Part shown: positions 1-64,000 of the stretch, piece by piece
Position numbering within the stretch: position 1 is the first letter of the stretch
Layout of the letters: each line of letters begins with the position of its first letter
NCBI RefSeq assembly: GCF_000026045.1
Contig: NC_007426.1
Span: forward strand, 372,001 to 436,000
DNA from: Natronomonas pharaonis DSM 2160
GTDB taxonomy: Archaea > Halobacteriota > Halobacteria > Halobacteriales > Haloarculaceae
DNA length: 64,000 nucleotides
Direction: 5' to 3'
The notes under the pieces: model-generated
Database searches by the model: none
Told to the model about the DNA's origin: nothing
What the model saw: only the letters and a program-made list of their open reading frames with translations
Made by a program: the position numbers and the translations under genes

Positions 1-900
1 CGCGCCGGCCGCGACATCGAGGTCGCCGGCGTCCTCGCCCAGCGCGCCCATGGCGGCCGACACGAGGACGGCATCCGCGAGGCACTCCCCGACGAGTTGG
101 CGTATCTCGGCCGCGTCCCCCCGCTTTCCGGGCTGGAAATTCCGGACCGACATCTCGGCCTTCAGATGGGCACTGAAGCGCCGATAGCCGACGAGACACT
201 GGCCGACGCCGCCGCCCACATCGACATCGAGCGACTCGTCGATATCGCGGCCGAGCCGCCACGGCCGGAGCCGTCACCCGAGCGGCCGGCAACCGATGTG
301 ACTGTCGCCGTCGCCGACGATAGCGCCTTCTGTTTCCGCTATCCGGCGACAATCGAGCGACTCCGCGAGCGCGCCGCGGTAACTACCTTCGCTCCGGTTG
401 CCGGCGACCCGGTGCCCGATTGTGATGGCGTCTATCTCCCAGGCGGCTACCCCGAACTCCATGCCGAGGCGCTTGCCGACGGCGACACCCTCGACGAACT
501 CGGCCGGCGGGCCGCTGACGGTCTGCCCGTCTTCGGCGAGTGCGGCGGGCTGATGGCGCTTTCGGAGACGCTGACAGACACGGACGACCGGACGTACGCG
601 ATGGCCGGCGTTCTCCCCGCCGACGTGCGGATGTGCGAGCGGTATCAGGCCCTCGACCACGTTGAACTGCGGGCAACCGACGAATCAGCCATCGCTTCCA
701 CGGACGAGCACCTGCGCGGCCACGAGTTCCACTACTCGACGGCCGACGTCGCCGCCGATGGGACCTTCGCCTTCGAACTTGAGCGCGGGGACGGTATCGC
801 GGACGGCCGCGAGGGGCTGGTTGAACACCGGACGCTCGGCACGTACGCTCACTTCCACGCCGACTCGGGGGTCTTCGACCGGTTCGTCGAGTCGCTTTGA
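1..900 (+). CDS. cbiA: Cobyrinate a,c-diamide synthase (CbiA/CobB), 3' part
   Basis: The reading frame is open from the first base, so the gene starts upstream of the window and only the last 299 codons are present. The segment GVLAQRAHGGRHEDGI near the start belongs to the end of the ATP-binding dethiobiotin-synthetase-like domain. The C-terminal half is a class I glutamine amidotransferase domain, with the nucleophile motif GECGGL at about nt 536-553 and GHEFHYS near nt 718-738. The family amidates the a and c carboxylates of cobyrinic acid in cobamide synthesis, using glutamine and ATP. The frame ends with TGA at 898-900. No other cobalamin gene is visible in the window, so its partners would lie upstream. 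Confidence 0.93.
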   Translation, partial: RAGRDIEVAGVLAQRAHGGRHEDGIREALPDELAYLGRVPPLSGLEIPDRHLGLQMGTEAPIADETLADAAAHIDIERLVDIAAEPPRPEPSPERPATDVTVAVADDSAFCFRYPATIERLRERAAVTTFAPVAGDPVPDCDGVYLPGGYPELHAEALADGDTLDELGRRAADGLPVFGECGGLMALSETLTDTDDRTYAMAGVLPADVRMCERYQALDHVELRATDESAIASTDEHLRGHEFHYSTADVAADGTFAFELERGDGIADGREGLVEHRTLGTYAHFHADSGVFDRFVESL

Positions 901-954
901 ATTTTGTTTGAGTCTCCGCAAACGGTAATACGGACCCACGCGTGCCGTCTCAAG

Positions 955-1866
955 ATGGCAACAAACGTGTCAACGAACACGCGATTGGGCTTTTTTGACC
1001 GCCTGAAGACCGGCTGGACCCTGACGAAAGACAGCCTCGGCGTCATCTCCGACCACCCGAAACTGCTCGTCTTCCCGCTTTTGGCCGGCATCTCGGCGGT
1101 CGTCTTCTTCGTATTGCTCTTTTTCCCGCTCCTCTTTGCCGAGGTTCTCGGTGGTGGCACGGAGTTTGTCGTTCTCTTCGTCCTGTATTTCCTGACTACG
1201 TTTGTCTCGACGTACTTTTCGGCGGCGCTCGTCTACGCGTCGAACGAGGCTTTCCACGGCCGCGAGCCCGGCATCAAAAAGAGCATGCGCGCTATCAACG
1301 ACCGGCTCGGGCCGATTGCCGTCTGGGCGATTATCTCCGCGACGGTTAGTGTCGTTCTCCGTGCCCTGGAGGATTCTGACAACCCGCTCGCATCGATTCT
1401 CGGGGCGCTTTTCGCCCTCGGCTGGTCGATTATGACCTTCTTTATCGTTCCCGTCATCGTCTTCGAGGACGTGTCGACGACCTCGATGTTCAAAGAGAGC
1501 GGTCGGACGTTCAAGGAGACGTGGGGCGAGACGCTCGGTGCCGGCTTCGGTATCTCGGCTATCGTCCTCGCTATCGGCCTCGTGTTTGTCGCCGCCGCGG
1601 TTGCGCTGGCCGCACCGGTCGCGGCGGCGTTCCCCGGCGCTGGCATCGCTCTCGGTGTCGTCCTCGTCCTCCTTGCGGTCGTTTTTACCTATCTGCTCAG
1701 TCAGACCATCTGGGGCGTCGCAAAGACCGCCCTCTACGTTTACGCGAAGGAAGGCGTCGAGCCGTCGCAGTTCGACAACTTCGATTTCGAGACGCTCGGC
1801 GGCCGGACAGAACAGCAAGCCACACCCGGCAGCGGAACCGACACACCGACGACGGTTCGGGAGTAG
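955..1866 (+). CDS. Multi-pass membrane protein, DUF6159-like
   Basis: A 303-residue integral membrane protein. It opens with a short cytosolic stretch (GFFDRLKTGWTLTKDSL), followed by about six hydrophobic segments and a hydrophilic Thr/Gly/Glu-rich tail. The segment FFIVPVIVFEDVSTTSMFK lies in the middle. I associate this pattern with the DUF6159 family of uncharacterised archaeal and bacterial membrane proteins; no function is known to me. I chose the ATG at 955, although the frame is open from a TTG at 904, because the family starts near this point. It converges on a shorter protein with a similar central motif at 1876-2595, which looks like a divergent relative. Confidence 0.7.
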   Translation: MATNVSTNTRLGFFDRLKTGWTLTKDSLGVISDHPKLLVFPLLAGISAVVFFVLLFFPLLFAEVLGGGTEFVVLFVLYFLTTFVSTYFSAALVYASNEAFHGREPGIKKSMRAINDRLGPIAVWAIISATVSVVLRALEDSDNPLASILGALFALGWSIMTFFIVPVIVFEDVSTTSMFKESGRTFKETWGETLGAGFGISAIVLAIGLVFVAAAVALAAPVAAAFPGAGIALGVVLVLLAVVFTYLLSQTIWGVAKTALYVYAKEGVEPSQFDNFDFETLGGRTEQQATPGSGTDTPTTVRE

Positions 1867-1875
1867 TGCCGCGTT

Positions 1876-2595
1876 TCAGCCGACAAACCCGTCTTCGGTC
1901 GCCGCTTGCGCGTACGTCGATGCCCGCCATGCGGCGTCCAGCGCGGCGGTGACAACCGCGCCGACCACGGCCACAGCGAGCACTGCGCCGCCGACAAATT
2001 CGTCGACACCACCTCGGACGACGACGCCGGGGATGGCAACGACGGCCGCGGCGGCGAATGTCGCTGCCGTTCCTCTGTAGAGAAGCCGCTGGCGTCCGGG
2101 GTTCGGAACGACACGGTTCGCACGCTCGACCGCCGCCGGCAGCCGCGGCGCATCGAGCAGCAGCGCCGGAACAACGTAGGGACCACAGCCCGCCGCCACC
2201 TCCGTTCTCGATACGTCGGCCTCGTCGAGCAGCCGTTCGGCGAGCCGGTCGACGACAGCGACGCGCGTCTTGCACCACCGATAGATATCGACTCGGTGGC
2301 GGCGCAGGGCCGCGTTCGTCGCCCCGGCCGAGACGGAGCGTCCGCGCGCCCGGTGACCGACGATGTAGGCGATTGCGGCACCGGCTGGCACCCACAGCAC
2401 CGCCGCGAGGGCGACGGCAACCACACCGATGCCAAGCGAAAGCAGCCCGCCAAGCAGTTCGGACCCGGCCGCAGCCGCCGGGGTGAGCGCCGCCGCGAGC
2501 AGCCAGCCGCCGAGAACGACCGCTCCAACGAGCACCACCGCGAGTAGCGTCCACGCCAGCGCCAGCGGCGACCGGAGGTACAGACGGACGCTCAT
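1876..2595 (-). CDS. Hypothetical membrane protein, possible relative of the DUF6159-like neighbour
   Basis: A 239-residue protein, rich in Ala, Val and Leu, with two hydrophobic segments near the N-terminus (about residues 14-36 and 48-75), a basic cytosolic middle section and two more hydrophobic segments near the C-terminus (about residues 172-215). The stretch YVVPALLLDAPRLPAAVERA resembles the VPVIVFEDVSTTSMFKES segment of the convergent gene at 955-1866, so the two may be related. The genes end 9 bp apart. No enzymatic motif is visible. The start is an ATG just after an AT-rich stretch. The frame and the haloarchaeal composition support a real gene; its function is unknown. Confidence 0.62.
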   Translation of the reverse strand: MSVRLYLRSPLALAWTLLAVVLVGAVVLGGWLLAAALTPAAAAGSELLGGLLSLGIGVVAVALAAVLWVPAGAAIAYIVGHRARGRSVSAGATNAALRRHRVDIYRWCKTRVAVVDRLAERLLDEADVSRTEVAAGCGPYVVPALLLDAPRLPAAVERANRVVPNPGRQRLLYRGTAATFAAAAVVAIPGVVVRGGVDEFVGGAVLAVAVVGAVVTAALDAAWRASTYAQAATEDGFVG

Positions 2596-2645
2596 TGCTC
2601 CGACAGACGCCCGACAGCGTAAAAAATCCCCGCCGACACGGCCGG

Positions 2646-4697
2646 TCAGAACTCCTCGTCGGGGGAGGGAACGCCCTCGTTCGGGTCCTCGAGGCCGTCG
2701 AAGGTCTCTCGTAGCTCCCGTATCCGGTCGCGGATGTCGGCCGCTAGCTCGAATTCGAGGTTGTCAGCGGCCTCCTGCATCCGGGTTTCGAGCCGTTCGA
2801 TGAGCTGTTCGGCCTCGTCGACCGTATCCGGCGCTACGTCTGCGACCCCGTCGGTGTCTGTCGACGAACCGGGCAGGTTCGTCTCGCTGACGGGCTTTTC
2901 GATGGTGCGTGGCTCGTGGCCGTGCTCGGCGTTGAACTCGCGTTGAATCTCCCGGCGACGTCTGGTCTCTTCGATTGCCGCCGCCATCGAGTCGGTCGTC
3001 TCGTCGGCATAGAGGACGACGCTGCCCTCGACGTTCCGTGCCGCCCGGCCCATCGTCTGGACGAGCGTCGTCTCCGAGCGGAGAAAGCCCTCCTGGTCGG
3101 CATCGAGGATAGCGACGAGGCTGACCTCGGGGATGTCGAGCCCTTCGCGCAGGAGGTTGATGCCGACGAGCACCTGAATCTCGCCGAGTCGGAGCGAACG
3201 GACGAGCTCGTGGCGTTCGAGGGTGTCGGTCTCGTCGTGCATATACGCGACATCGACGCCGGCGTTCTCCAGATACTCTGTGAGGTCTTCGGCCATCCGC
3301 TTTGTCAGCGTCGTCACGAGTACGCGTTCGTCCTCGGGTGTCGCCTGAATGCGCTCGATGAGGTCTTCGACCTGCTTTTCGGCCGGCTCGACCTCGATGT
3401 CCGGGTCGACGAGGTATGTCGGCCGGACAATCTGCTCGACGACCTGCTCGGAGTGGTCCCGCTCGTAGTCGCCGGGCGTCGCCGAAACGTAGAGCGTACG
3501 GTCGGTTTTTGCCTCGAACTCCTCGAATTTCAGCGGCCGGTTGTCGTAGGCGGTCGGCAGACGGAAGCCGTTCTCGACGAGCGACTCCTTGCGGGAGCGG
3601 TCGCCCTCGAATTGGCCCTTTATTTGGGGAATTGTCTGGTGTGACTCGTCGATGACGGTCAGAAAGCCGTCCGGGAAGTAATCAAGCAGCGTGTAGGGCG
3701 GCTCTCCCGTCTCCCGGTCGGACATGTGGACCGAGTAGTTCTCGATGCCAGAACAGTGGCCGGTTTCCTGCAGCATCTCGATGTCGAACGTCGTCCGTTC
3801 TTCGATGCGCTGGGCGGCGACGAGGTCGCCCTGCCGTTCGAAGTAGTCGATGCGGTCTTCGAGGAGCCCCTCGATTTCTTCGATAGCGGTTTCGAGCCGC
3901 CTGTCGGGAACCGAGTAGTGCTCTGCGGGGTGAATCAGTGTCGCAGGCTCTTCGGAGACAACCTCGCCGTCGACGATATCGACCTTCAGCAGCCGGTCGA
4001 TTTCGTCGCCCCAAAACTCCACGCGGACGGCGTGGCGACCGTACATCGGATAGATTTCGACCGTGTCGCCGCGAACACGGAACGTACCCTGCTGGAAGTC
4101 GACGTCGTTGCGCTCGTAGTTCAGTTCAACGAGCGCCGAAAGCAGGTCCTCGCGGCTCCGCTCGTCGCCGGCTTCGAGCCGTAGGGCCATCTCCTCGTAG
4201 TTGGCCGGGTCACCGAGGCCGTAGATGGCTGACACCGACGCGACGACGATGACGTCGTCGCGGGTCAGAAGCGACCGTGTCGCCGAGTGTCGCAGCCGCT
4301 CTATCTCCTCGTTTATCGACATGTCCTTGTCGATGTAGGTGTCGGTCTGTTCGACGTAGGCCTCGGGCTGGTAGTAGTCGTAGTAGGATACAAAATATTC
4401 TACTGCATTATCCGGGAACAGCTCCCGGAACTCCTCGTACAACTGCGCCGCAAGCGTCTTGTTGTGTGCCAACACGAGTGTCGGCTGCTGAAGCTCTTCG
4501 AGCACCCACGAGACGGTGTTCGTCTTCCCGGAGCCGGTGACGCCGAGGAGGGTCTGCTTTTCGGCCCCCGACTCGAAGCCGGCGACCAACGTCTCGATGG
4601 CGTCGGGCTGGTCGCCGGCCGGCTCGAACGGCGCGTCGACGGAAAGCGGGCGGTCGAGGTCCGGCCGGTCCGGTTGGAGCGGCCCGGTGTCGGTCAT
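2646..4697 (-). CDS. uvrB: UvrABC excision nuclease subunit B
   Basis: A 683-residue protein of normal UvrB length. UvrB verifies damage and loads UvrC in nucleotide excision repair. Visible motifs are the Walker A loop GVTGSGKT (about residues 52-59), the damage-probing beta-hairpin region around [10 protein letters not shown], the helicase motif VIDESH, the late helicase motifs around [14 protein letters not shown] and QTMGRAARN, and a C-terminal UVR domain (about residues 640-675). I chose the ATG at 4697; an in-frame GTG at 4721 would add eight residues that do not fit the family. Haloarchaea carry bacterial-type uvrABC, so this is expected. uvrA and uvrC are not in the window, and the gene appears to stand alone. 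Confidence 0.97.
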
Positions 4698-4778
4698 GGT
4701 TGTGACTAGTGGCTCGAACACTTGAGACGTGTGCTTGCGGCGGATGCACGGGGCCTGCGGTGAACGCGCGGTACCGAG

Positions 4779-5594
4779 CTAGTCAATGAGCCCGTAGCCG
4801 CGCTTGAACAGGTAGATATCGAGGACGATGACCGCAGCGGTCAGCCCGCTCAGGACCGCAAGCGATGCCAGTGGGTCGACTTCCTGATACCCGAGGAAGC
4901 CGTATCGGACGCCATTCACCATGTACACCATCGGATTCAAAAGCGAAAGCGTCCGGTACAGCGGCGGCAGTATCTCCAGCGAGTAGAAGACGGCCCCGAA
5001 AAACACCAGCGGCCGCAGGATGAACTGGTTCATGACGGTCAAATCGTCGAAGTCCTCGGCGACGAGGCCGCCGATGACGCCGAGCGAGGCAAAAAGCAAC
5101 GGCACGACGACCATGAACGCCGCGAGATACAGCGGCTCATTGACCGGCACAGTGGTGAACACGAGGCCGACAGCGACGATGATGAGGCCGACGATGATGC
5201 CACGGAGCGCGGCGGCGAAGACGTACGCGAGCACCATCGACGAGTAGGAAAGCGGCGCGGTCAGCGTTTCGTGGATATACTCGTTCCAGCGACCGTGGAA
5301 AATCGAGAAGGAAGCGTTTTCGAAGGCGTTTGAGATGGCTCCGAGCACAACGAGCCCCGGAAGCAAGAAAACGATGTAATCGAACCCGGCGATGTCGTCG
5401 ATACGCTGGCCGAGGATGACACCGAAGACGGCGAAGTACAGCACGTTGGTGATAGCCGGCGGTGCGAAGGTGTTCCGCGGCCGACGGACGAACCGGAGGA
5501 TTTCCCGCCGCAGCAGCGACCGGAAGCCGACGCCGAAGACACCGCCAGGGCCGGCTCGTCCGGCGTCGGCGTCTGTCGCGGCGTCGCCGCTCAC
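4779..5594 (-). CDS. ABC-2 type transporter permease
   Basis: A 271-residue membrane protein with a hydrophilic N-terminus and about six transmembrane segments. It contains the pattern of ABC-2 exporters: a conserved loop around NAFENASFSIFHGRW and the later RPLVFFGAVFYSLEILPP. It is translationally coupled to the ATPase gene upstream (start codon overlaps the ATPase stop by 4 bp, ATGA), so the two form an exporter of the drug, polyketide or polysaccharide type. The substrate cannot be read from the sequence. Confidence 0.92.
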   Translation of the reverse strand: MSGDAATDADAGRAGPGGVFGVGFRSLLRREILRFVRRPRNTFAPPAITNVLYFAVFGVILGQRIDDIAGFDYIVFLLPGLVVLGAISNAFENASFSIFHGRWNEYIHETLTAPLSYSSMVLAYVFAAALRGIIVGLIIVAVGLVFTTVPVNEPLYLAAFMVVVPLLFASLGVIGGLVAEDFDDLTVMNQFILRPLVFFGAVFYSLEILPPLYRTLSLLNPMVYMVNGVRYGFLGYQEVDPLASLAVLSGLTAAVIVLDIYLFKRGYGLID

Positions 5595-6538
5595 TGGACC
5601 ACCCCCAGCTCCTCGGCCTCCTCGCCCGGACGGGTCATGTCGACGAAGACCTCCTCCAGCGAGGCGCGCCGGATGTCGAGGTCGAGGACCTCGTGGCCCT
5701 GCCGTTCGAGCGTCCGCAGCAGCGCCGGTGCGGCGCTGCTGCCGCCCTGTGCGGTGACGACGAGCGTGTCGCCGTCGAGGCGTGCTTCGACGAGCCCGTC
5801 GATATCGATCTCCGGGACCGTCGTCGGTGTGTCCGCAAGCCGAATGTATAGCTGGTCGGTCCCACGGTCCCGGAGGTCGTCGGGGGTGGCGACCTCGACG
5901 ATGCTGCCTGAGTCGACGATGGCGACCCGGTCACAGAGCCGTTCGGCCTCCTCGATGTAGTGGGTGGTCAGCAGGATTGTCGTCCCACCGGCGTTGAGCT
6001 GTTCGATGACGCGCCACAGCTCCCGGCGGAGCTGGACATCGACGCCCGCGGTCGGCTCATCAAGGATGAGCAGGTCGGGGTCGGTGACGAGCGCCCGGGC
6101 CAAGAGGAACCGCCGCTTCATCCCGCCGGAGAGCCAGTCGAACCGCGTCTCCCGCTTGTCCCAGATGCCGACCGTCTGCAGCGCTTCTGCGGCCCGCTCT
6201 TCGGCTTCCCCCCGAGGAACGCCGTGATAGCCGGCTTTGTGCTCTAAGACCTCGTGAATCGGGAAGAAGCGGTCGACGTTGAACTCCTGTGGGGCGAGGC
6301 CGATGCGGTCTCTGGCCTCCTGGTAGTCGTCTTCGACATCGAAACCGAACACTTCCGCTGTCCCGCCGTCTCTGCGGACGAGCCCGACGAGAATATTGAT
6401 GAACGTCGTCTTCCCTGCACCGTTCGGCCCGAGCAGCCCGAAAAACTCCCCACGGTCGACCTCGAAAGAGAGCCCATCGAGCGCGTCGACATCGCCGTAC
6501 GACTTGCGGAGCTCGTCGGCGCGTATCGCAGGTTCCAT
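5591..6538 (-). CDS. ABC transporter ATP-binding protein (ABC-2 exporter partner)
   Basis: A 315-residue ATPase with Walker A GPNGAGKT, the Q-loop in LAPQEFN, signature LSGGMKRR, Walker B LLILDEP and the switch histidine in LLTTHY. The C-terminal 80 residues form the extra domain common to multidrug-type exporter ATPases (DrrA/CcmA-like). I chose the ATG at 6538. The same frame stays open for another 477 bp upstream, but that part is the shadow of the ribonuclease gene and is Arg/Ser-rich. It overlaps the downstream permease by 4 bp, so the pair is an operon. Confidence 0.95.
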   Translation of the reverse strand: MEPAIRADELRKSYGDVDALDGLSFEVDRGEFFGLLGPNGAGKTTFINILVGLVRRDGGTAEVFGFDVEDDYQEARDRIGLAPQEFNVDRFFPIHEVLEHKAGYHGVPRGEAEERAAEALQTVGIWDKRETRFDWLSGGMKRRFLLARALVTDPDLLILDEPTAGVDVQLRRELWRVIEQLNAGGTTILLTTHYIEEAERLCDRVAIVDSGSIVEVATPDDLRDRGTDQLYIRLADTPTTVPEIDIDGLVEARLDGDTLVVTAQGGSSAAPALLRTLERQGHEVLDLDIRRASLEEVFVDMTRPGEEAEELGVVQ

Positions 6539-6611
6539 ACGAAACAGAGGGGTTCGGACGCGGTTAAGAACACGGAAACGGACGGCAGCAACGCCGACGA
6601 GCGGCCGGCGG

Positions 6612-7997
6612 CTATAGCGCCTTTTTGATTGCGGCGGCGACCTCGCGGGCCCGCTCGGCAAGCGGCTCGGAGATCTCGCCGGCCTCGACGGCCGCATCGA
6701 GTTCGTCGTCGTCGACGCGGCGAACGTCGCCGTCCGGCCCCTTGACGACATCGACGTGGAGGTCGACATACCGGACCGTATCGGGAAACACCTCCAGCGG
6801 CGTACAGATGTTGACGTAGGTGCCGCGGCGCTCGCCGTCGGCGCTGCAGTAGACCGTCGGATACCACCACCGCCCCTCGACGAACGTCGTCGTCGCGATG
6901 TCGCCGGCCTCCCGCTTGACGCCGATGGCATCGTATGTGCCGCCGCCTGACATCTCCCGCTCGACCGTAATCGACTCCGCTTCGGGGTCGCGGTCAGTGA
7001 CCTCGCCGCGGCCAAGCGAGATGGTCCGGCCGTCGGGCTTGCCGTGGCTGATGGTCACGTCGTCGCCTTCGGTGGGGCCGAACTGCCGAGTGACGACATC
7101 GAAGGGGAACGCCCCGTCCGGCTCACACAGCGCCTCGGCGAAGTCGACGGCGGCGCTGGCGGCCGTTGTCGCCGCTTTGGTCCGGTGGTGGCCGGGCATC
7201 GTTGTCTCAATTTGTCGTCGATACTCGTCGAGTTCGAAGCGGCTCTCGCGGCCGAAAAGCAGCCACGCGCCGGCTTGCGGGGCGACGATTCGCCCCGGCT
7301 CGTCGCGGTCGGCATCGACGACGGCCTCCATTACCGTCTCGGCCCGGTCCGAGGCTCGGCGCAGCGCTGCCTCCATCGCCTCAAGCGAGGCGTCGTCAGC
7401 GGCCCGCGACCAGTTCGGTGTCCATCCCTCCGGCGGGTCGACGGGAAGGAGGTCGGCCATGCGGGCGGTTTCGCTCAGTCCGCCCTCGCTGCCGCGTCGG
7501 AGTTCGACGAGCCCGCCGGGAATTCGCAGGGCTGTCGCAAGCGACGGACGGGCGTCGCCCCACGGCGGCTCCGGGCTGGCAACCTGTACCCGGTAGCTGT
7601 CGCCTTCGTCGACGTAGCCCTCGACACGATTGTACGGGAGGAACCCCTCCACGGAGTCGCCGTCGACGGTTCCGAGGTCGACCACTGCGCCGGACCCGAG
7701 CGTCTCGGTGACCTCGCCGTAGAAGACGGCTCCACGGGGGGCCGGGTCGGTCCAGCGGAAGGTATCGCGGCCGAGCGCCGAGAGGGTCTCACCGACAGCG
7801 TCGACGGCGTCGGCCGTCCCCGCGATGCCGGCACCGAGCCGGTCGTCGCTCGTCCGGACGGTCGCGTCGGCGACCGCGACCGGAAACGACGCCTCGAAGC
7901 GCCGCTGAATCGGCGGCGAGGCCTGGACGATGTCGTACTCCCCGCCGAGCAGTTCGGTGAGCGCCGTCGTGTAGATGCCGCGGACCCGGACGTTCAT
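6612..7997 (-). CDS. FAU-1 family ribonuclease (RNase E/G-like, DUF402 domain)
   Basis: A 461-residue protein. Residues about 95-150 look like an S1-type beta-barrel (GAVFYGEVTETLGSGAVVDL), as in RNase E/G and archaeal FAU-1. The C-terminal third is a DUF402-like domain with VEGRWWYPTVYCSADGE and the acidic YVDLHVDVVKGPDG motif. FAU-1 proteins of hyperthermophiles bind AU-rich RNA and have been described as ribonucleases acting on 5S rRNA precursors; the same role here is inferred. Its start codon overlaps by 4 bp the stop of the small gene at 7994-8368, so they are co-transcribed. Confidence 0.85.
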   Translation of the reverse strand: MNVRVRGIYTTALTELLGGEYDIVQASPPIQRRFEASFPVAVADATVRTSDDRLGAGIAGTADAVDAVGETLSALGRDTFRWTDPAPRGAVFYGEVTETLGSGAVVDLGTVDGDSVEGFLPYNRVEGYVDEGDSYRVQVASPEPPWGDARPSLATALRIPGGLVELRRGSEGGLSETARMADLLPVDPPEGWTPNWSRAADDASLEAMEAALRRASDRAETVMEAVVDADRDEPGRIVAPQAGAWLLFGRESRFELDEYRRQIETTMPGHHRTKAATTAASAAVDFAEALCEPDGAFPFDVVTRQFGPTEGDDVTISHGKPDGRTISLGRGEVTDRDPEAESITVEREMSGGGTYDAIGVKREAGDIATTTFVEGRWWYPTVYCSADGERRGTYVNICTPLEVFPDTVRYVDLHVDVVKGPDGDVRRVDDDELDAAVEAGEISEPLAERAREVAAAIKKAL

Positions 7998-8368
7998 AGC
8001 TCGTCGCGGTCGGCGGCAAACCGGACGCGGTCGTGGACGGTCGGCCCGAGCGTCAACTCGACCACCGACTCCGAGAGCACCCGCCCGTCTTCGACGTACG
8101 CACCCCAGCCGTCGAACTTGATGTATCCACGGAGCTCGTCGGCGTGGGTGTAGAGGTCGACGTATTCGAGCCCGTGTTCGGGGGAGTCAGCCGACGAGTG
8201 AGCCATGTCCATATCCGAGTAGACGGTATCGAGGCCCTCGAAGAACGCCTCGATGTCATCGGCGGCCTCGGCAGTCGACTCGGTGACTGCCGTCGAGATA
8301 TCGGCTATCTCGTCGGTGTCGAGGCCGGCGTCTCGCAGCGCCGCCTGCGTTCGCTGGTCGAAGTGCAT
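7994..8368 (-). CDS. Conserved haloarchaeal protein (DUF7532-like)
   Basis: A 124-residue, very acidic soluble protein beginning MHFDQRTQAALRDAGL. The N-terminal half is helical, the C-terminal half is probably beta-rich (LRGYIKFDGWGAYVEDGRVL). No signal peptide or catalytic motif is seen. It is the first gene of a two-gene operon with the FAU-1 type ribonuclease (4 bp overlap), which suggests a role linked to RNA or translation, but this is inference from context only. I believe it matches the haloarchaeal family DUF7532; that name needs checking. Confidence 0.72.
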   Translation of the reverse strand: MHFDQRTQAALRDAGLDTDEIADISTAVTESTAEAADDIEAFFEGLDTVYSDMDMAHSSADSPEHGLEYVDLYTHADELRGYIKFDGWGAYVEDGRVLSESVVELTLGPTVHDRVRFAADRDEL

Positions 8369-8485
8369 ACGCCGGCTTCGGCGCGGACGGTTGAAAGCGT
8401 CCCGGCTTCGAGCCGGCTGGCAGACCGACCTCCGAGCCGGTGGCTGAGCCAAAAGATTACCAGCATGCCGGCCGACGCATTCAGC

Positions 8486-9544
8486 ATGAAGGACCCGGTA
8501 GAAGCACGGGCCGACACCGACGAGGACCTCTACGATGTCGCCGACTGGGAGCCCCGGACCGCCCTCGACCGGCTGGCGATTCGGACCTATCAGGGTGCCA
8601 TCCGGGCGAGCCGGCGACTGCTCGTTTTCCTCGGGTTCGTCGTCCTTTTTGTCATCATAGCCCTCAGCGGCGCTGGCGGGCTCATCCTTGAGGACCCGTT
8701 CGTGCTCGGACTCGCCGCCCTCTCGGTCGTCCCGGCGGCGCTTCTGGCTGCATACATCTACCGCGCCGACATCACGACCAGAGAGCCGCTGTCGCTGCTG
8801 TTGGCGACGTTCATCCTCGCAGTGCTCTTTGCCGGCTTTGCGGCCATCATTAACACCGCGTTCATCTTCCTCCAACTGCTCCCGTTTTTCGGACTCGTGC
8901 TGTTTTTCTATCTGGTCGTCGGCCCCGTCGAGGAGTCGGTGAAGCTGCTGGCGGTGTGGCTGTATCCCTATCGGGACGCGCGGTTTGATTCGGTCGTCGA
9001 CGGGGCCGTCTACGGGGCCGTCGCCGGCCTTGGCTTTGCGGCCATCGAGAACGTCCTCTACATCACACAGAACCTCCAGACACCGGCGATGGTGCTGGCG
9101 ACGGCGTCGGCGAACCTGCTGGCCGATTTTACCGAAACGCTGGCAGCCGGCGGCGAGATTACGGCCATCCGTGGGCTTGCGGGGCCGGGGCACGTCATCT
9201 ATTCGGCCTTCGCAGGCTACTATCTCGGGTTGGCGAAGTTCAACCGTGAGAACGCCGGCCCTATCGTCGCAAAGGGGTTGTTGATTGCGGCGTTCATCCA
9301 CGCGACATACAACACGCTTGTCGGCATCATTCCGGGGGTGGCGAGTCTGCTCGTTCCCGGGGTCCCGGTGCTCGTGCTGTTTTTCGGCTTTGTCGTTATT
9401 TACCAAGGTCTCTTCCTGTATCTGCTCTACCGGAAGCTCAAGCGCTACGAGGGGGCCTACCGACGCGGCCACGACGGACAGCACCGGGCGGTCGCATTCG
9501 AGTCTGAACTAACGGAGTTCGACCCGGACTCGGGACAAAAATAG
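8486..9544 (+). CDS. prsW: PrsW-family intramembrane metalloprotease
   Basis: A 352-residue protein with a cytosolic N-terminus and about eight transmembrane segments. The glutamate motif PVEESVK (about nt 8926-8946), the later AAIENVLY, and histidines in GHVIYSAF and FIHATYN match the metal-binding motifs of PrsW/CAAX-type membrane proteases. PrsW of Bacillus cuts an anti-sigma factor; since archaea lack that system, the substrate here is unknown. I chose the ATG at 8486; an ATG at 8465 in the same frame would add seven residues. The gene stands alone, divergent from the DUF7532-like gene. Confidence 0.86.
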   Translation: MKDPVEARADTDEDLYDVADWEPRTALDRLAIRTYQGAIRASRRLLVFLGFVVLFVIIALSGAGGLILEDPFVLGLAALSVVPAALLAAYIYRADITTREPLSLLLATFILAVLFAGFAAIINTAFIFLQLLPFFGLVLFFYLVVGPVEESVKLLAVWLYPYRDARFDSVVDGAVYGAVAGLGFAAIENVLYITQNLQTPAMVLATASANLLADFTETLAAGGEITAIRGLAGPGHVIYSAFAGYYLGLAKFNRENAGPIVAKGLLIAAFIHATYNTLVGIIPGVASLLVPGVPVLVLFFGFVVIYQGLFLYLLYRKLKRYEGAYRRGHDGQHRAVAFESELTEFDPDSGQK

Positions 9545-9565
9545 CGGCGCTGAGACGGCGGCAGG

Positions 9566-10234
9566 CTACTGAAACCGCACGCCGAGGTCGTGGAGGTCGT
9601 CGTTTTCCATCGCGACGTTGATGAGAAGCGGTGTCACCGCTTCGACCTCCGGGGCGTTCGCCAGTCCGCCGACATCGAGCGGACGGAGCCCGTCGATTCC
9701 CGCCGCGAGTTCGGTAACAATCGCCTTGGCGTCGTCGTCGTCACCGAAGACGAGCGTGTCCCACTCGAAGTCGGCATCGAGGTCCGACAGCCCGCCCGCC
9801 GGGAGGTTGTGGAACGCGCCGACAAGTGGTACGCCGTCCGGCTTTGCGTCGGCCGCAAGCGCCGCAACGCTACCAGCCCCCGGCCGGTTGTAGTGGAAGC
9901 CGTCCTCGTCGCGCTGCATGCCGACCGCCGGCGTCACCAGTACCGTATCGTCGTCGAGCCGGTCGGCGACGGCCTCGACGGTGTCGACGAGGTGGTAGGC
10001 CGGTACGGCGAGTACGACCACATCGGCCCGGTCGGCCGCCATCGCGTTTTCGAAGCCCTTGATTTCGGCGTCCGCGCCGTAGGAATCGAGCTTCTCGATA
10101 TACGCTTCGGCCGCCTCGCGCGCTTTCTCGGGGTCGCGGGAGCCGACGAGCAGTTCGTGGTCCGTATCGCGGCCCCACCGGAGTGCGAGGCCGCGTCCGA
10201 TGTCGCCGGTACCGCCGAGTAATGCGATTCGCAT
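9566..10234 (-). CDS. npdG: F420-dependent NADP reductase (NpdG-like)
   Basis: A 222-residue Rossmann protein beginning MRIALLGGTGDIGRGLALRW, the dinucleotide-binding loop of this family, followed by LLVGSRDPEKA, whose Ser/Arg is typical for NADP 2'-phosphate binding. Further family features are VLAVPAYHLVDTVEAV and LVGAFHNLPA. The enzyme passes hydride between coenzyme F420 and NADP and so links the F420 pool to NADPH. Its length is normal. It is convergent with prsW and appears monocistronic. Some haloarchaeal paralogues of this family have not been assayed, so F420 use is inferred from similarity. Confidence 0.87.
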   Translation of the reverse strand: MRIALLGGTGDIGRGLALRWGRDTDHELLVGSRDPEKAREAAEAYIEKLDSYGADAEIKGFENAMAADRADVVVLAVPAYHLVDTVEAVADRLDDDTVLVTPAVGMQRDEDGFHYNRPGAGSVAALAADAKPDGVPLVGAFHNLPAGGLSDLDADFEWDTLVFGDDDDAKAIVTELAAGIDGLRPLDVGGLANAPEVEAVTPLLINVAMENDDLHDLGVRFQ

Positions 10235-10392
10235 ACCGGATGGACACAGAGCGTGCCGTTAATCATTGCGTGACCGGAGAAGGTTGCCCACAACGGCCCG
10301 TGGGAACGCTCCCGTCCATCGGCTGCCGTCCGATGGACAGACCTGTCGAGAGATGTGCGACATTGTTACGTACAGGCTTCGATACAGACAAA

Positions 10393-10400
10393 GGTATATG
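10393..10400 (+). promoter_or_regulatory. TATA element of the peptide-importer operon
   Basis: The sequence GGTATATG is centred about 28 bp upstream of the binding-protein ATG at 10425, the spacing expected for a leaderless haloarchaeal mRNA. No Shine-Dalgarno sequence precedes the ATG. Confidence 0.6.
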
Positions 10401-10401
10401 T

Positions 10402-10422
10402 AACCGTTCGTGTAAAACGGTT
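10402..10422. promoter_or_regulatory. Inverted repeat over the transcription start, possible operator
   Basis: AACCGT at 10402-10407 and ACGGTT at 10417-10422 form a perfect 6-bp inverted repeat with a 9-bp spacer. It sits between the TATA element and the start codon at 10425, where a bound repressor would block initiation. The regulator is unknown and the match could be chance. Confidence 0.35.
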
Positions 10423-10424
10423 GT

Positions 10425-12065
10425 ATGTCCGACGAAGGCGTAGACAGACGTACGTTCCTCCAGTACGGTGGCACCGCCGCGGCGGCCGCCGCAAGTGTCA
10501 GCGTCGCCGGCTGCAACGGCAATGGCGACGGCAACGGCAACGGAAACGGCACCGGCAACGGCGACGGCGAGCCGGCGACCGGCGAACCTCGAACCTTCGA
10601 CGAGGAGCTGCCGGACGACCCGACACGCGAGGAGCTGCTCGAACACGCCAACGGGATGGCGAACGCCCTCGCGCCCTTCATTTATCTCCACCAGCAGTAC
10701 AGTATCTACGGCGTCAGCGAGGACCTCGATTGGGACGCTCGCGGCGACGAGGACATTCTCGTCCGCGAAATCGACACCGACCGCGAGGAAATAACCATCA
10801 CGCAGGGGACGTTCCCCGGCGCGATGGACCCGCTCGACCACAACGACACGCCGACACACAACGTCCTCAACCAGGCCTACGAGCCGGTTTTGTACCGTGA
10901 CCGCGAGGGCCGGACCGTCGCGCGCATCGCGACTGACTGGGAGCGGCGCGACGAGACGACCGTCGCCTTTGAAGTCCGCGACGGCGTGACCTTCCACAGC
11001 GGCAACGAGATGACGGCCGACGACGTGGCGTTCAGCATCAACCGTGCAAACGACCCCGAGGTCAGCGACCAGGCGGGCGTCATCGGCGCTATCGATGAAG
11101 CTCGCGCTGAGGACGGCGAGGTCGTCGTCGACCTCGAGGCCGTCGTGCCGACCATCTTCTTCAACCTGACCGCCTTCGGCCGCGTCATGGAGCGGGAATG
11201 GACCGAAGCCCGCGACCAGGGCGACCTCAACGACGGCGAGGTAAACGGAACCGGTCCCTACGAACTCGAAAACTTCGCCGACGACGTCGAAGTCGCCTAC
11301 GAGCGGTTCGACGACTACTGGGACGAAAACCCCGGTCCGGACCGTGTGGTCTTCAACGCTGTCTCGGACGAAGGAACCCGCGTCGACCGGCTCATCGCCG
11401 ACGAGAGCGACCTCGTGACCAACGTCAACCCCCGCGATGTCGGCGAGCTGCAGGGCGCTGACGGCGTCGAGCCACAGGGCGTCCCCAGCATCCGCAACAT
11501 CTTCATCGTGATGAACGATGCCAAGGAGCCCTTCGACAGCCTCGAGTTCCGACAGGCGATGAACTATGCGGTCGACGTTGAGGCCATCATCGACGGCATC
11601 CTCGACGAGTTCGGCGAGCTAACGAGCCAACCGACGCTGGAGGGACACTTCGGCCACAACCCGCGAGTCGACCCGTATCCGTACGACCCTGACCAGGCTG
11701 AGGCACTGGTCGAGGAAAGCGGCCACGCGGACGTCGAAATAGAGGTTCATACGACGACCGGCCGCTATCTCCGCGACACCGATATCGCCGAGACGGTCGC
11801 CGGCCAGATAGACGACCTCGACAACGTGTCGGCGACTGCCGAACTGCGCGACACGCAGTCGCTGTTCAACGAATCCCAGACCGGCAATCAGGATGACTCA
11901 CCGGCCATCTTCCTCATGGGCTGGAGCAACCCGACTCTCGATGCCGACTACGCGATGACGCCGTGGTTCGACCCCGAAGACGCCTTCGGCATCGCCCACT
12001 TCAGCGACGACGACCTGCTTGAACTGCTCCACCGTGCGCAGGAGACGCCCTTAGAGGAAGAGTAA
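10425..12065 (+). CDS. dppA: Peptide ABC transporter substrate-binding lipoprotein (family 5), apparently circularly permuted
   Basis: A 546-residue binding protein. RRTFLQYGG is a Tat signal motif and VAGC (Cys30) a lipobox, so it is exported folded and lipid-anchored. An Asn/Gly/Asp linker (about residues 31-50) follows. The main domain starts near residue 122 (ITITQGTFPGAMDPLD) and contains the family 5 motif FEVRDGVTFHSGNEMTADDV. The C-terminus stops at LLELLHRAQETPLEEE, about 60-80 residues earlier than usual. The missing part appears instead at residues 61-117 (TREELLEHA, IYLHQQYSIYGVSEDLDW), before the main domain. This suggests circular permutation. The first 70 bp downstream do not encode the missing tail in any frame. 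It is the first gene of the importer cluster 10425-17008. Confidence 0.9.
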   Translation: MSDEGVDRRTFLQYGGTAAAAAASVSVAGCNGNGDGNGNGNGTGNGDGEPATGEPRTFDEELPDDPTREELLEHANGMANALAPFIYLHQQYSIYGVSEDLDWDARGDEDILVREIDTDREEITITQGTFPGAMDPLDHNDTPTHNVLNQAYEPVLYRDREGRTVARIATDWERRDETTVAFEVRDGVTFHSGNEMTADDVAFSINRANDPEVSDQAGVIGAIDEARAEDGEVVVDLEAVVPTIFFNLTAFGRVMEREWTEARDQGDLNDGEVNGTGPYELENFADDVEVAYERFDDYWDENPGPDRVVFNAVSDEGTRVDRLIADESDLVTNVNPRDVGELQGADGVEPQGVPSIRNIFIVMNDAKEPFDSLEFRQAMNYAVDVEAIIDGILDEFGELTSQPTLEGHFGHNPRVDPYPYDPDQAEALVEESGHADVEIEVHTTTGRYLRDTDIAETVAGQIDDLDNVSATAELRDTQSLFNESQTGNQDDSPAIFLMGWSNPTLDADYAMTPWFDPEDAFGIAHFSDDDLLELLHRAQETPLEEE

Positions 12066-12106
12066 CACGCCGCTATCGGCTGAATCCGACAGACGTTTTT
12101 GTCACG

Positions 12107-12117
12107 GGTAAATATTA
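12107..12117 (+). promoter_or_regulatory. Probable TATA element of the dppBCDF genes
   Basis: GGTAAATATTA lies about 24 bp before the dppB ATG at 12136, in the 70-bp gap behind the binding-protein gene. It suggests that the membrane components can also be transcribed separately. Confidence 0.45.
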
Positions 12118-12135
12118 CGCGCCAGCATACAACTA

Positions 12136-13125
12136 ATGTCGCTCGCAAAGTTCTTGGCGAAGCGCACCCTCCAGGGGTTGTTCGTCATCTGGGGAGTCGT
12201 GACTGTCGTCTTCTTCCTGCGGTTTCTGACCCCAGGCGACCCCACTATCGCGCTGACCCCGCCCGATGTCAGCGACGAGCGCCGCGCGGAACTCGCGGCC
12301 GAACTCGGGCTTAACGACCCGCTACACGTACAGTACACCGATTACCTCTTCCAACTCGCGCGCGGCGACCTCGGTGAGGCGATGGCGTCGGGACGGAACG
12401 CAAACACCGTCCTGCTTGAGCGGCTGCCCGCAACCATCGAACTCGCCGTCGCAGCGACAGTCGTCGCTGTCATCATCGCCATCCCGCTCGGCGTCATCAG
12501 CGCCCGGCGGCGACACGAGCCGGCTGACTACGGCGCGACGCTGTTTTCGCTTGTCGGCATCTCCACGCCGAACTTCTGGCTCGGCATCATGCTCATCATC
12601 TTCGTTGCCGTGAGCGTCGACTTCCTGCCGACCGGCGGTCGACATATCACCTTTACCGCCGCGTGGGGCGGGTTACTCTTCGAAGGCGATATCTCCGGTG
12701 TCGGCACGTGGTTTGCACAGCTGATACTGCCGGCTATCGCCTTGGGAACCTACTTCACGGCGCTGATTACCCGCTTGACACGGAGCGGGATGCTCGAAGA
12801 ACTCGGCAAGGCCTACGTGAAAGCCTGTCGAGCGAAGGGGCTACCGGAGACGCTGACGATGTACAAACACGTCCTCCGGAACACGCTGATCCCGATACTC
12901 ACCGTGCTCGGGCTCCAACTGGGGACGCTCATCGGCGGCGCTATCATCACTGAGGAGGTGTTCGCGTGGCCGGGGCTCGGGACGCTGCTCATCGACGCCA
13001 TCGGCGAGCGTGACTGGACGCTGATTCAGGGTTCGATTATCATCATCGGCATCGGCTTTGTCGTCATCAACATCGCCGTCGACGCGCTGTATGCGTATCT
13101 CGACCCACGGGTGAGCGCAGAATGA
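12136..13125 (+). CDS. dppB: Peptide ABC transporter permease DppB
   Basis: A 329-residue permease of normal length with six transmembrane segments. It begins LAKFLAKRTLQGLFVIWGV, carries the family segment FLRFLTPGDPT, and has the ATPase-docking EAA loop near LGKAYVKACRAKGLPE. It forms the channel together with DppC. Its stop overlaps the dppC start by 4 bp (ATGA), showing tight coupling. The transported substrate is not readable; dipeptides, oligopeptides or nickel are possible in this family. Confidence 0.95.
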   Translation: MSLAKFLAKRTLQGLFVIWGVVTVVFFLRFLTPGDPTIALTPPDVSDERRAELAAELGLNDPLHVQYTDYLFQLARGDLGEAMASGRNANTVLLERLPATIELAVAATVVAVIIAIPLGVISARRRHEPADYGATLFSLVGISTPNFWLGIMLIIFVAVSVDFLPTGGRHITFTAAWGGLLFEGDISGVGTWFAQLILPAIALGTYFTALITRLTRSGMLEELGKAYVKACRAKGLPETLTMYKHVLRNTLIPILTVLGLQLGTLIGGAIITEEVFAWPGLGTLLIDAIGERDWTLIQGSIIIIGIGFVVINIAVDALYAYLDPRVSAE

Positions 13126-14195
13126 TATCCGACCGCGCGAAACAGAGCCTCTCGTTGGAGCTCAAGCGCAGCCGGCTGGCCCAGATCGGCGTCGCCATCA
13201 TGGCCGTGATGTTCGTGGTGACGATGTTTGCCCCGCTTTTTGCCCCGCACGACCCCGAGCAGCAACGGGTCGGCACCGGTGACACCGAGGACATGACCGA
13301 CCTGCCGCCGGTCGGGTTCAGCACGACGGCAAACGAGACCCGGCTCGTTGATGGGGAGTTCCAGACACAGCAGGTCGAAATCAACGCCAACAGCTCCCAC
13401 GTCCTCGGCACGAACACCCGGGGGCAGGATGTCCTTTCGAGAGTCATCTATGGCGGCCGAGTATCGCTGCTTGTCGGGCTGCTCGGTGCGGCTATCGCCG
13501 CGCTCGTCGGCGTTCCGTACGGACTGGCCGCCGGCTACTTCAGCGGTCGCGTCGACGATGCGCTGATGCGCGGCGCCGACATCATGCTGGCGTTTCCCTC
13601 CCTGGTGTTGGCTATCGCGCTCGTCGGCGTCTTCCGGGAGACGGATTTCCACACCATGGAGCTGACAGACCCCTTCGTTGTGGCCGCACAATCGGAGACG
13701 ATACCCAACTGGCTCATCCCACGGGCCGGCCACGTCGCCAGTATGCCGGAGTCGGTGACGTTCCCCGTGACGGTCACGCTCGTCGTTGCGCTTGTCAACT
13801 GGGTGTGGTTCGCCCGGGTGGCCCGTGGTGAGGCGATGAGCATCCGCAGCGAGGAGTATGTCACCGCCGCAAAGAGTCTCGGTGCGAGCAACTGGACCAT
13901 CATCCGCAAGCACGTCCTGCCGAACAGCATCACGCCGATTATCGTGCTGGCGACGATTCAGGTCGCTTTCATCATCCTGCTGGAGAGTGCGCTTTCGTTC
14001 CTCGGCTTCTCGGGGACGACGCTGACGTGGGGCCAAGACATCGCCCGCGGCCAGTCGGACCAGCGTGCCCAGTGGTGGATTGCGACCGTGCCGGGACTCG
14101 CCATCGTGTTGGCGGTTATCGGCGTCAACCTCATCGGCGACTGGCTCCGGGATGCCCTCGACCCGGATATCGAAGGCGAGGGCGGTGGTGTCTGA
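13122..14195 (+). CDS. dppC: Peptide ABC transporter permease DppC with enlarged outer loops
   Basis: A 357-residue permease; the family is usually around 290-310 residues. Family signatures are VLGTNTRGQDVLSRVIYGGR, ADIMLAFPSLVLAIALV and the EAA loop around SEEYVTAAKSLGASNWTIIR. The extra length lies in two places. The first is between the first hydrophobic segment and VLGTN (about residues 45-85). The second is between VLAIALVGVF and the next membrane segment (about residues 170-205, containing HTMELTDPF and NWLIPRAGH). By topology both face the outside, where the binding protein docks. It overlaps dppB by 4 bp and is followed after one base by dppD. Confidence 0.93.
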   Translation: MISDRAKQSLSLELKRSRLAQIGVAIMAVMFVVTMFAPLFAPHDPEQQRVGTGDTEDMTDLPPVGFSTTANETRLVDGEFQTQQVEINANSSHVLGTNTRGQDVLSRVIYGGRVSLLVGLLGAAIAALVGVPYGLAAGYFSGRVDDALMRGADIMLAFPSLVLAIALVGVFRETDFHTMELTDPFVVAAQSETIPNWLIPRAGHVASMPESVTFPVTVTLVVALVNWVWFARVARGEAMSIRSEEYVTAAKSLGASNWTIIRKHVLPNSITPIIVLATIQVAFIILLESALSFLGFSGTTLTWGQDIARGQSDQRAQWWIATVPGLAIVLAVIGVNLIGDWLRDALDPDIEGEGGGV

Positions 14196-14196
14196 A

Positions 14197-15363
14197 ATGA
14201 GTGAAACGAAACTCGACGTTCGTGACCTACAGACCCGGTTTTACACTGATGACGGTCAGGTAAACGCCGTCGACGGCGTCTCCTTTACCGTCGAATCCGG
14301 CGAGGTGTTCGGCATCGTCGGCGAGTCCGGCTCCGGCAAGAGCGTGACCGCCCTCTCGCTTATCGACCTCGTCGAGTCACCCGGACGTATCGACGGCGGC
14401 GAAATCTGGTTCCGGTCGCCAGAGATGGCCGACCGGCTCGCGGACGACTCGCCCGCGGCCGTCGACGGCGAGATGGTCGATATCCGGCAACTCGACGACC
14501 GAGAGCGGCGGTCGCTCCGCGGCGCGGAGTTTGCGACCATCTTCCAGGACCCGATGAGCAGCTTCAATCCCTCGCTGACCGTCGGCGAACAGATCGCCGA
14601 GGCCGTCGAGGCCCAAAAGCGGGCGCAAGCGAACCCACGCTCGACACGCTCGCGAACGCAGGGATACGGATTTGCGAGCTTCGTCGCTGACAGCCTGCTG
14701 CCGCGTCGCGACTACGTCAGCGAGGACGCCACGACCCGCGCGGTCGAACTGCTTGAGCTTGTGGGTATCCCCGACCCGGCCGACCGGGCCGACGAGTATC
14801 CGCATCAGTTCTCCGGCGGTATGCTCCAGCGGGCGATGATTGCGCAGGCGCTCGCCAGCGAGCCGTCGGTGCTCGTTGCCGACGAGCCGACGACCGCCCT
14901 CGACGTGACGATTCAGGCGCAGGTGCTCGACCTGCTGGCCGACCTGCAGGCGGAAACCGGGATGACGACCGTGCTCATCACGCATAACCTCGGTGTCGTC
15001 GCCCGGATGTGTGACCGCGTCGGCGTGATGTACGCCGGTGAACTCGTCGAGCGGGGCACGCTCGGCGAGGTGTTCGACGAGTCCGTCCACCCCTACACCG
15101 AGGGCCTGCTCGGCTCTATCCCCGACCTCGATGGCGAGAGCGGGCGACTGAGCCCCATCGAGGGGAACGTCCCCAGCCTCATCGACTCGGAGATGGAAAG
15201 CCGGTGTTACTTCGCCGACCGCTGTCCGAAGGCAATGGAGGAGTGTCTGGACAAACCGCCCGAATACGAGGTGACAGACGACCATACGGCGATGTGTTAT
15301 CTCGCCGACCACGACTACGACCCCGGCAATGCGCTCCCGGAGGGATACTTCGATGCAGAATAA
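14197..15363 (+). CDS. dppD: Peptide ABC transporter ATP-binding protein DppD
   Basis: A 388-residue ATPase. Walker A is GESGSGKS (about residues 42-49), the Q-loop is in [12 protein letters not shown], the signature is FSGGML, Walker B is VLVADEP and the switch histidine is in ITHNLG. The C-terminus carries the oligopeptide-type extension with [19 protein letters not shown], and later MCYL. I chose the ATG at 14197, two bases after the dppC stop; the upstream part of the open frame is within dppC. It would pair with DppF as a heterodimer. Confidence 0.95.
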
Positions 15364-17008
15364 GCCACGCGCCGACGAACCGGACCGCAAGCCGGCCGAA
15401 GCGGCAGCCGGCGACATCGACGGACAGCCGCTTGTCCGCGTTCGGGACCTGCAGAAACATTTCGACGCCGAGGACTCACTGCTGGACCGACTGTTCGGCG
15501 AAACGACGAACCCCGTCCGGGCCGTCGACGGCCTCAGCTTCGACATCCGTGAGGGCGAAACGCTGGGTCTGGTCGGCGAGTCCGGCTGTGGGAAATCGAC
15601 CACCGGCGAGACGATACTCCAGTTGTTGGAGCCGACCGGTGGAACCGTCGAGTTCGACGGCGAGAACATTGTCGAAAGCGACGACCTGTTCCGGTTCCGT
15701 CGGCGGGCCGGCGTCGTCTTTCAGGACCCGTTCTCCAGCCTCGACCCCCGGATGACCATCGGGGAGTCGATTCGCCAGCCGCTCGACATCCACGGGTGGC
15801 CGTGGCCCGAGGACGGCGTCGAGACGACCGCCGAGGCCCCTGCTACCGGCGTCGACACCGCCGTTACCGTCGCCGACGACATCCACCGGGTGCCCGGCGT
15901 CGAGCCGGTCGACGGCGTCGTCTCGGTGTCGCTGTCGGTCGAGCGCGGGCCGGCCGACGCCCCCAACGACGTGTCCCCCGAGACGACCGTCGACCCGGAC
16001 GCTGCCGAGGGGTACGTGACGGTCAACGACGAACCGGTCGCCGTCGGCGTCGACGAGCGGCTCGAACTGTCCCTTTCCGGCGGTGACGCCCTCGACATCG
16101 AGGTGCGTGTCGGCCGCTCGGATACACAGCTCCGCCGGGAACGGGTCGCCGACCTGATGGAGCGGGTCGGACTCTCGGCCGACCAGTTGAACCGCTATCC
16201 GTCGGAGTTCTCCGGCGGCCAGCGCCAGCGGGTCGGTATTGCCCGTGCGCTCGCGCTCGACCCGGAGTTCATCGTCCTCGACGAGCCGACAAGCGCCCTC
16301 GATGTCAGCGTTCAGGCCCAGATTCTCAACCTGTTGGAGGAGCTACAGGACGACTTCGACCTGACGTATCTGTTCATCAGCCACGACCTGAGCGTTATCC
16401 GGCATATCTGCGACCGGGTTGCGGTGATGTATCTCGGCGAAATCGTCGAGCTCGCGCCGACGGAAGCGCTGTTTGCCGACCCACAGCATCCCTACACCGA
16501 GGCGCTGTTAGAGAGCGTTCCGCGAGCCTCGACCGAAGAAAAGGAACGCGATGTCGACCCGCTGGCTGGGGACGTTCCGTCGCCACGGAACCCGCCGTCC
16601 GGCTGTCGGTTCCGCACTCGCTGTCCCAAAATCATCCCGCCGGATGATGTCGAGCTATCGCAGGCGGCCTACCGCGCTGTCGTCGACCTCCGCGAGCGCG
16701 TCGAGAGCCGCGACATCACCGTCGAGGGTGTCGGCGAGGAGCTCTCGGGCACCGACGATGTCGTCGATGAACTCGAATCACGGCTGCTTGGCGACAGCTC
16801 GATACCCGAACAGGAACGGTCCCACATCCGAGCAGCGCTCGAACGGGTCGCCGATGAGGAATGGGAAGCGGCCGCCGAAGCGCTTCGGGACCGCTATGAG
16901 AGTATCTGTGAGACGCACGCCCCCGACGGCGACCGGGCGGCGTGTCACCTCAACGGGCTGCCGGACGACATCGACGCCAGTGCTGTCGACCGGGACGAAC
17001 GGCGGTAG
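15353..17008 (+). CDS. dppF: Peptide ABC transporter ATP-binding protein DppF with two large inserts
   Basis: A 551-residue ATPase, against about 330 for common DppF proteins. Walker [10 protein letters not shown] is at residues 75-83, the Q-loop at about 124, signature SGGQR at 287-291, Walker B IVLDEP at 307-312 and the H-loop histidine at about 344. Residues about 152-258, between the Q-loop and the signature, are an acidic beta-rich insert ([23 protein letters not shown]). A second helical insert, about residues 431-517, separates CRFRTRCP from the [15 protein letters not shown] end that is normally close to it. All catalytic motifs are intact. The gene overlaps dppD by 11 bp. Confidence 0.93.
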
Positions 17009-17088
17009 CCGGCTATCTCCCGACCCCGGCAGTTCTCGGGGCGAGACAGACCCCTGTGCTTTTGCCGCTCGGCGACCCCGTTAGCGAT

Positions 17089-17541
17089 ATGCAACAGGGA
17101 CCGCCGCCGGCTGTCACCGACCGCTGGGAAACGCTCCGCGAAGACGCCACAGCGACCGCCGCCGAATACGATGCGGACGGCTGGACGGTACACCGCGTCG
17201 AGACGGGCGAGGTGACGCCGCTTTCCGGAACCCCGTTCGGGCTTGACGTACTGGTCCCCGGCGACGACTTCGAGCGGGCTTCGGAACTCGTCGAAGCGGC
17301 ATCGTTCGACACCTCACACGTCTACCGGGCCGAAGAACGCGGCGTCAGGTTTCTCATTATCGTCGTCGAGGCCAGCGACGACGAGGTTGCGGTCGTCGTC
17401 CCGGCGTACCTCTCTGCCTCGGATACCGAGGCGCTCGCCGAGCGAGCCCGCGAGGAGGGTGTGATGTACACGCATCTGCGGCCACTGTCGGACGAGGCTC
17501 GGGTGACCTTCTCCCACGAGGACCCGGAACTGTTCTTTTAA
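17089..17541 (+). CDS. Conserved haloarchaeal protein (DUF7529-like)
   Basis: A 150-residue acidic soluble protein starting [16 protein letters not shown]. It reads as an alpha/beta fold with the strands [11 protein letters not shown] and VAVVVPAYL and ends EDPELFF. I know no function; I think it corresponds to haloarchaeal family DUF7529, which should be verified. I chose the ATG at 17089, although the frame is open upstream into dppF sequence. Its end overlaps by 4 bp the end of the convergent HAD gene. Confidence 0.68.
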
Positions 17542-18401
17542 CCTAGCAGTCCCGGCAGGTCGTTTATCGTCTCGATAATGATGTCTGCGCCGGCGTTGCG
17601 GAACTTCCGCCGCCCCTCGTCGCCGCTGAGGCCGCCGGTAAGCACGCCGACGCCGTAGAACTCTCTGTCGGGGTCGTCCTCGGCGGCGTTTCTTGCCGTC
17701 CGGATGTCGTCGAGCGTGTCGCCGGCGAAAACCGCGCTTTCGGCATCGAACCGCTTTGTAAGTTCGACCAGCCCGTGCGGATGGGGCTTGCCTTCCTCCC
17801 AGTCGTCCATCGTGAACCGGTGGGTCTCGGGAATATCGAGCCCAACGCGGTCGAGGGCGATTTCGGCCTCCGCGGCCGGTCGACCGGTGAGCACGCCCAG
17901 CGACCACTCTTCGAGCGCCTCGCGCGTGTCCGGCGCGAGCAACACCGGCTCGTCGTGGATGAACCCCTCCGTATCGAGGTCCGGCTCTCCACTCTCCAGC
18001 TCGCGGTAGAGCTCGGAGCCGAGATAGAGCTGCTGAAAGACGTCTCGGAGCCGCTTGCGGTCCCATTCGGCGAGTACCTTCTCGCGGGCGGCCGGCGGGA
18101 GTTCGTCGGCGATGGCCGTCTCGGCGGCTTGGAGCCCACCGCCGGAGGCGGCGATGAGACCGGTGTAGGTTTCGATGCTCAGTGCCGGCTTCTCGCGACG
18201 GGCGAGCACGTACAGCGCGGCGGCGTAGGTCAGCTCCCAGTCGTTGTTGAAACCGCCGGCGTCCTTGAACAACTGAATGTCGGCCTTGTCGATGGTGTCG
18301 CCGTAGACGTGGGCTATCGATTCGACGATTGCTCGGCGATAGGAGTCCTCAACATCGACCAATACGCCGTCGATATCGAGAATGACCGAATCTACGTTCA
18401 T
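17538..18401 (-). CDS. HAD superfamily hydrolase (TIGR01548-like)
   Basis: A 287-residue HAD-fold phosphatase. Motif I is DIDGVLVD near the N-terminus, motif II the threonine in LTGRP, motif III the lysine in GKPHPHG, and motif IV is [10 protein letters not shown] long helical cap sits between motif I and II. The arrangement matches the archaeal/cyanobacterial subfamily TIGR01548, whose substrate is unsettled. Its start overlaps the end of the UPF0146 gene upstream by 4 bp, so they form an operon. Confidence 0.87.
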
Positions 18402-18784
18402 GGGTAGTGGTAGAGTGTTTGCGTCGGGAGGGTTTCGGGGGTCGCGTCGACGAGCGTCGGGTCACCACCGAGGGTGGTAAACAGGCAGTCGGCGTCGACG
18501 CGGGAAGCAAGGGAGACGAGCGGGCGCTGCAACTCCGGCGGGCAGTTCAACGCGTACACCGCGCCAGCCCCGCTGTACACCGATACATCGGGGTCGGTCA
18601 CGTCGTCGCGGACGAACCGGACCGTTCCGGGGACGGCACATGTGTCGACATCCGTGGCGGTGACACGGCAGCCCCGTTCATCGAGCGCGGCGGCGACGGT
18701 CGGGCGGTTGCCGACTCCGACCTCCACGAGGGCGTCATAACTGGACAGTCGGTCGACGAGCGCCCCCTCCGAATCGGTGTGCAC
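18398..18784 (-). CDS. UPF0146 family protein
   Basis: A 128-residue protein from the GTG at 18784. It is a small Rossmann-like domain with [20 protein letters not shown] and VTATDVD, resembling a methyltransferase core without the rest, which is the UPF0146 pattern. An ATG at 18829 in frame would add 15 residues and overlap the divergent amzA gene. I prefer 18784 because the family begins close to ALVDRLS and because ATTAGATACC, a good TATA element, lies about 27 bp upstream. The function is unknown. It is co-transcribed with the HAD gene. Confidence 0.82.
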
Positions 18785-18793
18785 GTCGGGATG

Positions 18794-18815
18794 TTTATGA
18801 GCAACGGTATCTAAT
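18794..18815. promoter_or_regulatory. Two interleaved divergent TATA elements
   Basis: TTTATGA at 18794-18800 lies 27 bp before the amzA ATG at 18824 on the + strand. ATTAGATACC at 18806-18815 on the - strand lies 27 bp before the UPF0146 GTG at 18784. Each TATA element sits close to the other promoter's start site. Confidence 0.5.
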
Positions 18816-18823
18816 GTTTTCCC

Positions 18824-19345
18824 ATGCACGTCGACATCGTGCCGGTCGGCGACCTCCCGGCGGTCGTAAAGCGGGAGGCCTCCAGCGGGCTACGGTCGGT
18901 ATACGACTGTGAAGTGACGATTCACGACAGCCAGCCCGTCCCCGACGGTGCGTACGACTCCGGCCGCGACCAGTACCGGGCCGAGGAGTTCATCGAACTC
19001 GCAAGCCGGGTCGGCAACGGTGAAAAGAACATCGCCATCACCGACACTGACCTCTATTACCGCCGACGGAACTACGTCTTCGGACTCGCCTACCTGTCCG
19101 GCAAGGGGTCGGTCATCTCGACCCATCGGCTCCAGACCTCATCCGACGGTGGGTTCTCGGAAAAGTCAGCGGGTGACATCTTCGCCGACCGCGTCCGCAA
19201 GGAGGTCGTCCACGAGGTCGGCCACACGCTCGGCCTCGAACACTGCGACAACTCCCGGTGTGTGATGAACTTCTCGCCGACTGTTCGCGAGGTCGATGTC
19301 AAAGAAGAAAACCTCTGTGGGAGCTGCCAGCGGCAGATACTCTAG
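18824..19345 (+). CDS. amzA: Archaemetzincin, zinc metalloprotease
   Basis: A 173-residue protein of normal family length. The zinc site HEVGHTLGLEHCDNSRCVM contains the three histidines, the catalytic glutamate and the two extra cysteines of archaemetzincins, followed by NFSPTVREVD and a final CGSC. The second, structural zinc is bound by the four cysteines. Archaemetzincins are cytosolic peptidases whose physiological substrates are unknown. It is divergent from UPF0146 with a 39-bp gap. Confidence 0.95.
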   Translation: MHVDIVPVGDLPAVVKREASSGLRSVYDCEVTIHDSQPVPDGAYDSGRDQYRAEEFIELASRVGNGEKNIAITDTDLYYRRRNYVFGLAYLSGKGSVISTHRLQTSSDGGFSEKSAGDIFADRVRKEVVHEVGHTLGLEHCDNSRCVMNFSPTVREVDVKEENLCGSCQRQIL

Positions 19346-19351
19346 CCGCAC

Positions 19352-19609
19352 TCAGCCAGTCTCGTCCGCGACCAGCCGCTCTTTTTTGGCCCGCGACAGC
19401 GACTTGATTTCGTGTTCGCGCTGCATCGCGGCCGATTTCGAGTCGAACCGCTCGGTGTGGACGAGTTCGACCGGCGTCCGACCGCGGGTGTACTTTGCGC
19501 CCTCGCCAGCGTCGTGTTCGGCGACACGCCGCTCGACGTTGGTTGTGTAGCCGGTGTACAGCGTCTCGTCGGCACAGGAGAGCACGTACACGTAGTGGTC
19601 GGCGGCCAT
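19352..19609 (-). CDS. GIY-YIG domain protein (UPF0213-like)
   Basis: An 85-residue single-domain protein. [17 protein letters not shown] corresponds to the GIY...YIG strands, [15 protein letters not shown] to the arginine/histidine helix, and [14 protein letters not shown] carries the glutamate that binds metal. This is the short YhbQ-like type, probably acting on DNA or RNA structures; its role is unproven. I chose the ATG at 19609. It is convergent with amzA, 6 bp apart. Confidence 0.86.
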
Positions 19610-19712
19610 CAGCCGGGTCCGAGGGGCCGCCGGGTCGAGTAAGTTGGGGTTCGGGGGACAGGGGGTCCTGCTGTTCTGGTGGCGATTCGGCGACCGGTTC
19701 GTTCGCCGACGG

Positions 19713-19859
19713 TTACTTTGCAATGCGGTCCAGCGACACTTCCGCGATACCGGCGTTGGCAGAGCAGTTCGGGCACGCCCGAACGCGGCCGTGGTCGTCG
19801 GCGAAGACGCGGGCGAACCGGTCGGAGACGTGGGAGTCGCAGTGGTCGCATCTGGGCAT
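19713..19859 (-). CDS. Small zinc-ribbon protein (DUF7563-like), copy 1
   Basis: A 48-residue protein beginning [19 protein letters not shown] and continuing to RACPNCS. Two CxxC pairs should bind one zinc. It resembles the 52-residue protein at 25316-25474 in length, cysteine spacing and the FARVF/YARVF segment. I think this is the haloarchaeal DUF7563 family, of unknown function; single zinc ribbons of this size often bind nucleic acid or partner proteins. The start is an ATG at 19859. Confidence 0.68.
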
Positions 19860-20178
19860 CGTACTACCGACGAACGCTCGGGTTCGCCGGGTGTATTCTG
19901 TTGGTGCTGTAAACACAAATACCCTCGGCAACCGGTACCATACGCCTGTGACGGGCTGTCGACGACAGGGACGGTTTCGGACCGAGCGGCGGCGGGGGCA
20001 TCCGCCGCCGCCCCGGCGGCAAAACCGCGTGCAGGCGCGGGCGAGCGTGGTATAGCTCTCGAACCGCGACCGCTGGCCACAAGATATAATTACGCGAACC
20101 GCAGCTCCGACTCGGTTTCACTCAAAACGATGGTTAAACAGCCGGTAGAAGCGGCGACACCGCGCTCTTTTGGGAAAG
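19860..20178. other. Intergenic region without a supported gene
   Basis: This stretch separates the zinc-ribbon gene from the histone-fold gene. It contains a very GC-rich inverted block around 19988-20015 and an AT-rich element GATATAATTA near 20082-20091 that could be a distal promoter. Open frames here are Arg/Pro-rich and have no family resemblance. Confidence 0.5.
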
Positions 20179-20185
20179 TATATAA
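20179..20185 (+). promoter_or_regulatory. Strong TATA element of the histone-fold gene
   Basis: TATATAA preceded by GAAAG (a BRE-like purine stretch) is centred 29 bp before the ATG at 20211. This is the cleanest promoter in the window and supports that start and a leaderless mRNA. Confidence 0.75.
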
Positions 20186-20210
20186 GGCCCCCGGCAAAAC
20201 CGCCGTCTGT

Positions 20211-20378
20211 ATGGCAGACCTGATCGTCAAAGCCGCCGTGAAGGAAGCGCTCGATGACATGAACGTCGCCTCGGACTTCTACGACGCTCTCGACGACGAG
20301 GTCGAGGAGCTGCTGGAAGACGCCGCGCGACGTGCCGAAGAGAACGACCGGAAGACGGTCCAGCCGCGCGACCTGTAA
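20211..20378 (+). CDS. Minimal histone-fold protein (DUF1931-like)
   Basis: A 55-residue acidic protein beginning MADLIVKAAVKEALDD. The order of a short helix, a long helix (about residues 20-43, FYDALDDEVEELLEDAARRA) and then RKTVQPRDL matches helix 1, helix 2 and loop 2 of a histone fold, where R-K-T-V and the following Asp are conserved. The chain then ends, so helix 3 is absent. Families annotated DUF1931 are histone-fold-like. It could dimerise and bind DNA or act as a partner of another histone-like protein; this is inference. It is flanked by a strong TATA element and a terminator, so it is a single-gene transcript. Confidence 0.85.
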   Translation: MADLIVKAAVKEALDDMNVASDFYDALDDEVEELLEDAARRAEENDRKTVQPRDL

Positions 20379-20381
20379 GGT

Positions 20382-20411
20382 CGAGAGCTTCGTTCTCGCT
20401 TTTTATTTTAT
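20382..20411 (+). terminator. Stem-loop and T-rich terminator
   Basis: CGAGA at 20382-20386 pairs with TCTCG at 20394-20398, followed by CTTTTTATTTTAT. It begins three bases after the stop codon of the histone-fold gene. Confidence 0.65.
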
Positions 20412-20467
20412 CGGCTAGCGACAGCGCTGTCCTGTCCAGACCACCGGTTGCTCTCTTGGGATTCCCC

Positions 20468-20480
20468 GATAAACTAATAC
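20468..20480 (+). promoter_or_regulatory. TATA element of the surface-protein gene
   Basis: GATAAACTAATAC ends about 25 bp before the GTG at 20505. It supports that GTG as the start of a leaderless mRNA. Confidence 0.5.
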
Positions 20481-20504
20481 GCACGGGTAGGCGTATCTTC
20501 GACC

Positions 20505-22100
20505 GTGACGCGTACCCGGCGGCGCGACGGGCGACGGGCGTGCAGTCGAATCCTGGTGCGGACAGCCGTCGGTGTCGCCGCCGTTGTCCTCGTTGCTGCT
20601 GTCGCGCTGGGTGCCGCTCCGGCCGCGGTCAGCGCCGACGATATCGAGGTTGTCGTCTCCGACGACACGTTCGCCCCCGACGAGGAGGCGACGCTCTTCG
20701 TGGAGGTCGTCGACCGCGCGGACGGTCCCGGCGGCACGCAGGGGGCCATCGTCTCCGTTGCCGACGACGGCGCGCCGATAACCGTCCTGACCGACGAGGA
20801 CGCCATCGCGACAGTTCCGACCGGCGGGTCGCGGCTGGCAACCTTCGACATCGCCGTCGACGAGGATGCCGACCCCGACGACTACGACATCGAGGTCGAG
20901 GTCGACTACCGGGACGGCCGCACGGGCGACCTCACCACCGAGACGTTCGACGTCGAGATAACCATCGACGACCGCGCCCATTTCCGTGTCGTCGATGCCG
21001 ACACCGACGCCCACGTCGGGGAGGAAGGGACGGTCTCGATGACACTGGAAAACGTCGGCGACCAGACCGCGAAAGACGCCACCGTCGAGGTCCGGGCGCT
21101 CGACCGCGGGCTCCGACTTGGGGCGCAGAGCACCTTCACGCGCACCTTCGCCGGCGACTGGGAGGACGGTGCGAGGCGGACGCTCAACCTCTCTGCCGAC
21201 GTCCGCGAGGGGACCGAACCCCGAAGCCACGTCCTCGAAGCCGAAGTCGAGTTCCACGATGAAGACGACGTCGAACGGACGACCCGACCGCTCACCGCCG
21301 GCGTCGATGTCGGCTCCGAGCAGGCCTTCAGCGTGGCGAACGTAACGAGCGACCTGCGTGTCGGGGAAGACGGTGAGCTGAACGTAACCATCGAAAACGA
21401 CGGCCCGCGCGCAGTCGGCGGTGTCGTCGCGGTTTCCGAGACGCCGAACCCGAACGTCGCGGTCCGGAACCCGGAGTGGTACGTCGGGCCGATGGAGCCG
21501 GGTGAGGCGTCGACTGCTGCCTTCCGGGTCGGGCTCCGTGAGGACGCCGAACCCGGCGACCGCGTGCTCCCGCTCGTCGTCCGGTACCGGACGCCCGCCG
21601 GCGACATCGAATACAGCGACCGACTTGATGTCGTCGCCGCCGTGGCACCGGAACTGGAGCCGTTCGGCATCAGGGCCGTCAACCAGACGATAGCACAGGG
21701 CGAGACGCGGCGGTACCGTGTCGAGGTCGAAAACACCGGCGACGAGCGATACAGCGACATTCAGGCCAAGTTGTTCGCCGAGTCGCCGCTGGAGACTGAC
21801 GACGACGAAGCATACATCGATGCCCTCGACGTCGGCGAAACCCGCACGATAAGCTTCGGACTCGAGGCCGACGACGATGCTGCAATCAAACAGCACCCCG
21901 TCTCGATGGATTTCCGGTATGAGGACGCCGACGGCGACCGCCACCTCACAGACCGCGAGCGGATGGCCGTCGACGTTGTCGAACGCGAGACGCCGTATGC
22001 GCTGTACGCCGCCGTTGTAGTGTTTCTTGCCGCCATCGTCGGCATCGCCTACTGGAAACGTGAGCGCCTCGCAGCGCTCCGAGACGACATCGGCGGGTGA
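20505..22100 (+). CDS. Membrane-anchored surface protein with repeated beta-sandwich (CARDB/NEW3-like) domains
   Basis: A 531-residue protein. A basic start (TRTRRRDGRR) followed by a hydrophobic stretch (about residues 20-45) ending AVSADD is a Sec signal. The outside part consists of at least three Ig-like beta domains with recurring patterns such as VGEEGTVSMTLENVGD, VGEDGELNVTIENDGP and YRVEVENTGDERYSD, the style of COG1361 S-layer-like proteins. A single C-terminal transmembrane helix (about residues 500-520) and the basic WKRERLAALRDD tail anchor it. Its stop overlaps the GTG start of the RND exporter gene, so the two are co-expressed and may act as one envelope system. Confidence 0.82.
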   Translation: MTRTRRRDGRRACSRILVRTAVGVAAVVLVAAVALGAAPAAVSADDIEVVVSDDTFAPDEEATLFVEVVDRADGPGGTQGAIVSVADDGAPITVLTDEDAIATVPTGGSRLATFDIAVDEDADPDDYDIEVEVDYRDGRTGDLTTETFDVEITIDDRAHFRVVDADTDAHVGEEGTVSMTLENVGDQTAKDATVEVRALDRGLRLGAQSTFTRTFAGDWEDGARRTLNLSADVREGTEPRSHVLEAEVEFHDEDDVERTTRPLTAGVDVGSEQAFSVANVTSDLRVGEDGELNVTIENDGPRAVGGVVAVSETPNPNVAVRNPEWYVGPMEPGEASTAAFRVGLREDAEPGDRVLPLVVRYRTPAGDIEYSDRLDVVAAVAPELEPFGIRAVNQTIAQGETRRYRVEVENTGDERYSDIQAKLFAESPLETDDDEAYIDALDVGETRTISFGLEADDDAAIKQHPVSMDFRYEDADGDRHLTDRERMAVDVVERETPYALYAAVVVFLAAIVGIAYWKRERLAALRDDIGG

Positions 22101-24520
22101 GCGGTGTGAGCGGGGGTGTCACCGACCGAATCGCCGACGAAATCTCCGACCACCCTGGGCGGGTCACGGCGCTGTTCCTCATTGTGACCGTGCTTTTGCT
22201 CCCCGGCGTCTTCCTTATGGAGACCGACCCGGGGACCGAACGGTTCATCGAGGGGGTCGACGAGGCCGACACGCTCGAAGATGTGACCCTCCGCTTCGAG
22301 TCGACGTTCGGCCCCAACGAGCCGTCGACACAGCTCATCCAGACCGAAGACAACGTGCTCACCCGGTCGGCGCTGGCGACACAACTGGAGGTTCTCGAGG
22401 AGTTACACGACCGCGAGCGGCTCCGGGTGACGGACACGATGGCGGCGGCCCCGCTCGTTGCCGAGGAGATAGACCCGCAGGCGAACACCCCGAGAGAGCA
22501 ACGTGAAGTGGTCGAGGCGGCGACACAGCAGGAGATACACGATGCGGTCCGCGCCTTGTCCGACGACCCAGTGTTTACGTCACTCACAAGCGAGGACCTC
22601 AATCCGGCCGCTGGCGAGGCGTCGGCGACCATCGTCGTCGTCACGCATGCCCTCCCGACTGACGACGACGACCAGCTTATGAACCTTCAGCACGATGTCG
22701 CCGAGACGGTCGGCCAGGTCGACGAGACGATACTCGTCTTCGGGCAGGGGGTCCTCGAAAGCGAGTTTCAGGCCATCGTCTACGACTCCCTTGCCATCGT
22801 CGTCCCCGCGACGATACTGCTGATTCTCGGATTGCTGTTGGCCGCCTATCGGGACCCCTTCGACCTCGTGTTGGGGACGGCGGCGCTCGTCATGACCATC
22901 GTCTGGACGTTCGGCTTCGCCGGTTACATCGGGCTCCCGTTCAACCAGCTCCTCATCGCGGTTCCGATTCTCCTCCTCGCTATCGGCATCGACTTCGGCA
23001 TCCACATGATAGACCGCTACCGCGAACACCGGCTGGCGGGCGGTGCCATCCGGGAGTCGATGGAGTACGCCGCCGGCCACCTGCTTGTCGCCTACGGCAT
23101 CATCGCCGGCACGACCGTCGTCGGCTTCGCGGCGAACGTCACGAGCGAACTCGAACCGGTACAGGAGTTCGGCATCGTCGCCGGTCTCGGGATGACGTTC
23201 ACGCTTTTCATTTTCGGTGTGTTCTTGCCCGCTGCGAAGGTCTGGCTCGACGAGCGCCGAGACGCGTTCGACCTGCCGTCGTTCGGCTCCGACCCGATAG
23301 CGACTGAGGAGTCGGCGCTCGGCCGCATACTCAAGCTCGGGGCCGTGCCGGCGCGACGCGTGCCGGTGGTGTTTGTCGTCGCTACACTCCTCGTTACCGC
23401 CGCCCTCGGCGGGTACGGGGCTGGTGTCGACACGAGCTTCGAGGAAGACGACTTCCTGCCGCCGGAGGAGATGCCGGGCTACGTCGAGTGGCTCCCCGAG
23501 GTGTTACAGCCATCGGAGTACACCGTCGCCGAGTCGGTAACCGTCATCGAAGAGGAGTTCGCGGCCGGCGACGACGACACGATTACGATACGCTTACGCG
23601 GCGAGTTGACAGCCGATGACGCCCTCCAGCGGCTCGTTCGCGTCGAGGAGGACCCGCCGGAGACGTTCGTCGAGACCGATGGCAGCGCCGAGAGCCGGTC
23701 GATACTCGTGCCGATGGCGCTGGCCGCCCGCGAGGACCCGACGCTGGCGGCGATGATTTCCCGCAACGACCGGACCGGCGACGACATTCCCAACCGGAAC
23801 ATCGACGCCATCTACGACGAAGTCTTCGACTCGCCCTACGGCGGCATGGCCGAAGAGTACCTCACCACGGACCGCGATGAAGCCCGCATCGTCATCGAAG
23901 TCCGAAGTGAGGCGGCAATCGAAGATGTCTCGGATGACGCCCGCTCGTTCGCCGAACGCTACCGGGGTGACGCGACGGCGACCGGGCAGATTCTGGTCTA
24001 TCAGGCCGTCGCTGACGCCGTCTTCGAGTCGGCGGTCCAGAGCTTCCTGACGGCCATCGCCGTCGCCGGCGGGATGATTATCCTCCTGTATCATCTCCTG
24101 TTCCGAAGGCCCCTGCTGGGTGCCTCGACGCTGGTGCCGATTACGGTCACCGTCTGTCTTCTGACGGCGACGATGCGGTGGCTCGGCATCCCGTTTAACG
24201 CCCTGACAGCGACGATTCTCTCGATTTCTATCGGTCTTGGCGTCGACTACACCGTCCACTTCACACACCGGTACCACGAGGAACGCGAGACGAGCGACCC
24301 GGTCGCGGCCGTCACAACGACGCTCCGTGGAACCGGCGGTGCGCTCACCGGGACGATGCTGACGACGACTATCGGACTCGGGGCGCTCGTGTTGGCCGTG
24401 ACGCCGATTCTCGGTCAGTTCGGCCTGCTGACCGCCCTGAGTATCGTCTACTCGTATCTGACGACACACATCCTGCTGCCGCCGTTCCTCATCGTCTTGG
24501 AGCGCTTCGAGCGCGGCTGA
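22097..24520 (+). CDS. RND/MMPL family exporter (HAE3-like)
   Basis: An 807-residue membrane protein built from two similar halves. Each half has one transmembrane helix, a large external domain and five clustered helices. Typical RND segments are IDFGIHMIDRYREHR in the first half and SIGLGVDYTVHFTHRYHEE in the second, with the proton-relay acidic residues in these helices. Proteins of this class export hydrophobic compounds or lipids such as hopanoids or carotenoid-like molecules, driven by the proton gradient; the substrate here is unknown. The GTG at 22097 overlaps the stop of the upstream surface-protein gene (GTGA), which fixes the start. Confidence 0.93.
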   Translation: MSGVSGGVTDRIADEISDHPGRVTALFLIVTVLLLPGVFLMETDPGTERFIEGVDEADTLEDVTLRFESTFGPNEPSTQLIQTEDNVLTRSALATQLEVLEELHDRERLRVTDTMAAAPLVAEEIDPQANTPREQREVVEAATQQEIHDAVRALSDDPVFTSLTSEDLNPAAGEASATIVVVTHALPTDDDDQLMNLQHDVAETVGQVDETILVFGQGVLESEFQAIVYDSLAIVVPATILLILGLLLAAYRDPFDLVLGTAALVMTIVWTFGFAGYIGLPFNQLLIAVPILLLAIGIDFGIHMIDRYREHRLAGGAIRESMEYAAGHLLVAYGIIAGTTVVGFAANVTSELEPVQEFGIVAGLGMTFTLFIFGVFLPAAKVWLDERRDAFDLPSFGSDPIATEESALGRILKLGAVPARRVPVVFVVATLLVTAALGGYGAGVDTSFEEDDFLPPEEMPGYVEWLPEVLQPSEYTVAESVTVIEEEFAAGDDDTITIRLRGELTADDALQRLVRVEEDPPETFVETDGSAESRSILVPMALAAREDPTLAAMISRNDRTGDDIPNRNIDAIYDEVFDSPYGGMAEEYLTTDRDEARIVIEVRSEAAIEDVSDDARSFAERYRGDATATGQILVYQAVADAVFESAVQSFLTAIAVAGGMIILLYHLLFRRPLLGASTLVPITVTVCLLTATMRWLGIPFNALTATILSISIGLGVDYTVHFTHRYHEERETSDPVAAVTTTLRGTGGALTGTMLTTTIGLGALVLAVTPILGQFGLLTALSIVYSYLTTHILLPPFLIVLERFERG

Positions 24521-24523
24521 ACG

Positions 24524-25201
24524 CTATCGTACGTCGACGCCGTCGTCGGTGCCGACGAGTATCTCGTCGGCGAGGCCAACGAAGAGCCCGTGCTCGACAG
24601 CCCCCGGCAGCGCCGATAGCTCTTCGGCCAGCGCCGCCGGCTCCGCTATCTCGCCGAACGCGCAGTCGATGACGAGGTTCCCGTTGTCGGTCACAACCGG
24701 GCCGTCTTTTCGCTCTGCGGCCCGGAGCGTCGGCTCGCCGCCGAGGGCCGCCACCTGTCGCTGGACGACCGGCGCGGCATCCGGCAGCACTTCGACCGGG
24801 ACGGGGATATCGAGCGTCGGCGACAGCTTCGTCTCGTCGGCGACGACAAGAAACCGGTCTGCGGCCGCATCGACGAGTTTCTCTCTGGCGTGTGCCGCGC
24901 CGCCGCCCTTTATCAGGTCTCCGGCGGCGACTTGGTCGGCACCATCGATGGCAACGTCAGGGGTCGCCTCCTCCAGCGTCGTGAGCGGAATGTCGGCCTC
25001 CCGTGCGAGCTGTCGGGACTGGTAGGAGGTCGGGATGCCGCGGATGTCGAGTCCTTCCTCGACCCGCTGGCCGAGTTCGCGTATCGATGCCGCGGCCGTC
25101 GAGCCGGTCCCGAGTCCGACGACCATCCCGTCCTCGACCGCGTCCGCCGCCTGTTTCCCGGCACGACGCTTCTGTGCCTCCGTACCCCCGGACTGCTTCA
25201 T
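24524..25201 (-). CDS. rpiA: Ribose-5-phosphate isomerase A
   Basis: A 225-residue enzyme that interconverts ribose 5-phosphate and ribulose 5-phosphate. Family motifs are the phosphate-binding [35 protein letters not shown] with catalytic Asp, Glu and Lys, and [13 protein letters not shown]. The length is normal. The start codon ATG gives [20 protein letters not shown]. It is convergent with the RND exporter gene, with a 3-bp gap. Confidence 0.97.
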
Positions 25202-25315
25202 ACCCGGGTGTGTGTCCGACGCCCGAAAAGCGCTTGCGGTCGGGGGCGAAAAGCGTTTAGCTTGGTCTTCTTTTGAAGACGCTACGACCGACCGAGAGAA
25301 AACGCCGCTACAGAG

Positions 25316-25474
25316 TCAGGTTCGACGGGTAGAACGGGCTTCGCGAACGTCCGAGCCGTCGCGAATCTTGTCTTCACACTGTGGACAGACGCGCGGGTTC
25401 TCGACTCCGTTTGGCGTGAAAACCCGAGCGTACGCTGCCGTCACGAACGCGCCGCAGTTCTGACATTCCGGCAT
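25316..25474 (-). CDS. Small zinc-ribbon protein (DUF7563-like), copy 2
   Basis: A 52-residue protein starting MPECQNCGAFVTAAYARVF with a second pair CPQCE. It resembles the protein at 19713-19859. The C-terminal tail is charged (RDGSDVREARSTRRT). The ATG at 25474 is supported by an A/T-only element about 30 bp upstream. The function is unknown. The chromosome therefore carries at least two members of this family only 5.5 kb apart. Confidence 0.72.
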   Translation of the reverse strand: MPECQNCGAFVTAAYARVFTPNGVENPRVCPQCEDKIRDGSDVREARSTRRT

Positions 25475-25498
25475 GCGCGTACCATTGGCGTGAACGCA

Positions 25499-25509
25499 CA
25501 TAATAATAG
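25499..25509 (-). promoter_or_regulatory. TATA element of the second zinc-ribbon gene
   Basis: On the minus strand the sequence CTATTATTATG is centred about 30 bp before the ATG at 25474, in an otherwise GC-rich stretch. Confidence 0.55.
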
Positions 25510-25633
25510 TGTGGTACGGGTTGCCGAATGTTTCGCCCGGTGGGACTCGCGTGGGCTGGTTGTGCTCCTGCCCAACGAGCGCAGAACCGCTCTGTGCGGC
25601 CCGGACGCGGCCATTCGGCACGACTGGTCGCCG

Positions 25634-26728
25634 TCAGAGCAGCGCCGCCAGCGCGTCGATATCGTCGTCGGTGTTGAACGCGTGGATTGACGCCCGGGCC
25701 GCCCCGTTGGGAAGGTCGCGGACAACGATACCGGCGTCGGCGGCGCGCTCGACGAACGACGCCGGCTCCGCGACCTCGAAGGCGACCAGCCCGGACTCGT
25801 AGTCGGTCGGCGAGACAAGCCGGTCGCCGAGTCGGTCTTTCAGCCGGTCGGTTAGCCGTTCGATTTCGGCCTCGATGGCGTCGAAGCCGATTTCTTCGAA
25901 CGTTTCGATAGCCTCGACGAGCCCCGCATACGGGGCGACAGCGCCCGTCGAGACGCCGAACCGGGTTGCGTCTGGAGCGTACTCCAGCCCGTCACCTGTC
26001 GGGTCGGTGACGCTCCGGTAGCCGATGTGCCGCGGCCGGAACGTCTCAAGCGCGTCCGGGTCGACGTAGAGAAAGCCGGCTCCCCACGGCCCGAGCAGCC
26101 ACTTGTGGCCCGAAGCACAGACCACGTCGGCACCCCACTCGCGGACATCAACCGGATGCTGGCCGACCGTTTGGACGGCATCGACGACGACGAGCGCACC
26201 GGCCGCGTGGGCGATGTCGACCGCCTCCTCGACGGCGAGCCGCGTGCCGTGGAGCCAACTTTCGGAACTGAGACAGACGACAGCCGCGTCCTCGACAGCC
26301 TCGCGGTATGCATCCATCGGCAGTCGGCCGTCCGGACAGGAGAGTACGTCTACGTCGACGCCTTGTTCCTCACGTCGCCGCCACGGGAGCACCCCAGACG
26401 GGTGTTCGAGGTCGGTGCGGACGACGCGGTCACCCGCCGACCACTCGATAGCGTTTGCGACCCGGCTGATGCCGTCGCCGGTCGACTCGACGAGTGCGAT
26501 GCTGTCTGCCGAGCACCCGAGATAGCCGGCGACCGTTTCACGGGCGGTTTCCCGTATCTCCGCGGCGGTCTCGTAGTGGTTTGTCGCCCCGGCGTCGAAC
26601 TCCTGGCGTCGCTGTGCGTCGTTGACGGCCTCTACGACGCGACGCGGGCTCGGCCCGCTCGCGCCGGTGTTGAGATAGACGTGAGACGCTGCGGCCGGGA
26701 TGTCCGCCCGAAGCTCGTCGAACTCCAT
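25634..26728 (-). CDS. Class V aminotransferase (cysteine-desulfurase-like)
   Basis: A 364-residue PLP enzyme. The PLP lysine is in SGHKWLLGPWGAGFLY, the cofactor-stacking aspartate in VVVDAVQTVGQHPVDV, and NTGASGPSPRRVVEAV marks the N-terminus. It belongs to the fold-type I class V group that includes cysteine desulfurases and isopenicillin-N epimerase-like proteins. No cysteine-bearing active loop typical of IscS/SufS is evident, so desulfurase activity is doubtful. I chose the ATG at 26728 (MEFDELRADIPAAASH). It is divergent from the hydrolase-like gene at 26841. Confidence 0.88.
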   Translation of the reverse strand: MEFDELRADIPAAASHVYLNTGASGPSPRRVVEAVNDAQRRQEFDAGATNHYETAAEIRETARETVAGYLGCSADSIALVESTGDGISRVANAIEWSAGDRVVRTDLEHPSGVLPWRRREEQGVDVDVLSCPDGRLPMDAYREAVEDAAVVCLSSESWLHGTRLAVEEAVDIAHAAGALVVVDAVQTVGQHPVDVREWGADVVCASGHKWLLGPWGAGFLYVDPDALETFRPRHIGYRSVTDPTGDGLEYAPDATRFGVSTGAVAPYAGLVEAIETFEEIGFDAIEAEIERLTDRLKDRLGDRLVSPTDYESGLVAFEVAEPASFVERAADAGIVVRDLPNGAARASIHAFNTDDDIDALAALL

Positions 26729-26840
26729 GCCGACCGTTCGGTCGGCCCGCAGAAAAGGTGTGCCGTCGACAGTCCCTCCCCGTGAGCGTACCCGCGATGG
26801 AAGCACAACGGGCATGTCCCCAGCGCTGCTTGAAACGACC

Positions 26841-27620
26841 ATGCCGACGGTTACGACAGACGACACGACGCTCTACTACGAACGGTCTGACCACGACGGT
26901 CCGACCGTCGCATTCATCCCCGATGTCGGGTTCGGGCCGTGGGTGTGGGGCTGGCAGGCCCCGTCGCTTTCGGGACGATATGAGACACTCATCTACGCAC
27001 AGCGCGGCACGGACGGCTCTGATGTCGCCGGCCCGTACACAATCGACCGGCTGGCGGCCGACCTTGAGGCGGTGCTCGCCGATGCTGGCGTCCGGCGTGT
27101 CCACCTCGTCGGTGCCGGCCTCGGTGCGATGGTTGCGCTCCGATACGGGCACGCATACAGCCGGGCGCGGTCGCTTTCGCTCTTTGGAGCGGCGGCCGAC
27201 GGCGACCGAATCGATGCCGAGGCGCTGGAGGCGCTCCATCCGGCTGACCAGACCCGGTATCGGGAGTCGCTGTCGCTGGCCTTCACCGACCGGTTTCTCG
27301 TCGAAACCGGCGCGACAGACGACATTGTCGAGTGGCGGCGGGCGGAGGACGCGACCGGCGAGGCGCTGGCCGGCCACCGTGAGGCGGCGCTGTCCTTCGA
27401 GGCGCGGCCACTCTACGAGTTCTCGCTGCCGACGCTCGTCTGCCACGGTGTCGACGACCCTGTTGTCCCACAGGCGGCCGGCGAGGCGCTCGCCAAGGAC
27501 CTCCCCCACGGCCGCTTCGAGCCGGTCGAGGGCAAGCGGTGCTGCTACATCGAGCAGTCTGTCGCGGTGACAGACGCGCTCGACGGATTCATCGACGCTG
27601 TGGACGCTGACGCCCAATAA
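26841..27620 (+). CDS. Alpha/beta-hydrolase fold protein lacking catalytic residues
   Basis: A 259-residue protein with the layout of a small alpha/beta hydrolase: VAFIPDVGFGPWVWGWQ, YETLIYAQRGTDGSD, HLVGAGLGAMVALRYG, and LPTLVCHGVDDPVVP. The usual nucleophile elbow GHSMGG reads GAGLGA, so Gly93 replaces the serine. The oxyanion HG motif reads PD, and the catalytic histidine region reads EGKRCCYIEQ with no histidine. Only the acidic residue (Asp205/206) is kept. It is therefore probably not a serine hydrolase and may be a binding protein or an enzyme of another type. I chose the ATG at 26841; ATG 26814 is an alternative. Confidence 0.85.
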   Translation: MPTVTTDDTTLYYERSDHDGPTVAFIPDVGFGPWVWGWQAPSLSGRYETLIYAQRGTDGSDVAGPYTIDRLAADLEAVLADAGVRRVHLVGAGLGAMVALRYGHAYSRARSLSLFGAAADGDRIDAEALEALHPADQTRYRESLSLAFTDRFLVETGATDDIVEWRRAEDATGEALAGHREAALSFEARPLYEFSLPTLVCHGVDDPVVPQAAGEALAKDLPHGRFEPVEGKRCCYIEQSVAVTDALDGFIDAVDADAQ

Positions 27621-27713
27621 CCGGCCGTTCGGCCTCCAGAAGCGTGTCGTAGGTCGCTGCGAACCTTCCGGGTGCCGCGAGGCTTTTTTCCGTCCCCGCT
27701 GTAGCCGGCGGTG

Positions 27714-28418
27714 ATGCGCCCCCGAATCGCGCTACTGGACGCTTCCCACAACGACCCGACGACCCCGCGGAACTTCCGCCGGGAGCTCGACGCTACTGTC
27801 GAGCGGTTCTCGGTGGTTGACGGCGAGTTCCCGTCGACGCGCCGGTTCGACGGACTGGTCGTGAGTGGGTCGCGGGCGTCCGTCTACTGGGACGAACCGT
27901 GGATTACAGCGACCCGCGAGTGGGTACGAAACGCCGTCGCCGACGGGCTGTCGGCGCTTGGCATCTGTTGGGGGCACCAGCTGCTCGCGGACGCTCTGGG
28001 CGGCACCGTCGAGCCGATGGGTGAATACGAACTCGGCTATCGGACTGTCAGCCACGGCGGTGCCGGTCTCTTCGACGGCGTCCCCGAGGAGTTTACGGTC
28101 TTTACGACCCACTCCGACGCGGTCACCGAACTCCCGCCGGGGGCCGAACTCATCGCGACAAACGACTACGGGGTCCATGGCTTCCGGCACGGGAACGTCT
28201 ACGGCCTCCAATCCCATCCGGAGTACGACCCTGAGACCGCCGAATCGGTCGTCCGCGGAAAGGACCACCTCCCGGAGACGCGAATCGAGCGGGTCTGTGA
28301 GGAGATTACGCCGGCAGCCTACGAACGGGCACAGCCGGCAAAACGGGCCTTCGACAACTTCCTGCAGGTGGTCGAGCGAAACCGAACCCGACCGACGCCG
28401 CAGGTGGCCGACGACTAG
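27714..28418 (+). CDS. Class I glutamine amidotransferase (GMP synthase-like)
   Basis: A 234-residue stand-alone GATase1 domain. The nucleophile cysteine is in GICWGHQLLADALGG and the catalytic histidine and glutamate in LQSHPEYD, so the triad is complete. The domain resembles the glutaminase part of GMP synthase and YfeJ-type proteins, but no synthetase domain follows, and guaA is not nearby. It could hydrolyse gamma-glutamyl compounds or supply ammonia to an unknown partner. I chose the ATG at 27714, just after an in-frame GTG. Downstream the sequence changes to the AT-richer islet. Confidence 0.88.
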   Translation: MRPRIALLDASHNDPTTPRNFRRELDATVERFSVVDGEFPSTRRFDGLVVSGSRASVYWDEPWITATREWVRNAVADGLSALGICWGHQLLADALGGTVEPMGEYELGYRTVSHGGAGLFDGVPEEFTVFTTHSDAVTELPPGAELIATNDYGVHGFRHGNVYGLQSHPEYDPETAESVVRGKDHLPETRIERVCEEITPAAYERAQPAKRAFDNFLQVVERNRTRPTPQVADD

Positions 28419-28679
28419 TAACAGCCGTTGTGAGTGCCGTTTCTTCATTCACTGGTGGAGTGAAAAACCGTTCAGAACACTTGGTCATTCACAGCCTAAC
28501 CGAGGCGGATGCCATTGGGCTCGCCCCCGAGGCCGTTGACCAGTGACTCTTCTGTTAGGTCCAATTGACGTTCGTAGCGTCGTGCTGAATAGAGGGCGCG
28601 AAATAGCATCAACCATCCCATCCTGACTGAGTTTCAATTTCTCGGCAAGATTTACATGATATCCGGTAAATCGTGGCAT
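28419..28679. other. AT-richer islet, left part, with possible IS remnant
   Basis: The base composition drops visibly relative to both neighbours and no supported gene is present. TGCTGAATAGAGG at 28583-28595 has an inverted near copy at 29042-29056, on the far side of the repeat protein gene. Stretches such as TTCAATTTCTC are unlike the host style. The pattern fits a decayed mobile element or a recently acquired segment. Confidence 0.4.
28583..28595 (+). repeat. Left arm of imperfect inverted repeat flanking the islet gene
   Basis: TGCTGAATAGAGG; its partner is at 29042-29056 in opposite orientation (TGCTGAATATAGAGG on the minus strand), differing by a 2-bp insertion. Confidence 0.4.
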
Positions 28680-29015
28680 ATGGACCTAGACTGGCAAGAT
28701 TCTGTGGGTGTCGTTGCGCTTGGTTTGTTGGGAATCGCGTTGGTGTTGACGCTGGCCGGGATCGAGACCGTGGCAGGATACGAGGTACTTTCCGCTGGAC
28801 AATCGGCATTCGGCTTCCTCGCAGCGGGGAACTTCACTTTTGGTGTGCTCTCCGCCGGCATCTTTTCAGTCGGGATATTCTCCGCGGGGGTTTTCTCGGT
28901 TGGAATTTTTTCAATTGGAATTTTTGCTGTTGGGCCGTTTGCTTTTGGGATTTACGCCATCGGATTCTACGCAACACAACAATATATCACATCTTCAGAA
29001 ACAACTACTGGCTAA
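28680..29015 (+). CDS. Hydrophobic pentapeptide-repeat protein (MPTR-like)
   Basis: A 111-residue protein beginning MDLDWQDSVGVVALG; an ATG at 28656 would add eight residues. After one hydrophobic helix (about residues 8-28) the chain turns into a regular five-residue repeat, about ten to twelve units, of the form hydrophobic-Phe-Ser/Ala-x-Gly: IFSVG, IFSAG, VFSVG, IFSIG, IFAVG, PFAFG, IYAIG. The spacing of Gly and aromatic residues recalls the pentapeptide repeats of mycobacterial PPE-MPTR proteins (PF01469), but without their Asn. Such repeats may stack as a beta-helix, here very hydrophobic and probably membrane-associated. The codon use and AT content differ from neighbours, suggesting transfer. 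Confidence 0.68.
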   Translation: MDLDWQDSVGVVALGLLGIALVLTLAGIETVAGYEVLSAGQSAFGFLAAGNFTFGVLSAGIFSVGIFSAGVFSVGIFSIGIFAVGPFAFGIYAIGFYATQQYITSSETTTG

Positions 29016-29041
29016 TCGTTGGTGGCGAGTGCTGACTACTA

Positions 29042-29056
29042 CCTCTATATTCAGCA
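29042..29056 (-). repeat. Right arm of imperfect inverted repeat
   Basis: CCTCTATATTCAGCA on the plus strand; inverted near copy of 28583-28595. Confidence 0.4.
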
Positions 29057-29156
29057 GTCTTCCTTTGACATATTTCAGGTATATCGGTCACTCGTGCGCT
29101 GTATTGTCCAGACACTGGCTACGACTTCGTGAATAGAATCCCCGTGCTCACGACGA

Positions 29157-30011
29157 CTAGTAACACCGCGTCTCGACGAGTTCGTCGTAGGCTCGGCTCA
29201 GCCGGCGTGTCGTCTCGCCGCCCCCGACGGTCGTTCCGTCGACGGTGGCTATCGGCCGAACCTCCCACGTCGTGTTCGTCAGGAACGCTTCGTCGGCCGC
29301 CTCGATGTCTGCCGGCCGGTAACGGCCTTCTTCGACCGGTATTCCTTCCGATTCGGCCAGCGACAGCACCGTTGCTCGCGTAATACCGGGCAGCAGCGCC
29401 CCCTTGGCGGGCGTCTTCAGCGTTCCCTCCTCGACGAAAAAGACGTTGCTCGTCGCTCCCTCGGCGACCGCTCCCTCGGTATCACACATCAGTGCCTCGT
29501 CGGCGGCGGTTCCCCGGAGTTCTATGCGGGCGAGGATACCGTTGAGGTAGTTGTGCGTCTTCGCCGCCGACGGCAACACTGACTCGGGCGGCCGGCGTGT
29601 CTCGACGGTGTGGACGGTCGCATCCGTCTCCCAGCAGTTCTCGCCGTCTCCCCCGCCGCGCGGCAGCGGCTTCGCATAGACAACGACAGTCGGGTCGGTC
29701 GCCGGCCCCGGTGTCAGTTTTCCTGACTGGACGCCGCGGCTGACCGAGACGCGGATATAGGCGTCCGCGTAGCCGTTTGCCTGTAGCGTCTCGTCGATGC
29801 GGCCTTGGAGGTCCTCGGGGACTGCTTCCGCCATCCCGAGCAGCCGGCACGTCTCCGCGAGCCGTTCCCGGTGGCGGTCCCACAGGAACACCTCGCCCCC
29901 ATAGGCGCGGCAGGTCTCGAAGGCGGCGTCGCCGTACCGGAACCCGCGGTCGTCGACGTGGACCGTGGCGTCCTCGCGGTCGACGAGGTCGCCGTCGACG
30001 TGGTAGTACAT
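29157..30011 (-). CDS. pabC: Aminodeoxychorismate lyase-like class IV aminotransferase
   Basis: A 284-residue fold-type IV PLP enzyme. The catalytic lysine is in AAKTHNYLNGILARIE; the N-terminal DRGFRYGDAAFETCR and the phosphate-binding LLPGITRATVL are typical. In this family aminodeoxychorismate lyase, branched-chain and D-amino acid aminotransferases are hard to separate by eye. Placement directly behind pabA (1-bp gap) and pabB favours aminodeoxychorismate lyase, which releases pyruvate to make p-aminobenzoate for folate or pterin cofactors. Confidence 0.87.
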   Translation of the reverse strand: MYYHVDGDLVDREDATVHVDDRGFRYGDAAFETCRAYGGEVFLWDRHRERLAETCRLLGMAEAVPEDLQGRIDETLQANGYADAYIRVSVSRGVQSGKLTPGPATDPTVVVYAKPLPRGGGDGENCWETDATVHTVETRRPPESVLPSAAKTHNYLNGILARIELRGTAADEALMCDTEGAVAEGATSNVFFVEEGTLKTPAKGALLPGITRATVLSLAESEGIPVEEGRYRPADIEAADEAFLTNTTWEVRPIATVDGTTVGGGETTRRLSRAYDELVETRCY

Positions 30012-30012
30012 A

Positions 30013-30615
30013 TCAGTCCGTTTTACACTGCGAACAGAAGGCCGCTATCATCTGCTCGCCGGCGTCGGTCAGGATGCTCTCCGGGTGAAACTGGACGCCA
30101 ATGTGGGGCCTTTCGCGGTGACGGACGCCCATGACGACGCCGCGCTCGTCGTCGGTACGCGCTGTCTCCACGAGCGACGCCGGCAACTCGCCCGGCTCGA
30201 CCGAAAGTGAGTGGTAGCGCCCGACCTCGAAGCGGTCCGGAAGCGACGCGAAGATGCCGCGGCCGTCGTGGTTGATGACCGATGGCTTTCCGTGGACGAC
30301 CTCCGGGGCATGGCCGACAGCGGCGCCGTTGGCGGCACACAGCGCTTGGTGGCCGAGACAGACTCCCAGTGTCGGATACGACAGCGACTCGAATATCGGC
30401 ATCGACACGCCAGCATCGGTTGGTGTCCCCGGTCCCGGCGAGACCACGATGCCGTCGGGGTCGAGCCGTCCGATTCCCGCAGCGGATATCTCATCGTTGC
30501 GCCGAACCACAACGTTGGCGTGCGTGCCGACGTACTGAACGAGGTTGTAGACGAAGGAGTCGTAGTTGTCGATAACGAGCACGGTCGGCTGGCTCTCGGC
30601 GTCTTCCCCGGTCAT
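30013..30615 (-). CDS. pabA: Aminodeoxychorismate/anthranilate synthase component II (glutaminase)
   Basis: A 200-residue GATase1 subunit. Characteristic are [17 protein letters not shown] at the N-terminus, VVSPGPGTP, the nucleophile GVCLGHQAL and the [11 protein letters not shown] histidine-glutamate pair. It supplies ammonia to component I, and its start overlaps the pabB stop by 4 bp. TrpG and PabA cannot be told apart by motif; the absence of other trp genes and the presence of pabC favour PabA. Confidence 0.9.
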
Positions 30616-32102
30616 CGCTTTGCCGCCTCCATCGTGAACGTCGCCCGCTCGGCGAGTGCTTCGTCTATCGCCGTTACGAGTGCCCGGCCCTTATCGAGCG
30701 TCTCGTCGTATTCGGCGTCAGGGTCGGAGTCGTCGACGATGCCGGCCCCGACGCGGAGATAGTAGCTGTCACCCTGCCGGACGAGTGTCCGGATGACGAT
30801 GTTGAGTGTCGCTCGCTCGTCGAAGCCGAACAGGCCGATTGCCCCGGTGTACGGGCCGCGGCGGGTCGTCTCAACCTCGTCGATTATCTCCATCGTTCTT
30901 GGTTTCGGTGCGCCCGTAATCGTCCCGCCGGGGAAGACAGCCCCCACGGCGTCGGCGAGCGAACAGTCCGCCCGCCGGGTCCCCTCCGCGAGACTGACCA
31001 AATGCATCACTTCGGAGTAGCGGTCGACCCGTCGGTACTCCCGGACATCGACGCTGCCGTACTCGCTTACTTTCCCGAGGTCGTTCCGTTCGAGGTCGAC
31101 GAGCATCGCGTGCTCGGCCCGTTCCTTCTCGTCTCCGAGCAGGTCAGCCTCCAGCCGTTCGTCTTCTGTCTGTGTCTCTCCCCGCGGTCTGGTGCCAGCG
31201 ATGGGTTCGGTCAACAGCCTGTCGCCGTCGACATCGAGCAACAGCTCCGGGCTCGCGCTCACAAGGTCGACGCCGGGGAACTCCACGAGCGCCGAGTACG
31301 GGGCCGGGTTCACCCGTCGGAGGGCCGCGTACGCCGAGACAGGGTGGACTGTCGCCGGAGCCGAAAGCCGCTGTGAGATGTTCGCCTGGAACGTCTCGCC
31401 GTCGCGGATGTACGATTTGACCCGGCGGACGCGGTCGGCAAACGCCGCCCGCGTGCAGTCGCTTTCGAACGTCGCTTCTGTCCCCGAGACTGGCGGTTGG
31501 CCCACCGATGGGTCACCGTTTGTCGCCTTCGCGATGAGGTCGCGGGCTCGCTCAACCCCGTGCTCGTAGGCCGCCGACATGGAGTCGTACGCACCGACCT
31601 TCGGGCAGGCAGTTACCCGGAGCGTCGTCTCCTCGCTTCGCGGCTCCTCCCACGCCGCCACCCGGTCGTACGTGGCGACCTGTAGCCGCGGTAGCCCACG
31701 GTCGTCTCGGGTGTCGTCCGGCAACGACTCAAGCTCTCGAGCGATGTCGTACGAAAGCCACCCGAAGACGCCGCAGGGATACGGAACGTCACAGCCCCCT
31801 CGCTCAAGCGTCGTGCCTTCTAACAACGAGTCAACCGCTTCGAGCGATGGCGATTCGCCGTCGGATGCAACTGCGCTGGCGCGAACGGTCGTCCGTTCGC
31901 GGGGGTCCGTCGCAAAGTAGCCCCAGCCTGATTGGCCGCCGGTTGTCTCCAGATAGATATCGCCGCCATCGCCGTCTCGAGCGCGGCGGTACGCCTCGAA
32001 GGGGTCGGCGACGGTGACCCGCAGCTCGACGGGGACCCGCGCCGAATCCGGGGCGTCGGCCGCCGCACTGCGGAACGACGCCCTGTCGGTGACGACTCGC
32101 AT
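30612..32102 (-). CDS. pabB: Aminodeoxychorismate/anthranilate synthase component I
   Basis: A 496-residue chorismate-binding enzyme. The chorismate domain shows [35 protein letters not shown] and [13 protein letters not shown]. It aminates chorismate with ammonia from PabA. The order pabB-pabA-pabC on one strand suggests p-aminobenzoate production, although trpE function is possible. I chose the ATG at 32102 ([14 protein letters not shown]); seven codons upstream are open but do not fit. Confidence 0.91.
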
Positions 32103-32144
32103 TAGTACCTGAAAAGGGGGCAAGCGACAACGGCTTTGCGGTCC

Positions 32145-32672
32145 CTACCGTTCCTCGGCGTTTTCCTGCCAGCCGCTGATACGCTTTGCCGAGAGGTCGG
32201 TCTCGTCGGCGACCGCTTCGGGGTCGGCATCGAGTAGCTGCGTGACCGTTTCGATGCCGGCGTCGGAAAGTCGCTTCGCGTAGGCCGGGCCAATGCCGTT
32301 GACGTTTTCGACCGGCTCGTCCCCGCCTTCCGGTTCGTCCGGCACCGGCCCTGCTGCTTCGGCGCTTTCGGCGGCGACAGTGTCGGTACCGCTGTGGTCG
32401 GACACACCGGCACCGGCTTCAGCCGGCTCCGCGGCCGTCTCGGGGTCGCTCGTCGGCTCTTCTGCCATTGACCCTGTTGAAGCTGCCGCGTCGGTTTCTG
32501 CGGCGACGGCGTCGTCTGCGTCCGACGCTCCGTCTGTGTCTTCGTCCGCCTCCGATAGTTCGTCTGTGTCATCTCCCCCTTCCGGTTCGTGTTCGACCGA
32601 GACTTCGGTTCCGCTGGTACCTTCCGAGCGGCCAAGGCCGAACACTGTCCGTAGTAGTTTGAACACGCCCAT
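32145..32672 (-). CDS. Acidic protein with C-terminal helix-hairpin-helix domain
   Basis: A 175-residue protein. It begins MGVFKLLRTVFGLGRSEG, a short basic amphipathic helix, followed by about 90 residues of Glu/Asp/Ala/Ser low complexity. The C-terminal 55 residues form a helix-hairpin-helix domain (VNGIGPAYAKRLSDAGIETV and then LLDADPEAVADET), a common DNA-binding module seen in RadA and topoisomerase-like proteins. The function is unknown; it may tether DNA or act in repair. A TATA element about 26 bp upstream supports the ATG at 32672. Confidence 0.78.
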   Translation of the reverse strand: MGVFKLLRTVFGLGRSEGTSGTEVSVEHEPEGGDDTDELSEADEDTDGASDADDAVAAETDAAASTGSMAEEPTSDPETAAEPAEAGAGVSDHSGTDTVAAESAEAAGPVPDEPEGGDEPVENVNGIGPAYAKRLSDAGIETVTQLLDADPEAVADETDLSAKRISGWQENAEER

Positions 32673-32692
32673 ATGCGACGTTTACGCGAGGA

Positions 32693-32703
32693 GATACTTA
32701 AAG
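32693..32703 (-). promoter_or_regulatory. TATA element of the helix-hairpin-helix gene
   Basis: On the minus strand CTTTAAGTATC is centred about 26 bp before the ATG at 32672. Confidence 0.55.
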
Positions 32704-32735
32704 CCGGGCGGCTCCGTCAACAACTGACAAATGGT

Positions 32736-33530
32736 TTATAACGACGACCGGAGCGCCTCGTTCATCGGTTCGACGGGTGCCGCTTTTCCGGTCCATATTT
32801 CGAACGCTTCGACGCCTTGGAACAGGAGCATCCACGCGCCGTCGATGGTTGTCGCGCCGGCCGCGTCGGCCTCCCGGAGCAACCGCGTTTCCAGCGGCGC
32901 ATAGACGGCATCGAGGACGGCCAGCCCCTCGTGGAGGTGCCTTTTCGGCACTGGCGTCTCGTCGGCCTCCATACCGACGCTCGTCGCGTTGACCAGCACG
33001 TCGGCATCCGGGACCAACTCCGCCAGTTCGTCGAGTCCGTGGCCCGTCGCGTCGGGGACCTCCGTAGCGAGCGCTGTTGCCCGCGAAACCGTCCGGTTGG
33101 CGATGTGGACCTCCATCCCCTCATCGGCGAGGGCGAACGCTGCAGCCCGCCCGGCTCCGCCGGCCCCAACGACGACGGCGGTCCCGGAACGCTCGACATC
33201 GTGGTGCTGGAACGCCCGGATGACGCCGGCTGCGTCGGTGTTGTGACCGGTCGGCTCACCCTCGAAGTCGATAGTGTTCACCGCGCCGATTCGCTCGGCC
33301 AGCGGGTCCGGCTCGACTACGTCGAGTACGTCCTCCTTGAACGGTATCGTGACGTTCAGCCCGCGGACGCCGAGCGCCGACGCTCCCTCAAGCGCGGTAT
33401 CCAACTGTTCGCTGGCGGGCTCGAACGTGACGTAGCGGGCGTCCAGCCCCAACGCTTCGTATGCTGCTTCGTGCATCGGCGGCGAAACTGAGTGCTCGAC
33501 AGGGTTGCCGATGAGTCCGTAAACGTCCAT
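32736..33530 (-). CDS. aroE: Shikimate dehydrogenase
   Basis: A 264-residue enzyme reducing 3-dehydroshikimate with NADPH. Motifs are [17 protein letters not shown] (substrate-binding serines), [12 protein letters not shown] with the catalytic lysine, GHNTDAAGV with the catalytic aspartate, the NADP loop [11 protein letters not shown] and [10 protein letters not shown] chose the ATG at 33530; the longer open frame upstream overlaps an AT-rich promoter region (TTTGTATCC on the minus strand near 33560). Its product feeds chorismate, the substrate of the pab genes nearby. Confidence 0.96.
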
Positions 33531-33703
33531 ACTCGTCGGCGTCGGCCCGCGGATACAAACCTTCTCCGGACGGTGGTGATGATGAGCCGATAAACTACAT
33601 GGCACGATATTGAATGAGTGGCTCGGCGGAAAATCCACGCTCTGCCCCGACCGGACCTCCGTCGAACCGCGCTTTCTTTGCCGGCCGTCCGCTCCCACCG
33701 TGT

Positions 33704-35029
33704 ATGCTCGCTATCGTCGTCTCTCGCGCTGACGAGGCTTCCGAACATATCGGCCGGAAGCTTCGCTCGCTTGCCGACTGGACTGAACACGAAGACGAAC
33801 GCCGCGCTGACGGCGCCGGTGGCGGTACCTACTACCGGACCGACAGGGCGGAACTGCGCATCTTCGATGACCTCCACATCCACCTCGACGGAGCGGCGTC
33901 GGCGTTCGAGGAGCCGGACCTCCTCGTCTTTGCTTCGCGACACTCCGGCGACACCGGACCGCTGCTGACCGCCCACGCGACGGGCAACTTCGGCCCCGCC
34001 GAGTACGGCGGCGGTGACGGCTCGCTCGCCCGCGCGGCCCCGAACGCCCTCTCGGCGGTTCGCGATGCCTTCGAGACGCACGCCCCGGACGACTACGATG
34101 TCGGCATCGAGTGTACCCACCACGGCCCGAGCACGGTCGGCTGCTCGTCGCTGTTTGTCGAACTCGGTAGCGGCCCCGACCAGTGGCAAGACTCCGAGGG
34201 TGCGGCGGCGGTCGCGCGTTCGATTCTGTCGCTGCGGGGCGTCGAACCGCACACCGAGCGCACCGTCGTTGGCTTCGGCGGCGGCCACTACGCCCCCCGG
34301 TTTGACCGCGTGCTGACCGACACTGACTGGGGCGTCGGCCACGTGGCTGCCGACTGGTCGCTGACGGAACTCGGCGACCCCCGTGACTCGCGAGCGGTCA
34401 TCGCCAAGGCCTTTCAGGCCAGCGGCACCGAGTTCGCGCTCGTCGACGGCGACCGGCCGGAGCTGGAAGCCGTCATCGAGGACCTCGGCTTCGAGGTCCT
34501 CTCGGAGACGTTCCTCCAAGAGACGACGGGCGTTCCGCTGTCGCTCGTCGGCCGCCTCGAGGACGACTGTGGCCCCATCGATGACGGACTTCGGCTCGGC
34601 GAGCCAGCAACTGGGTATGACGGCGAGTTTGTCACTGAGGAGCTTCCTGACGAACTGCTCGACGAGGCCAACGGCGTCGACCGAACGGCGGTCCGCGAGG
34701 CCGCTGACGCGGTAGCGCTGGCCTATGGAACGGCCGACGGCGGCTCGCTGGCCGTCGGCCCGGTCGCGCTTGCGGCTGCTGATGATTACCGTTCGCTCGT
34801 CGAGTCGCTCGCGGCGGTTCTCGACACGAAGTACGACAGCGTTGAAATCGAAGCGTCGACGGTCATCGCCCATCGGGAGGCGTTTGACCCGGAGCTGGCC
34901 CGTGACGCCGGCGTTGATGAGGGGCCGGCCTTTGGCAAGCTCTCATCCGGGGCCTCGGTCGACGTGGACGGCGAGACCGTCACGCCGGACGATGTCCATC
35001 GGGTCCGAGAGCGTCGGTTCGAGTTCTGA
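33704..35029 (+). CDS. dtdA: D-aminoacyl-tRNA deacylase, archaeal type
   Basis: A 441-residue protein. The catalytic half shows [57 protein letters not shown] and [13 protein letters not shown], the zinc-dependent DTD2/GEK1 fold that removes D-amino acids from tRNA. Archaeal DTD2 enzymes of other groups are around 270 residues; this one has an extra C-terminal section of about 160 residues, which contains [15 protein letters not shown] chose the ATG at 33704; the open frame upstream lacks family similarity. It is divergent from aroE and lies upstream of ftsZ1 on the same strand. Confidence 0.92.
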
Positions 35030-35264
35030 ACACGGGGTTGACGACGCAGTACGACTCTCTTGTCAGGCTTCTATCGTGCAATCGTCGAGTAGCATCATCG
35101 CCGAGTGAATGCTTTTCGTTTGTTCGGATATTCAGCCGGAGCCAGCCGCCCTCCTCCATTTGATATCGCACTATATGATTTATACTGCTGTCTCTCTCCG
35201 AAATGGCCCCTCCCCCGATTGGCGTTTGTTTTTCCGGTCAGACGCCTGTCCGACGACGGGGAAA
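35030..35264. promoter_or_regulatory. AT-richer leader region upstream of ftsZ1
   Basis: This region is markedly poorer in GC than the flanking genes and has several TATA-like stretches (around 35160-35190, ATATGATTTATACT). It contains no supported gene. It probably holds more than one promoter or regulatory site for the cell-division gene. Confidence 0.4.
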
Positions 35265-35274
35265 GATACTTTAT
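35265..35274 (+). promoter_or_regulatory. Proximal TATA element of ftsZ1
   Basis: GATACTTTAT is centred about 30 bp before the ATG at 35300; no ribosome binding site follows, fitting a leaderless mRNA. Confidence 0.55.
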
Positions 35275-35299
35275 GGGCGTGCGACACAACAGGCCACTA

Positions 35300-36466
35300 A
35301 TGGACTCGATTATCGAAGACGCTATCGACGAAGCCGAAGAGGACGGGGAGGCGTCGTCCGGGGACGCGACGCCGACCGACTCCGCCGACGCTGGCACTAC
35401 TGACGCCGATGTGAAGTCGTCGGGGACGATGACCGACGAAGAGCTGGCAAGCGTCGTCAAGGACCTCCAGACGAAAATTACCGTCGTCGGCTGCGGCGGG
35501 GCCGGCGGCAACACCGTCACCCGGATGGCCGAAGCCGGCATCCACGGCGCAAAGCTCGTCGCCGCCAACACCGACGCCCAGCACCTCGCCACCGAGGTCG
35601 AAGCCGACGAGAAAATCCTCATCGGCCGCCAGCGGACCGGCGGCCGCGGGGCTGGTTCCGTACCGAAAATCGGCGAGGAAGCCGCCCAAGAAAACCTCGA
35701 AGATATCACGAACTCTATCGACGGCTCCGATATGGTCTTCATCACCGCCGGACTTGGTGGTGGGACGGGGACCGGCTCTGCGCCGGTCGTCGCACAGGCT
35801 GCCCAAGACCAAGGCGCGCTGACCATCGCCATCGTGACGATTCCCTTTACCGCCGAAGGCGAGCGCCGCCGTGCCAACGCCGACGCCGGCCTCGAACGCC
35901 TCCGAGCGGTCGCTGACACGGTCATCGTCATCCCCAACGACCGACTGCTCGATTACGCGCCGAACATGCCGCTGCAGGACGCGTTCAAAATCTGCGACCG
36001 CGTCCTCATGCGGTCTGTCAAGGGGATGACCGAACTGATCACCAAGCCGGGGCTGGTCAACGTCGACTTCGCTGACGTGAAGACAATCATGGAGAACGGC
36101 GGTGTCGCCATGATCGGCCTCGGCGAGTCCGATTCCGAAAACAAGGCCCAAGACTCCATCCGCTCTGCCCTCCGGTCGCCGCTGCTCGATGTCGAATTCG
36201 ACGGCGCACAGAGCGCTCTCGTCAACGTCGTTGGTGGCCCCGACATGTCTATCGAGGAAGCCGAGGGCGTCGTCGAGGAGATCTACGACCGCATCGACCC
36301 CGACGCGCGCATCATCTGGGGTGCTTCGGTCGACCCCGAGTTCGACGGCAAGATGGAGACGATGATAGTCGTCACTGGCGTCGAGAGCCCACAGATTTAC
36401 GGCAAAAGCGAAGTCGAGCGTGAGCGCGCTGCCGCCGGCGACGACGACATCGACTACGTCGAGTAG
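35300..36466 (+). CDS. ftsZ1: Cell division protein FtsZ1
   Basis: A 388-residue tubulin-like GTPase. The first 55 residues are an acidic haloarchaeal extension, then [15 protein letters not shown] begins the fold. The GTP signature [16 protein letters not shown], the synergy loop [12 protein letters not shown] and the nucleotide-contacting NADAGLERL-type region are intact. The N-terminus [14 protein letters not shown] is typical for FtsZ1, which in haloarchaea stabilises the division site with FtsZ2. The short C-terminal tail ends GDDDIDYVE. It is followed on the same strand by secE and spt5, a well-conserved archaeal order. Confidence 0.97.
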
Positions 36467-36485
36467 CCCGACCGCCTAACCAACA

Positions 36486-36495
36486 GGTAAAAAAC
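36486..36495 (+). promoter_or_regulatory. TATA-like element of secE-spt5
   Basis: GGTAAAAAAC lies about 28 bp before the secE ATG at 36518 in the short gap behind ftsZ1. Confidence 0.45.
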
Positions 36496-36517
36496 CCCCG
36501 AGACGAAACTGAGGCAT

Positions 36518-36691
36518 ATGAAAACGCCGACCGACCTCACGTCCTACATCCGCGTGTTGAAGCTCGCAAGCACGCCGACGTGGGATGAGTTCTCGAAGGT
36601 GGCGACCATCGCCGGCCTCGGCATCCTGCTCGTTGGCTTCATCGGCTTCGTCATCTTCTCGATTATGACGTTCGTGCCGGGTGGTCCGTGA
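36518..36691 (+). CDS. secE: Protein translocase SecE/Sec61-gamma subunit
   Basis: A 57-residue protein: [19 protein letters not shown] is the cytosolic amphipathic helix, and [19 protein letters not shown] the single transmembrane helix, the whole of the archaeal SecE. It clamps the SecY channel. Its TGA stop overlaps the ATG of spt5 (TGATG at 36689-36693), so translation is coupled. The length and the ftsZ1-secE-spt5 neighbourhood are normal for archaea. Confidence 0.95.
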
Positions 36692-37131
36692 TGGCGATCT
36701 ACTCGGTCAAGACGACTGCCAGTCAGGAACGAACCGTCGCCGATATGCTCATCAGCCGCGAGGAGGAAGGCATCCACGCCACGCTTGCTCCCGACGCACT
36801 GACGAGCTACGTGATGGTCGAAGCCGACGACACCGCGGCCATCAGCCGGGCGCTTGAGGATATTCCACACGCACGGACGCTCGTCTCCGAGCAGCCGTCG
36901 CCGTTCAGCGAGGTCGAACACTTCCTCAGCCCAAAGCCCGATGTCGAGGGCATCGCGGAAGGCGACATCGTCGAACTCATCGCCGGTCCGTTCAAAGGCG
37001 AGAAAGCGCAGGTCCAGCGCATCGACGAGGGCAAAGACCAGGTGACAGTCGAACTCTACGAGGCGACGGTCCCGATTCCGGTTACGGTCCGCGGCGACCA
37101 GATTCGCGTACTCGACTCCGAAGAACGGTAA
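36691..37131 (+). CDS. spt5: Transcription elongation factor Spt5 (NusG homologue)
   Basis: A 146-residue protein with an N-terminal NGN domain (IYSVKTTASQERTVADML, then YVMVEADD) and a C-terminal KOW domain starting GDIVELIAGPFKGEKAQVQ. It binds the RNA polymerase clamp together with Spt4 and couples transcription to translation. I chose the ATG at 36691, overlapping the secE stop; a GTG at 36688 is less likely. The stop abuts the stop of the convergent zinc-finger gene without a gap. Confidence 0.96.
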   Translation: MAIYSVKTTASQERTVADMLISREEEGIHATLAPDALTSYVMVEADDTAAISRALEDIPHARTLVSEQPSPFSEVEHFLSPKPDVEGIAEGDIVELIAGPFKGEKAQVQRIDEGKDQVTVELYEATVPIPVTVRGDQIRVLDSEER

Positions 37132-37437
37132 TCAGGCCTGCGGCTCCGCCGGTTCCGATTTGATACGGTCGACGACGCGCTCGATATCGGCCTGTTTCTG
37201 AATCTCCTTTGCGACCTTCTCGCGGTGTCGGATATCGTCGGTGTCTGCCTCGTAGTTTCTGAGGTACTCCGCCCGCGAGTGTTCGGTGAAGGCGTGTCGA
37301 ATCGCAAAGAAGCCGTCGGGAACCGTCGTTCCGCACACTTTGCAGGTGTGCTGTCCGTGGGCCTCGGCCTGATGGACGAGGAGGTCCTCGACATCGTCGG
37401 TGGCGTACTCACAGCCGTCGATTGCGCACTCCCACAT
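37132..37437 (-). CDS. C2H2-like zinc-finger protein (DUF7565-like)
   Basis: A 101-residue protein. MWECAIDGCEYATDDVEDLLVH forms one C2H2-type finger (CxxxxC...HxxxxxH) and HTCKVCGTTVPDGFFAIRHAF a second one, followed by a charged helical tail (about residues 65-101). Such small two-finger proteins are frequent in haloarchaea and probably bind nucleic acid; no target is known. I believe the family is DUF7565. The ATG at 37437 is supported by TATA sequence about 26 bp upstream. Confidence 0.77.
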   Translation of the reverse strand: MWECAIDGCEYATDDVEDLLVHQAEAHGQHTCKVCGTTVPDGFFAIRHAFTEHSRAEYLRNYEADTDDIRHREKVAKEIQKQADIERVVDRIKSEPAEPQA

Positions 37438-37457
37438 ACCCGCAGCCTCGGTGTGCT

Positions 37458-37468
37458 GATATAAAATC
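37458..37468 (-). promoter_or_regulatory. TATA element of the zinc-finger gene
   Basis: GATTTTATATC on the minus strand is centred about 26 bp before the ATG at 37437. Its reverse complement also reads as a TATA element towards 37519 but is too far from that start. Confidence 0.6.
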
Positions 37469-37518
37469 TTTCCCGCTCAATCGGAACGGATAACGCGTGT
37501 CGGCCAGTAGCCGCCGGC

Positions 37519-38274
37519 ATGGACCGGTTCCGGCTCGACGCACACGTGAAGGTACTCGACGAGACAGTCGCTGAACGGGCGAAGGCACGCGGTCTCGATG
37601 GCCTCGTTTACGCGCCACACTTTACTCGGCTACCCGATATCCGCGAACGGGCCGCCGAGTTCACCGACGACGACCTGCTCGTCGTTCCCGGCCGCGAGGT
37701 GTTCACCGGCGACTGGCGCAACCGGAAGCACGTCCTCGCGGTCGGACTCGAAGCCCCCGTCCCCGATTTCATCACGCTCGAAGCCGCGATGGCCGAGTTC
37801 GATAGACAGGACGCTGCCGTGCTCGCGCCGCATCCGGAGTTCGCGACGGTGAGTCTCGAAGCCCACGACATCCGCGCCCACCGCGACCGGATCCACGCCG
37901 TCGAGGTCTACAACCCGAAACACTTCGCGACACACAACGAGCGGGCCCGTGAACTGGCTGCAGAATTCGAACTGCCGGCGTTCGGCTCCTCGTATGCCCA
38001 TCTCCCGGGAACGGTCGGCGAGGTCTGGACCGGTTTCGACCGGCGGTTCGAAACTGCCGACGAACTCGTCGCGGCGCTTCGGGAGGGCGTCCCACGCGGT
38101 GTCTATCACCGGGACGGGCCGCGGCATCGGCTCCGTTGCATGGCCGAATTCGGCCACCTGTTTTACGAGAACAGTTGGGGGAAAATCGACCGCCTGTTCC
38201 TCTCCGGAACCGAGCCGACCCATCCGGACCACATCGCCTACGACGGCCGGTTCGACGACGTGAGCGTCTACTAG
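37519..38274 (+). CDS. PHP domain-like protein with altered metal motif
   Basis: A 251-residue protein of the PHP/PHP-C type. It keeps ARGLDGLVYAPHFT, VVPGREVFTGDW, VLAPHPEF, VEVYNPKHF and AFGSSYAHLPGTVGEVWT, which match the strand order and later metal ligands of PHP enzymes. The first motif, usually D-x-H-x-H, reads LDAHVKV, so one histidine is replaced by lysine. It may bind fewer metals or have another role. Haloarchaeal PHP proteins lack assigned substrates. It converges with the membrane-bound hydrolase gene, overlapping by 4 bp. Confidence 0.78.
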   Translation: MDRFRLDAHVKVLDETVAERAKARGLDGLVYAPHFTRLPDIRERAAEFTDDDLLVVPGREVFTGDWRNRKHVLAVGLEAPVPDFITLEAAMAEFDRQDAAVLAPHPEFATVSLEAHDIRAHRDRIHAVEVYNPKHFATHNERARELAAEFELPAFGSSYAHLPGTVGEVWTGFDRRFETADELVAALREGVPRGVYHRDGPRHRLRCMAEFGHLFYENSWGKIDRLFLSGTEPTHPDHIAYDGRFDDVSVY

Positions 38275-38759
38275 ACCGGCAGCTGTGCGGTTAGTTCGGC
38301 GATATCGACGTACGCCGGGAGGACGTGGACGATAGCCACCGCGACCGCCAACTCAACGCCGGTGACGATGAGCGTCACCGCGTTGGCAAACCGGCTGGAC
38401 GTTGTCACGCCGAACGGCGAGCCGTACTCGGTACTGGAAAGCGGATAAAACAGCGCGATGCCCCGGCGGCTCCCCAGATAATCGAGTACGTAGTGGGTGA
38501 GAACGCCTATCCAGACGTAGCTGAGGTTCCCGAAGACGAACGGGAACGCGACAAAAAGCCCGAGGATGGGGAGGTTGTGCAGCGTTTTACGGTGCTTGCC
38601 GAATGCGGTGTCGACATCCGGAAACAGCGCCCCGAGGACGACCGGTACGGTCACGGCGACGACTGTCCGGAGCGTCTCCATCGACCCCGCGGGTTCGAGG
38701 ACGAACCCGAGACCGACCCCGAGCACCACCGCGTTGAGGACGTGTCCCTCCTTGTTCAT
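38271..38759 (-). CDS. Membrane-bound metal-dependent hydrolase (YdjM/LexA-binding-like)
   Basis: A 162-residue membrane protein with about four hydrophobic helices. HVLNAVVLGVGLGF at the start, ALFPDVDTAFGKHRKTLHNL with the conserved histidines and aspartates, and IGVLTHYVLDYLGSRRGI with the HxxxD pair match the YdjM/DUF457 family of membrane metal-binding proteins. The family appears to be hydrolytic but is not well characterised. I chose the ATG at 38759 (MNKEGHVLNAVV). Confidence 0.86.
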   Translation of the reverse strand: MNKEGHVLNAVVLGVGLGFVLEPAGSMETLRTVVAVTVPVVLGALFPDVDTAFGKHRKTLHNLPILGLFVAFPFVFGNLSYVWIGVLTHYVLDYLGSRRGIALFYPLSSTEYGSPFGVTTSSRFANAVTLIVTGVELAVAVAIVHVLPAYVDIAELTAQLPV

Positions 38760-38852
38760 ACACCCGGCAACAGCGCCCCAAATAAAGGTCGTTCGTGTTC
38801 GGGCCTCCGACAGCACCCCTCCGGTAGCCGGAACGCCCGACGGCTGCCCGTG

Positions 38853-39353
38853 TCAGCGTGGTTCCGACGCCGCTGCCGTCTTGAGGTCTTCGAGTGCTTG
38901 CACGGCGATCTGCCGCTTGATTTCCGTCCGCGAGCCGTCGAAGACGTATCGTTCGACCGACCACCACGAGTCGCCGGTCCCCCAGTCGGCGGCGCGGGCA
39001 ACGCCGATGTAAACCGTTCCGACTGGCTTTCCCTCGGACCCGCCTTCCGGTCCCGCGATACCGGTCGTTGCGACGCCCCACGTAACGCCGGCGTGGTCGC
39101 GGACACCACGAGCCATCTGTTCGGCGACCGGCTCGCTGACCGCGCCCTCCGCGTCGAGTATCTCGCGGGGCACGCCGAGGTCTTCGAGCTTTGCATCGTA
39201 GCTGTAGGTAACGATAGACCGGTCGAAGTAGTCGCTTGCCCCCGGTATGTCGGTCAGTAGCGACCCGATGAGGCCGCCGGTACACGACTCGGCCGTCGCC
39301 ACGTACTCGCCGCGGTCGGCCAGCATCTCGCCGACGGCGCGTTCGATATTCAT
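38853..39353 (-). CDS. pncC: CinA C-terminal domain protein (nicotinamide-nucleotide amidohydrolase)
   Basis: A 166-residue stand-alone CinA C-terminal domain. ATAESCTGGLIGSLLTDIPG carries the catalytic serine, DRSIVTYSYDAKLEDLGVP and GVATTGIAGPEGG the other conserved loops, and GTVYIGVA the end. The domain deamidates nicotinamide mononucleotide in pyridine-nucleotide recycling. The N-terminal MoaB-like domain of full CinA is absent, as in bacterial PncC. It is divergent from the aminotransferase at 39460. Confidence 0.92.
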   Translation of the reverse strand: MNIERAVGEMLADRGEYVATAESCTGGLIGSLLTDIPGASDYFDRSIVTYSYDAKLEDLGVPREILDAEGAVSEPVAEQMARGVRDHAGVTWGVATTGIAGPEGGSEGKPVGTVYIGVARAADWGTGDSWWSVERYVFDGSRTEIKRQIAVQALEDLKTAAASEPR

Positions 39354-39459
39354 ACCGGGACGACGGCCCGTATCGACTTGAAACCGGGCGTCGAGTGGAG
39401 ACTCCTGTCGACCGACCGAAAGCGACAGACCGACGTGGTCGGCCGCTGGTGCACCCTGT

Positions 39460-40566
39460 ATGGGCGACTACGACCGACCGGTCTTTTTCCACCTGATGGA
39501 GTATGCGGCCAACGCCGACCGGGACGTCGTCGACATGGTCTCGGGCAACCCCGACTGGGAGCCCCCCGAGGCGCTCCGTGAGGGGCTTGCGGCGTATGTG
39601 TCCGCCGATGTCGACACGTTCCAGTACCCGCCGAGCGAGGGGCTCGCCGAGCTTCGTGCCGAAATCGCTGCCCGACGTGGTGTCGACCGCGAGCGGGTCG
39701 TCGTCACGAACGGTGCCGGCGAAGCCAACTATCTGGCGATGGCCGAGGCGCTCGAATCGCAGCCGGGCGATGAAATCCTGCTTGTCGACCCGGTCTATCC
39801 CTACTACCACAAGCGGACCGAACTGCTCGGTGGGACGCCGACGTTCGTCGCTGCCGACGCTGATGGACGCGTCGACCCGGCGGCGGTTCGTGCGGCCGCA
39901 AGCGACGAGACGGCCGCTATCGTCGTCAACTCCCCGAACAACCCGACGGGCGCGGTCTACGGCCGCGAAACGAAACAGGAACTCGTCGATATCGCCGAAC
40001 GCCACGATGCGCTCTTGGTCTCCGATGAGGTCTACGACCACTTCGTCTACGAACCGGACGCCTTCGAGTCGGCGCTTGCCTTCGACTCCGCCAACGTCGC
40101 TGTCACCAACGCCTTCTCGAAATCGATGGCCATCACCGGCTTCCGTGTCGGCTACGGGGTCTACCCGGAACGACTCGTCGACGACATCCGAACCCGCCAC
40201 ATGCTCGTCAATGTCGCCGGCTCGCGGCCGGCCCAGCACGCCGTGTTACACGCGTTGCGTGAGACACCGGCCGAATACTACGAGCGCAACCGGTCGATGC
40301 TCGAAGAGCGCATCGATGCGTTCTGTGCGGCACTGGATGCGGCCGGCGCTGAGTACACCCGGCCACAGGGGGCATTTTATGTGATGGCACGGTTCGATGG
40401 GTATCCGGGAACGCTTGCACACACCGAGCGGCTCATCGACGAGGCGGGCGTCGCAGGGATGCCCGGAGATGCCTTCGGCGAGTCGCGCGCCGAGTGGCTT
40501 CGGTTTGCGGTCGTCACGCCGCGCGCAGAAGAGGCCGCAGAGCGGTTGGCGAACTACTTCGGGTAG
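39460..40566 (+). CDS. Class I/II PLP aminotransferase
   Basis: A 368-residue fold-type I aminotransferase. The PLP lysine is in TNAFSKSMAITGFRVGY, the cofactor-stacking aspartate region in VSDEVYDHFVYE, NSPNNPTGAVYG binds substrate and cofactor, and the C-terminal arginine in WLRFAVV binds the carboxylate. It resembles archaeal aspartate/aromatic aminotransferases; the exact donor is not readable. The ATG at 39460 gives MGDYDRPVFFHLMEY. It ends just before the terminus of the convergent Mnh operon. Confidence 0.92.
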   Translation: MGDYDRPVFFHLMEYAANADRDVVDMVSGNPDWEPPEALREGLAAYVSADVDTFQYPPSEGLAELRAEIAARRGVDRERVVVTNGAGEANYLAMAEALESQPGDEILLVDPVYPYYHKRTELLGGTPTFVAADADGRVDPAAVRAAASDETAAIVVNSPNNPTGAVYGRETKQELVDIAERHDALLVSDEVYDHFVYEPDAFESALAFDSANVAVTNAFSKSMAITGFRVGYGVYPERLVDDIRTRHMLVNVAGSRPAQHAVLHALRETPAEYYERNRSMLEERIDAFCAALDAAGAEYTRPQGAFYVMARFDGYPGTLAHTERLIDEAGVAGMPGDAFGESRAEWLRFAVVTPRAEEAAERLANYFG

Positions 40567-40587
40567 GCTGCCGTTCGACGACCGTTT

Positions 40588-42063
40588 TTATGCGACCAGT
40601 CGTTCGACAGCCGTACTGACCGCCGCCTGAATCTCGGCGGAGGCGAAGCCGAGCAGCAGCCCGATTCCCGCTCCGATGATGATGGCGATTAGCATTCCCG
40701 TGGTAACCTTCGCCGCGTCGACGTCCTCGCCTTCGAAGGGATGGAAGTAAATCCGGTTGATGAACGGCAGGATGTAGCCCGCCGAAAGCAGCGTGCTACC
40801 GAGCACGAGCAGCGAAACCTGCCACAGCCCCGCCTCGAAGGCCCCCAGCGCGATGTACCACTTGCCGGCGAACCCGACCGTCGGCGGCAGACCGATCATC
40901 GCAATGCCGAGCACGGCGAAGGCCCCGGCCATTATCGGCGCTCGTTCAGCGACCCCGCTGTACTCCTTGAGCGTCCGGATGCCGCCGAACCGCAGAGCGA
41001 ACATCCCGGCCAGCACGAACAGCGAGGCCTTGACAACGCCGTGGCCGAATATCTGGAGTATCGCGCCGAAGACCGCGGTCTCGTTTGCGATTGCGATGCC
41101 GACGAATATTAGCCCGAACTGCGAGACCGTCGAATACGCGAGCACGAGCTTGATGTGGTCCTGCAGGAGTGCGAAGAAGCTCCCGGCAAAGAGGCTAAAG
41201 AGGGCGGCGACGAGCAGCAGGTTCCCGATAACGGGGTTTGCCGCGATGAAATCGAGCGTGTAGACGGTAAAGAGCACGCGGGCAAAGGCGTAGACCGCGA
41301 CGGCGGGCACCAGCGCGGAGATGACGGCGCTGATGCCGTCCGGCGCGGATGCGTGGGCGTCAGCCAGCCACGTGTGCACCGGGAAGAGCGCGATTTTGAT
41401 GGCGAGCCCGACCGCCATCAGGATGAACGCGGCGACCACCACGGGGTCGGTGTAGCCGACAGCGGCCAGCAGCTCGGGCAGCAGCCGCATCGTCAGCGTC
41501 CCGGTTGAAGCAAGCACCAGTGCAACCCCAAGCAGGTAGAAGCCGGCTCCGACCGTGCCGACGAGCAGATACTTGAATGCGGCGTAGGTCGACCACCGGT
41601 ATTTCGAGGCTGAGACCAAGGCATACGAGGAGATCGCCATGATCTCGAGGAAGACATACATATTGAACAGGTCGCCAGTGAGCAGGATGCCCATCATCCC
41701 GCCGACAAGGAGCAAGAATCCGCTGTAGAAGGCGTTCCCCCGTGGCCCGCCGATGCGAGTAAACACGAGCACGCCGAGACAAACCGCTAACACGAGCAGA
41801 AGAACAATAACTGAGAACTCGTCGGCGAACAGCTCGATACCGATAGGTACCTCGACACCGCCGAGCTGGTGGGCGAGGAGCCTGTCTTCTGCCCGCGGGA
41901 CCATCCACGCGAGGGCAACCGACATCGCGAACGTCGCGGAGACGACGACGGCGGCGATGGCCCAGCCAACGTTCTTCCAGCGGACAGACGCCGCAATCGG
42001 CACCGACGCGGAAATCAGCGGCAGGAGGATGATGACCGCCAGCAGCCAGCTGTATGCGTCCAT
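40588..42063 (-). CDS. mnhD3: Na+/H+ antiporter subunit D (MnhD, last copy)
   Basis: A 491-residue membrane protein with about 14 helices, homologous to NuoN/MrpD. AIKIALFPVHTWLADAHASAPDGISA contains the proton-channel lysine and the HTWLxxAH motif; the first conserved glutamate is in FLEIMAISSYALVS. With the other Mnh subunits it drives Na+ out in exchange for H+, which is central to salt and pH balance in halophiles. It is the last gene of the operon 48882-40588; a 26-codon small gene sits directly upstream. Confidence 0.94.
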   Translation of the reverse strand: MDAYSWLLAVIILLPLISASVPIAASVRWKNVGWAIAAVVVSATFAMSVALAWMVPRAEDRLLAHQLGGVEVPIGIELFADEFSVIVLLLVLAVCLGVLVFTRIGGPRGNAFYSGFLLLVGGMMGILLTGDLFNMYVFLEIMAISSYALVSASKYRWSTYAAFKYLLVGTVGAGFYLLGVALVLASTGTLTMRLLPELLAAVGYTDPVVVAAFILMAVGLAIKIALFPVHTWLADAHASAPDGISAVISALVPAVAVYAFARVLFTVYTLDFIAANPVIGNLLLVAALFSLFAGSFFALLQDHIKLVLAYSTVSQFGLIFVGIAIANETAVFGAILQIFGHGVVKASLFVLAGMFALRFGGIRTLKEYSGVAERAPIMAGAFAVLGIAMIGLPPTVGFAGKWYIALGAFEAGLWQVSLLVLGSTLLSAGYILPFINRIYFHPFEGEDVDAAKVTTGMLIAIIIGAGIGLLLGFASAEIQAAVSTAVERLVA

Positions 42064-42064
42064 C

Positions 42065-42145
42065 CTACCGTCCCCCCTCGGCTTCGGCTTCGTGTTCGCT
42101 GTCCCGTCCAGCCGTCATCAGTCGTCGTGGCATGTATCCGGTCAT
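42065..42145 (-). CDS. Possible 26-residue protein inside the Mnh operon
   Basis: The open frame reads MTGYMPRRLMTAGRDSEHEA and ends EGGR. It begins 2 bp behind the stop of mnhD2 and its TAG stop is one base before the mnhD3 ATG (TAGGATG). Such packing, with no spare bases, is what a translated coupling gene would give. The N-terminal half is basic, the C-terminal half acidic. No family is recognised and it may instead be a non-coding spacer. Confidence 0.35.
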   Translation of the reverse strand: MTGYMPRRLMTAGRDSEHEAEAEGGR

Positions 42146-42147
42146 TG

Positions 42148-43971
42148 TTAGATGAAGAGTGCGATAGCGAGCGCGACGGTGAGTACGCCGGCTGCGACGT
42201 AGATTGTCAGACCGATACCGAGTTTGCCGCCGGTCTTGCCCGGTGTGCTCTCATACCGGCGGTCGTAGGCGTCCTGCCAGCTCTCCGGGATGGCTCCCCG
42301 GATGGCTGTACTCGGCTCGTGGACCGTTCCGACGAGCCGCCAGCCGGTGCCGACGACCAGCCCGTCGACCCGGTTGTAGAGGCCACCGAGACCGCCCGAG
42401 AGGCTCCGGACGCCATAGAACGCCGCCGGGTCGTACACCTGGTCGACGTCGAACCCACCGTGGAGCCGGTCGATAATCGGCTTGCCGAGGACGAAGATAG
42501 CAATCCCGCCGCCGGCGAGGTAGCCCGCCTTTAGCAGGTGTGACAGCGAGTAGGGGCTAAGCTCAAGCCCGCCGGCCATCGGCAGGTACGGCACCAGCGC
42601 CTGATAGTAGACCCCGAAGACGACACAGGCGGCCGCGACAGCGCCGGCGACAACCGCGTGGCCGAGGTTCGCGTCCGGCGCATCAATCGGCTCCCCATCG
42701 AGGAAGGCGTAGTAGCCGAACTTGATGAACGACGCGAACGTGCCCATGCTGCCGACTGCAATCATCCAAAACAGGATGTCAATAGAGAAGTCGCCGACGA
42801 TGACGACATCGGACGGGAAGTCGTAGTCGGCGGCGTCCATCACCATCCCCTTGCTGATGAAGCCGTTGAATCCGGGGACGCCACTAATCGACATGGCTCC
42901 GACGAGGAAGACGACAAGCGCAATCGGCGCGGAGGTACCGATAGCGCCGAAGTTGTTGAGCCGGTTTTCCTTCAACTGGAGAATCAGGATGCCGGCGGCC
43001 ATGAACAGCAGCCCCTTGTAGAGGATGTGGTTGAACAGGTGGGCGAACGCGCCGGCGATGCCGAGCGCTGAGCCGACGCCGATGCCGGCGAGCATGATGC
43101 CGACTTGCGACTGGATGTGGTAAGACAGCAGGCGTCGCATGTCCTTTTGGGCCAGCGCAAAGCCCGCGCCGTAGATCGCCATTGCGGCACCGACGAACGC
43201 GAGCACGACGTTGCCGTCCGGGAACGCGCGGTAGGCGGCGTAGACGGCGGACTTCGTGGTGTAACAACAGAGGAACACCGACGTGGCGACGTGGGGTCGC
43301 GGATAGGTGTCCGGCAGCCAGCTATGCAGACCGATCATCGCGGTGTTGACGCCGATACCAACGCCTGCGAGGACGGCCGCAAGCGAGATTTCGGTGCCGG
43401 GAATCGGTGCGCCGCTAATACCCGTCCCGTCGAAATGCAGCGCGGTTGCGCTCGGGTCGGCCGTGAACAGATACAGCACGACACCGGCAAGCAGGAGGCT
43501 CCCGCCGATGGCGTGGGCAATCGCATACCGGTAGCCGGCCCGCACCGCAGCGCCGCCGGAAAGCCACACGAAGACCGTACTCGCGATGGCCATGACCTCC
43601 CAGCCGACGACCAAGCCGAGCCAGTCGCCGACCGTCACCGTCCACAGCGAGGCCCCGACGTAAGCCAGCCCCCACAGGAGGTGGCGGTTGTCGGTGTCGG
43701 CGAAGTACGCCCACGCGACCGCTGCCGCGCCGAACCCGCCGAATATGATGGCCATCAGCCGCGAGAAGTCATCGACCGAGACGACGATGACATCGAGCCC
43801 CATGAACGTGTACGTCGGGCCGATACCGTCCGGGACAAGGAGCGCCCAGCCGACGACCGCAACCAGCGCGGCGATGCTGACGCCGTGGGCGATTCGTCGC
43901 GAGACGAACGGGACGACAAGCGCCGCCGCGATAACAAACACCGTCGGCGGCACCGAGAGCAGTTCGTTCAT
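42148..43971 (-). CDS. mnhD2: Na+/H+ antiporter subunit D (MnhD, second copy)
   Basis: A 607-residue NuoL/N-like membrane protein. GLVVGWEVMAIASTVFVWLS holds the conserved glutamate, GVNTAMIGLHSWLPDTYPRPHVATSV the histidine motif and FAHLFNHILYKGLLFMAAG the lysine helix. A long C-terminal part after about residue 480 (LGKPIIDRLHGGFDVDQVYD) resembles the MrpA/NuoL extension, including a last helix. Its ATG overlaps the upstream stop by one base (TGATG). It may take the place of the missing N-terminal half of MnhA. Confidence 0.93.
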   Translation of the reverse strand: MNELLSVPPTVFVIAAALVVPFVSRRIAHGVSIAALVAVVGWALLVPDGIGPTYTFMGLDVIVVSVDDFSRLMAIIFGGFGAAAVAWAYFADTDNRHLLWGLAYVGASLWTVTVGDWLGLVVGWEVMAIASTVFVWLSGGAAVRAGYRYAIAHAIGGSLLLAGVVLYLFTADPSATALHFDGTGISGAPIPGTEISLAAVLAGVGIGVNTAMIGLHSWLPDTYPRPHVATSVFLCCYTTKSAVYAAYRAFPDGNVVLAFVGAAMAIYGAGFALAQKDMRRLLSYHIQSQVGIMLAGIGVGSALGIAGAFAHLFNHILYKGLLFMAAGILILQLKENRLNNFGAIGTSAPIALVVFLVGAMSISGVPGFNGFISKGMVMDAADYDFPSDVVIVGDFSIDILFWMIAVGSMGTFASFIKFGYYAFLDGEPIDAPDANLGHAVVAGAVAAACVVFGVYYQALVPYLPMAGGLELSPYSLSHLLKAGYLAGGGIAIFVLGKPIIDRLHGGFDVDQVYDPAAFYGVRSLSGGLGGLYNRVDGLVVGTGWRLVGTVHEPSTAIRGAIPESWQDAYDRRYESTPGKTGGKLGIGLTIYVAAGVLTVALAIALFI

Positions 43972-45677
43972 CAGTTATCCACCTCCAGTGCGCCGTCGAC
44001 GATTCCCTCGATGAGGTCGAAGAAGACGATGTAGTCCGGTGCAACACCGAAAATGAACATCAGCGTCGCGGTCGTCACAAGCGGGGCGACCAAAAGCAGC
44101 GTCGTCTCCCCGCCGTACCAGTTCGAGCGGTCCCACCCGCCAGCCGGCGGCAGCTCCGGACGGGCGTGGTGGCCATCGTCGTGGTGGTCGTCGTGGCTGT
44201 CGTCCTCGTGTTGGTCGTCCGAAGACACGCCGCCGTCTGTCAGGTACGCGTCGTCGTCGAACACACCGCCGAACGGGTTGTCCAGCACCGGCTTCTGGTC
44301 GGCGTCGTCCTCGGATTCGAAGAACGCGGTGTAGATAATCGGCCAGAAGTACGCCACGTTCAGCACGCCGGAGAGGACGAGCAGCGGTGCGACGAGCAGA
44401 TAGCCCGCCTCCGCGCCGCCCCAAATGAGGTGCCACTTACTGACGAAGCCGGCCATGAGCGGAATACCGGCCATACTGAAGCTCGCCAGCCCGAACGCCC
44501 CCATCGTCACCGGCATTCGCTTTCCGACGCCGGCCATCTCGCTGATGTACTTGACGTCGAGTTCGACGTACAACGCGCCGGCACAGAGGAACAGCGTCAG
44601 CTTCGAGAACGCGTGTGCCGGGATGTGGAGCAGCCCGCCCATGAGCCCCATCCCGGACAGCAGCGAGAGGCCAAGCACGATGTAGGACAGCTGGGCGATA
44701 GTTGAGTAGGCCAGCCGTGCCTTGAGATTGTCCTGTCTGAGTGCAAACAGGCTCGCGATGAGGATTGTCGCGCCCGCGGCAATGGTCAACGGCAGCCCCA
44801 TACCGATTTGCCGGACCGTCTCGGGTCCGAACACGTCGATGATGGTGCGAGCCACGCCGAACGCGCCGGCCTTGACGACCGCCACCGCGTGCAATAGCCC
44901 GGAGACAGGCGTCGGCGCGACCATCGCGCTCGGTAGCCACGAGTGCAGCGGCATCACAGCCGCTTTCACAGCAAAGCCACCGGCAAGCAGGGCGAAGGCC
45001 CCGCGTGCAGCCCATGGGTCCGCCGCCGCAACTGTCGCCAGCCCTTCGATGCCGCCCCGGGTGAAGGTAATCGTGCTGGGGTCGGTCAGCCAGTAGACCG
45101 CCAACATCCCGCCGAAGACGGCCAGCCCCCCGGAGAGCGCGTACGCGAGGTATTTGTACCCCGAGACGCGGGCCTTTTCGGACTCGTCGTGGGCGACAAG
45201 CGGGTAGGTCGCAAGCGTCAGCACCTCATAAAAGACCAACAGCATGAACAGGTTCGACGCGAAGGCGACGCCCAGTGCCGCCCCGACGCTCGCACACAGC
45301 ATCGCGAAAAAGCGCGTCTGGAACGGCTCGTGGTGGCCGCGCATGTAGCCGATGCTGTATATCGCGGTGACCACGTAGAGGCCGCTGGCGACGAGGGCAA
45401 AGAGCATGCCCAGCCCGTCGGCCCGCAACACGAGTTCGATGCCCTCGACGAAGAACCCGAGGTCAGTCTCGTGGACCCGTCCGTTGAGAACGTCCGGCAC
45501 CATACTGGCGACGATGCCGAACATCGTCACGGCGGCGAGAATCGACCACGCCTCTCGGATGTTGGGCCGGTTCTTCGAGAGGAAGATGAGCCCGACAGTG
45601 ACAAGCGGGACGAGCAGTACGGCAAGCGGCCGCAGCGAGGGCTCGGTAGCGACGCTTGCGACGATTGCTTCAGTCAT
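43971..45677 (-). CDS. mnhD1: Na+/H+ antiporter subunit D (MnhD, first copy) with His/Asp-rich loop
   Basis: A 568-residue MrpD/NuoL-like protein. FYEVLTLATYPLVAHDESE carries the conserved glutamate, AVMPLHSWLPSAMVAPTPVSG the histidine motif and IPAHAFSKLTLFLCAG the lysine. Near the C-terminus (about residues 485-510) is an unusual His/Asp stretch, DDQHEDDSHDDHHDDGHH, in a loop before the last helix, which could bind metal ions. I chose the ATG at 45677: its first bases (ATGACTGA) contain the mnhC stop, a pattern repeated at mnhE/mnhF. Confidence 0.93.
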   Translation of the reverse strand: MTEAIVASVATEPSLRPLAVLLVPLVTVGLIFLSKNRPNIREAWSILAAVTMFGIVASMVPDVLNGRVHETDLGFFVEGIELVLRADGLGMLFALVASGLYVVTAIYSIGYMRGHHEPFQTRFFAMLCASVGAALGVAFASNLFMLLVFYEVLTLATYPLVAHDESEKARVSGYKYLAYALSGGLAVFGGMLAVYWLTDPSTITFTRGGIEGLATVAAADPWAARGAFALLAGGFAVKAAVMPLHSWLPSAMVAPTPVSGLLHAVAVVKAGAFGVARTIIDVFGPETVRQIGMGLPLTIAAGATILIASLFALRQDNLKARLAYSTIAQLSYIVLGLSLLSGMGLMGGLLHIPAHAFSKLTLFLCAGALYVELDVKYISEMAGVGKRMPVTMGAFGLASFSMAGIPLMAGFVSKWHLIWGGAEAGYLLVAPLLVLSGVLNVAYFWPIIYTAFFESEDDADQKPVLDNPFGGVFDDDAYLTDGGVSSDDQHEDDSHDDHHDDGHHARPELPPAGGWDRSNWYGGETTLLLVAPLVTTATLMFIFGVAPDYIVFFDLIEGIVDGALEVDN

Positions 45678-46053
45678 CGCTGTCACCTCCCTTGTCGCCG
45701 CCCTCGCTTGCGGCTATCTTCGCCTCGATTTCACGGGCATCGAGCGTGCCGAACTCCGAGTAGAGCCGGATGACAAGCGCCAGCGCCAGCGCGGTCAGCG
45801 AGACGCCGACGACAATCGCGGTCAACACGAGCACGTGCACGAGCGGGTTGGAGTGTGGCTCGCCGAACCCGATTATCGGCGGGTTGGAGTCTTCGACATA
45901 GCCGATTGTCACGAGCATTAGATAGACCGAAATCTGGGCGAAGTTGAGCCCGATTACCTTCTTGATGAGGTTCCGGTTGTCTATCATCATGTATATCCCG
46001 ATGAGGAACAGCACAAACGCTGTCAGATAGTAGTGGTAGGTCCCGTCAATCAT
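45670..46053 (-). CDS. mnhC: Na+/H+ antiporter subunit C
   Basis: A 127-residue NuoK-like protein with three transmembrane helices. IYMMIDNRNLIKKVIGLNFAQISVYL carries the conserved family segment, and PLVHVLVLTAIVVGVSLTALALAL the third helix with its polar residues. It is one of the small membrane subunits between MnhB and MnhD. Its start overlaps the end of mnhB by 4 bp. Confidence 0.94.
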   Translation of the reverse strand: MIDGTYHYYLTAFVLFLIGIYMMIDNRNLIKKVIGLNFAQISVYLMLVTIGYVEDSNPPIIGFGEPHSNPLVHVLVLTAIVVGVSLTALALALVIRLYSEFGTLDAREIEAKIAASEGGDKGGDSDD

Positions 46054-46604
46054 GCGTCATCATCTCCGTTGGAGTCGGATGTTCCGCCCTTCCCGCCCGT
46101 TTCGTAGCCGGCAGCGAGCCAGATTACCAGCCCGGTAATCACGCCGCTGACAAGCGCCGCGATGGCAACCTCAACGAGCTTGACCATGTTCTCGACGGAG
46201 AGTGGGAAGACGAACAGCTCCAGTACAGTACCACCCAGCCCGACCGCGGCCATGGCAATGCCGCCGAACAGGAACGAGCCGAGCACGAACAGCCCGGTTA
46301 GCCCGCGTGGGTCGAGCCATCGGCGAGTCGGGTCGAAGCCGAAGCCCAACCCGATGAGGACAATCGCCGACGCCATCACGACGCCGCCTTGGAACGCGCC
46401 GCCGGGGAGGCTGGTGCCGAACAGCGTCAGGTAGACACCGAAGGCGACGACAAACGGCGTCAGGATGCGCGAGACCGTCTTGACGACCGGGCTCTGGGCG
46501 TCGGTGGTGTTCGGTGTCCCGCCGTCGGGTATCGCTTCGGAGCCGGCATCGTCTCCGAGCGACCGTTCGATTTCCGTCGTCGGTGCCTCGCTATCGCCGT
46601 TCAT
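46050..46604 (-). CDS. mnhB: Na+/H+ antiporter subunit B
   Basis: A 184-residue protein with an acidic 38-residue N-terminus and four helices. LTPFVVAFGVYLTLFGTSLPGGAFQGGV is the MnhB domain signature. It overlaps the neighbours by 4 bp at both ends, so translation is coupled along the operon. Confidence 0.93.
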   Translation of the reverse strand: MNGDSEAPTTEIERSLGDDAGSEAIPDGGTPNTTDAQSPVVKTVSRILTPFVVAFGVYLTLFGTSLPGGAFQGGVVMASAIVLIGLGFGFDPTRRWLDPRGLTGLFVLGSFLFGGIAMAAVGLGGTVLELFVFPLSVENMVKLVEVAIAALVSGVITGLVIWLAAGYETGGKGGTSDSNGDDDA

Positions 46605-47188
46605 AGGATGTCCTCCCGTTCGAGTACGACGAGAATGCTCACTGCGGCGGCGAACGCGACGATGAGTTCGCCAAGCGTGTCGAGGCCACGGTAGACCACA
46701 AGCACCGCGACGACAGCGTTGGGGAAGCCGGTCTCTTCGAGCGTCTCTTGGATGTAGTGGCCGTACGGTGTGAGCGACCCGTCGGCGTACGTCTCTGTCA
46801 CCGCCGGCGCGCCCTCCGCGCCAACGGGGTCCAAAGAGAGGATGACGTAGCCGAGCGGAATCGCGAGGCCGCCGACCATCAGCACCGCCGGGATGTTCAC
46901 TGGCCGGAACCGTCCGTCGGAGTCGCCCGTCTCTGCTTCGTCCTCGCCGGTCATCCCGGTTGTCTTCATTACGGTAATCAGGAACAGGACCGACGTGACG
47001 CCAGCGCCGACCGCCGCCTCGATGAGCGCGACGTCAGGCGCGGCAAGTAGCACCCAAATCACTGCGATGCCGAGTGTAAACGCGGCATACGTCACGATGC
47101 CGCCCACGATGTCCCGTGCGAACGCGACGAAGACGGCCGCCGCGACGACGAACAGGATGAGCGCGAACTCGAGGCCGAGCCACATCAT
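46601..47188 (-). CDS. Antiporter subunit with DUF4040 and MbhE domains (MnhA C-terminal equivalent)
   Basis: A 195-residue membrane protein. ALILFVVAAAVFVAFARDIVGG and LLAAPDVALIEAAVGAGVTSVLFLITV form the DUF4040 domain; the C-terminal LTPYGHYIQETLEETGFPNAVVAVLVVYRGLDTLGE matches the MbhE part. In bacterial Mrp systems both belong to the long MrpA subunit; here they form a separate protein, as in many archaea. Its ATG overlaps the mnhG stop by 4 bp. Confidence 0.9.
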   Translation of the reverse strand: MMWLGLEFALILFVVAAAVFVAFARDIVGGIVTYAAFTLGIAVIWVLLAAPDVALIEAAVGAGVTSVLFLITVMKTTGMTGEDEAETGDSDGRFRPVNIPAVLMVGGLAIPLGYVILSLDPVGAEGAPAVTETYADGSLTPYGHYIQETLEETGFPNAVVAVLVVYRGLDTLGELIVAFAAAVSILVVLEREDIL

Positions 47189-47541
47189 TGTGAGTCACCT
47201 CCGTCGGCAGCGGATGCGGTATCGGTACCCGTGTCGTTGTCATCCACCGTCCAGACATCGACGTCTTGGCTGTATGCGGCACGGGTAATCGCGTGTGCCG
47301 CTGTCGGATTCGTGACGTAAATGAACACGAGCAGCAGACCGGCCCGAACCAGCTCCCCTGCAGTGCCGAAATACAGCCCCACAGCGGCGATGGCAAAGCC
47401 GGCCCCGAGCGTATCGGCTTTCGTCGCCGCATGCGAGCGCGTGTAAACATCCGGCAGCCGAAGCACGCCAACGGCGGCAACGAGCGTGAAGAACACGCCC
47501 AAGACGACCAGCAGGACGATGAGTGCAGTAACGAGCGTCAT
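47185..47541 (-). CDS. mnhG: Na+/H+ antiporter subunit G
   Basis: A 118-residue protein with three helices. GVLRLPDVYTRSHAATKADTLGAG is the MnhG signature. The C-terminus adds an acidic tail (DDNDTGTDTASAADGGD). I chose the ATG at 47541, which overlaps the mnhF stop by 4 bp; a GTG at 47547 is less likely. Confidence 0.93.
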   Translation of the reverse strand: MTLVTALIVLLVVLGVFFTLVAAVGVLRLPDVYTRSHAATKADTLGAGFAIAAVGLYFGTAGELVRAGLLLVFIYVTNPTAAHAITRAAYSQDVDVWTVDDNDTGTDTASAADGGDSQ

Positions 47542-47822
47542 CGCCACTTTACCTCCCCATCACGGTATGCGAACCGGCCGACAGCCAGACTCAACACGAA
47601 GTTGAGAACGGCGTAGACGATGGCGATATCGAGATACTCCGGGCGGTCGAGTCCGGCGGCGACAAACGCGATGACGATGACCGTGCTGGTGCCGATGACG
47701 TTGATGGCGACGACCCGGTCGTGAGTCGTTGGCCCGGCGACAACACGATACAGCACGGCGACTGTCAGAACGACGACGACCGCCGCGCCGAGCACCATCG
47801 CCGCGGAGGCGTACTCAGTCAT
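47538..47822 (-). CDS. mnhF: Na+/H+ antiporter subunit F
   Basis: A 94-residue protein with three helices; VVAGPTTHDRVVAINVIGTSTVIVI is the MnhF signature with its conserved aspartate, and YLDIAIVYAVLNFVLSLAVGRF the last helix. I chose the ATG at 47822, in the same ATGACTGA overlap seen at mnhC/mnhD1; ATG 47828 or GTG 47831 are possible alternatives. Confidence 0.92.
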   Translation of the reverse strand: MTEYASAAMVLGAAVVVVLTVAVLYRVVAGPTTHDRVVAINVIGTSTVIVIAFVAAGLDRPEYLDIAIVYAVLNFVLSLAVGRFAYRDGEVKWR

Positions 47823-48882
47823 CCGCATCACCTCCTTCGTCGGTGCCGCCGTCTGTGATTGCTTCCGCTTTTGTTTCCGACGGCCGAATGAGTGGCTCTA
47901 CATCGCCTCTGGCAGCCGGCCCCGGAAGCTCAAGCCCCTTCCGACCGTAGAAGAAAAACCGCACCGCTCGCTCGTGGAGACCATTGATGAGGTCCTCACG
48001 CGCCGATGGTGCCAGCGAGTGTACCAGCAGCTCGTTGCCGACGCTGTCGACGGTCAGCGTTCCCGGCGTCAGCGTGATGCTGTTGGCGAACGTGGTAAGC
48101 GAGAGCCCGTCGCCGACGGCGGCGTCGACGCGGTCGAGACAGGGGTCTATCGGCAGCGATGGATGCAAGACGACGTAGGCGAACTGGACGTTCGCTTTGG
48201 TAATCTCCCACAGCATATACGGGATGAAAAGCAGCCCGCGCCCGACCGTCGCCAGTGCGGCCCCGAGTTGTGGCGTCCGTTCGAAGGCGACGTTCCGAAG
48301 CAGGACGGCTGCGATGAGCGCCGTCACAGCGCCCGTCCAGAGTGCAAACGTGTAGGTCGGGCCGCCGAGGGCGATATAAAAGCCGAACGCGACAACTGCG
48401 ATGATACTCCCCCGGACTAGCTCGGCGCCCGTCGGTCGCCAACTCCCTGAAGCGGCGGGAACTTCGTAATCAATGCCCGCCTCGGCGAGCGCTGCCCCGA
48501 TATCCTGTAGCGGTTGTGCGGTCGCGTCGACGGAGTAGCTCCGGTCGATGACGACCCGCTCTATCCCGTGTTCCTCGACGTATCTGACGAGCAGCTCGAA
48601 GTGGTCTTCAGGGTCTGCGAAGTATTCGTCGGTGCCGAGTAGCTTCGCTTCTATTGAAACGCTGCCTTCGGCCGCGGCCGCAGCATACCCCTCAACCCGC
48701 GCGAGCAGTTCCTTGTCGCGGTTCAGTCCTTCACCGCCGACGTGGTGGCCCGGCGTGGTCAAAACGAGGTGGACGCTGCCGCCGCTTTCCGCTCCGTTGG
48801 CTACCTCAACCGCATAGTTGATTGTCTGCTTGAGCGTCGTTGAGGGGCTTATTGGGACAAGAACGTCATTTGCGACACTCAT
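47815..48882 (-). CDS. mnhE: Na+/H+ antiporter subunit E fused to a universal-stress-like domain
   Basis: A 355-residue protein. Residues 1-145 are an alpha/beta domain (NDVLVPISPSTTLKQTINYA, VERVVIDRSYS-like strand) of the universal stress protein type. The MnhE domain follows with two or three helices (YTFALWTGAVTALIAAVLL) and VVLHPSLPIDPCLDRVDAA, SITLTPGTLTVDSVG. Bacterial MnhE has only the second part, about 160 residues. The soluble domain may bind a nucleotide or regulate the pump; no ATP-loop GxxGxxxxxxxGS is seen. It is the first gene of the operon. I chose the ATG at 48882 over one at 48897. Confidence 0.9.
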   Translation of the reverse strand: MSVANDVLVPISPSTTLKQTINYAVEVANGAESGGSVHLVLTTPGHHVGGEGLNRDKELLARVEGYAAAAAEGSVSIEAKLLGTDEYFADPEDHFELLVRYVEEHGIERVVIDRSYSVDATAQPLQDIGAALAEAGIDYEVPAASGSWRPTGAELVRGSIIAVVAFGFYIALGGPTYTFALWTGAVTALIAAVLLRNVAFERTPQLGAALATVGRGLLFIPYMLWEITKANVQFAYVVLHPSLPIDPCLDRVDAAVGDGLSLTTFANSITLTPGTLTVDSVGNELLVHSLAPSAREDLINGLHERAVRFFFYGRKGLELPGPAARGDVEPLIRPSETKAEAITDGGTDEGGDADD

Positions 48883-49344
48883 GATGGCGTCCTCCATAGA
48901 TATTGGCTGCCCGTCGTATCCGGAGCCGACGTCGGGGGCCGGCCTGCCGACCGGGTGACCCCGGGACGGCGGTCACTTCGAGTCATGGTCCTCCGTCCGG
49001 TGGCCGGGGCAGACGCCCGGAAGCGTTGTTTGTCGTCCGTCGGTCGGCCGCCGAACTGCCCCACCGTCTCCGTAACAGGCGGTTTGGGGATAACCCATCT
49101 CCCGCTTTGGCTGGTTCCCCGACCGCCGGAGCCGTTCTTACAAGCGGTACCGACATACCGGTCGGGACGAACGCCGCACTGCCCGCATCCGTCTCGGGTA
49201 CTGGGTCAGGCACGGGTGGTCACTACGGGGCCGTACATCTACCTGTACCAAAACGGTTTATCTTCTCGACGGCCGTGCTATCCGGCTACGCCGCTCGCGC
49301 CCGGAGTCAGCACCGTTATACGCCTCCATCGCACAGGGTCTTCC
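48883..49344. other. Divergent intergenic region between mnhE and pantoate kinase
   Basis: About 460 bp without a supported gene. It must hold the promoter of the long Mnh operon (CCAATATCT on the minus strand at 48899-48907 is a candidate). An AT-rich CAAAACGGTTTATC near 49250-49263 lies too far from the kinase start to be its promoter and could drive a short non-coding transcript. Confidence 0.45.
49315..49321 (+). promoter_or_regulatory. TATA element of the pantoate kinase gene
   Basis: GTTATAC is centred about 27 bp before the ATG at 49345 and supports that start over the longer open frame. Confidence 0.5.
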
Positions 49345-50163
49345 ATGACAGACGCGGCAACGGCGTTCGTTCCGGGACACATAACGGGCTTTTTTAGCGC
49401 CCACCCGGACGACGACCCGACGAAGGCCGGCTCTCGCGGCGCAGGCGTCGCGCTTGATTCGGGCGTGACTGTCCGGCTTGAACCGGGCGACGGCGTCGAA
49501 CTCAACGGCGAGTCGGCCGACATTGAGGCCGTCGACCGCGTTCTCGGGGCGCTGCGGGCGACCGCTCGCGTCGTCGTCGAAACGGACCTGCCGGTCAGCG
49601 CTGGCTTCGGCGTCTCCGGCGGCGCGGCGCTGGGGACGGCGCTGGCGGCGAATGCGGTTTTCGACCGCGGACTCTCCGAGAACGAACTCGTTACTATCGC
49701 CCACGGAGCGGAGGTACAGGCCGGAACGGGCCTCGGTGATGTGGTCGCACAGGCTCGCGGCGGATTTCCGGTTCGATTGGAGCCGGGCGCGCCGGCTCAT
49801 GGCGCGATGGACGGCATTCCGGCCGTTCGTGACATCGAGTACGTCACGTTCGGCGAGCTTTCGACGGCCGATGTGCTCTCCGACAACACCGACGAACTAA
49901 CCGCCGCGGGCCAGCGCGCGCTTTCGTCGCTCGTCGCCGAGCCGACCGTCGAGACGTTCATGGAGGCCTCCCGGCGCTTCGCCCGCGAAGCCGGCCTCCT
50001 GACGCCGCCGGTCGAAGAAGCAATCGAGTCGGTCGCCGACGCCGACGGCGAGGCCTCGATGGCGATGCTCGGCGAGACGGTTTTTGCGCTCGATGGTGGG
50101 CTCTCGGCGGCCGGCTACGATGCTACGCAGTGTGCCGTCTGCCTGCCGGGCGCACATCTCTGA
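49345..50163 (+). CDS. Pantoate kinase (GHMP kinase)
   Basis: A 272-residue GHMP kinase. FVPGHITGFFSAHPDDDP is the family N-terminus, and PVSAGFGVSGGAALGTALA the phosphate-binding loop, followed by GTGLGDVVAQARGG. Archaea make CoA by phosphorylating pantoate first (pantoate kinase) and then joining beta-alanine by phosphopantothenate synthetase, whose gene lies at 50675. The length is normal. I chose the ATG at 49345. Confidence 0.92.
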   Translation: MTDAATAFVPGHITGFFSAHPDDDPTKAGSRGAGVALDSGVTVRLEPGDGVELNGESADIEAVDRVLGALRATARVVVETDLPVSAGFGVSGGAALGTALAANAVFDRGLSENELVTIAHGAEVQAGTGLGDVVAQARGGFPVRLEPGAPAHGAMDGIPAVRDIEYVTFGELSTADVLSDNTDELTAAGQRALSSLVAEPTVETFMEASRRFAREAGLLTPPVEEAIESVADADGEASMAMLGETVFALDGGLSAAGYDATQCAVCLPGAHL

Positions 50164-50172
50164 GGCGGCCGG

Positions 50173-50526
50173 TCAGAACGTAATGACCTCGTAGCCGTCC
50201 TCGACGAGCGAGCGGATGCTGGGATGGCCGTCGTGTTCGTCCCGGCGGCCGACGCCGGCTTCTGAGACCGCCGCCTCCTGTTCGAACGCGCCGACACAGT
50301 ACTCACAGACCTCTATTTCGTCCTTGACAGACAGATAGAGGTCGTGGTAGGGGTGGTCTTCGGATTCGAGCTCGCCGACCCACTGGGTCGCCGCTCCGTC
50401 GAAAATGAGCTCGATTTCGTCGCCAGCCTCACGGAACTCCCGTGCGGCTTCGAGTCCGTTGACCAACCGACCGGTGTCGCTCATGTGCTCTGTGCCCGCG
50501 AGAATCACGATTGCTGCTTTTGTCAT
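50173..50526 (-). CDS. DsrE-like protein
   Basis: A 117-residue alpha/beta protein: AAIVILAGTEHMSDTGRLVNGL at the start, ELIFDGAATQWV, and CEYCVGAFEQEAAV with two cysteines in the position of the DsrE/TusD active site. Such proteins carry or sense sulfur, but many haloarchaeal members have no assigned partner. It lies between the two CoA synthesis genes on the opposite strand, so a shared operon is excluded. Confidence 0.82.
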   Translation of the reverse strand: MTKAAIVILAGTEHMSDTGRLVNGLEAAREFREAGDEIELIFDGAATQWVGELESEDHPYHDLYLSVKDEIEVCEYCVGAFEQEAAVSEAGVGRRDEHDGHPSIRSLVEDGYEVITF

Positions 50527-50674
50527 CGTGCGGTCTTGGCAACGGCGGCGGTAAACGGCTGGCCGCCAATGTGCGTCGCCGGCAGACCGCCCAAAGCGTT
50601 TTAGTACCACCACCTTGCCGGCTGTCCGACAGGGGAGCGGGACGCTTTTGCCGGCCGGCCGTCGACTGGTCGGT

Positions 50675-51415
50675 ATGACCGGTCCGGACATCCCGGAGTC
50701 GCATCCGCGGTATGAGTCGCTTTTGACCCGACACCGCATCGAGGAGGGCGTCGACCTCGGTATCACGTCCCGCCAGGGGCTCATCGCACAGGGCCGCGGC
50801 GAGGCCTTCGACTACCTGCTCGGCGAGGAAACGATACCCAGCGCCGACGACGCCGCGCGGGCCGCCGCTGCCCACCTGCTTTCGGCCGACCAGCCCGTGC
50901 TCTCGGTCAACGGCAACGTCGCGGCCTTGGCCCCCGGCGAGATGGTCGCGCTTGCGGCGGCGACCGGTGCTGACATCGAGGTCAACCTCTTTAACCGGAC
51001 TGAAGCGCGCATGGAACGCATCGCCGACCATCTCCGCGAACACGGGGCCGAGGAAGTAAAGGGGCTGAATGCGGACGGTCGCATTCCGGGACTGGACCAC
51101 GAGCGTGCCACGGTCGACGCCGACGGCATCGGCAGCGCGGATGTCGTGTTGGTACCGTTGGAGGACGGCGACCGGGCTGCGGCCCTCGCGGAGATGGGCA
51201 AGACGGAGCTAGTTATCGACCTCAATCCGATGTCGCGGTCGGCACAGTCGGCGGCCGTTCCCATTGTCGACAACCTGATTCGTGCGGTGCCAAACATGAC
51301 CGCCCATGCCGAAGCCCTTGCCGGCGAGGACGCGTCGACGCTTGAGAATATTATCGACGACTTCGACGCCGACGCGGCGCTTTCGGCCGCCGAAGAGCGG
51401 ATTCGGGATATCTAG
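50675..51415 (+). CDS. 4-phosphopantoate-beta-alanine ligase (phosphopantothenate synthetase)
   Basis: A 246-residue enzyme of the archaeal COG1701/DUF137 family. HPRYESLLTRHRIEEGVDLGITS, SVNGNVAALAPGEMVALA, EVNLFNRTEARMERIADHL and VIDLNPMSRSAQSAAVPIVDN are typical. It condenses 4-phosphopantoate with beta-alanine using ATP, the step after pantoate kinase. I chose the ATG at 50675. Confidence 0.94.
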   Translation: MTGPDIPESHPRYESLLTRHRIEEGVDLGITSRQGLIAQGRGEAFDYLLGEETIPSADDAARAAAAHLLSADQPVLSVNGNVAALAPGEMVALAAATGADIEVNLFNRTEARMERIADHLREHGAEEVKGLNADGRIPGLDHERATVDADGIGSADVVLVPLEDGDRAAALAEMGKTELVIDLNPMSRSAQSAAVPIVDNLIRAVPNMTAHAEALAGEDASTLENIIDDFDADAALSAAEERIRDI

Positions 51416-51490
51416 GGCTGCTGTGGCTGTCCGTTTCGTCTTGCGCCTGTCTGACGTAGTGTTTTGTACGTAGAGTTAGTACGGCCCGAC

Positions 51491-52531
51491 ATGGCTAGCC
51501 TCACGGAGGTCTACGAGGGCGGGTCGGGGGCCGGCCTCCGACGGCTCTACGCCGGCGTCGTCCTGTTCGGGGTCGGCGTGGTCCTCGTGACAACGGGCAT
51601 CCTCATCGCATCGACCGGACTCGGGGCCTACGTCGGCCTCGGGCTCTACGAGGCCCGTGAGGTCGCGGGGATTCTCGGTGGTGTCGGGCTCCCGGCCGTC
51701 CTGCTCGGAATGTTGGTCGCGCTGCCGCGAGCGGCCCGCGAGCTACAGGTCGGGGTCGGCGCTGGCGCGGTGCTTTGTCTCATCGGTGTCGGAATGTTCC
51801 GTCGCTGGTATCCGGTCGACTGGGTTGGTGCCTCCGGCAACACGACGATGACGCTTGTCGTCGCCGCGACCTACTTCGCCGGCGCTATCGTGATGACGTG
51901 GAGTCTCTTTACCGCGGTGGCGAATTTCAAGGCCCGAAACGACCCCGGTGGCACCGTCAAACTGGAGGTCACGAAGGGCGGCGAAACGAAGGTCGTCGAG
52001 GTCTCCAACGACGACCTGCGCGGCACGCTGGGCGGTATCGGTCTGCTCGGCGGCCAGCCGGAGGGCGATGTCGAAACCCAAACCAACGACGGGTCCCGCG
52101 ACCGCAACCGCAACAAGCAGGCCACCGGCGGTGGAGCCGGTGTCGGCTCCCGCTCGTCCGACACCCGCCGCAGAACCGAGTCCGGCTCGTTGTCGCCTCG
52201 CTCATCCGGCGGTTCCGGCTCGCCGTCGCGCTCGTCATCAAGGGGGTCGTCGTCCCGTTCCCGTCAGTCGCGGTCGGCCCCCGGCCCCGCGGCCGATGCG
52301 AGCGCGACCGACGGCGGTGCGACGGACGAGCCATCGATACAGACGCCGGGCGACGACGCCGAATTCCTCGATGACGGACCGGAGACCCCTTCGAACGACC
52401 GCTACTGCGGCAACTGTACCCACTTCCGGTACGCCCGAACTGACGACGGGCTGGTACCGTACTGTGGCCTCCACAGCGAGGCGATGGACGACATGGACGC
52501 CTGCGACAAGTGGTCGCCGAACACGAAGTAG
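51491..52531 (+). CDS. Membrane protein with C-terminal cysteine cluster (DUF7139-like)
   Basis: A 346-residue protein. The N-terminal half has four transmembrane segments (about residues 20-45, 55-75, 83-100 and 118-145). A Ser/Arg-rich flexible stretch follows (about residues 215-280), then an acidic part. The last 40 residues hold YCGNCTHFRYARTDD and YCGLHSEAMDDMDACDKW, a cysteine/histidine set likely to bind zinc or a metal cofactor. I believe the membrane part matches the haloarchaeal DUF7139 family; function unknown. I chose the ATG at 51491 instead of a TTG at 51464. Confidence 0.75.
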   Translation: MASLTEVYEGGSGAGLRRLYAGVVLFGVGVVLVTTGILIASTGLGAYVGLGLYEAREVAGILGGVGLPAVLLGMLVALPRAARELQVGVGAGAVLCLIGVGMFRRWYPVDWVGASGNTTMTLVVAATYFAGAIVMTWSLFTAVANFKARNDPGGTVKLEVTKGGETKVVEVSNDDLRGTLGGIGLLGGQPEGDVETQTNDGSRDRNRNKQATGGGAGVGSRSSDTRRRTESGSLSPRSSGGSGSPSRSSSRGSSSRSRQSRSAPGPAADASATDGGATDEPSIQTPGDDAEFLDDGPETPSNDRYCGNCTHFRYARTDDGLVPYCGLHSEAMDDMDACDKWSPNTK

Positions 52532-52576
52532 CCGCCAGCCTTATCGAACGACATCCGAATAGTGCGGCCGACCGCA

Positions 52577-53056
52577 TCATCCGACGTTCGCAATCGTTTC
52601 CTGCATCCGCTCCCAGTGGCTCCCCTTCCAGAACACCTGCTCGCAGGCATGGCAGCGCCAGCAGTCTGTCCCGGCGGAGTCGGGCGCGTACTCCGGCGTC
52701 GGCTCGTCAGCGCCGACCGGCTCTAAGTGACCGTTACAGCGGCCACAACGTGTCGGACGCTCATCGACGGTGAGTTCGACACCCATCTCGTGTAGCTCCG
52801 AAAGCTGGGCCTCGACATCGCGCGTTCCCAGCAACAGCCCCCGGTCGACCCGAGCCGCAAGCTCGGTGTCTCGCGTGATGAGCACTCGGCCTTCTGTGGC
52901 AGCGAGTTCGCGGAGCCGGTCGTCGGCCTCGATGTCTCGGTCGCCTGCGTAGACGGTGTCGTAGCCACAGCACCGGAGATAGACGGCGAGTTTGCCGAGC
53001 ATTACGTCCAGCAGCAACCGGTCGGAGGCCGGGCGACATCGTCGGGTGTCGCTCAT
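52577..53056 (-). CDS. Mut7-C RNase domain protein
   Basis: A 159-residue protein. The PIN-like Mut7-C domain starts RLLLDVMLGKLAVYLRCCGYDT, with acidic residues in GDRDIEADDRL and LITRDTELAAR, and ends with a zinc ribbon (RCGRCNGHL...CWRCHACEQVFWKGSHW). It should be a metal-dependent ribonuclease. The start overlaps the end of polX by 4 bp (ATGA), linking it to DNA polymerase X. Confidence 0.9.
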   Translation of the reverse strand: MSDTRRCRPASDRLLLDVMLGKLAVYLRCCGYDTVYAGDRDIEADDRLRELAATEGRVLITRDTELAARVDRGLLLGTRDVEAQLSELHEMGVELTVDERPTRCGRCNGHLEPVGADEPTPEYAPDSAGTDCWRCHACEQVFWKGSHWERMQETIANVG

Positions 53057-54795
53057 TCGAGAAACGCTCGAACCCCGTCGCTGTCCCGGCAGTTGAGTAC
53101 GTCGTCTGGCTCCGCCCAGCCTCGGCGGCCCGTGTGGACGCCGAACCGCATGTAGTCGTATGCGCCCGGGCGATGGGCGTCGGTGTTGATGGCGATGGTC
53201 GCTCCGGCTTCGATTGCGGCTTTGACGTAGCTCGACCGGAGGTCGAGCCGATGCGGGTTGGCGTTGATTTCCAAGGCGGTATCGCTGTCGGCCGCCGCCG
53301 AAGCGACCCGCTCGATGTCGACATCGTGGCCGGGCCGCTGGTTCAGCAGCCGGCCGGTCGGGTGGCCGATGATGTCGACCTCCGGGTGTTCGATGGCCGC
53401 CACGAGCCGGTCGGTCCCGTCGCCATCGAGGCCGCTGTGCGGCGACGCGACAACGCAATCGAGGGCTTCGAGAACGTCCTCGCTGACACTGATTGAGCCG
53501 TCTTCGCCGATGTTGGCTTCGACACCGGCGAACACGTCGATTGAAGCCGAATCGTCGACCGCCCGAACTGTCTCCCGAAGGTCGAACAGCTCCTCGTCGG
53601 TTAGCCCGACGCCGCCGACCATCCCGGGACCGGTTGCGTGGTCGGCGACGGCGATGTACTCGTGGCCGTACTCGGCGGCAGCCTCGGCCATCCCTTCCAC
53701 GCTCGTCTGTCCGTCCGAGGCCGTCGTGTGGAGGTGAAGGTCACCGCGGATGTCGGCTTCCTCCAGAAGGTCCGGAAGCGACTCTTCGGCGGCAGCATCG
53801 ACCTCGCCGCGGTTCTCGCGTATCTCCGGCGGTACCCACGCCATTCCGACGGCTTCGTAGACGCCCGCCTCGCTTTCGCCGGCGACGCGGTCGCCGACTC
53901 GCTGGCCTGCGTCGGGGTCGTCGATATCGCTGATATCGAAGACACCGTACTCGTTTAGCTTCAGGTCGTGGTCGATAGCTCGGTTGCGGACGGCGACGTT
54001 GTGGTCCTTGCTGCCGGTGAAATACTGCAGCGCCGCGCCGAACGAGTCCGGGTCGACGACCCGGAGGTCGACCCGGACGCCGTTCGAGCGGACGCTGGCC
54101 TTGTTCGTGCCGGCCTCGATGACGGCGTCGGCCGCCGGCCAATCGGTAAACGCCTCGATAACCGCCTCCCGGTCGGCACTGCCGACCAGCACATCCACAT
54201 CGCCAACCGTCGGCCGCCAGCGGCGGATTGACCCTGCCGTCTCGACGGCCTCGGCGACCGGCATCGACTCGACGTACTCGACGATGCGGTCCGCGAGCGG
54301 CCGCGCCTCGCCAAGCAGGCTTCTCGCGCGCGACTCGCGGGCGAAGGGAATGTTTTTGAGAATGTTCTGTTCGGTTTTTTCGCCGAACCCGCTGACGGTC
54401 TGTATCTCGCCGGCCTCCGCGGCGGCTTCGAGGTCGTCTAACGTTTCGATTTCCAGCGCGTCGTACAGCGACGCCACCGTCTTCGGCCCGACGCCTTCGA
54501 CGGCGGTCAACGCGTCCATCTCGACAGGAAGCCCCTCGCGGAGGTCTGCCAGTTCCTCGATGTCGCCGGTCTCGATGTACTCGGCCGTCTTGCCTGCGAT
54601 GGCGTCGCCAACGTCGTCGATTTCGGTTAACGCGTCCTCACCTCCCTCCTCGTAGAGTGTTTCGACGGCGACGGTGTGGCCGCGGATGCTCTCTGCGGCC
54701 CGCCGGTAGACGTTCGGCTTGTAGTCGACATCGCGCGCTTCGAGGTGGGCTGCCATCTCCTCAAGCAGCGCGGCAACGTCGGCGTTCCTGCTCAT
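53053..54795 (-). CDS. polX: DNA polymerase X family protein with PHP domain
   Basis: A 580-residue protein. Residues about 1-80 are the 8-kDa-like helix-hairpin-helix domain, 90-160 further hairpins (VEGVGPKTVASLYDAL, VSGFGEKTEQNIL), then the polymerase palm with GDVDVLVGSADRE and RVDLRVVD. The C-terminal part is a PHP domain: DLHLHTTASDGQTS, VADHATGPGM, GVEANIGEDG, ASPHSGL, NPHRLDL and INTDAH. Bacterial/archaeal PolX fill gaps in base excision repair and the PHP domain acts as exonuclease or AP-endonuclease. All expected motifs are present. Genes at both ends overlap by 4 bp. Confidence 0.95.
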   Translation of the reverse strand: MSRNADVAALLEEMAAHLEARDVDYKPNVYRRAAESIRGHTVAVETLYEEGGEDALTEIDDVGDAIAGKTAEYIETGDIEELADLREGLPVEMDALTAVEGVGPKTVASLYDALEIETLDDLEAAAEAGEIQTVSGFGEKTEQNILKNIPFARESRARSLLGEARPLADRIVEYVESMPVAEAVETAGSIRRWRPTVGDVDVLVGSADREAVIEAFTDWPAADAVIEAGTNKASVRSNGVRVDLRVVDPDSFGAALQYFTGSKDHNVAVRNRAIDHDLKLNEYGVFDISDIDDPDAGQRVGDRVAGESEAGVYEAVGMAWVPPEIRENRGEVDAAAEESLPDLLEEADIRGDLHLHTTASDGQTSVEGMAEAAAEYGHEYIAVADHATGPGMVGGVGLTDEELFDLRETVRAVDDSASIDVFAGVEANIGEDGSISVSEDVLEALDCVVASPHSGLDGDGTDRLVAAIEHPEVDIIGHPTGRLLNQRPGHDVDIERVASAAADSDTALEINANPHRLDLRSSYVKAAIEAGATIAINTDAHRPGAYDYMRFGVHTGRRGWAEPDDVLNCRDSDGVRAFLE

Positions 54796-55232
54796 CGTCT
54801 CCCCACCTGCGGCCCGTCGTCGTCGTGTCCGAGGGCCTTCTTCAGGAAGTCCATCCAGCGCTTTTTGTCGGCGGCTTGCTGCCGCTTTGCCTCCGCCTCG
54901 ACGCTTTCGGGGCCGAGGCTCTCCAGTGCTTCGAGCGCTCGGTCGATGCCGACGATGGCGTCGGCCAGCCGCTCGCCCTCCTCGAACGGAATCTCACCCT
55001 CCTCGATGCGTTCTTTGCGTTCGAGCCGCTCGCGCCGGAGGTTCCGTTTTGCCTGTTCGACGCGCTCTCTTTCGCCGGCCGGAACCGTCTCCCGGCGTTT
55101 GATTTCGAAGACGAACTCCCGGAGCTCGACCTCCTCGCCCTGTATCTCGATACGGTCGGGGATGTCGACCCCGAGGGTAGCCCCCTCGCGGTCGATGCGT
55201 TCGAGGAGCTGCTTGCGCTGGTACTCCTGCAC
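54792..55232 (-). CDS. Conserved haloarchaeal protein (DUF5788-like)
   Basis: A 146-residue highly charged helical protein, with QEYQRKQLLERIDREGATLG at the start, a short beta part (IPDRIEIQGEEVELREFVFEI) and a long coiled-coil-like helical region (about residues 65-140). I chose the GTG at 55232; the frame is open to a TTG at 55259. It is the first gene of the operon with polX and the Mut7-C RNase, which hints at a DNA-related role. I think it matches DUF5788. Confidence 0.72.
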   Translation of the reverse strand: MQEYQRKQLLERIDREGATLGVDIPDRIEIQGEEVELREFVFEIKRRETVPAGERERVEQAKRNLRRERLERKERIEEGEIPFEEGERLADAIVGIDRALEALESLGPESVEAEAKRQQAADKKRWMDFLKKALGHDDDGPQVGRR

Positions 55233-55333
55233 ACGCTGTTGTCCGTTTCCCAGCGGCAAATACCAATCGGACGTTTAAATCCCTCCGGCGATGACGGCTC
55301 CACAATCAAGTGGCTGCCGTGGCTGGTACGGGT

Positions 55334-56275
55334 ATGGCCGACGCTCCCGACGACCAGTTGCAGCCGATTCTCGACCTCCTTGCGGACGCGCCGGCGCTCG
55401 AACACCTCGGCGTTGACGGTGCCCGCCAGCAGTTCGAGGCGCTGGGGTCGTTTGCGCCCACCTACGACGTCCACGACGAGGTCGACATCACAATCCCCGG
55501 GCCGGACGGCGACCTCGACGCTCGCGTCTTCCGTGCGGCTGCCGAAGCGCGGCCGACGCTGCTGTATTTCCACGGCGGCGGCTTCGTCGTCGGCAGCATC
55601 GACACGCACGCGAACATCTGCCAGCGCCTCGCCGAACAGAGCGGCTGGCACGTCGTCTCCGTTGCGTACCGCCTCGCGCCGGAGCATCCGTTCCCGGCGG
55701 CGCTCGAAGACGCCTGTGCGGCCGCCGAGTGGGTCGCCGACAACCCGGATGCGGTCGGCAGCGACGGGACGCTCGCGGTCGGTGGCGACAGTGCCGGTGG
55801 CAACCTTGCGGCCGGTGTTTCGCTGCTGGCGCGCGACACTCGTGAGGACAGCGGAAGCGACCTGCCGGATATCGCCCATCAAGTGCTCTACTATCCGGTC
55901 TGTGGGTCACCGCTGGCACACTACGAGAGCCGCGAATCGTCCGAGACCGGGTATTTTCTCGAACAGAGTACGATGGAGTGGTTCCACGACCAGTACGTCC
56001 AATCGCCGGTCCACAACCGAAACGAGTATCTCGCCCCGCTTTTGGTCGATGACTACACCGGGCTTCCGTCGGCGACAGTCGTGACCGCCGGCCTCGACCC
56101 GCTCCGCGATGAGGGCTGTGCCTACGCTGAAGCGCTCGACGACGACGGTGTCGATGTCTTTCACGCCCATTATGACTCGATGGTTCATGGGTTCGTGAGC
56201 TTCCTCGGGATGGTAGCGGCCGCCGACGATGCCGTCCGGGCGACTGTTTCAGGACTCGACGCCGCCATCGACTGA
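55334..56275 (+). CDS. Alpha/beta hydrolase, hormone-sensitive-lipase-like esterase
   Basis: A 313-residue esterase. The oxyanion motif FHGGGFVVGS, the nucleophile elbow GGDSAGGNLAAG, the aspartate region GLDPLRDEG and the histidine in SMVHGF give a complete catalytic set for the HSL (family IV) group. It probably cuts short acyl esters. In contrast to the protein at 26841, nothing is missing. I chose the ATG at 55334. Confidence 0.93.
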   Translation: MADAPDDQLQPILDLLADAPALEHLGVDGARQQFEALGSFAPTYDVHDEVDITIPGPDGDLDARVFRAAAEARPTLLYFHGGGFVVGSIDTHANICQRLAEQSGWHVVSVAYRLAPEHPFPAALEDACAAAEWVADNPDAVGSDGTLAVGGDSAGGNLAAGVSLLARDTREDSGSDLPDIAHQVLYYPVCGSPLAHYESRESSETGYFLEQSTMEWFHDQYVQSPVHNRNEYLAPLLVDDYTGLPSATVVTAGLDPLRDEGCAYAEALDDDGVDVFHAHYDSMVHGFVSFLGMVAAADDAVRATVSGLDAAID

Positions 56276-56333
56276 CCGGCGGGCCGCCATCGAAACACAA
56301 CGGTTTCGGTCGCGCGACTCCTGGCTCTACTTG

Positions 56334-57317
56334 ATGGAGCCATCGGTCGGCGCGCTGCTGCTCGGCGAGGTACTGCCGCGGATTCTGACCATTGCGGCGG
56401 CCATCGCTATCGGCGTCGCCTTCGCGAACCTCCTCGTGGCGTTCGGCGCTATCCAGTATATCGCGGCGCTTTCGAAGCCGCTGACCGGCCCGGCGAACCT
56501 TCCGGACGAAGTCGGCAGCGCCATCCTGACGACCGCGGCGTCGACGACAGCCGGCTACGGAATGTTGGCGGAGTACCGGGATTCGGGCTTGCTCGACGAC
56601 CGCGCGACCCTCGTTGCCGTCACCATCAACACGTTCTTCGGCTTCGTCCAGCACATCTTTACCTTCTATGCGCCGGTCCTCATCCCCATTCTCGGCCTCA
56701 AGGTCGGCGTTCTGTATGTTAGCATGCGGGCCGGCATCTCGCTGGCTATCACCGCGACCGGCGTGCTCGCCGGGGCGCTGTTGCTCTCTTCGCGGAACGT
56801 CACCCCTGGTGCGATGTCCGATGGCGATTCGGACACTGAGACGCCGGGCGGCGATTCGTCGCCGACGCGTGAGAAACTCCTTGATGCTGGCCGGAGCGGC
56901 CTCGAAAAGACCTGGGAGATTCTGCCACGGCTCGCAATCGTCTACACGCTCGTCGTCGTGGGGACGACCTACTACGACCTCGAGTCGCTGACCGGCGGTG
57001 CGGCTGACCCGCTGGCAGCGCTGACCGGGCTTCCGTCCGCAGCGGTGCCGGTTATCGTGGTCTATGCGTTCGACACGACAAGCGGCGCGCTCACCATCGC
57101 GCCGCTCATCGAGGACGGCGTCTTCACCGCGCGGACGGCCGTGGCGACGATGCTCATCGGCGGTATCGTCTCGTTTACCGTCTCGACGTTCAAACGGTCG
57201 ATTCCCTTCCAGTACGGTATCTGGGGGGCGGAGTTCGGTACGAAGGTTATTATCGTCAACACGTCGCTGAAGGTGCTGTGGATAGCCATCGCCGTGACGC
57301 TGCTTTTGGCGTTCTGA
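56334..57317 (+). CDS. Nucleoside-recognition (GATE) domain membrane protein
   Basis: A 327-residue membrane protein with about eight helices. Two similar halves each contain a Gate-type segment (GPANLPDEVGSAILTTAASTTAGYGML and the later LTGLPSAAVPVIVVYAFDTTSGALT), as in spore maturation proteins SpmA/B and nucleoside transporters. The middle loop is hydrophilic (SDGDSDTETPGGDSSPT). Substrate unknown. I chose the ATG at 56334, 58 bp after the esterase stop. Confidence 0.84.
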   Translation: MEPSVGALLLGEVLPRILTIAAAIAIGVAFANLLVAFGAIQYIAALSKPLTGPANLPDEVGSAILTTAASTTAGYGMLAEYRDSGLLDDRATLVAVTINTFFGFVQHIFTFYAPVLIPILGLKVGVLYVSMRAGISLAITATGVLAGALLLSSRNVTPGAMSDGDSDTETPGGDSSPTREKLLDAGRSGLEKTWEILPRLAIVYTLVVVGTTYYDLESLTGGAADPLAALTGLPSAAVPVIVVYAFDTTSGALTIAPLIEDGVFTARTAVATMLIGGIVSFTVSTFKRSIPFQYGIWGAEFGTKVIIVNTSLKVLWIAIAVTLLLAF

Positions 57318-57389
57318 CTGTAGCTGCTCCGCCAGCCTCTTTGGGCTTCGGTTCCACAAACCGGGAACAACCGAAAAACAGTTGCCATT

Positions 57390-59546
57390 ATGCGTAGTGA
57401 ATCGGGTATGGTCCGGTCTCTCGGTCCCACGTCGTTGCTCGCTGTCGGCGACAGCCCCGACAGCCCCGTGGCCGCGGTGACCGAGCTGGTACAGGTCGAC
57501 GGCCGGTTTATTATCGAGACGGTTCCCGATGCCGAAACCGGTCTCGACCGGCTCGGCTCCGGCAGTTTCGACTGTGTGGTTGCGACCCCTGAACTGCCGA
57601 CCGTCGACGTTATCGAGTTCCTCCGTACGGTCCGGCGGGCACACCCGAACCTCCCTGTGGTTCTTCTCACCAACGCTGAGGCCGACGGCTTCACCGAGCG
57701 TGCCCTGAACGCGGGTGCGACGGATGTCGTTCCGGCGGCCGCCGGTGCGACGCTTCTGGAGACGCGCATCGAAAACGCCGTTGGCAGACACCGAGCAGCC
57801 GAGCAGCCCCAATACGAGGAGATTATCGAGACGCTTCCGGTCGGCGTCTACCGGAGCGTCCTCGCCCCTGACGGGGATATTGTCGGCGCGAACCCGGCGA
57901 TGGCGAGGCTGTTCCGTGCCGATTCAGCTGCTGACCTACTCGGCACCGAGGCGGCTACTCTCTACCGTGACGAGGCCGACCGCCAGCGGTTCCTGGAGCG
58001 GCTCGAATCGAACAGCATCGTCCGCGACATGGAGGTGGCCGCCCAGACGCTCGATGGCGGCGAACGCTGGGTTTCGATTACCGCGGTCCGGACCACCGAC
58101 GAGGGGCGCACCTACGCCGATGGTATCGTCCGCGAGATAGACGACAGAAAGCAGCGCGAGACCGAGTTGTCGATGTTCCGCCGGGCCGTCGAAGCCTCCG
58201 GTCACTCGGTGTACTTCACCGACCGGACCGGTGCAATCGAGTACGTCAACTCGGCCTTCGAGGAGACGACGGGCTACACCGCCGAGGAAGCGGTCGGACA
58301 GACGCCACAGATTCTGAAATCGGGCGAGCACGGCCCCGAGTTCTACGAGTCGCTTTGGGAGACGATTCTCTCCGGTGAGGTCTGGCGGGACGAGATTGTC
58401 AACCACACGAAGCACGGCGAGCGGTACGTCGCCGACCAGACCATCGCGCCCGTTGAAGGCCCTGACGGTGACATTGAGCGGTTCGTTGCCATCAACATCG
58501 ACATTACGGAGCGAAAAGAGCGTGAACAGACGCTCGAACAGTTCCGAAGCGCCGTCGAACACGCCGGTCACGCTGTCCTCATCACCGATTCCAAGGGGAC
58601 AATCGAGTACGTAAACGACGCCTTCGAAGAGATGAGTGGCTACTCCGCTGCGGAGGCTATCGGCCAGTCGCCGTCGATACTCAAATCCGGCGAACACGAC
58701 CACGATTTCTACCGGCGGCTGTGGGAGACCGTGCTCTCCGGCGACGTCTGGCATGGCGAGGTAATAAACGAGCGTAAGAACGGCGGACAGTACGTTGTCG
58801 ACCAAACCATTGCCCCGATTACTGATGCCGGCGAAATAACCGGCTTCGTCGCTATCAACCGCGATATCACCGAACTCAAAGCATACGAGCGAAAGCTCGA
58901 AGAGCAAAACGAGCGCCTCCAGCAGTACGGCCATTCGGTCGCTCACGACCTCCGGAACCCATTGACGCTTTTGAAGGGGCATCTCGACGACTTTGAGACG
59001 GTCGCCGACGACGGCCCAGTAGACCCTGAGACGGTCGAGCGGCGGTGTCGCGATGCCCGCGAAGTCGTCGACCGGATGGAACTGCTTATCGACGACCTTC
59101 TGACGATGGCCGAGCAGGGCCAGCGGGTCCTCGAGTTCGAGACGGTGTCACTCGAAGCCGTCGCCGATGAGGCGTGGGAGCAGGTCCAGACAGCCGAGGC
59201 CGACCTCACCGTCACGGACAGTCCCATCGAGGCCGACCCCGACCGGCTCCGCGAGCTACTCTCGAATCTGTTCCGCAACGCTATCGAACACGCCGGCGAG
59301 GATATCGCTGTCCGGGTCGGCCCGCTCGATTTCGTTGAGGGGTTCTTTGTCGAGGACGACGGTCCCGGTATTCCGCCCGACGAGCGCGACCGTGTGCTCG
59401 ACCGCGGATTCACGACTGACGAGGAGGGGACCGGCTTCGGTCTCGCTATCGTCGAGGAAATCGCCCGCGCACACGAGTGGACTGTCGATGTCACTGAGGG
59501 GTCAGAAGGCGGCGCGCGCTTCGAGTTCCGCCCGGAAACGAACTGA
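57390..59546 (+). CDS. PAS-domain sensor histidine kinase with degenerate receiver
   Basis: A 718-residue soluble kinase. Residues about 15-125 look like a response-regulator receiver (LLAVGDSPDSP, LPVVLLTNAEADGFTERALNAGATDV), but the phosphoacceptor position reads CVVATPELP with no aspartate. Three PAS domains follow (about 140-250, 260-375, 385-500), the last two nearly repeated (TGYTAEEAVGQTPQILKSGE and SGYSAAEAIGQSPSILKSGE). HisKA has the phospho-histidine in VAHDLRNPL; the HATPase has NAIEHAG, DDGPGIPP and GTGFGLAIV. No membrane helix is found. ATG 57408 is an alternative start. No response regulator lies next to it. Confidence 0.9.
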   Translation: MRSESGMVRSLGPTSLLAVGDSPDSPVAAVTELVQVDGRFIIETVPDAETGLDRLGSGSFDCVVATPELPTVDVIEFLRTVRRAHPNLPVVLLTNAEADGFTERALNAGATDVVPAAAGATLLETRIENAVGRHRAAEQPQYEEIIETLPVGVYRSVLAPDGDIVGANPAMARLFRADSAADLLGTEAATLYRDEADRQRFLERLESNSIVRDMEVAAQTLDGGERWVSITAVRTTDEGRTYADGIVREIDDRKQRETELSMFRRAVEASGHSVYFTDRTGAIEYVNSAFEETTGYTAEEAVGQTPQILKSGEHGPEFYESLWETILSGEVWRDEIVNHTKHGERYVADQTIAPVEGPDGDIERFVAINIDITERKEREQTLEQFRSAVEHAGHAVLITDSKGTIEYVNDAFEEMSGYSAAEAIGQSPSILKSGEHDHDFYRRLWETVLSGDVWHGEVINERKNGGQYVVDQTIAPITDAGEITGFVAINRDITELKAYERKLEEQNERLQQYGHSVAHDLRNPLTLLKGHLDDFETVADDGPVDPETVERRCRDAREVVDRMELLIDDLLTMAEQGQRVLEFETVSLEAVADEAWEQVQTAEADLTVTDSPIEADPDRLRELLSNLFRNAIEHAGEDIAVRVGPLDFVEGFFVEDDGPGIPPDERDRVLDRGFTTDEEGTGFGLAIVEEIARAHEWTVDVTEGSEGGARFEFRPETN

Positions 59547-59585
59547 CCCGTCGCCCTTTTCCACGCTGGGCGGTCTACGGTAACT

Positions 59586-60668
59586 GTGCAACTGCTGGCG
59601 ACGACAAACGGCGGATTGGAGTCGGTCGCGGCGGCGGAACTCCGCGAACTGACCGGCGCTGAAGCGACGCGCCACCATCGCGGCGTCGTCGCCTTTGAGG
59701 GTACTGTTGAGGATGTGTACGAACTCCACTACCGGGCCCGGTCGCTCCACCGGATTATGGCGGTGCTGGTCGACACGCCGGTTGCGGGACTCGACGATAT
59801 CTATGCGACAACCGCCGACATGCCCGTTGCCGACCGGCTTCCGGAGGCGACGTTCGGCGTCGTCGGGACCCGGCACGGGACACACGAGTTCACCAGCATG
59901 GATGTCGCCGACCGGGTCGGCCAAGCGGTCATCGACGCCTACCGCGAGGCGACCGGAACACGGCTACCGGTCGACCTCGACGACCCGACGGTTCGGCTGG
60001 AGGCGTATCTCTACGACGAGCGGTTCACCCTCGCGGTCGATTTGACCGGCGAATCGCTCCATCGTCGTCCGTACCGCGTCTGTGAGCACGACGCGCCGCT
60101 CCGTGGGACGCTCGCATACCAACTGCTCCGGCTTGCAGACTACAGCGCCGACGACCGACTCGTCGACCCGATGGCCGGGTCGGCGACGATACCCATCGAG
60201 GCTGCTCTCGACGCCACCGATGCCGTCCCCCGTCCGGACCTCGACCCGGCGTTTACCGTGCTCCCACGGTTCGACGGCGACCGCTTCCGCCGTCGTCGGG
60301 CAGCCCATACCCGACGGGAGGCCGCTGTCGACATTACGGCCCGCGACAACCAAACCCAGTGGCGAGAGTGCGCCCGCGAGAACCGCGAGGCAGCCGGGTT
60401 CGAAGACGAGGTCGATATCGTCGCGGCCGACGCTCGCGAGGCCTCGCTCGATGCCGACTGTGTTGTGACGAACCTCCCGTTCGGCATCCGCGTTACGGGC
60501 GACCTCCGGCGGCTCTACAGCGAGTTCGCCGAGCGGGTGACGGACGGCAGCGTCGACCGGCTTGTCGCGCTGACGACAAAGCCCGGGTTATTGCCCCTGT
60601 CGCCCGACGAACAGCACGACATTCCGTACGGCCGTATCGACGCCTCCGTCATCGTCTGGCGACGGTAA
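59586..60668 (+). CDS. THUMP-domain tRNA methyltransferase (Trm14-like)
   Basis: A 360-residue protein: N-terminal ferredoxin-like and THUMP domain (LLATTNGGLESVAAAEL, then FEGTVEDVYELHYRARSLHR), then a Rossmann methyltransferase with DRLVDPMAGSATIPIEAA and the catalytic TNLPFGIRV motif. These fit the archaeal m2G-forming Trm14/TrmG10 group acting on tRNA. The exact position cannot be read; G6 is known for Trm14 of Methanocaldococcus. The start is a GTG at 59586. Confidence 0.87.
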   Translation: MQLLATTNGGLESVAAAELRELTGAEATRHHRGVVAFEGTVEDVYELHYRARSLHRIMAVLVDTPVAGLDDIYATTADMPVADRLPEATFGVVGTRHGTHEFTSMDVADRVGQAVIDAYREATGTRLPVDLDDPTVRLEAYLYDERFTLAVDLTGESLHRRPYRVCEHDAPLRGTLAYQLLRLADYSADDRLVDPMAGSATIPIEAALDATDAVPRPDLDPAFTVLPRFDGDRFRRRRAAHTRREAAVDITARDNQTQWRECARENREAAGFEDEVDIVAADAREASLDADCVVTNLPFGIRVTGDLRRLYSEFAERVTDGSVDRLVALTTKPGLLPLSPDEQHDIPYGRIDASVIVWRR

Positions 60669-60708
60669 TCGGCTCTAGACTACTGCCTCCTTCCCGTTTG
60701 TCGACTAT

Positions 60709-60733
60709 GGCTGGGACCAGCCGGTATCTTTAT
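60709..60733 (+). promoter_or_regulatory. Palindrome and TATA element
   Basis: GGCTGG at 60709-60714 and CCAGCC at 60717-60722 form a near-contiguous palindrome directly upstream of TATCTTTAT (60725-60733). The palindrome covers the BRE position, where a repressor or activator would act. Confidence 0.4.
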
Positions 60734-60760
60734 GAACAATCGTGTAATACACTGAGGTAC

Positions 60761-60814
60761 ATGCGAGACTTCACTCGCGCTCGTGGGCTCCATCTCGCCG
60801 TATCGGTACGCTAG
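60761..60814 (+). CDS. Possible 17-residue leader peptide
   Basis: Behind the palindrome and TATA element the first ATG opens MRDFTRARGLHLAVSVR, followed by a stop. It contains a small stem-loop (GCGAG-6-CTCGC at 60763-60778). It may be a leader open frame for the 60869 gene or simply untranslated sequence. No known family. Confidence 0.25.
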   Translation: MRDFTRARGLHLAVSVR

Positions 60815-60868
60815 TTTCTCGACCGACCGTACTGGCGACGAACACTTCCCCCCGATACCCCCTAACCA

Positions 60869-61063
60869 ATGAGCACGAACCCCTCGATGTCCGAACCGCG
60901 ACCGACGACCGAAATCACAGCACGTGGCCGCTCCGACCCGTGGGCGGCGGCCGACCCGCAGCCGTCGCTGCCGGCGACTGACATCGCCCCCCGACAGTTC
61001 GAGCCGACGGCACGAAGCCGGCTTCGGAACCTTATGGACAAGGAAAACGCCTACTGCGAGTAA
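60869..61063 (+). CDS. Small hypothetical protein
   Basis: A 64-residue protein, MSTNPSMSEPRPTTEI at the start, a Pro/Ala/Asp-rich middle and a conserved-looking end, RSRLRNLMDKENAYCE, with a single cysteine near the C-terminus. No domain is recognised. The sequence looks haloarchaeal and protein-like, but coding is not proven. Its TAA is immediately followed by the end of the convergent UPF0201 gene, with a palindrome CGAGTA-AC-TACTCG across the junction. Confidence 0.55.
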   Translation: MSTNPSMSEPRPTTEITARGRSDPWAAADPQPSLPATDIAPRQFEPTARSRLRNLMDKENAYCE

Positions 61064-61468
61064 CTACTCGACAGGCGCTCCGTCCTCCGTCGGCGGCGCG
61101 ACGGAGTCGATATACGTCTCCGCGTCCGGTTCGTTGACCTTTACCCGGACGTGGATATCGCCCAGCTCGCTTTCGCTGCCGACCGCGAAGTTGATGACGC
61201 CCTGAAATGCCGCCTGTTTCTTCAGCCGGAAGCTGAACGTATCGCCTTCGAGGTCCGAAAAGAAGGCTCCGCGGGCCGAATCGAGAATAGCCTGCTCGTG
61301 GAGCCGCTCGGAGAACGTCTCCATCGAGTGGCCGGTTCCCATCAACTCGCCGGGGTGGGACTCGATTTCGGCCTCCGGAAAGAGGTTCTCTATTGCGTCG
61401 GCGACGCGGTCTGTGACTTCCGTTTCGTTGACTGGCGCGGTAATCTGAACGTCGACGCTGTATATCAT
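61064..61468 (-). CDS. UPF0201 family protein
   Basis: A 134-residue protein. VDVQITAPVNETEVTDRVADAIENLFPEAE and RLHEQAILDSARG match the archaeal UPF0201/COG1931 family, an alpha/beta fold described as a predicted RNA-binding or exosome-linked protein; no activity is established. Its start overlaps by 4 bp the stop of the kinase-like gene upstream. Confidence 0.9.
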   Translation of the reverse strand: MIYSVDVQITAPVNETEVTDRVADAIENLFPEAEIESHPGELMGTGHSMETFSERLHEQAILDSARGAFFSDLEGDTFSFRLKKQAAFQGVINFAVGSESELGDIHVRVKVNEPDAETYIDSVAPPTEDGAPVE

Positions 61469-61998
61469 GTTGATTCCAGTACCTCCGCGGCTCGCTCTCG
61501 GAAGGCGTCAAGGCTGCCGTCGTTGTTGATTCGCACGTTGGCGCGGGCCAACGCCTCATCGAGCCCAAACCGGAGTTCGCGGTTGTCGCGTTCGGCGAGC
61601 GTCTCGCCGTCGCCGTCCCGGCCGCGTTCGTTGATACGGTCCTTTCGCTCCTCGAATGGCGCTTCGATGGCGACGAGCGTGAAATCGTCGCCGAAGGCCG
61701 ACTCGAAGGTGTCGACCTCGACGCCCGAGCGGATGCCGTCGACAACGACGGTTGCGGCGTCTTCCAGCGCCGACTCGATATGGGGCAGCGAGGCCTCGGC
61801 GATGGCTGCGGGGCCGTTTTCCTCTCGAAGCGACTGTGCGACCTCGCCGTGGTGTTCGGCTGGGTCGAGGCCGCGGTCGCGGCAGGCCTCTCGGATAACG
61901 TCGCCCATCGTCACGACGGGAACCCCCTGCTCTTCGGCGACGGCCGCGAACTCGCCTTTCCCGCTTCCCGCTAAGCCGACAGTTCCGATGACTCGCAT
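61465..61998 (-). CDS. UPF0200 family P-loop kinase-like protein
   Basis: A 177-residue P-loop protein. VGLAGSGKGEFA is the Walker A-type loop (GxxGSGKG), TMGDVIREACRDRGL, VVDGIRSGVEVD and RDNRELRFGLDEALA the further family motifs. It resembles dephospho-CoA kinase and adenylate-kinase-like enzymes; the archaeal UPF0200 family has no proven substrate. It is co-transcribed with UPF0201. Confidence 0.9.
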   Translation of the reverse strand: MRVIGTVGLAGSGKGEFAAVAEEQGVPVVTMGDVIREACRDRGLDPAEHHGEVAQSLREENGPAAIAEASLPHIESALEDAATVVVDGIRSGVEVDTFESAFGDDFTLVAIEAPFEERKDRINERGRDGDGETLAERDNRELRFGLDEALARANVRINNDGSLDAFRERAAEVLEST

Positions 61999-62095
61999 TC
62001 GTCAGTCGCTACGGCGAGCGGCCGTTTGAAGGCTTTGTTACCCGGCCGCCCGGACCCGTGCCGTTTTTGAAGCCGCCCCCGCTACCAGGGAGTGA

Positions 62096-62200
62096 GGGCA
62101 CGTAGCTCAGCCCGGATAGAGCGTCGGACTTCTAACTGCGCCGGACGTTCCGGTGTGGGAAGACATCCGACGGTCGTGGGTTCGAATCCCACCGTGCCCG
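62096..62200 (+). tRNA. tRNA-Arg (UCU) with a 30-bp intron
   Basis: Acceptor GGGCACG (62096-62102) pairs with CGTGCCC (62193-62199), discriminator G62200. The D-arm is GCTC...GAGC. The anticodon stem TCGGA (62124-62128) pairs with TCCGA (62166-62170), and the anticodon TCT is at 62131-62133. The T-arm is GTGGG-TTCGAAT-CCCAC. An intron of about 30 nt (62135-62164) follows the position after the anticodon, the usual archaeal site; it contains the stem-loop CCGGA-CGT-TCCGG. Removal leaves 75 nt. The CCA end is not encoded. Confidence 0.93.
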
Positions 62201-62201
62201 T
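62184..62201 (+). repeat. Direct repeat, copy in the tRNA 3' end
   Basis: GAATCCCACCGTGCCCGT, the 3' end of tRNA-Arg plus one base; repeated exactly at 62297-62314. Such a pair is the normal footprint of tRNA-directed integration (attL/attR). Confidence 0.6.
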
Positions 62202-62296
62202 GAAGCCGCTGAACGATAGTGAAGCGTGCTGAATCGCAGCACGCAGGTGATTCGAATCACGCCAGACCGAACGACGTGCGGTCTGGCCTCGGGTGA

Positions 62297-62314
62297 GAAT
62301 CCCACCGTGCCCGT
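62297..62314 (+). repeat. Direct repeat, second copy of the tRNA 3' end
   Basis: Exact 18-bp copy of 62184-62201, 113 bp downstream. The bases just before it (GGGTGA) partly match the T-arm (GGGTTC). Confidence 0.6.
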
Positions 62315-62604
62315 CCACCTTTTTCCCGCTCGGGTCGCGGCTACGCCGCGACCACTCACGGCAAAAACGTGGGCGAAAAAGCCCTCGGCGTTCGCTTCGC
62401 TCACGCCGGGTGAACCGCGTGCCTCCGGCGCACGGATGCTCCTTGAGATAGCGCACCTCCCCTACCTTTTATTACCCTCGTGAAAACCGGGCAAAAGTAG
62501 ACAATCGTTCTCTGCTAAAGAGGATATATAGCGAATGTCTACTTGCAGGTCTTCTAAGTGACTGAGTACATACCGTACTGGCAACATACTACGTCATCAC
62601 AAAG

Positions 62605-62614
62605 TTTTATACTA
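62605..62614 (+). promoter_or_regulatory. TATA element of the 37-residue gene
   Basis: TTTTATACTA is centred about 30 bp before the ATG at 62639. Confidence 0.5.
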
Positions 62615-62638
62615 TATCGGCCTATACACGTAATCGTA

Positions 62639-62752
62639 ATGTTCGAGAACGCGACTAAACGTTCATCGAAAAGCAAGAACGCTGTACGCCTGTATTGGGG
62701 GTCGCGTTCTGTGAACCGGCGCGGAACGACGGAGGTGTTCGACCGGAAGTGA
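62639..62752 (+). CDS. Small basic protein, 37 residues
   Basis: The open frame MFENATKRSSKSKNAVRLYW continues to GTTEVFDRK. It is strongly basic, unlike the acidic proteins around it, which hints at a nucleic-acid or ribosome contact, or at foreign origin. A good TATA element sits about 30 bp upstream and no ribosome binding site is needed. No family is recognised. Confidence 0.45.
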   Translation: MFENATKRSSKSKNAVRLYWGSRSVNRRGTTEVFDRK

Positions 62753-62899
62753 CGGCAGGCCCACGCTCGGTCCAACTCAGACATCTGCCACCGTAACGGT
62801 CTGTCACGGTTCGGCCCACCCTGGTGTTCGCTCAGACAGCGTCCGCCCGCTGGACGCGTGTTCCGTGACTTGTTTTTCAGCTCCTGTCCGTCCTGCCGC

Positions 62900-63988
62900 C
62901 TACGCCTCGAAGTCGTCCTCGAAGCGGAAGGTCCCGTCTCGCTGGACGACCTCTCCGTCGACTTCGATGACGGAGTCGTCGCTCATGTCGACGATCATAT
63001 CTAGGTGTACCGCCGACTCGTTTGCCTCGCGGTCCTCGCCGACGCACTCGTCGTAGGCGCGGCCGATGGCCATGTGGACGGTATCGCCCATCTTCTCGTC
63101 GAAGAGCATGTTGTAGGTGAACTCGTCGATATCGCGGTTCATTCCGATGCCGAGCTCGCCGAGGCGGCTGGCTCCGGGGTCGGTGTTGAGCACCTCGGTT
63201 AGCAGCCCCTCGTTTTGGTCGGCGCTGTGTTCGACGACCTCGCCGTCCTCGAAGACAAGGTGTGCGCCGGTGATTTCCCGTCCCTGATGGTACAGCGGCA
63301 TGTCGAAAAGCACCTCGCCTTCGACGCTGTCGACGACCGGGGCCGTGAAGACTTCGCCGCCGGGGAGGTTCTTTTCCGCGTAGTCGTTGAGCGTCTTCAT
63401 GCCGTCGAGCGACATCGTCACGTCGGTCGTGTCGCCGCTTTTGATGCGAACCTCGCTTGCGGGGTCGAGAATCTCGACCATCTGCTCTTGATGGCGTCGT
63501 TGTGCGTCCCAATCCTTGTTGACGGCGTCCCAGACGAAGTTCTGGTAGCCTTCGGTGCTCATGCCAGCCAACTGGGCGTTGCCCTGCGTTGGATACTGGG
63601 TGAGACACCACCGCTTCGAGAGGGCGACTTCCTGTACCGGCTGGTAGGCCTTCGAGCGGGCCGCCTGCGTCTCCGGCGGGACATCGCTTTGCTCGGTGGC
63701 GTTGGCCTCCCCGCGGACCCGAATGAGAACGTCAGTCTCCTCGTAGAGCGCCTTGAGGTGGGTCGGCGTCTCGAAGTCGTCGTCGGTCGCCTTGAGGTAG
63801 GCTCGCTGGGCGCGGCTGTCGCTTGCGAGATACACCGGCGTTGCCCCCCGGTCGCCGACGACCTCGTGGAGCGCGACGGCGAGGTCCTCGGCCTCGCTTG
63901 GAGCGCTGATGACGACGTTGTCGCCCGGCTGTACCTCCGTCGAATGGTCGACGATGATAGTCGCGTGCTCGCGAATGCGTGCGTCCAT
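62900..63988 (-). CDS. Aminopeptidase, M29 family
   Basis: A 362-residue metallopeptidase of the AmpS/PepS type. Family features are a glutamate in NVVISAPSEAEDLAVAL, EVFTAPVVDSVEGEV with the metal-binding glutamate, HLVFEDGEVV, ASRLGELGIGMN with a second glutamate, and a histidine-aspartate pair in ESAVHLDMIVDMS. The length is slightly below the usual 370-410. It releases N-terminal residues in the cytosol. The whole gene, starting MDARIREHATIIVDHS at 63988, is inside the window. Confidence 0.93.
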   Translation of the reverse strand: MDARIREHATIIVDHSTEVQPGDNVVISAPSEAEDLAVALHEVVGDRGATPVYLASDSRAQRAYLKATDDDFETPTHLKALYEETDVLIRVRGEANATEQSDVPPETQAARSKAYQPVQEVALSKRWCLTQYPTQGNAQLAGMSTEGYQNFVWDAVNKDWDAQRRHQEQMVEILDPASEVRIKSGDTTDVTMSLDGMKTLNDYAEKNLPGGEVFTAPVVDSVEGEVLFDMPLYHQGREITGAHLVFEDGEVVEHSADQNEGLLTEVLNTDPGASRLGELGIGMNRDIDEFTYNMLFDEKMGDTVHMAIGRAYDECVGEDREANESAVHLDMIVDMSDDSVIEVDGEVVQRDGTFRFEDDFEA

Positions 63989-64000
63989 ATCCGACGTGGT

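Follow-up and report, generated by a model that had tools for sequence, protein, structure and literature searches.

The locus raises a simple question: what has become of a family-5 substrate-binding lipoprotein whose chain ends before the domain should be complete? The gene lies in a 64,000-nucleotide stretch of the Natronomonas pharaonis DSM 2160 genome, here called the window, and its parts and neighbors are listed in Table 1. An earlier note, made from the sequence alone, had described an open reading frame with the C-terminal end LLELLHRAQETPLEEE and an N-terminal segment TREELLEHA...IYLHQQYSIYGVSEDLDW, and all three are found where it had placed them. It had also claimed that the protein ends before the usual helix and strand of family-5 proteins, which held, and that 60-80 residues were missing from the tail, which held in part, since the moved piece is slightly shorter, at about 54 residues (63-116).

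Table 1. Parts of the permuted binding-protein gene and the genes of its importer, in window coordinates.
Feature	Coordinates	Strand	Basis
Permuted family-5 substrate-binding lipoprotein, 546 aa plus stop	10425..12065	+	SBP_bac_5 222.5 bits
Residues 1-30: twin-arginine signal (DRRTFLQ) and lipobox ending at Cys30	10425..10514	+	sequence; motifs in homologues
Residues 31-62: linker rich in Gly and Asn, with clade-A junction motif PRTFDEELP	10515..10610	+	sequence
Residues 63-116: relocated segment (C-terminal helix and strand of the canonical form)	10611..10772	+	blastp, segment profile, model helix 68-82 / strand 91-98
Residues 117-121: short join, old C-terminus to old N-terminus	10773..10787	+	alignment
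Residues 122-546: core; new C-terminus in loop between last two helices	10788..12062	+	blastp, alignment, structure alignment
DppB-type permease, same importer	12136..13125	+	gene order, Pfam, DppB tree
DppC-type permease	13122..14195	+	Pfam
DppD-type ATPase (start taken at MSETK)	14197..15363	+	Pfam
DppF-type ATPase	15329..17008	+	Pfam

The core of the protein scores far above the curated Pfam cut-off of 32.4 bits for SBP_bac_5 (PF00496; 222.5 bits), and two permeases and two ATPases of the peptide/nickel (Dpp/Opp) type stand 3′ of its gene, at 12136-17008. Since this permease/ATPase set is complete, the product is read as the binding protein of a complete importer, very likely one of the dipeptide/oligopeptide type (DppABCDF-like), a reading made with no functional data. 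None of the NCBIfam equivalogs for DppA, NikA, and OppA reached its cut-off (the best gave 134.6 bits against 600), and hence no substrate can be assigned. The genome of N. pharaonis itself holds one other substantial match over the core, at about 30% identity. As a separate observation on this operon, the DppF-type ATPase has an apparent insertion of roughly 100 residues between Walker A and the signature (protein residues ~145-255), with the 137-position ABC_tran profile stretched over residues 67-322, and, besides the apparent insertion, a long C-terminal extension.

The canonical chain order, in which the C-terminal helix and strand follow the core, is absent from the N. pharaonis protein; both elements precede the core, and the protein is therefore classed as a permuted variant of SBP_bac_5. 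By blastp against L037, a canonical homologue from Natronoglomus mannanivorans, residues 122-531 align to 84-490 at 65% identity, and residues 63-116 align to the C-terminal end, 501-554, at 63% (E 2e-16). Searches with the whole protein gave two HSPs in the same swapped order for L039, L027, L050, L053, and others, and colinear matches for L008-L012, L015, and others. A profile of the segment finds a single match per complete protein, mostly at E 1e-22 to 1e-29; among 152 distinct homologues the match is N-terminal in 54, C-terminal in 98, and at both ends in none. Two haloarchaeal proteins with weak full-length matches (L272 and L273) showed no significant segment match and were not counted, and six rows (L060, L078, L106, L107, L112, and L133) were excluded from the trees for want of a single full-length copy with a segment match, several of them being cut by contig ends or split. 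There are thus homologues that have every part of the domain but in the other cyclic order, which is circular permutation at the sequence level. Moreover, the permuted and canonical versions are 60-86% identical and, in haloarchaea, occupy the same kind of operon, with the same DppB-type permease gene directly 3′ of both.

It might be argued that the protein is merely a truncated family-5 lobe behind an unrelated or decorative N-terminal stretch, as Pfam gives one domain and nothing in residues 58-132. However, the segment is 49-63% identical by blastp to the true C-termini of canonical homologues, which already refutes this reading, and it is conserved across dozens of permuted proteins; a truncated lobe can be almost entirely dismissed. 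The Pfam "Middle" model for SBP_bac_5 stops short of the C-terminal helix/strand region, so that a change of order is invisible to it. In a PDB sequence search, residues 68-105 matched the C-terminal end of AccA (chain 441-478), weakly when taken alone (2.8 bits). The central claim of the earlier note, that the C-terminal piece was moved to the front, therefore holds at the sequence level, by comparison with many homologues, as does its expectation that the segment would best match family-5 C-terminal ends (canonical homologues and, weakly, AccA); a segment that failed to align there would have refuted the claim, and this was not the case.

Alignment puts the cut in a loop between two helices, where the canonical form runs ...LIEQAQSEP/DPQEREQILQQ... 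(the slash marks the cut). On the permuted side, the C-terminus reads ...LLHRAQETPLEEE and the segment starts ...ELPDDPTREELLEHA..., and the old ends are linked by a few residues (DEDILVREIDTDREEITITQG). All the haloarchaeal permuted proteins are cut in this same loop. We put at about 0.95 the probability that the N. pharaonis protein is circularly permuted relative to family 5, with its termini joined and the cut in the inter-helix loop; its fold and ligand binding are predicted only.

Structure prediction agrees with the permutation, as a model result of moderate confidence with no coordinates. AlphaFold2, given a 26-row alignment of the permuted protein, returned a mean pLDDT of 72 and a pTM of 0.60, with the segment forming a helix (68-82) and a strand (91-98); for canonical L037 the values were 86 and 0.80, with a helix at 496-513 and a strand at 516-529 in the segment region. 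Against PDB chains (VIA), the L037 model aligns end to end, from 74 to 550, and reaches the chain ends (Z 42), whereas the permuted model aligns over residues 118-546 only (Z 24) and, on NikZ/DppA-type chains of 490-507 residues, gets no further than about residue 436-454. That the alignment stops at the cut is exactly what a sequential aligner should give for a permuted pair. Packing of the segment in its original place is inferred, and thus the claim that a complete fold is kept rests on prediction alone. For the same reason, sequence cannot exclude a domain swap, in which the N-terminal segment would complete a second monomer and not its own core. Against this, only about five residues separate segment from core, which fits nearby termini and makes a fit in cis simpler, and canonical relatives carry the same segment in one chain; we consider a swap very unlikely and retain the permutation within a single chain.

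In the permuted protein, a few residues bridge the old N- and C-termini, the new opening lies in the loop that connects two C-terminal helices, and the secretion signal, lipobox, and flexible linker remain at the N-terminus. How this came about is a matter of inference; the putative origin is a tandem duplication in frame, with both ends trimmed afterwards. All 54 permuted haloarchaeal homologues have RRx[FLV] and lipobox-like motifs, with signal, lipobox, and linker kept N-terminal, and therefore it is the attachment point of the tether that moves, in this view leaving the first strand for the pair of C-terminal helices. It is likely that the fold, the ligand cleft, and the permease contacts are kept and that the tether-to-domain junction is changed, with fold, binding, function, and the effect on the tether all inferred. 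Permutation by duplication predicts in-frame tandem duplicates as intermediates (review PMC3320104). One archaeal locus, L271 (G525:C18:9500-15500), carries on its + strand a 1026-aa ORF in which two complete family-5 binding proteins are fused in frame, with a single signal and lipobox and no second signal. The expected kind of intermediate hence exists in archaea; none of the permuted proteins in this set descends from L271. Beside the permuted and canonical haloarchaeal genes, no intermediates with a duplicated segment and no leftover segment copies were found, and so the duplication route is not shown for haloarchaea.

In the core trees, the permuted haloarchaeal proteins fall into two regions. 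Clade A (the N. pharaonis protein, L008-L012, and L150) lies beside canonical L037, L039, L179, L038, L027, L023, L020, and L036; clade B, from other genera and families, lies beside canonical L109, L052, L110, L114, L184, L185, and others. Monophyly of all permuted rows is rejected on the core (dlnL 352, p-AU 8.5e-5), and clade B as a single group is not (p 0.30). The segment tree requires two changes, with A as one clade (98/91) and B as one side of a branch (70/84), and the segments of each sit among canonical segments of their own kind. In the DppB tree, the clade-A permuted members and their canonical neighbors form one group with support of 100. Two origins are the best reading of the core, segment, and permease trees, and a likely one. 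The alternative is a single ancient haloarchaeal permutation, after which canonical order was restored many times or cores were exchanged by recombination. In its favor are the shared cut loop of clades A and B, the survival of a single permuted clade on the segment (p-AU 0.06, not firmly rejected on only 54 columns), and the conflict signals inside clade A. Against it are the rejection on the core, the segments and linked permeases that also track the A/B split, the roughly ten reversions needed on the core tree, and the canonical order of outgroup rows and PDB family-5 proteins. We find it improbable and keep to two origins.

Within clade A, the core trees part the N. pharaonis protein and L150 from L008-L012 (p-AU 0.0486 without L150, and 0.006 in a second test). 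The junction motif R.[YF]D.[E]L is present in all seven clade-A proteins, whose segments form one clade; outside clade A it flanks no permuted segment, and the canonical proteins of the set lack it altogether. On balance, we favor one event followed by core recombination over two events, and the matter is unsettled. As an observation in its own right, the conflict between the core trees and the segment plus junction motif (the N. pharaonis protein, L150, and L008-L012 versus L037, L039, and L179) hints that permuted and canonical genes have recombined; when the core was divided into thirds, the trees gave weak conflict throughout clade A and no clean breakpoint. The N-terminal arrangement occurs in about 39 of the 392 genomes of an order-wide draw (a count from listed rows), in families coded f1, f4, f5, f7, f10, and f15. 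The earlier note saw one case, and several are now found; to its question whether haloarchaeal relatives share the arrangement, the answer is that some do and many do not, the arrangement having probably arisen more than once.

A phylum-wide search added permuted family-5 proteins from f21, a non-haloarchaeal family of the same phylum, with two further cut sites. In L219 (G603, - strand, 588 aa), core positions 314-410 plus the segment lie at 35-165, ahead of core 10-315 at 214-531, and the tail is a Pro/Thr-rich linker with a C-terminal PGF...RRRR end, resembling a PGF-CTERM anchor. In a PDB search with a piece of L219, residues 170-493 of that piece paired with 6ofq 33-369 and residues 3-142 with OppA 361-498. 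Cut at about the same place, L228-L230 (G544, G536, and G583) retain the N-terminal lipobox and are only about 15% diverged from canonical siblings. L228 and canonical L232, of the same genus code, are 86% identical in the core and 83% in the segment, and in the DNA of G544 and G520 two blocks are cleanly swapped at about 79% identity, with unrelated flanks. L219 shares 34% identity with L228, and 37% and 34% with the canonical form; being no nearer to L228, it looks like a separate event. A third arrangement is found in L242-L244 (G575, G483, and G489; ORFs of 706-766 aa), which follow Yersinia DppA (5f1q) in the order 458-530, 29-125, 198-448; the two shorter pieces are weak singly, yet they agree in both DppAs shown. 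These three proteins are cut somewhat before the haloarchaeal site, and they have extra strand-like stretches at both new ends as well as core insertions. Taken together, haloarchaea and f21 likely account for about five events at three cut sites; for f21, the counts were drawn from identities and profile order without trees. As for bacteria, some plasmid tblastn matches spanned over 90% of the junction queries (H1 from Rhizobium, H31, and H38-H44, two of the H31/H38-H44 set being from E. coli), but they rest on about 30% identity and were rejected as permuted cases. In H1, the only one inspected, the match begins 15 codons before the annotated start of the binding protein, so that chance most likely accounts for its upstream part.

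A bolder reading, towards which we lean without great assurance, is that archaeal family-5 proteins permute repeatedly through in-frame tandem duplicates, with at least two origins at one haloarchaeal loop and three, spread over two more sites, in the other family, and that the tether may thereby be shifted in evolution without change to the transporter. Close permuted/canonical pairs, cut sites that recur, a tandem duplicate, and what look like several origins open to test some questions for which single cases have usually had to serve: by what route permutations arise, why they fall in certain loops, and whether the position of the tether matters for an importer. There is also a caution for annotators, in that domain models limited to the middle of a fold conceal rearrangements of this kind.

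Among known systems, the family-5 proteins DppA, OppA, NikA, and AccA (SBP_bac_5) resemble the N. pharaonis protein in core sequence, predicted core fold, and adjoining permease/ATPase genes, and many share the lipoprotein tether; they differ in chain order, the C-terminal helix and strand coming first here. No permuted family-5 binding protein was found in the literature searched, which was confined to open-licence papers. Natural circular permutations are often isolated and old, with faint sequence similarity. The tandem-duplicate intermediate predicted from permutation by duplication, as in saposin/swaposin and the DNA methyltransferases (PMC3320104), is matched by L271; unlike in those systems, an export signal and linker are fixed N-terminally here, and extra trimming would be needed. 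TpMglB-2 (Tp0684) of Treponema pallidum is a circularly permuted "Type Ic / cluster Bc" glucose-binding protein, membrane-tethered, which keeps ligand binding and closure/conformational change, and its authors propose tethering as a reason for the permutation (PMC4990184). Like the N. pharaonis protein, it is a natural permutation in a tethered ABC binding protein. It differs in belonging to another class (type I, cluster B), a sugar-binding fold absent from the sequence and fold matches listed for the N. pharaonis protein, which are family-5 type proteins, and in that the permuted part shares only 13% identity with its counterpart; neither close canonical siblings nor repeated events are known to be described in PMC4990184. 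TpMglB-2 is thus the nearest precedent, and recurrence beside closely similar canonical siblings is the surprising part.
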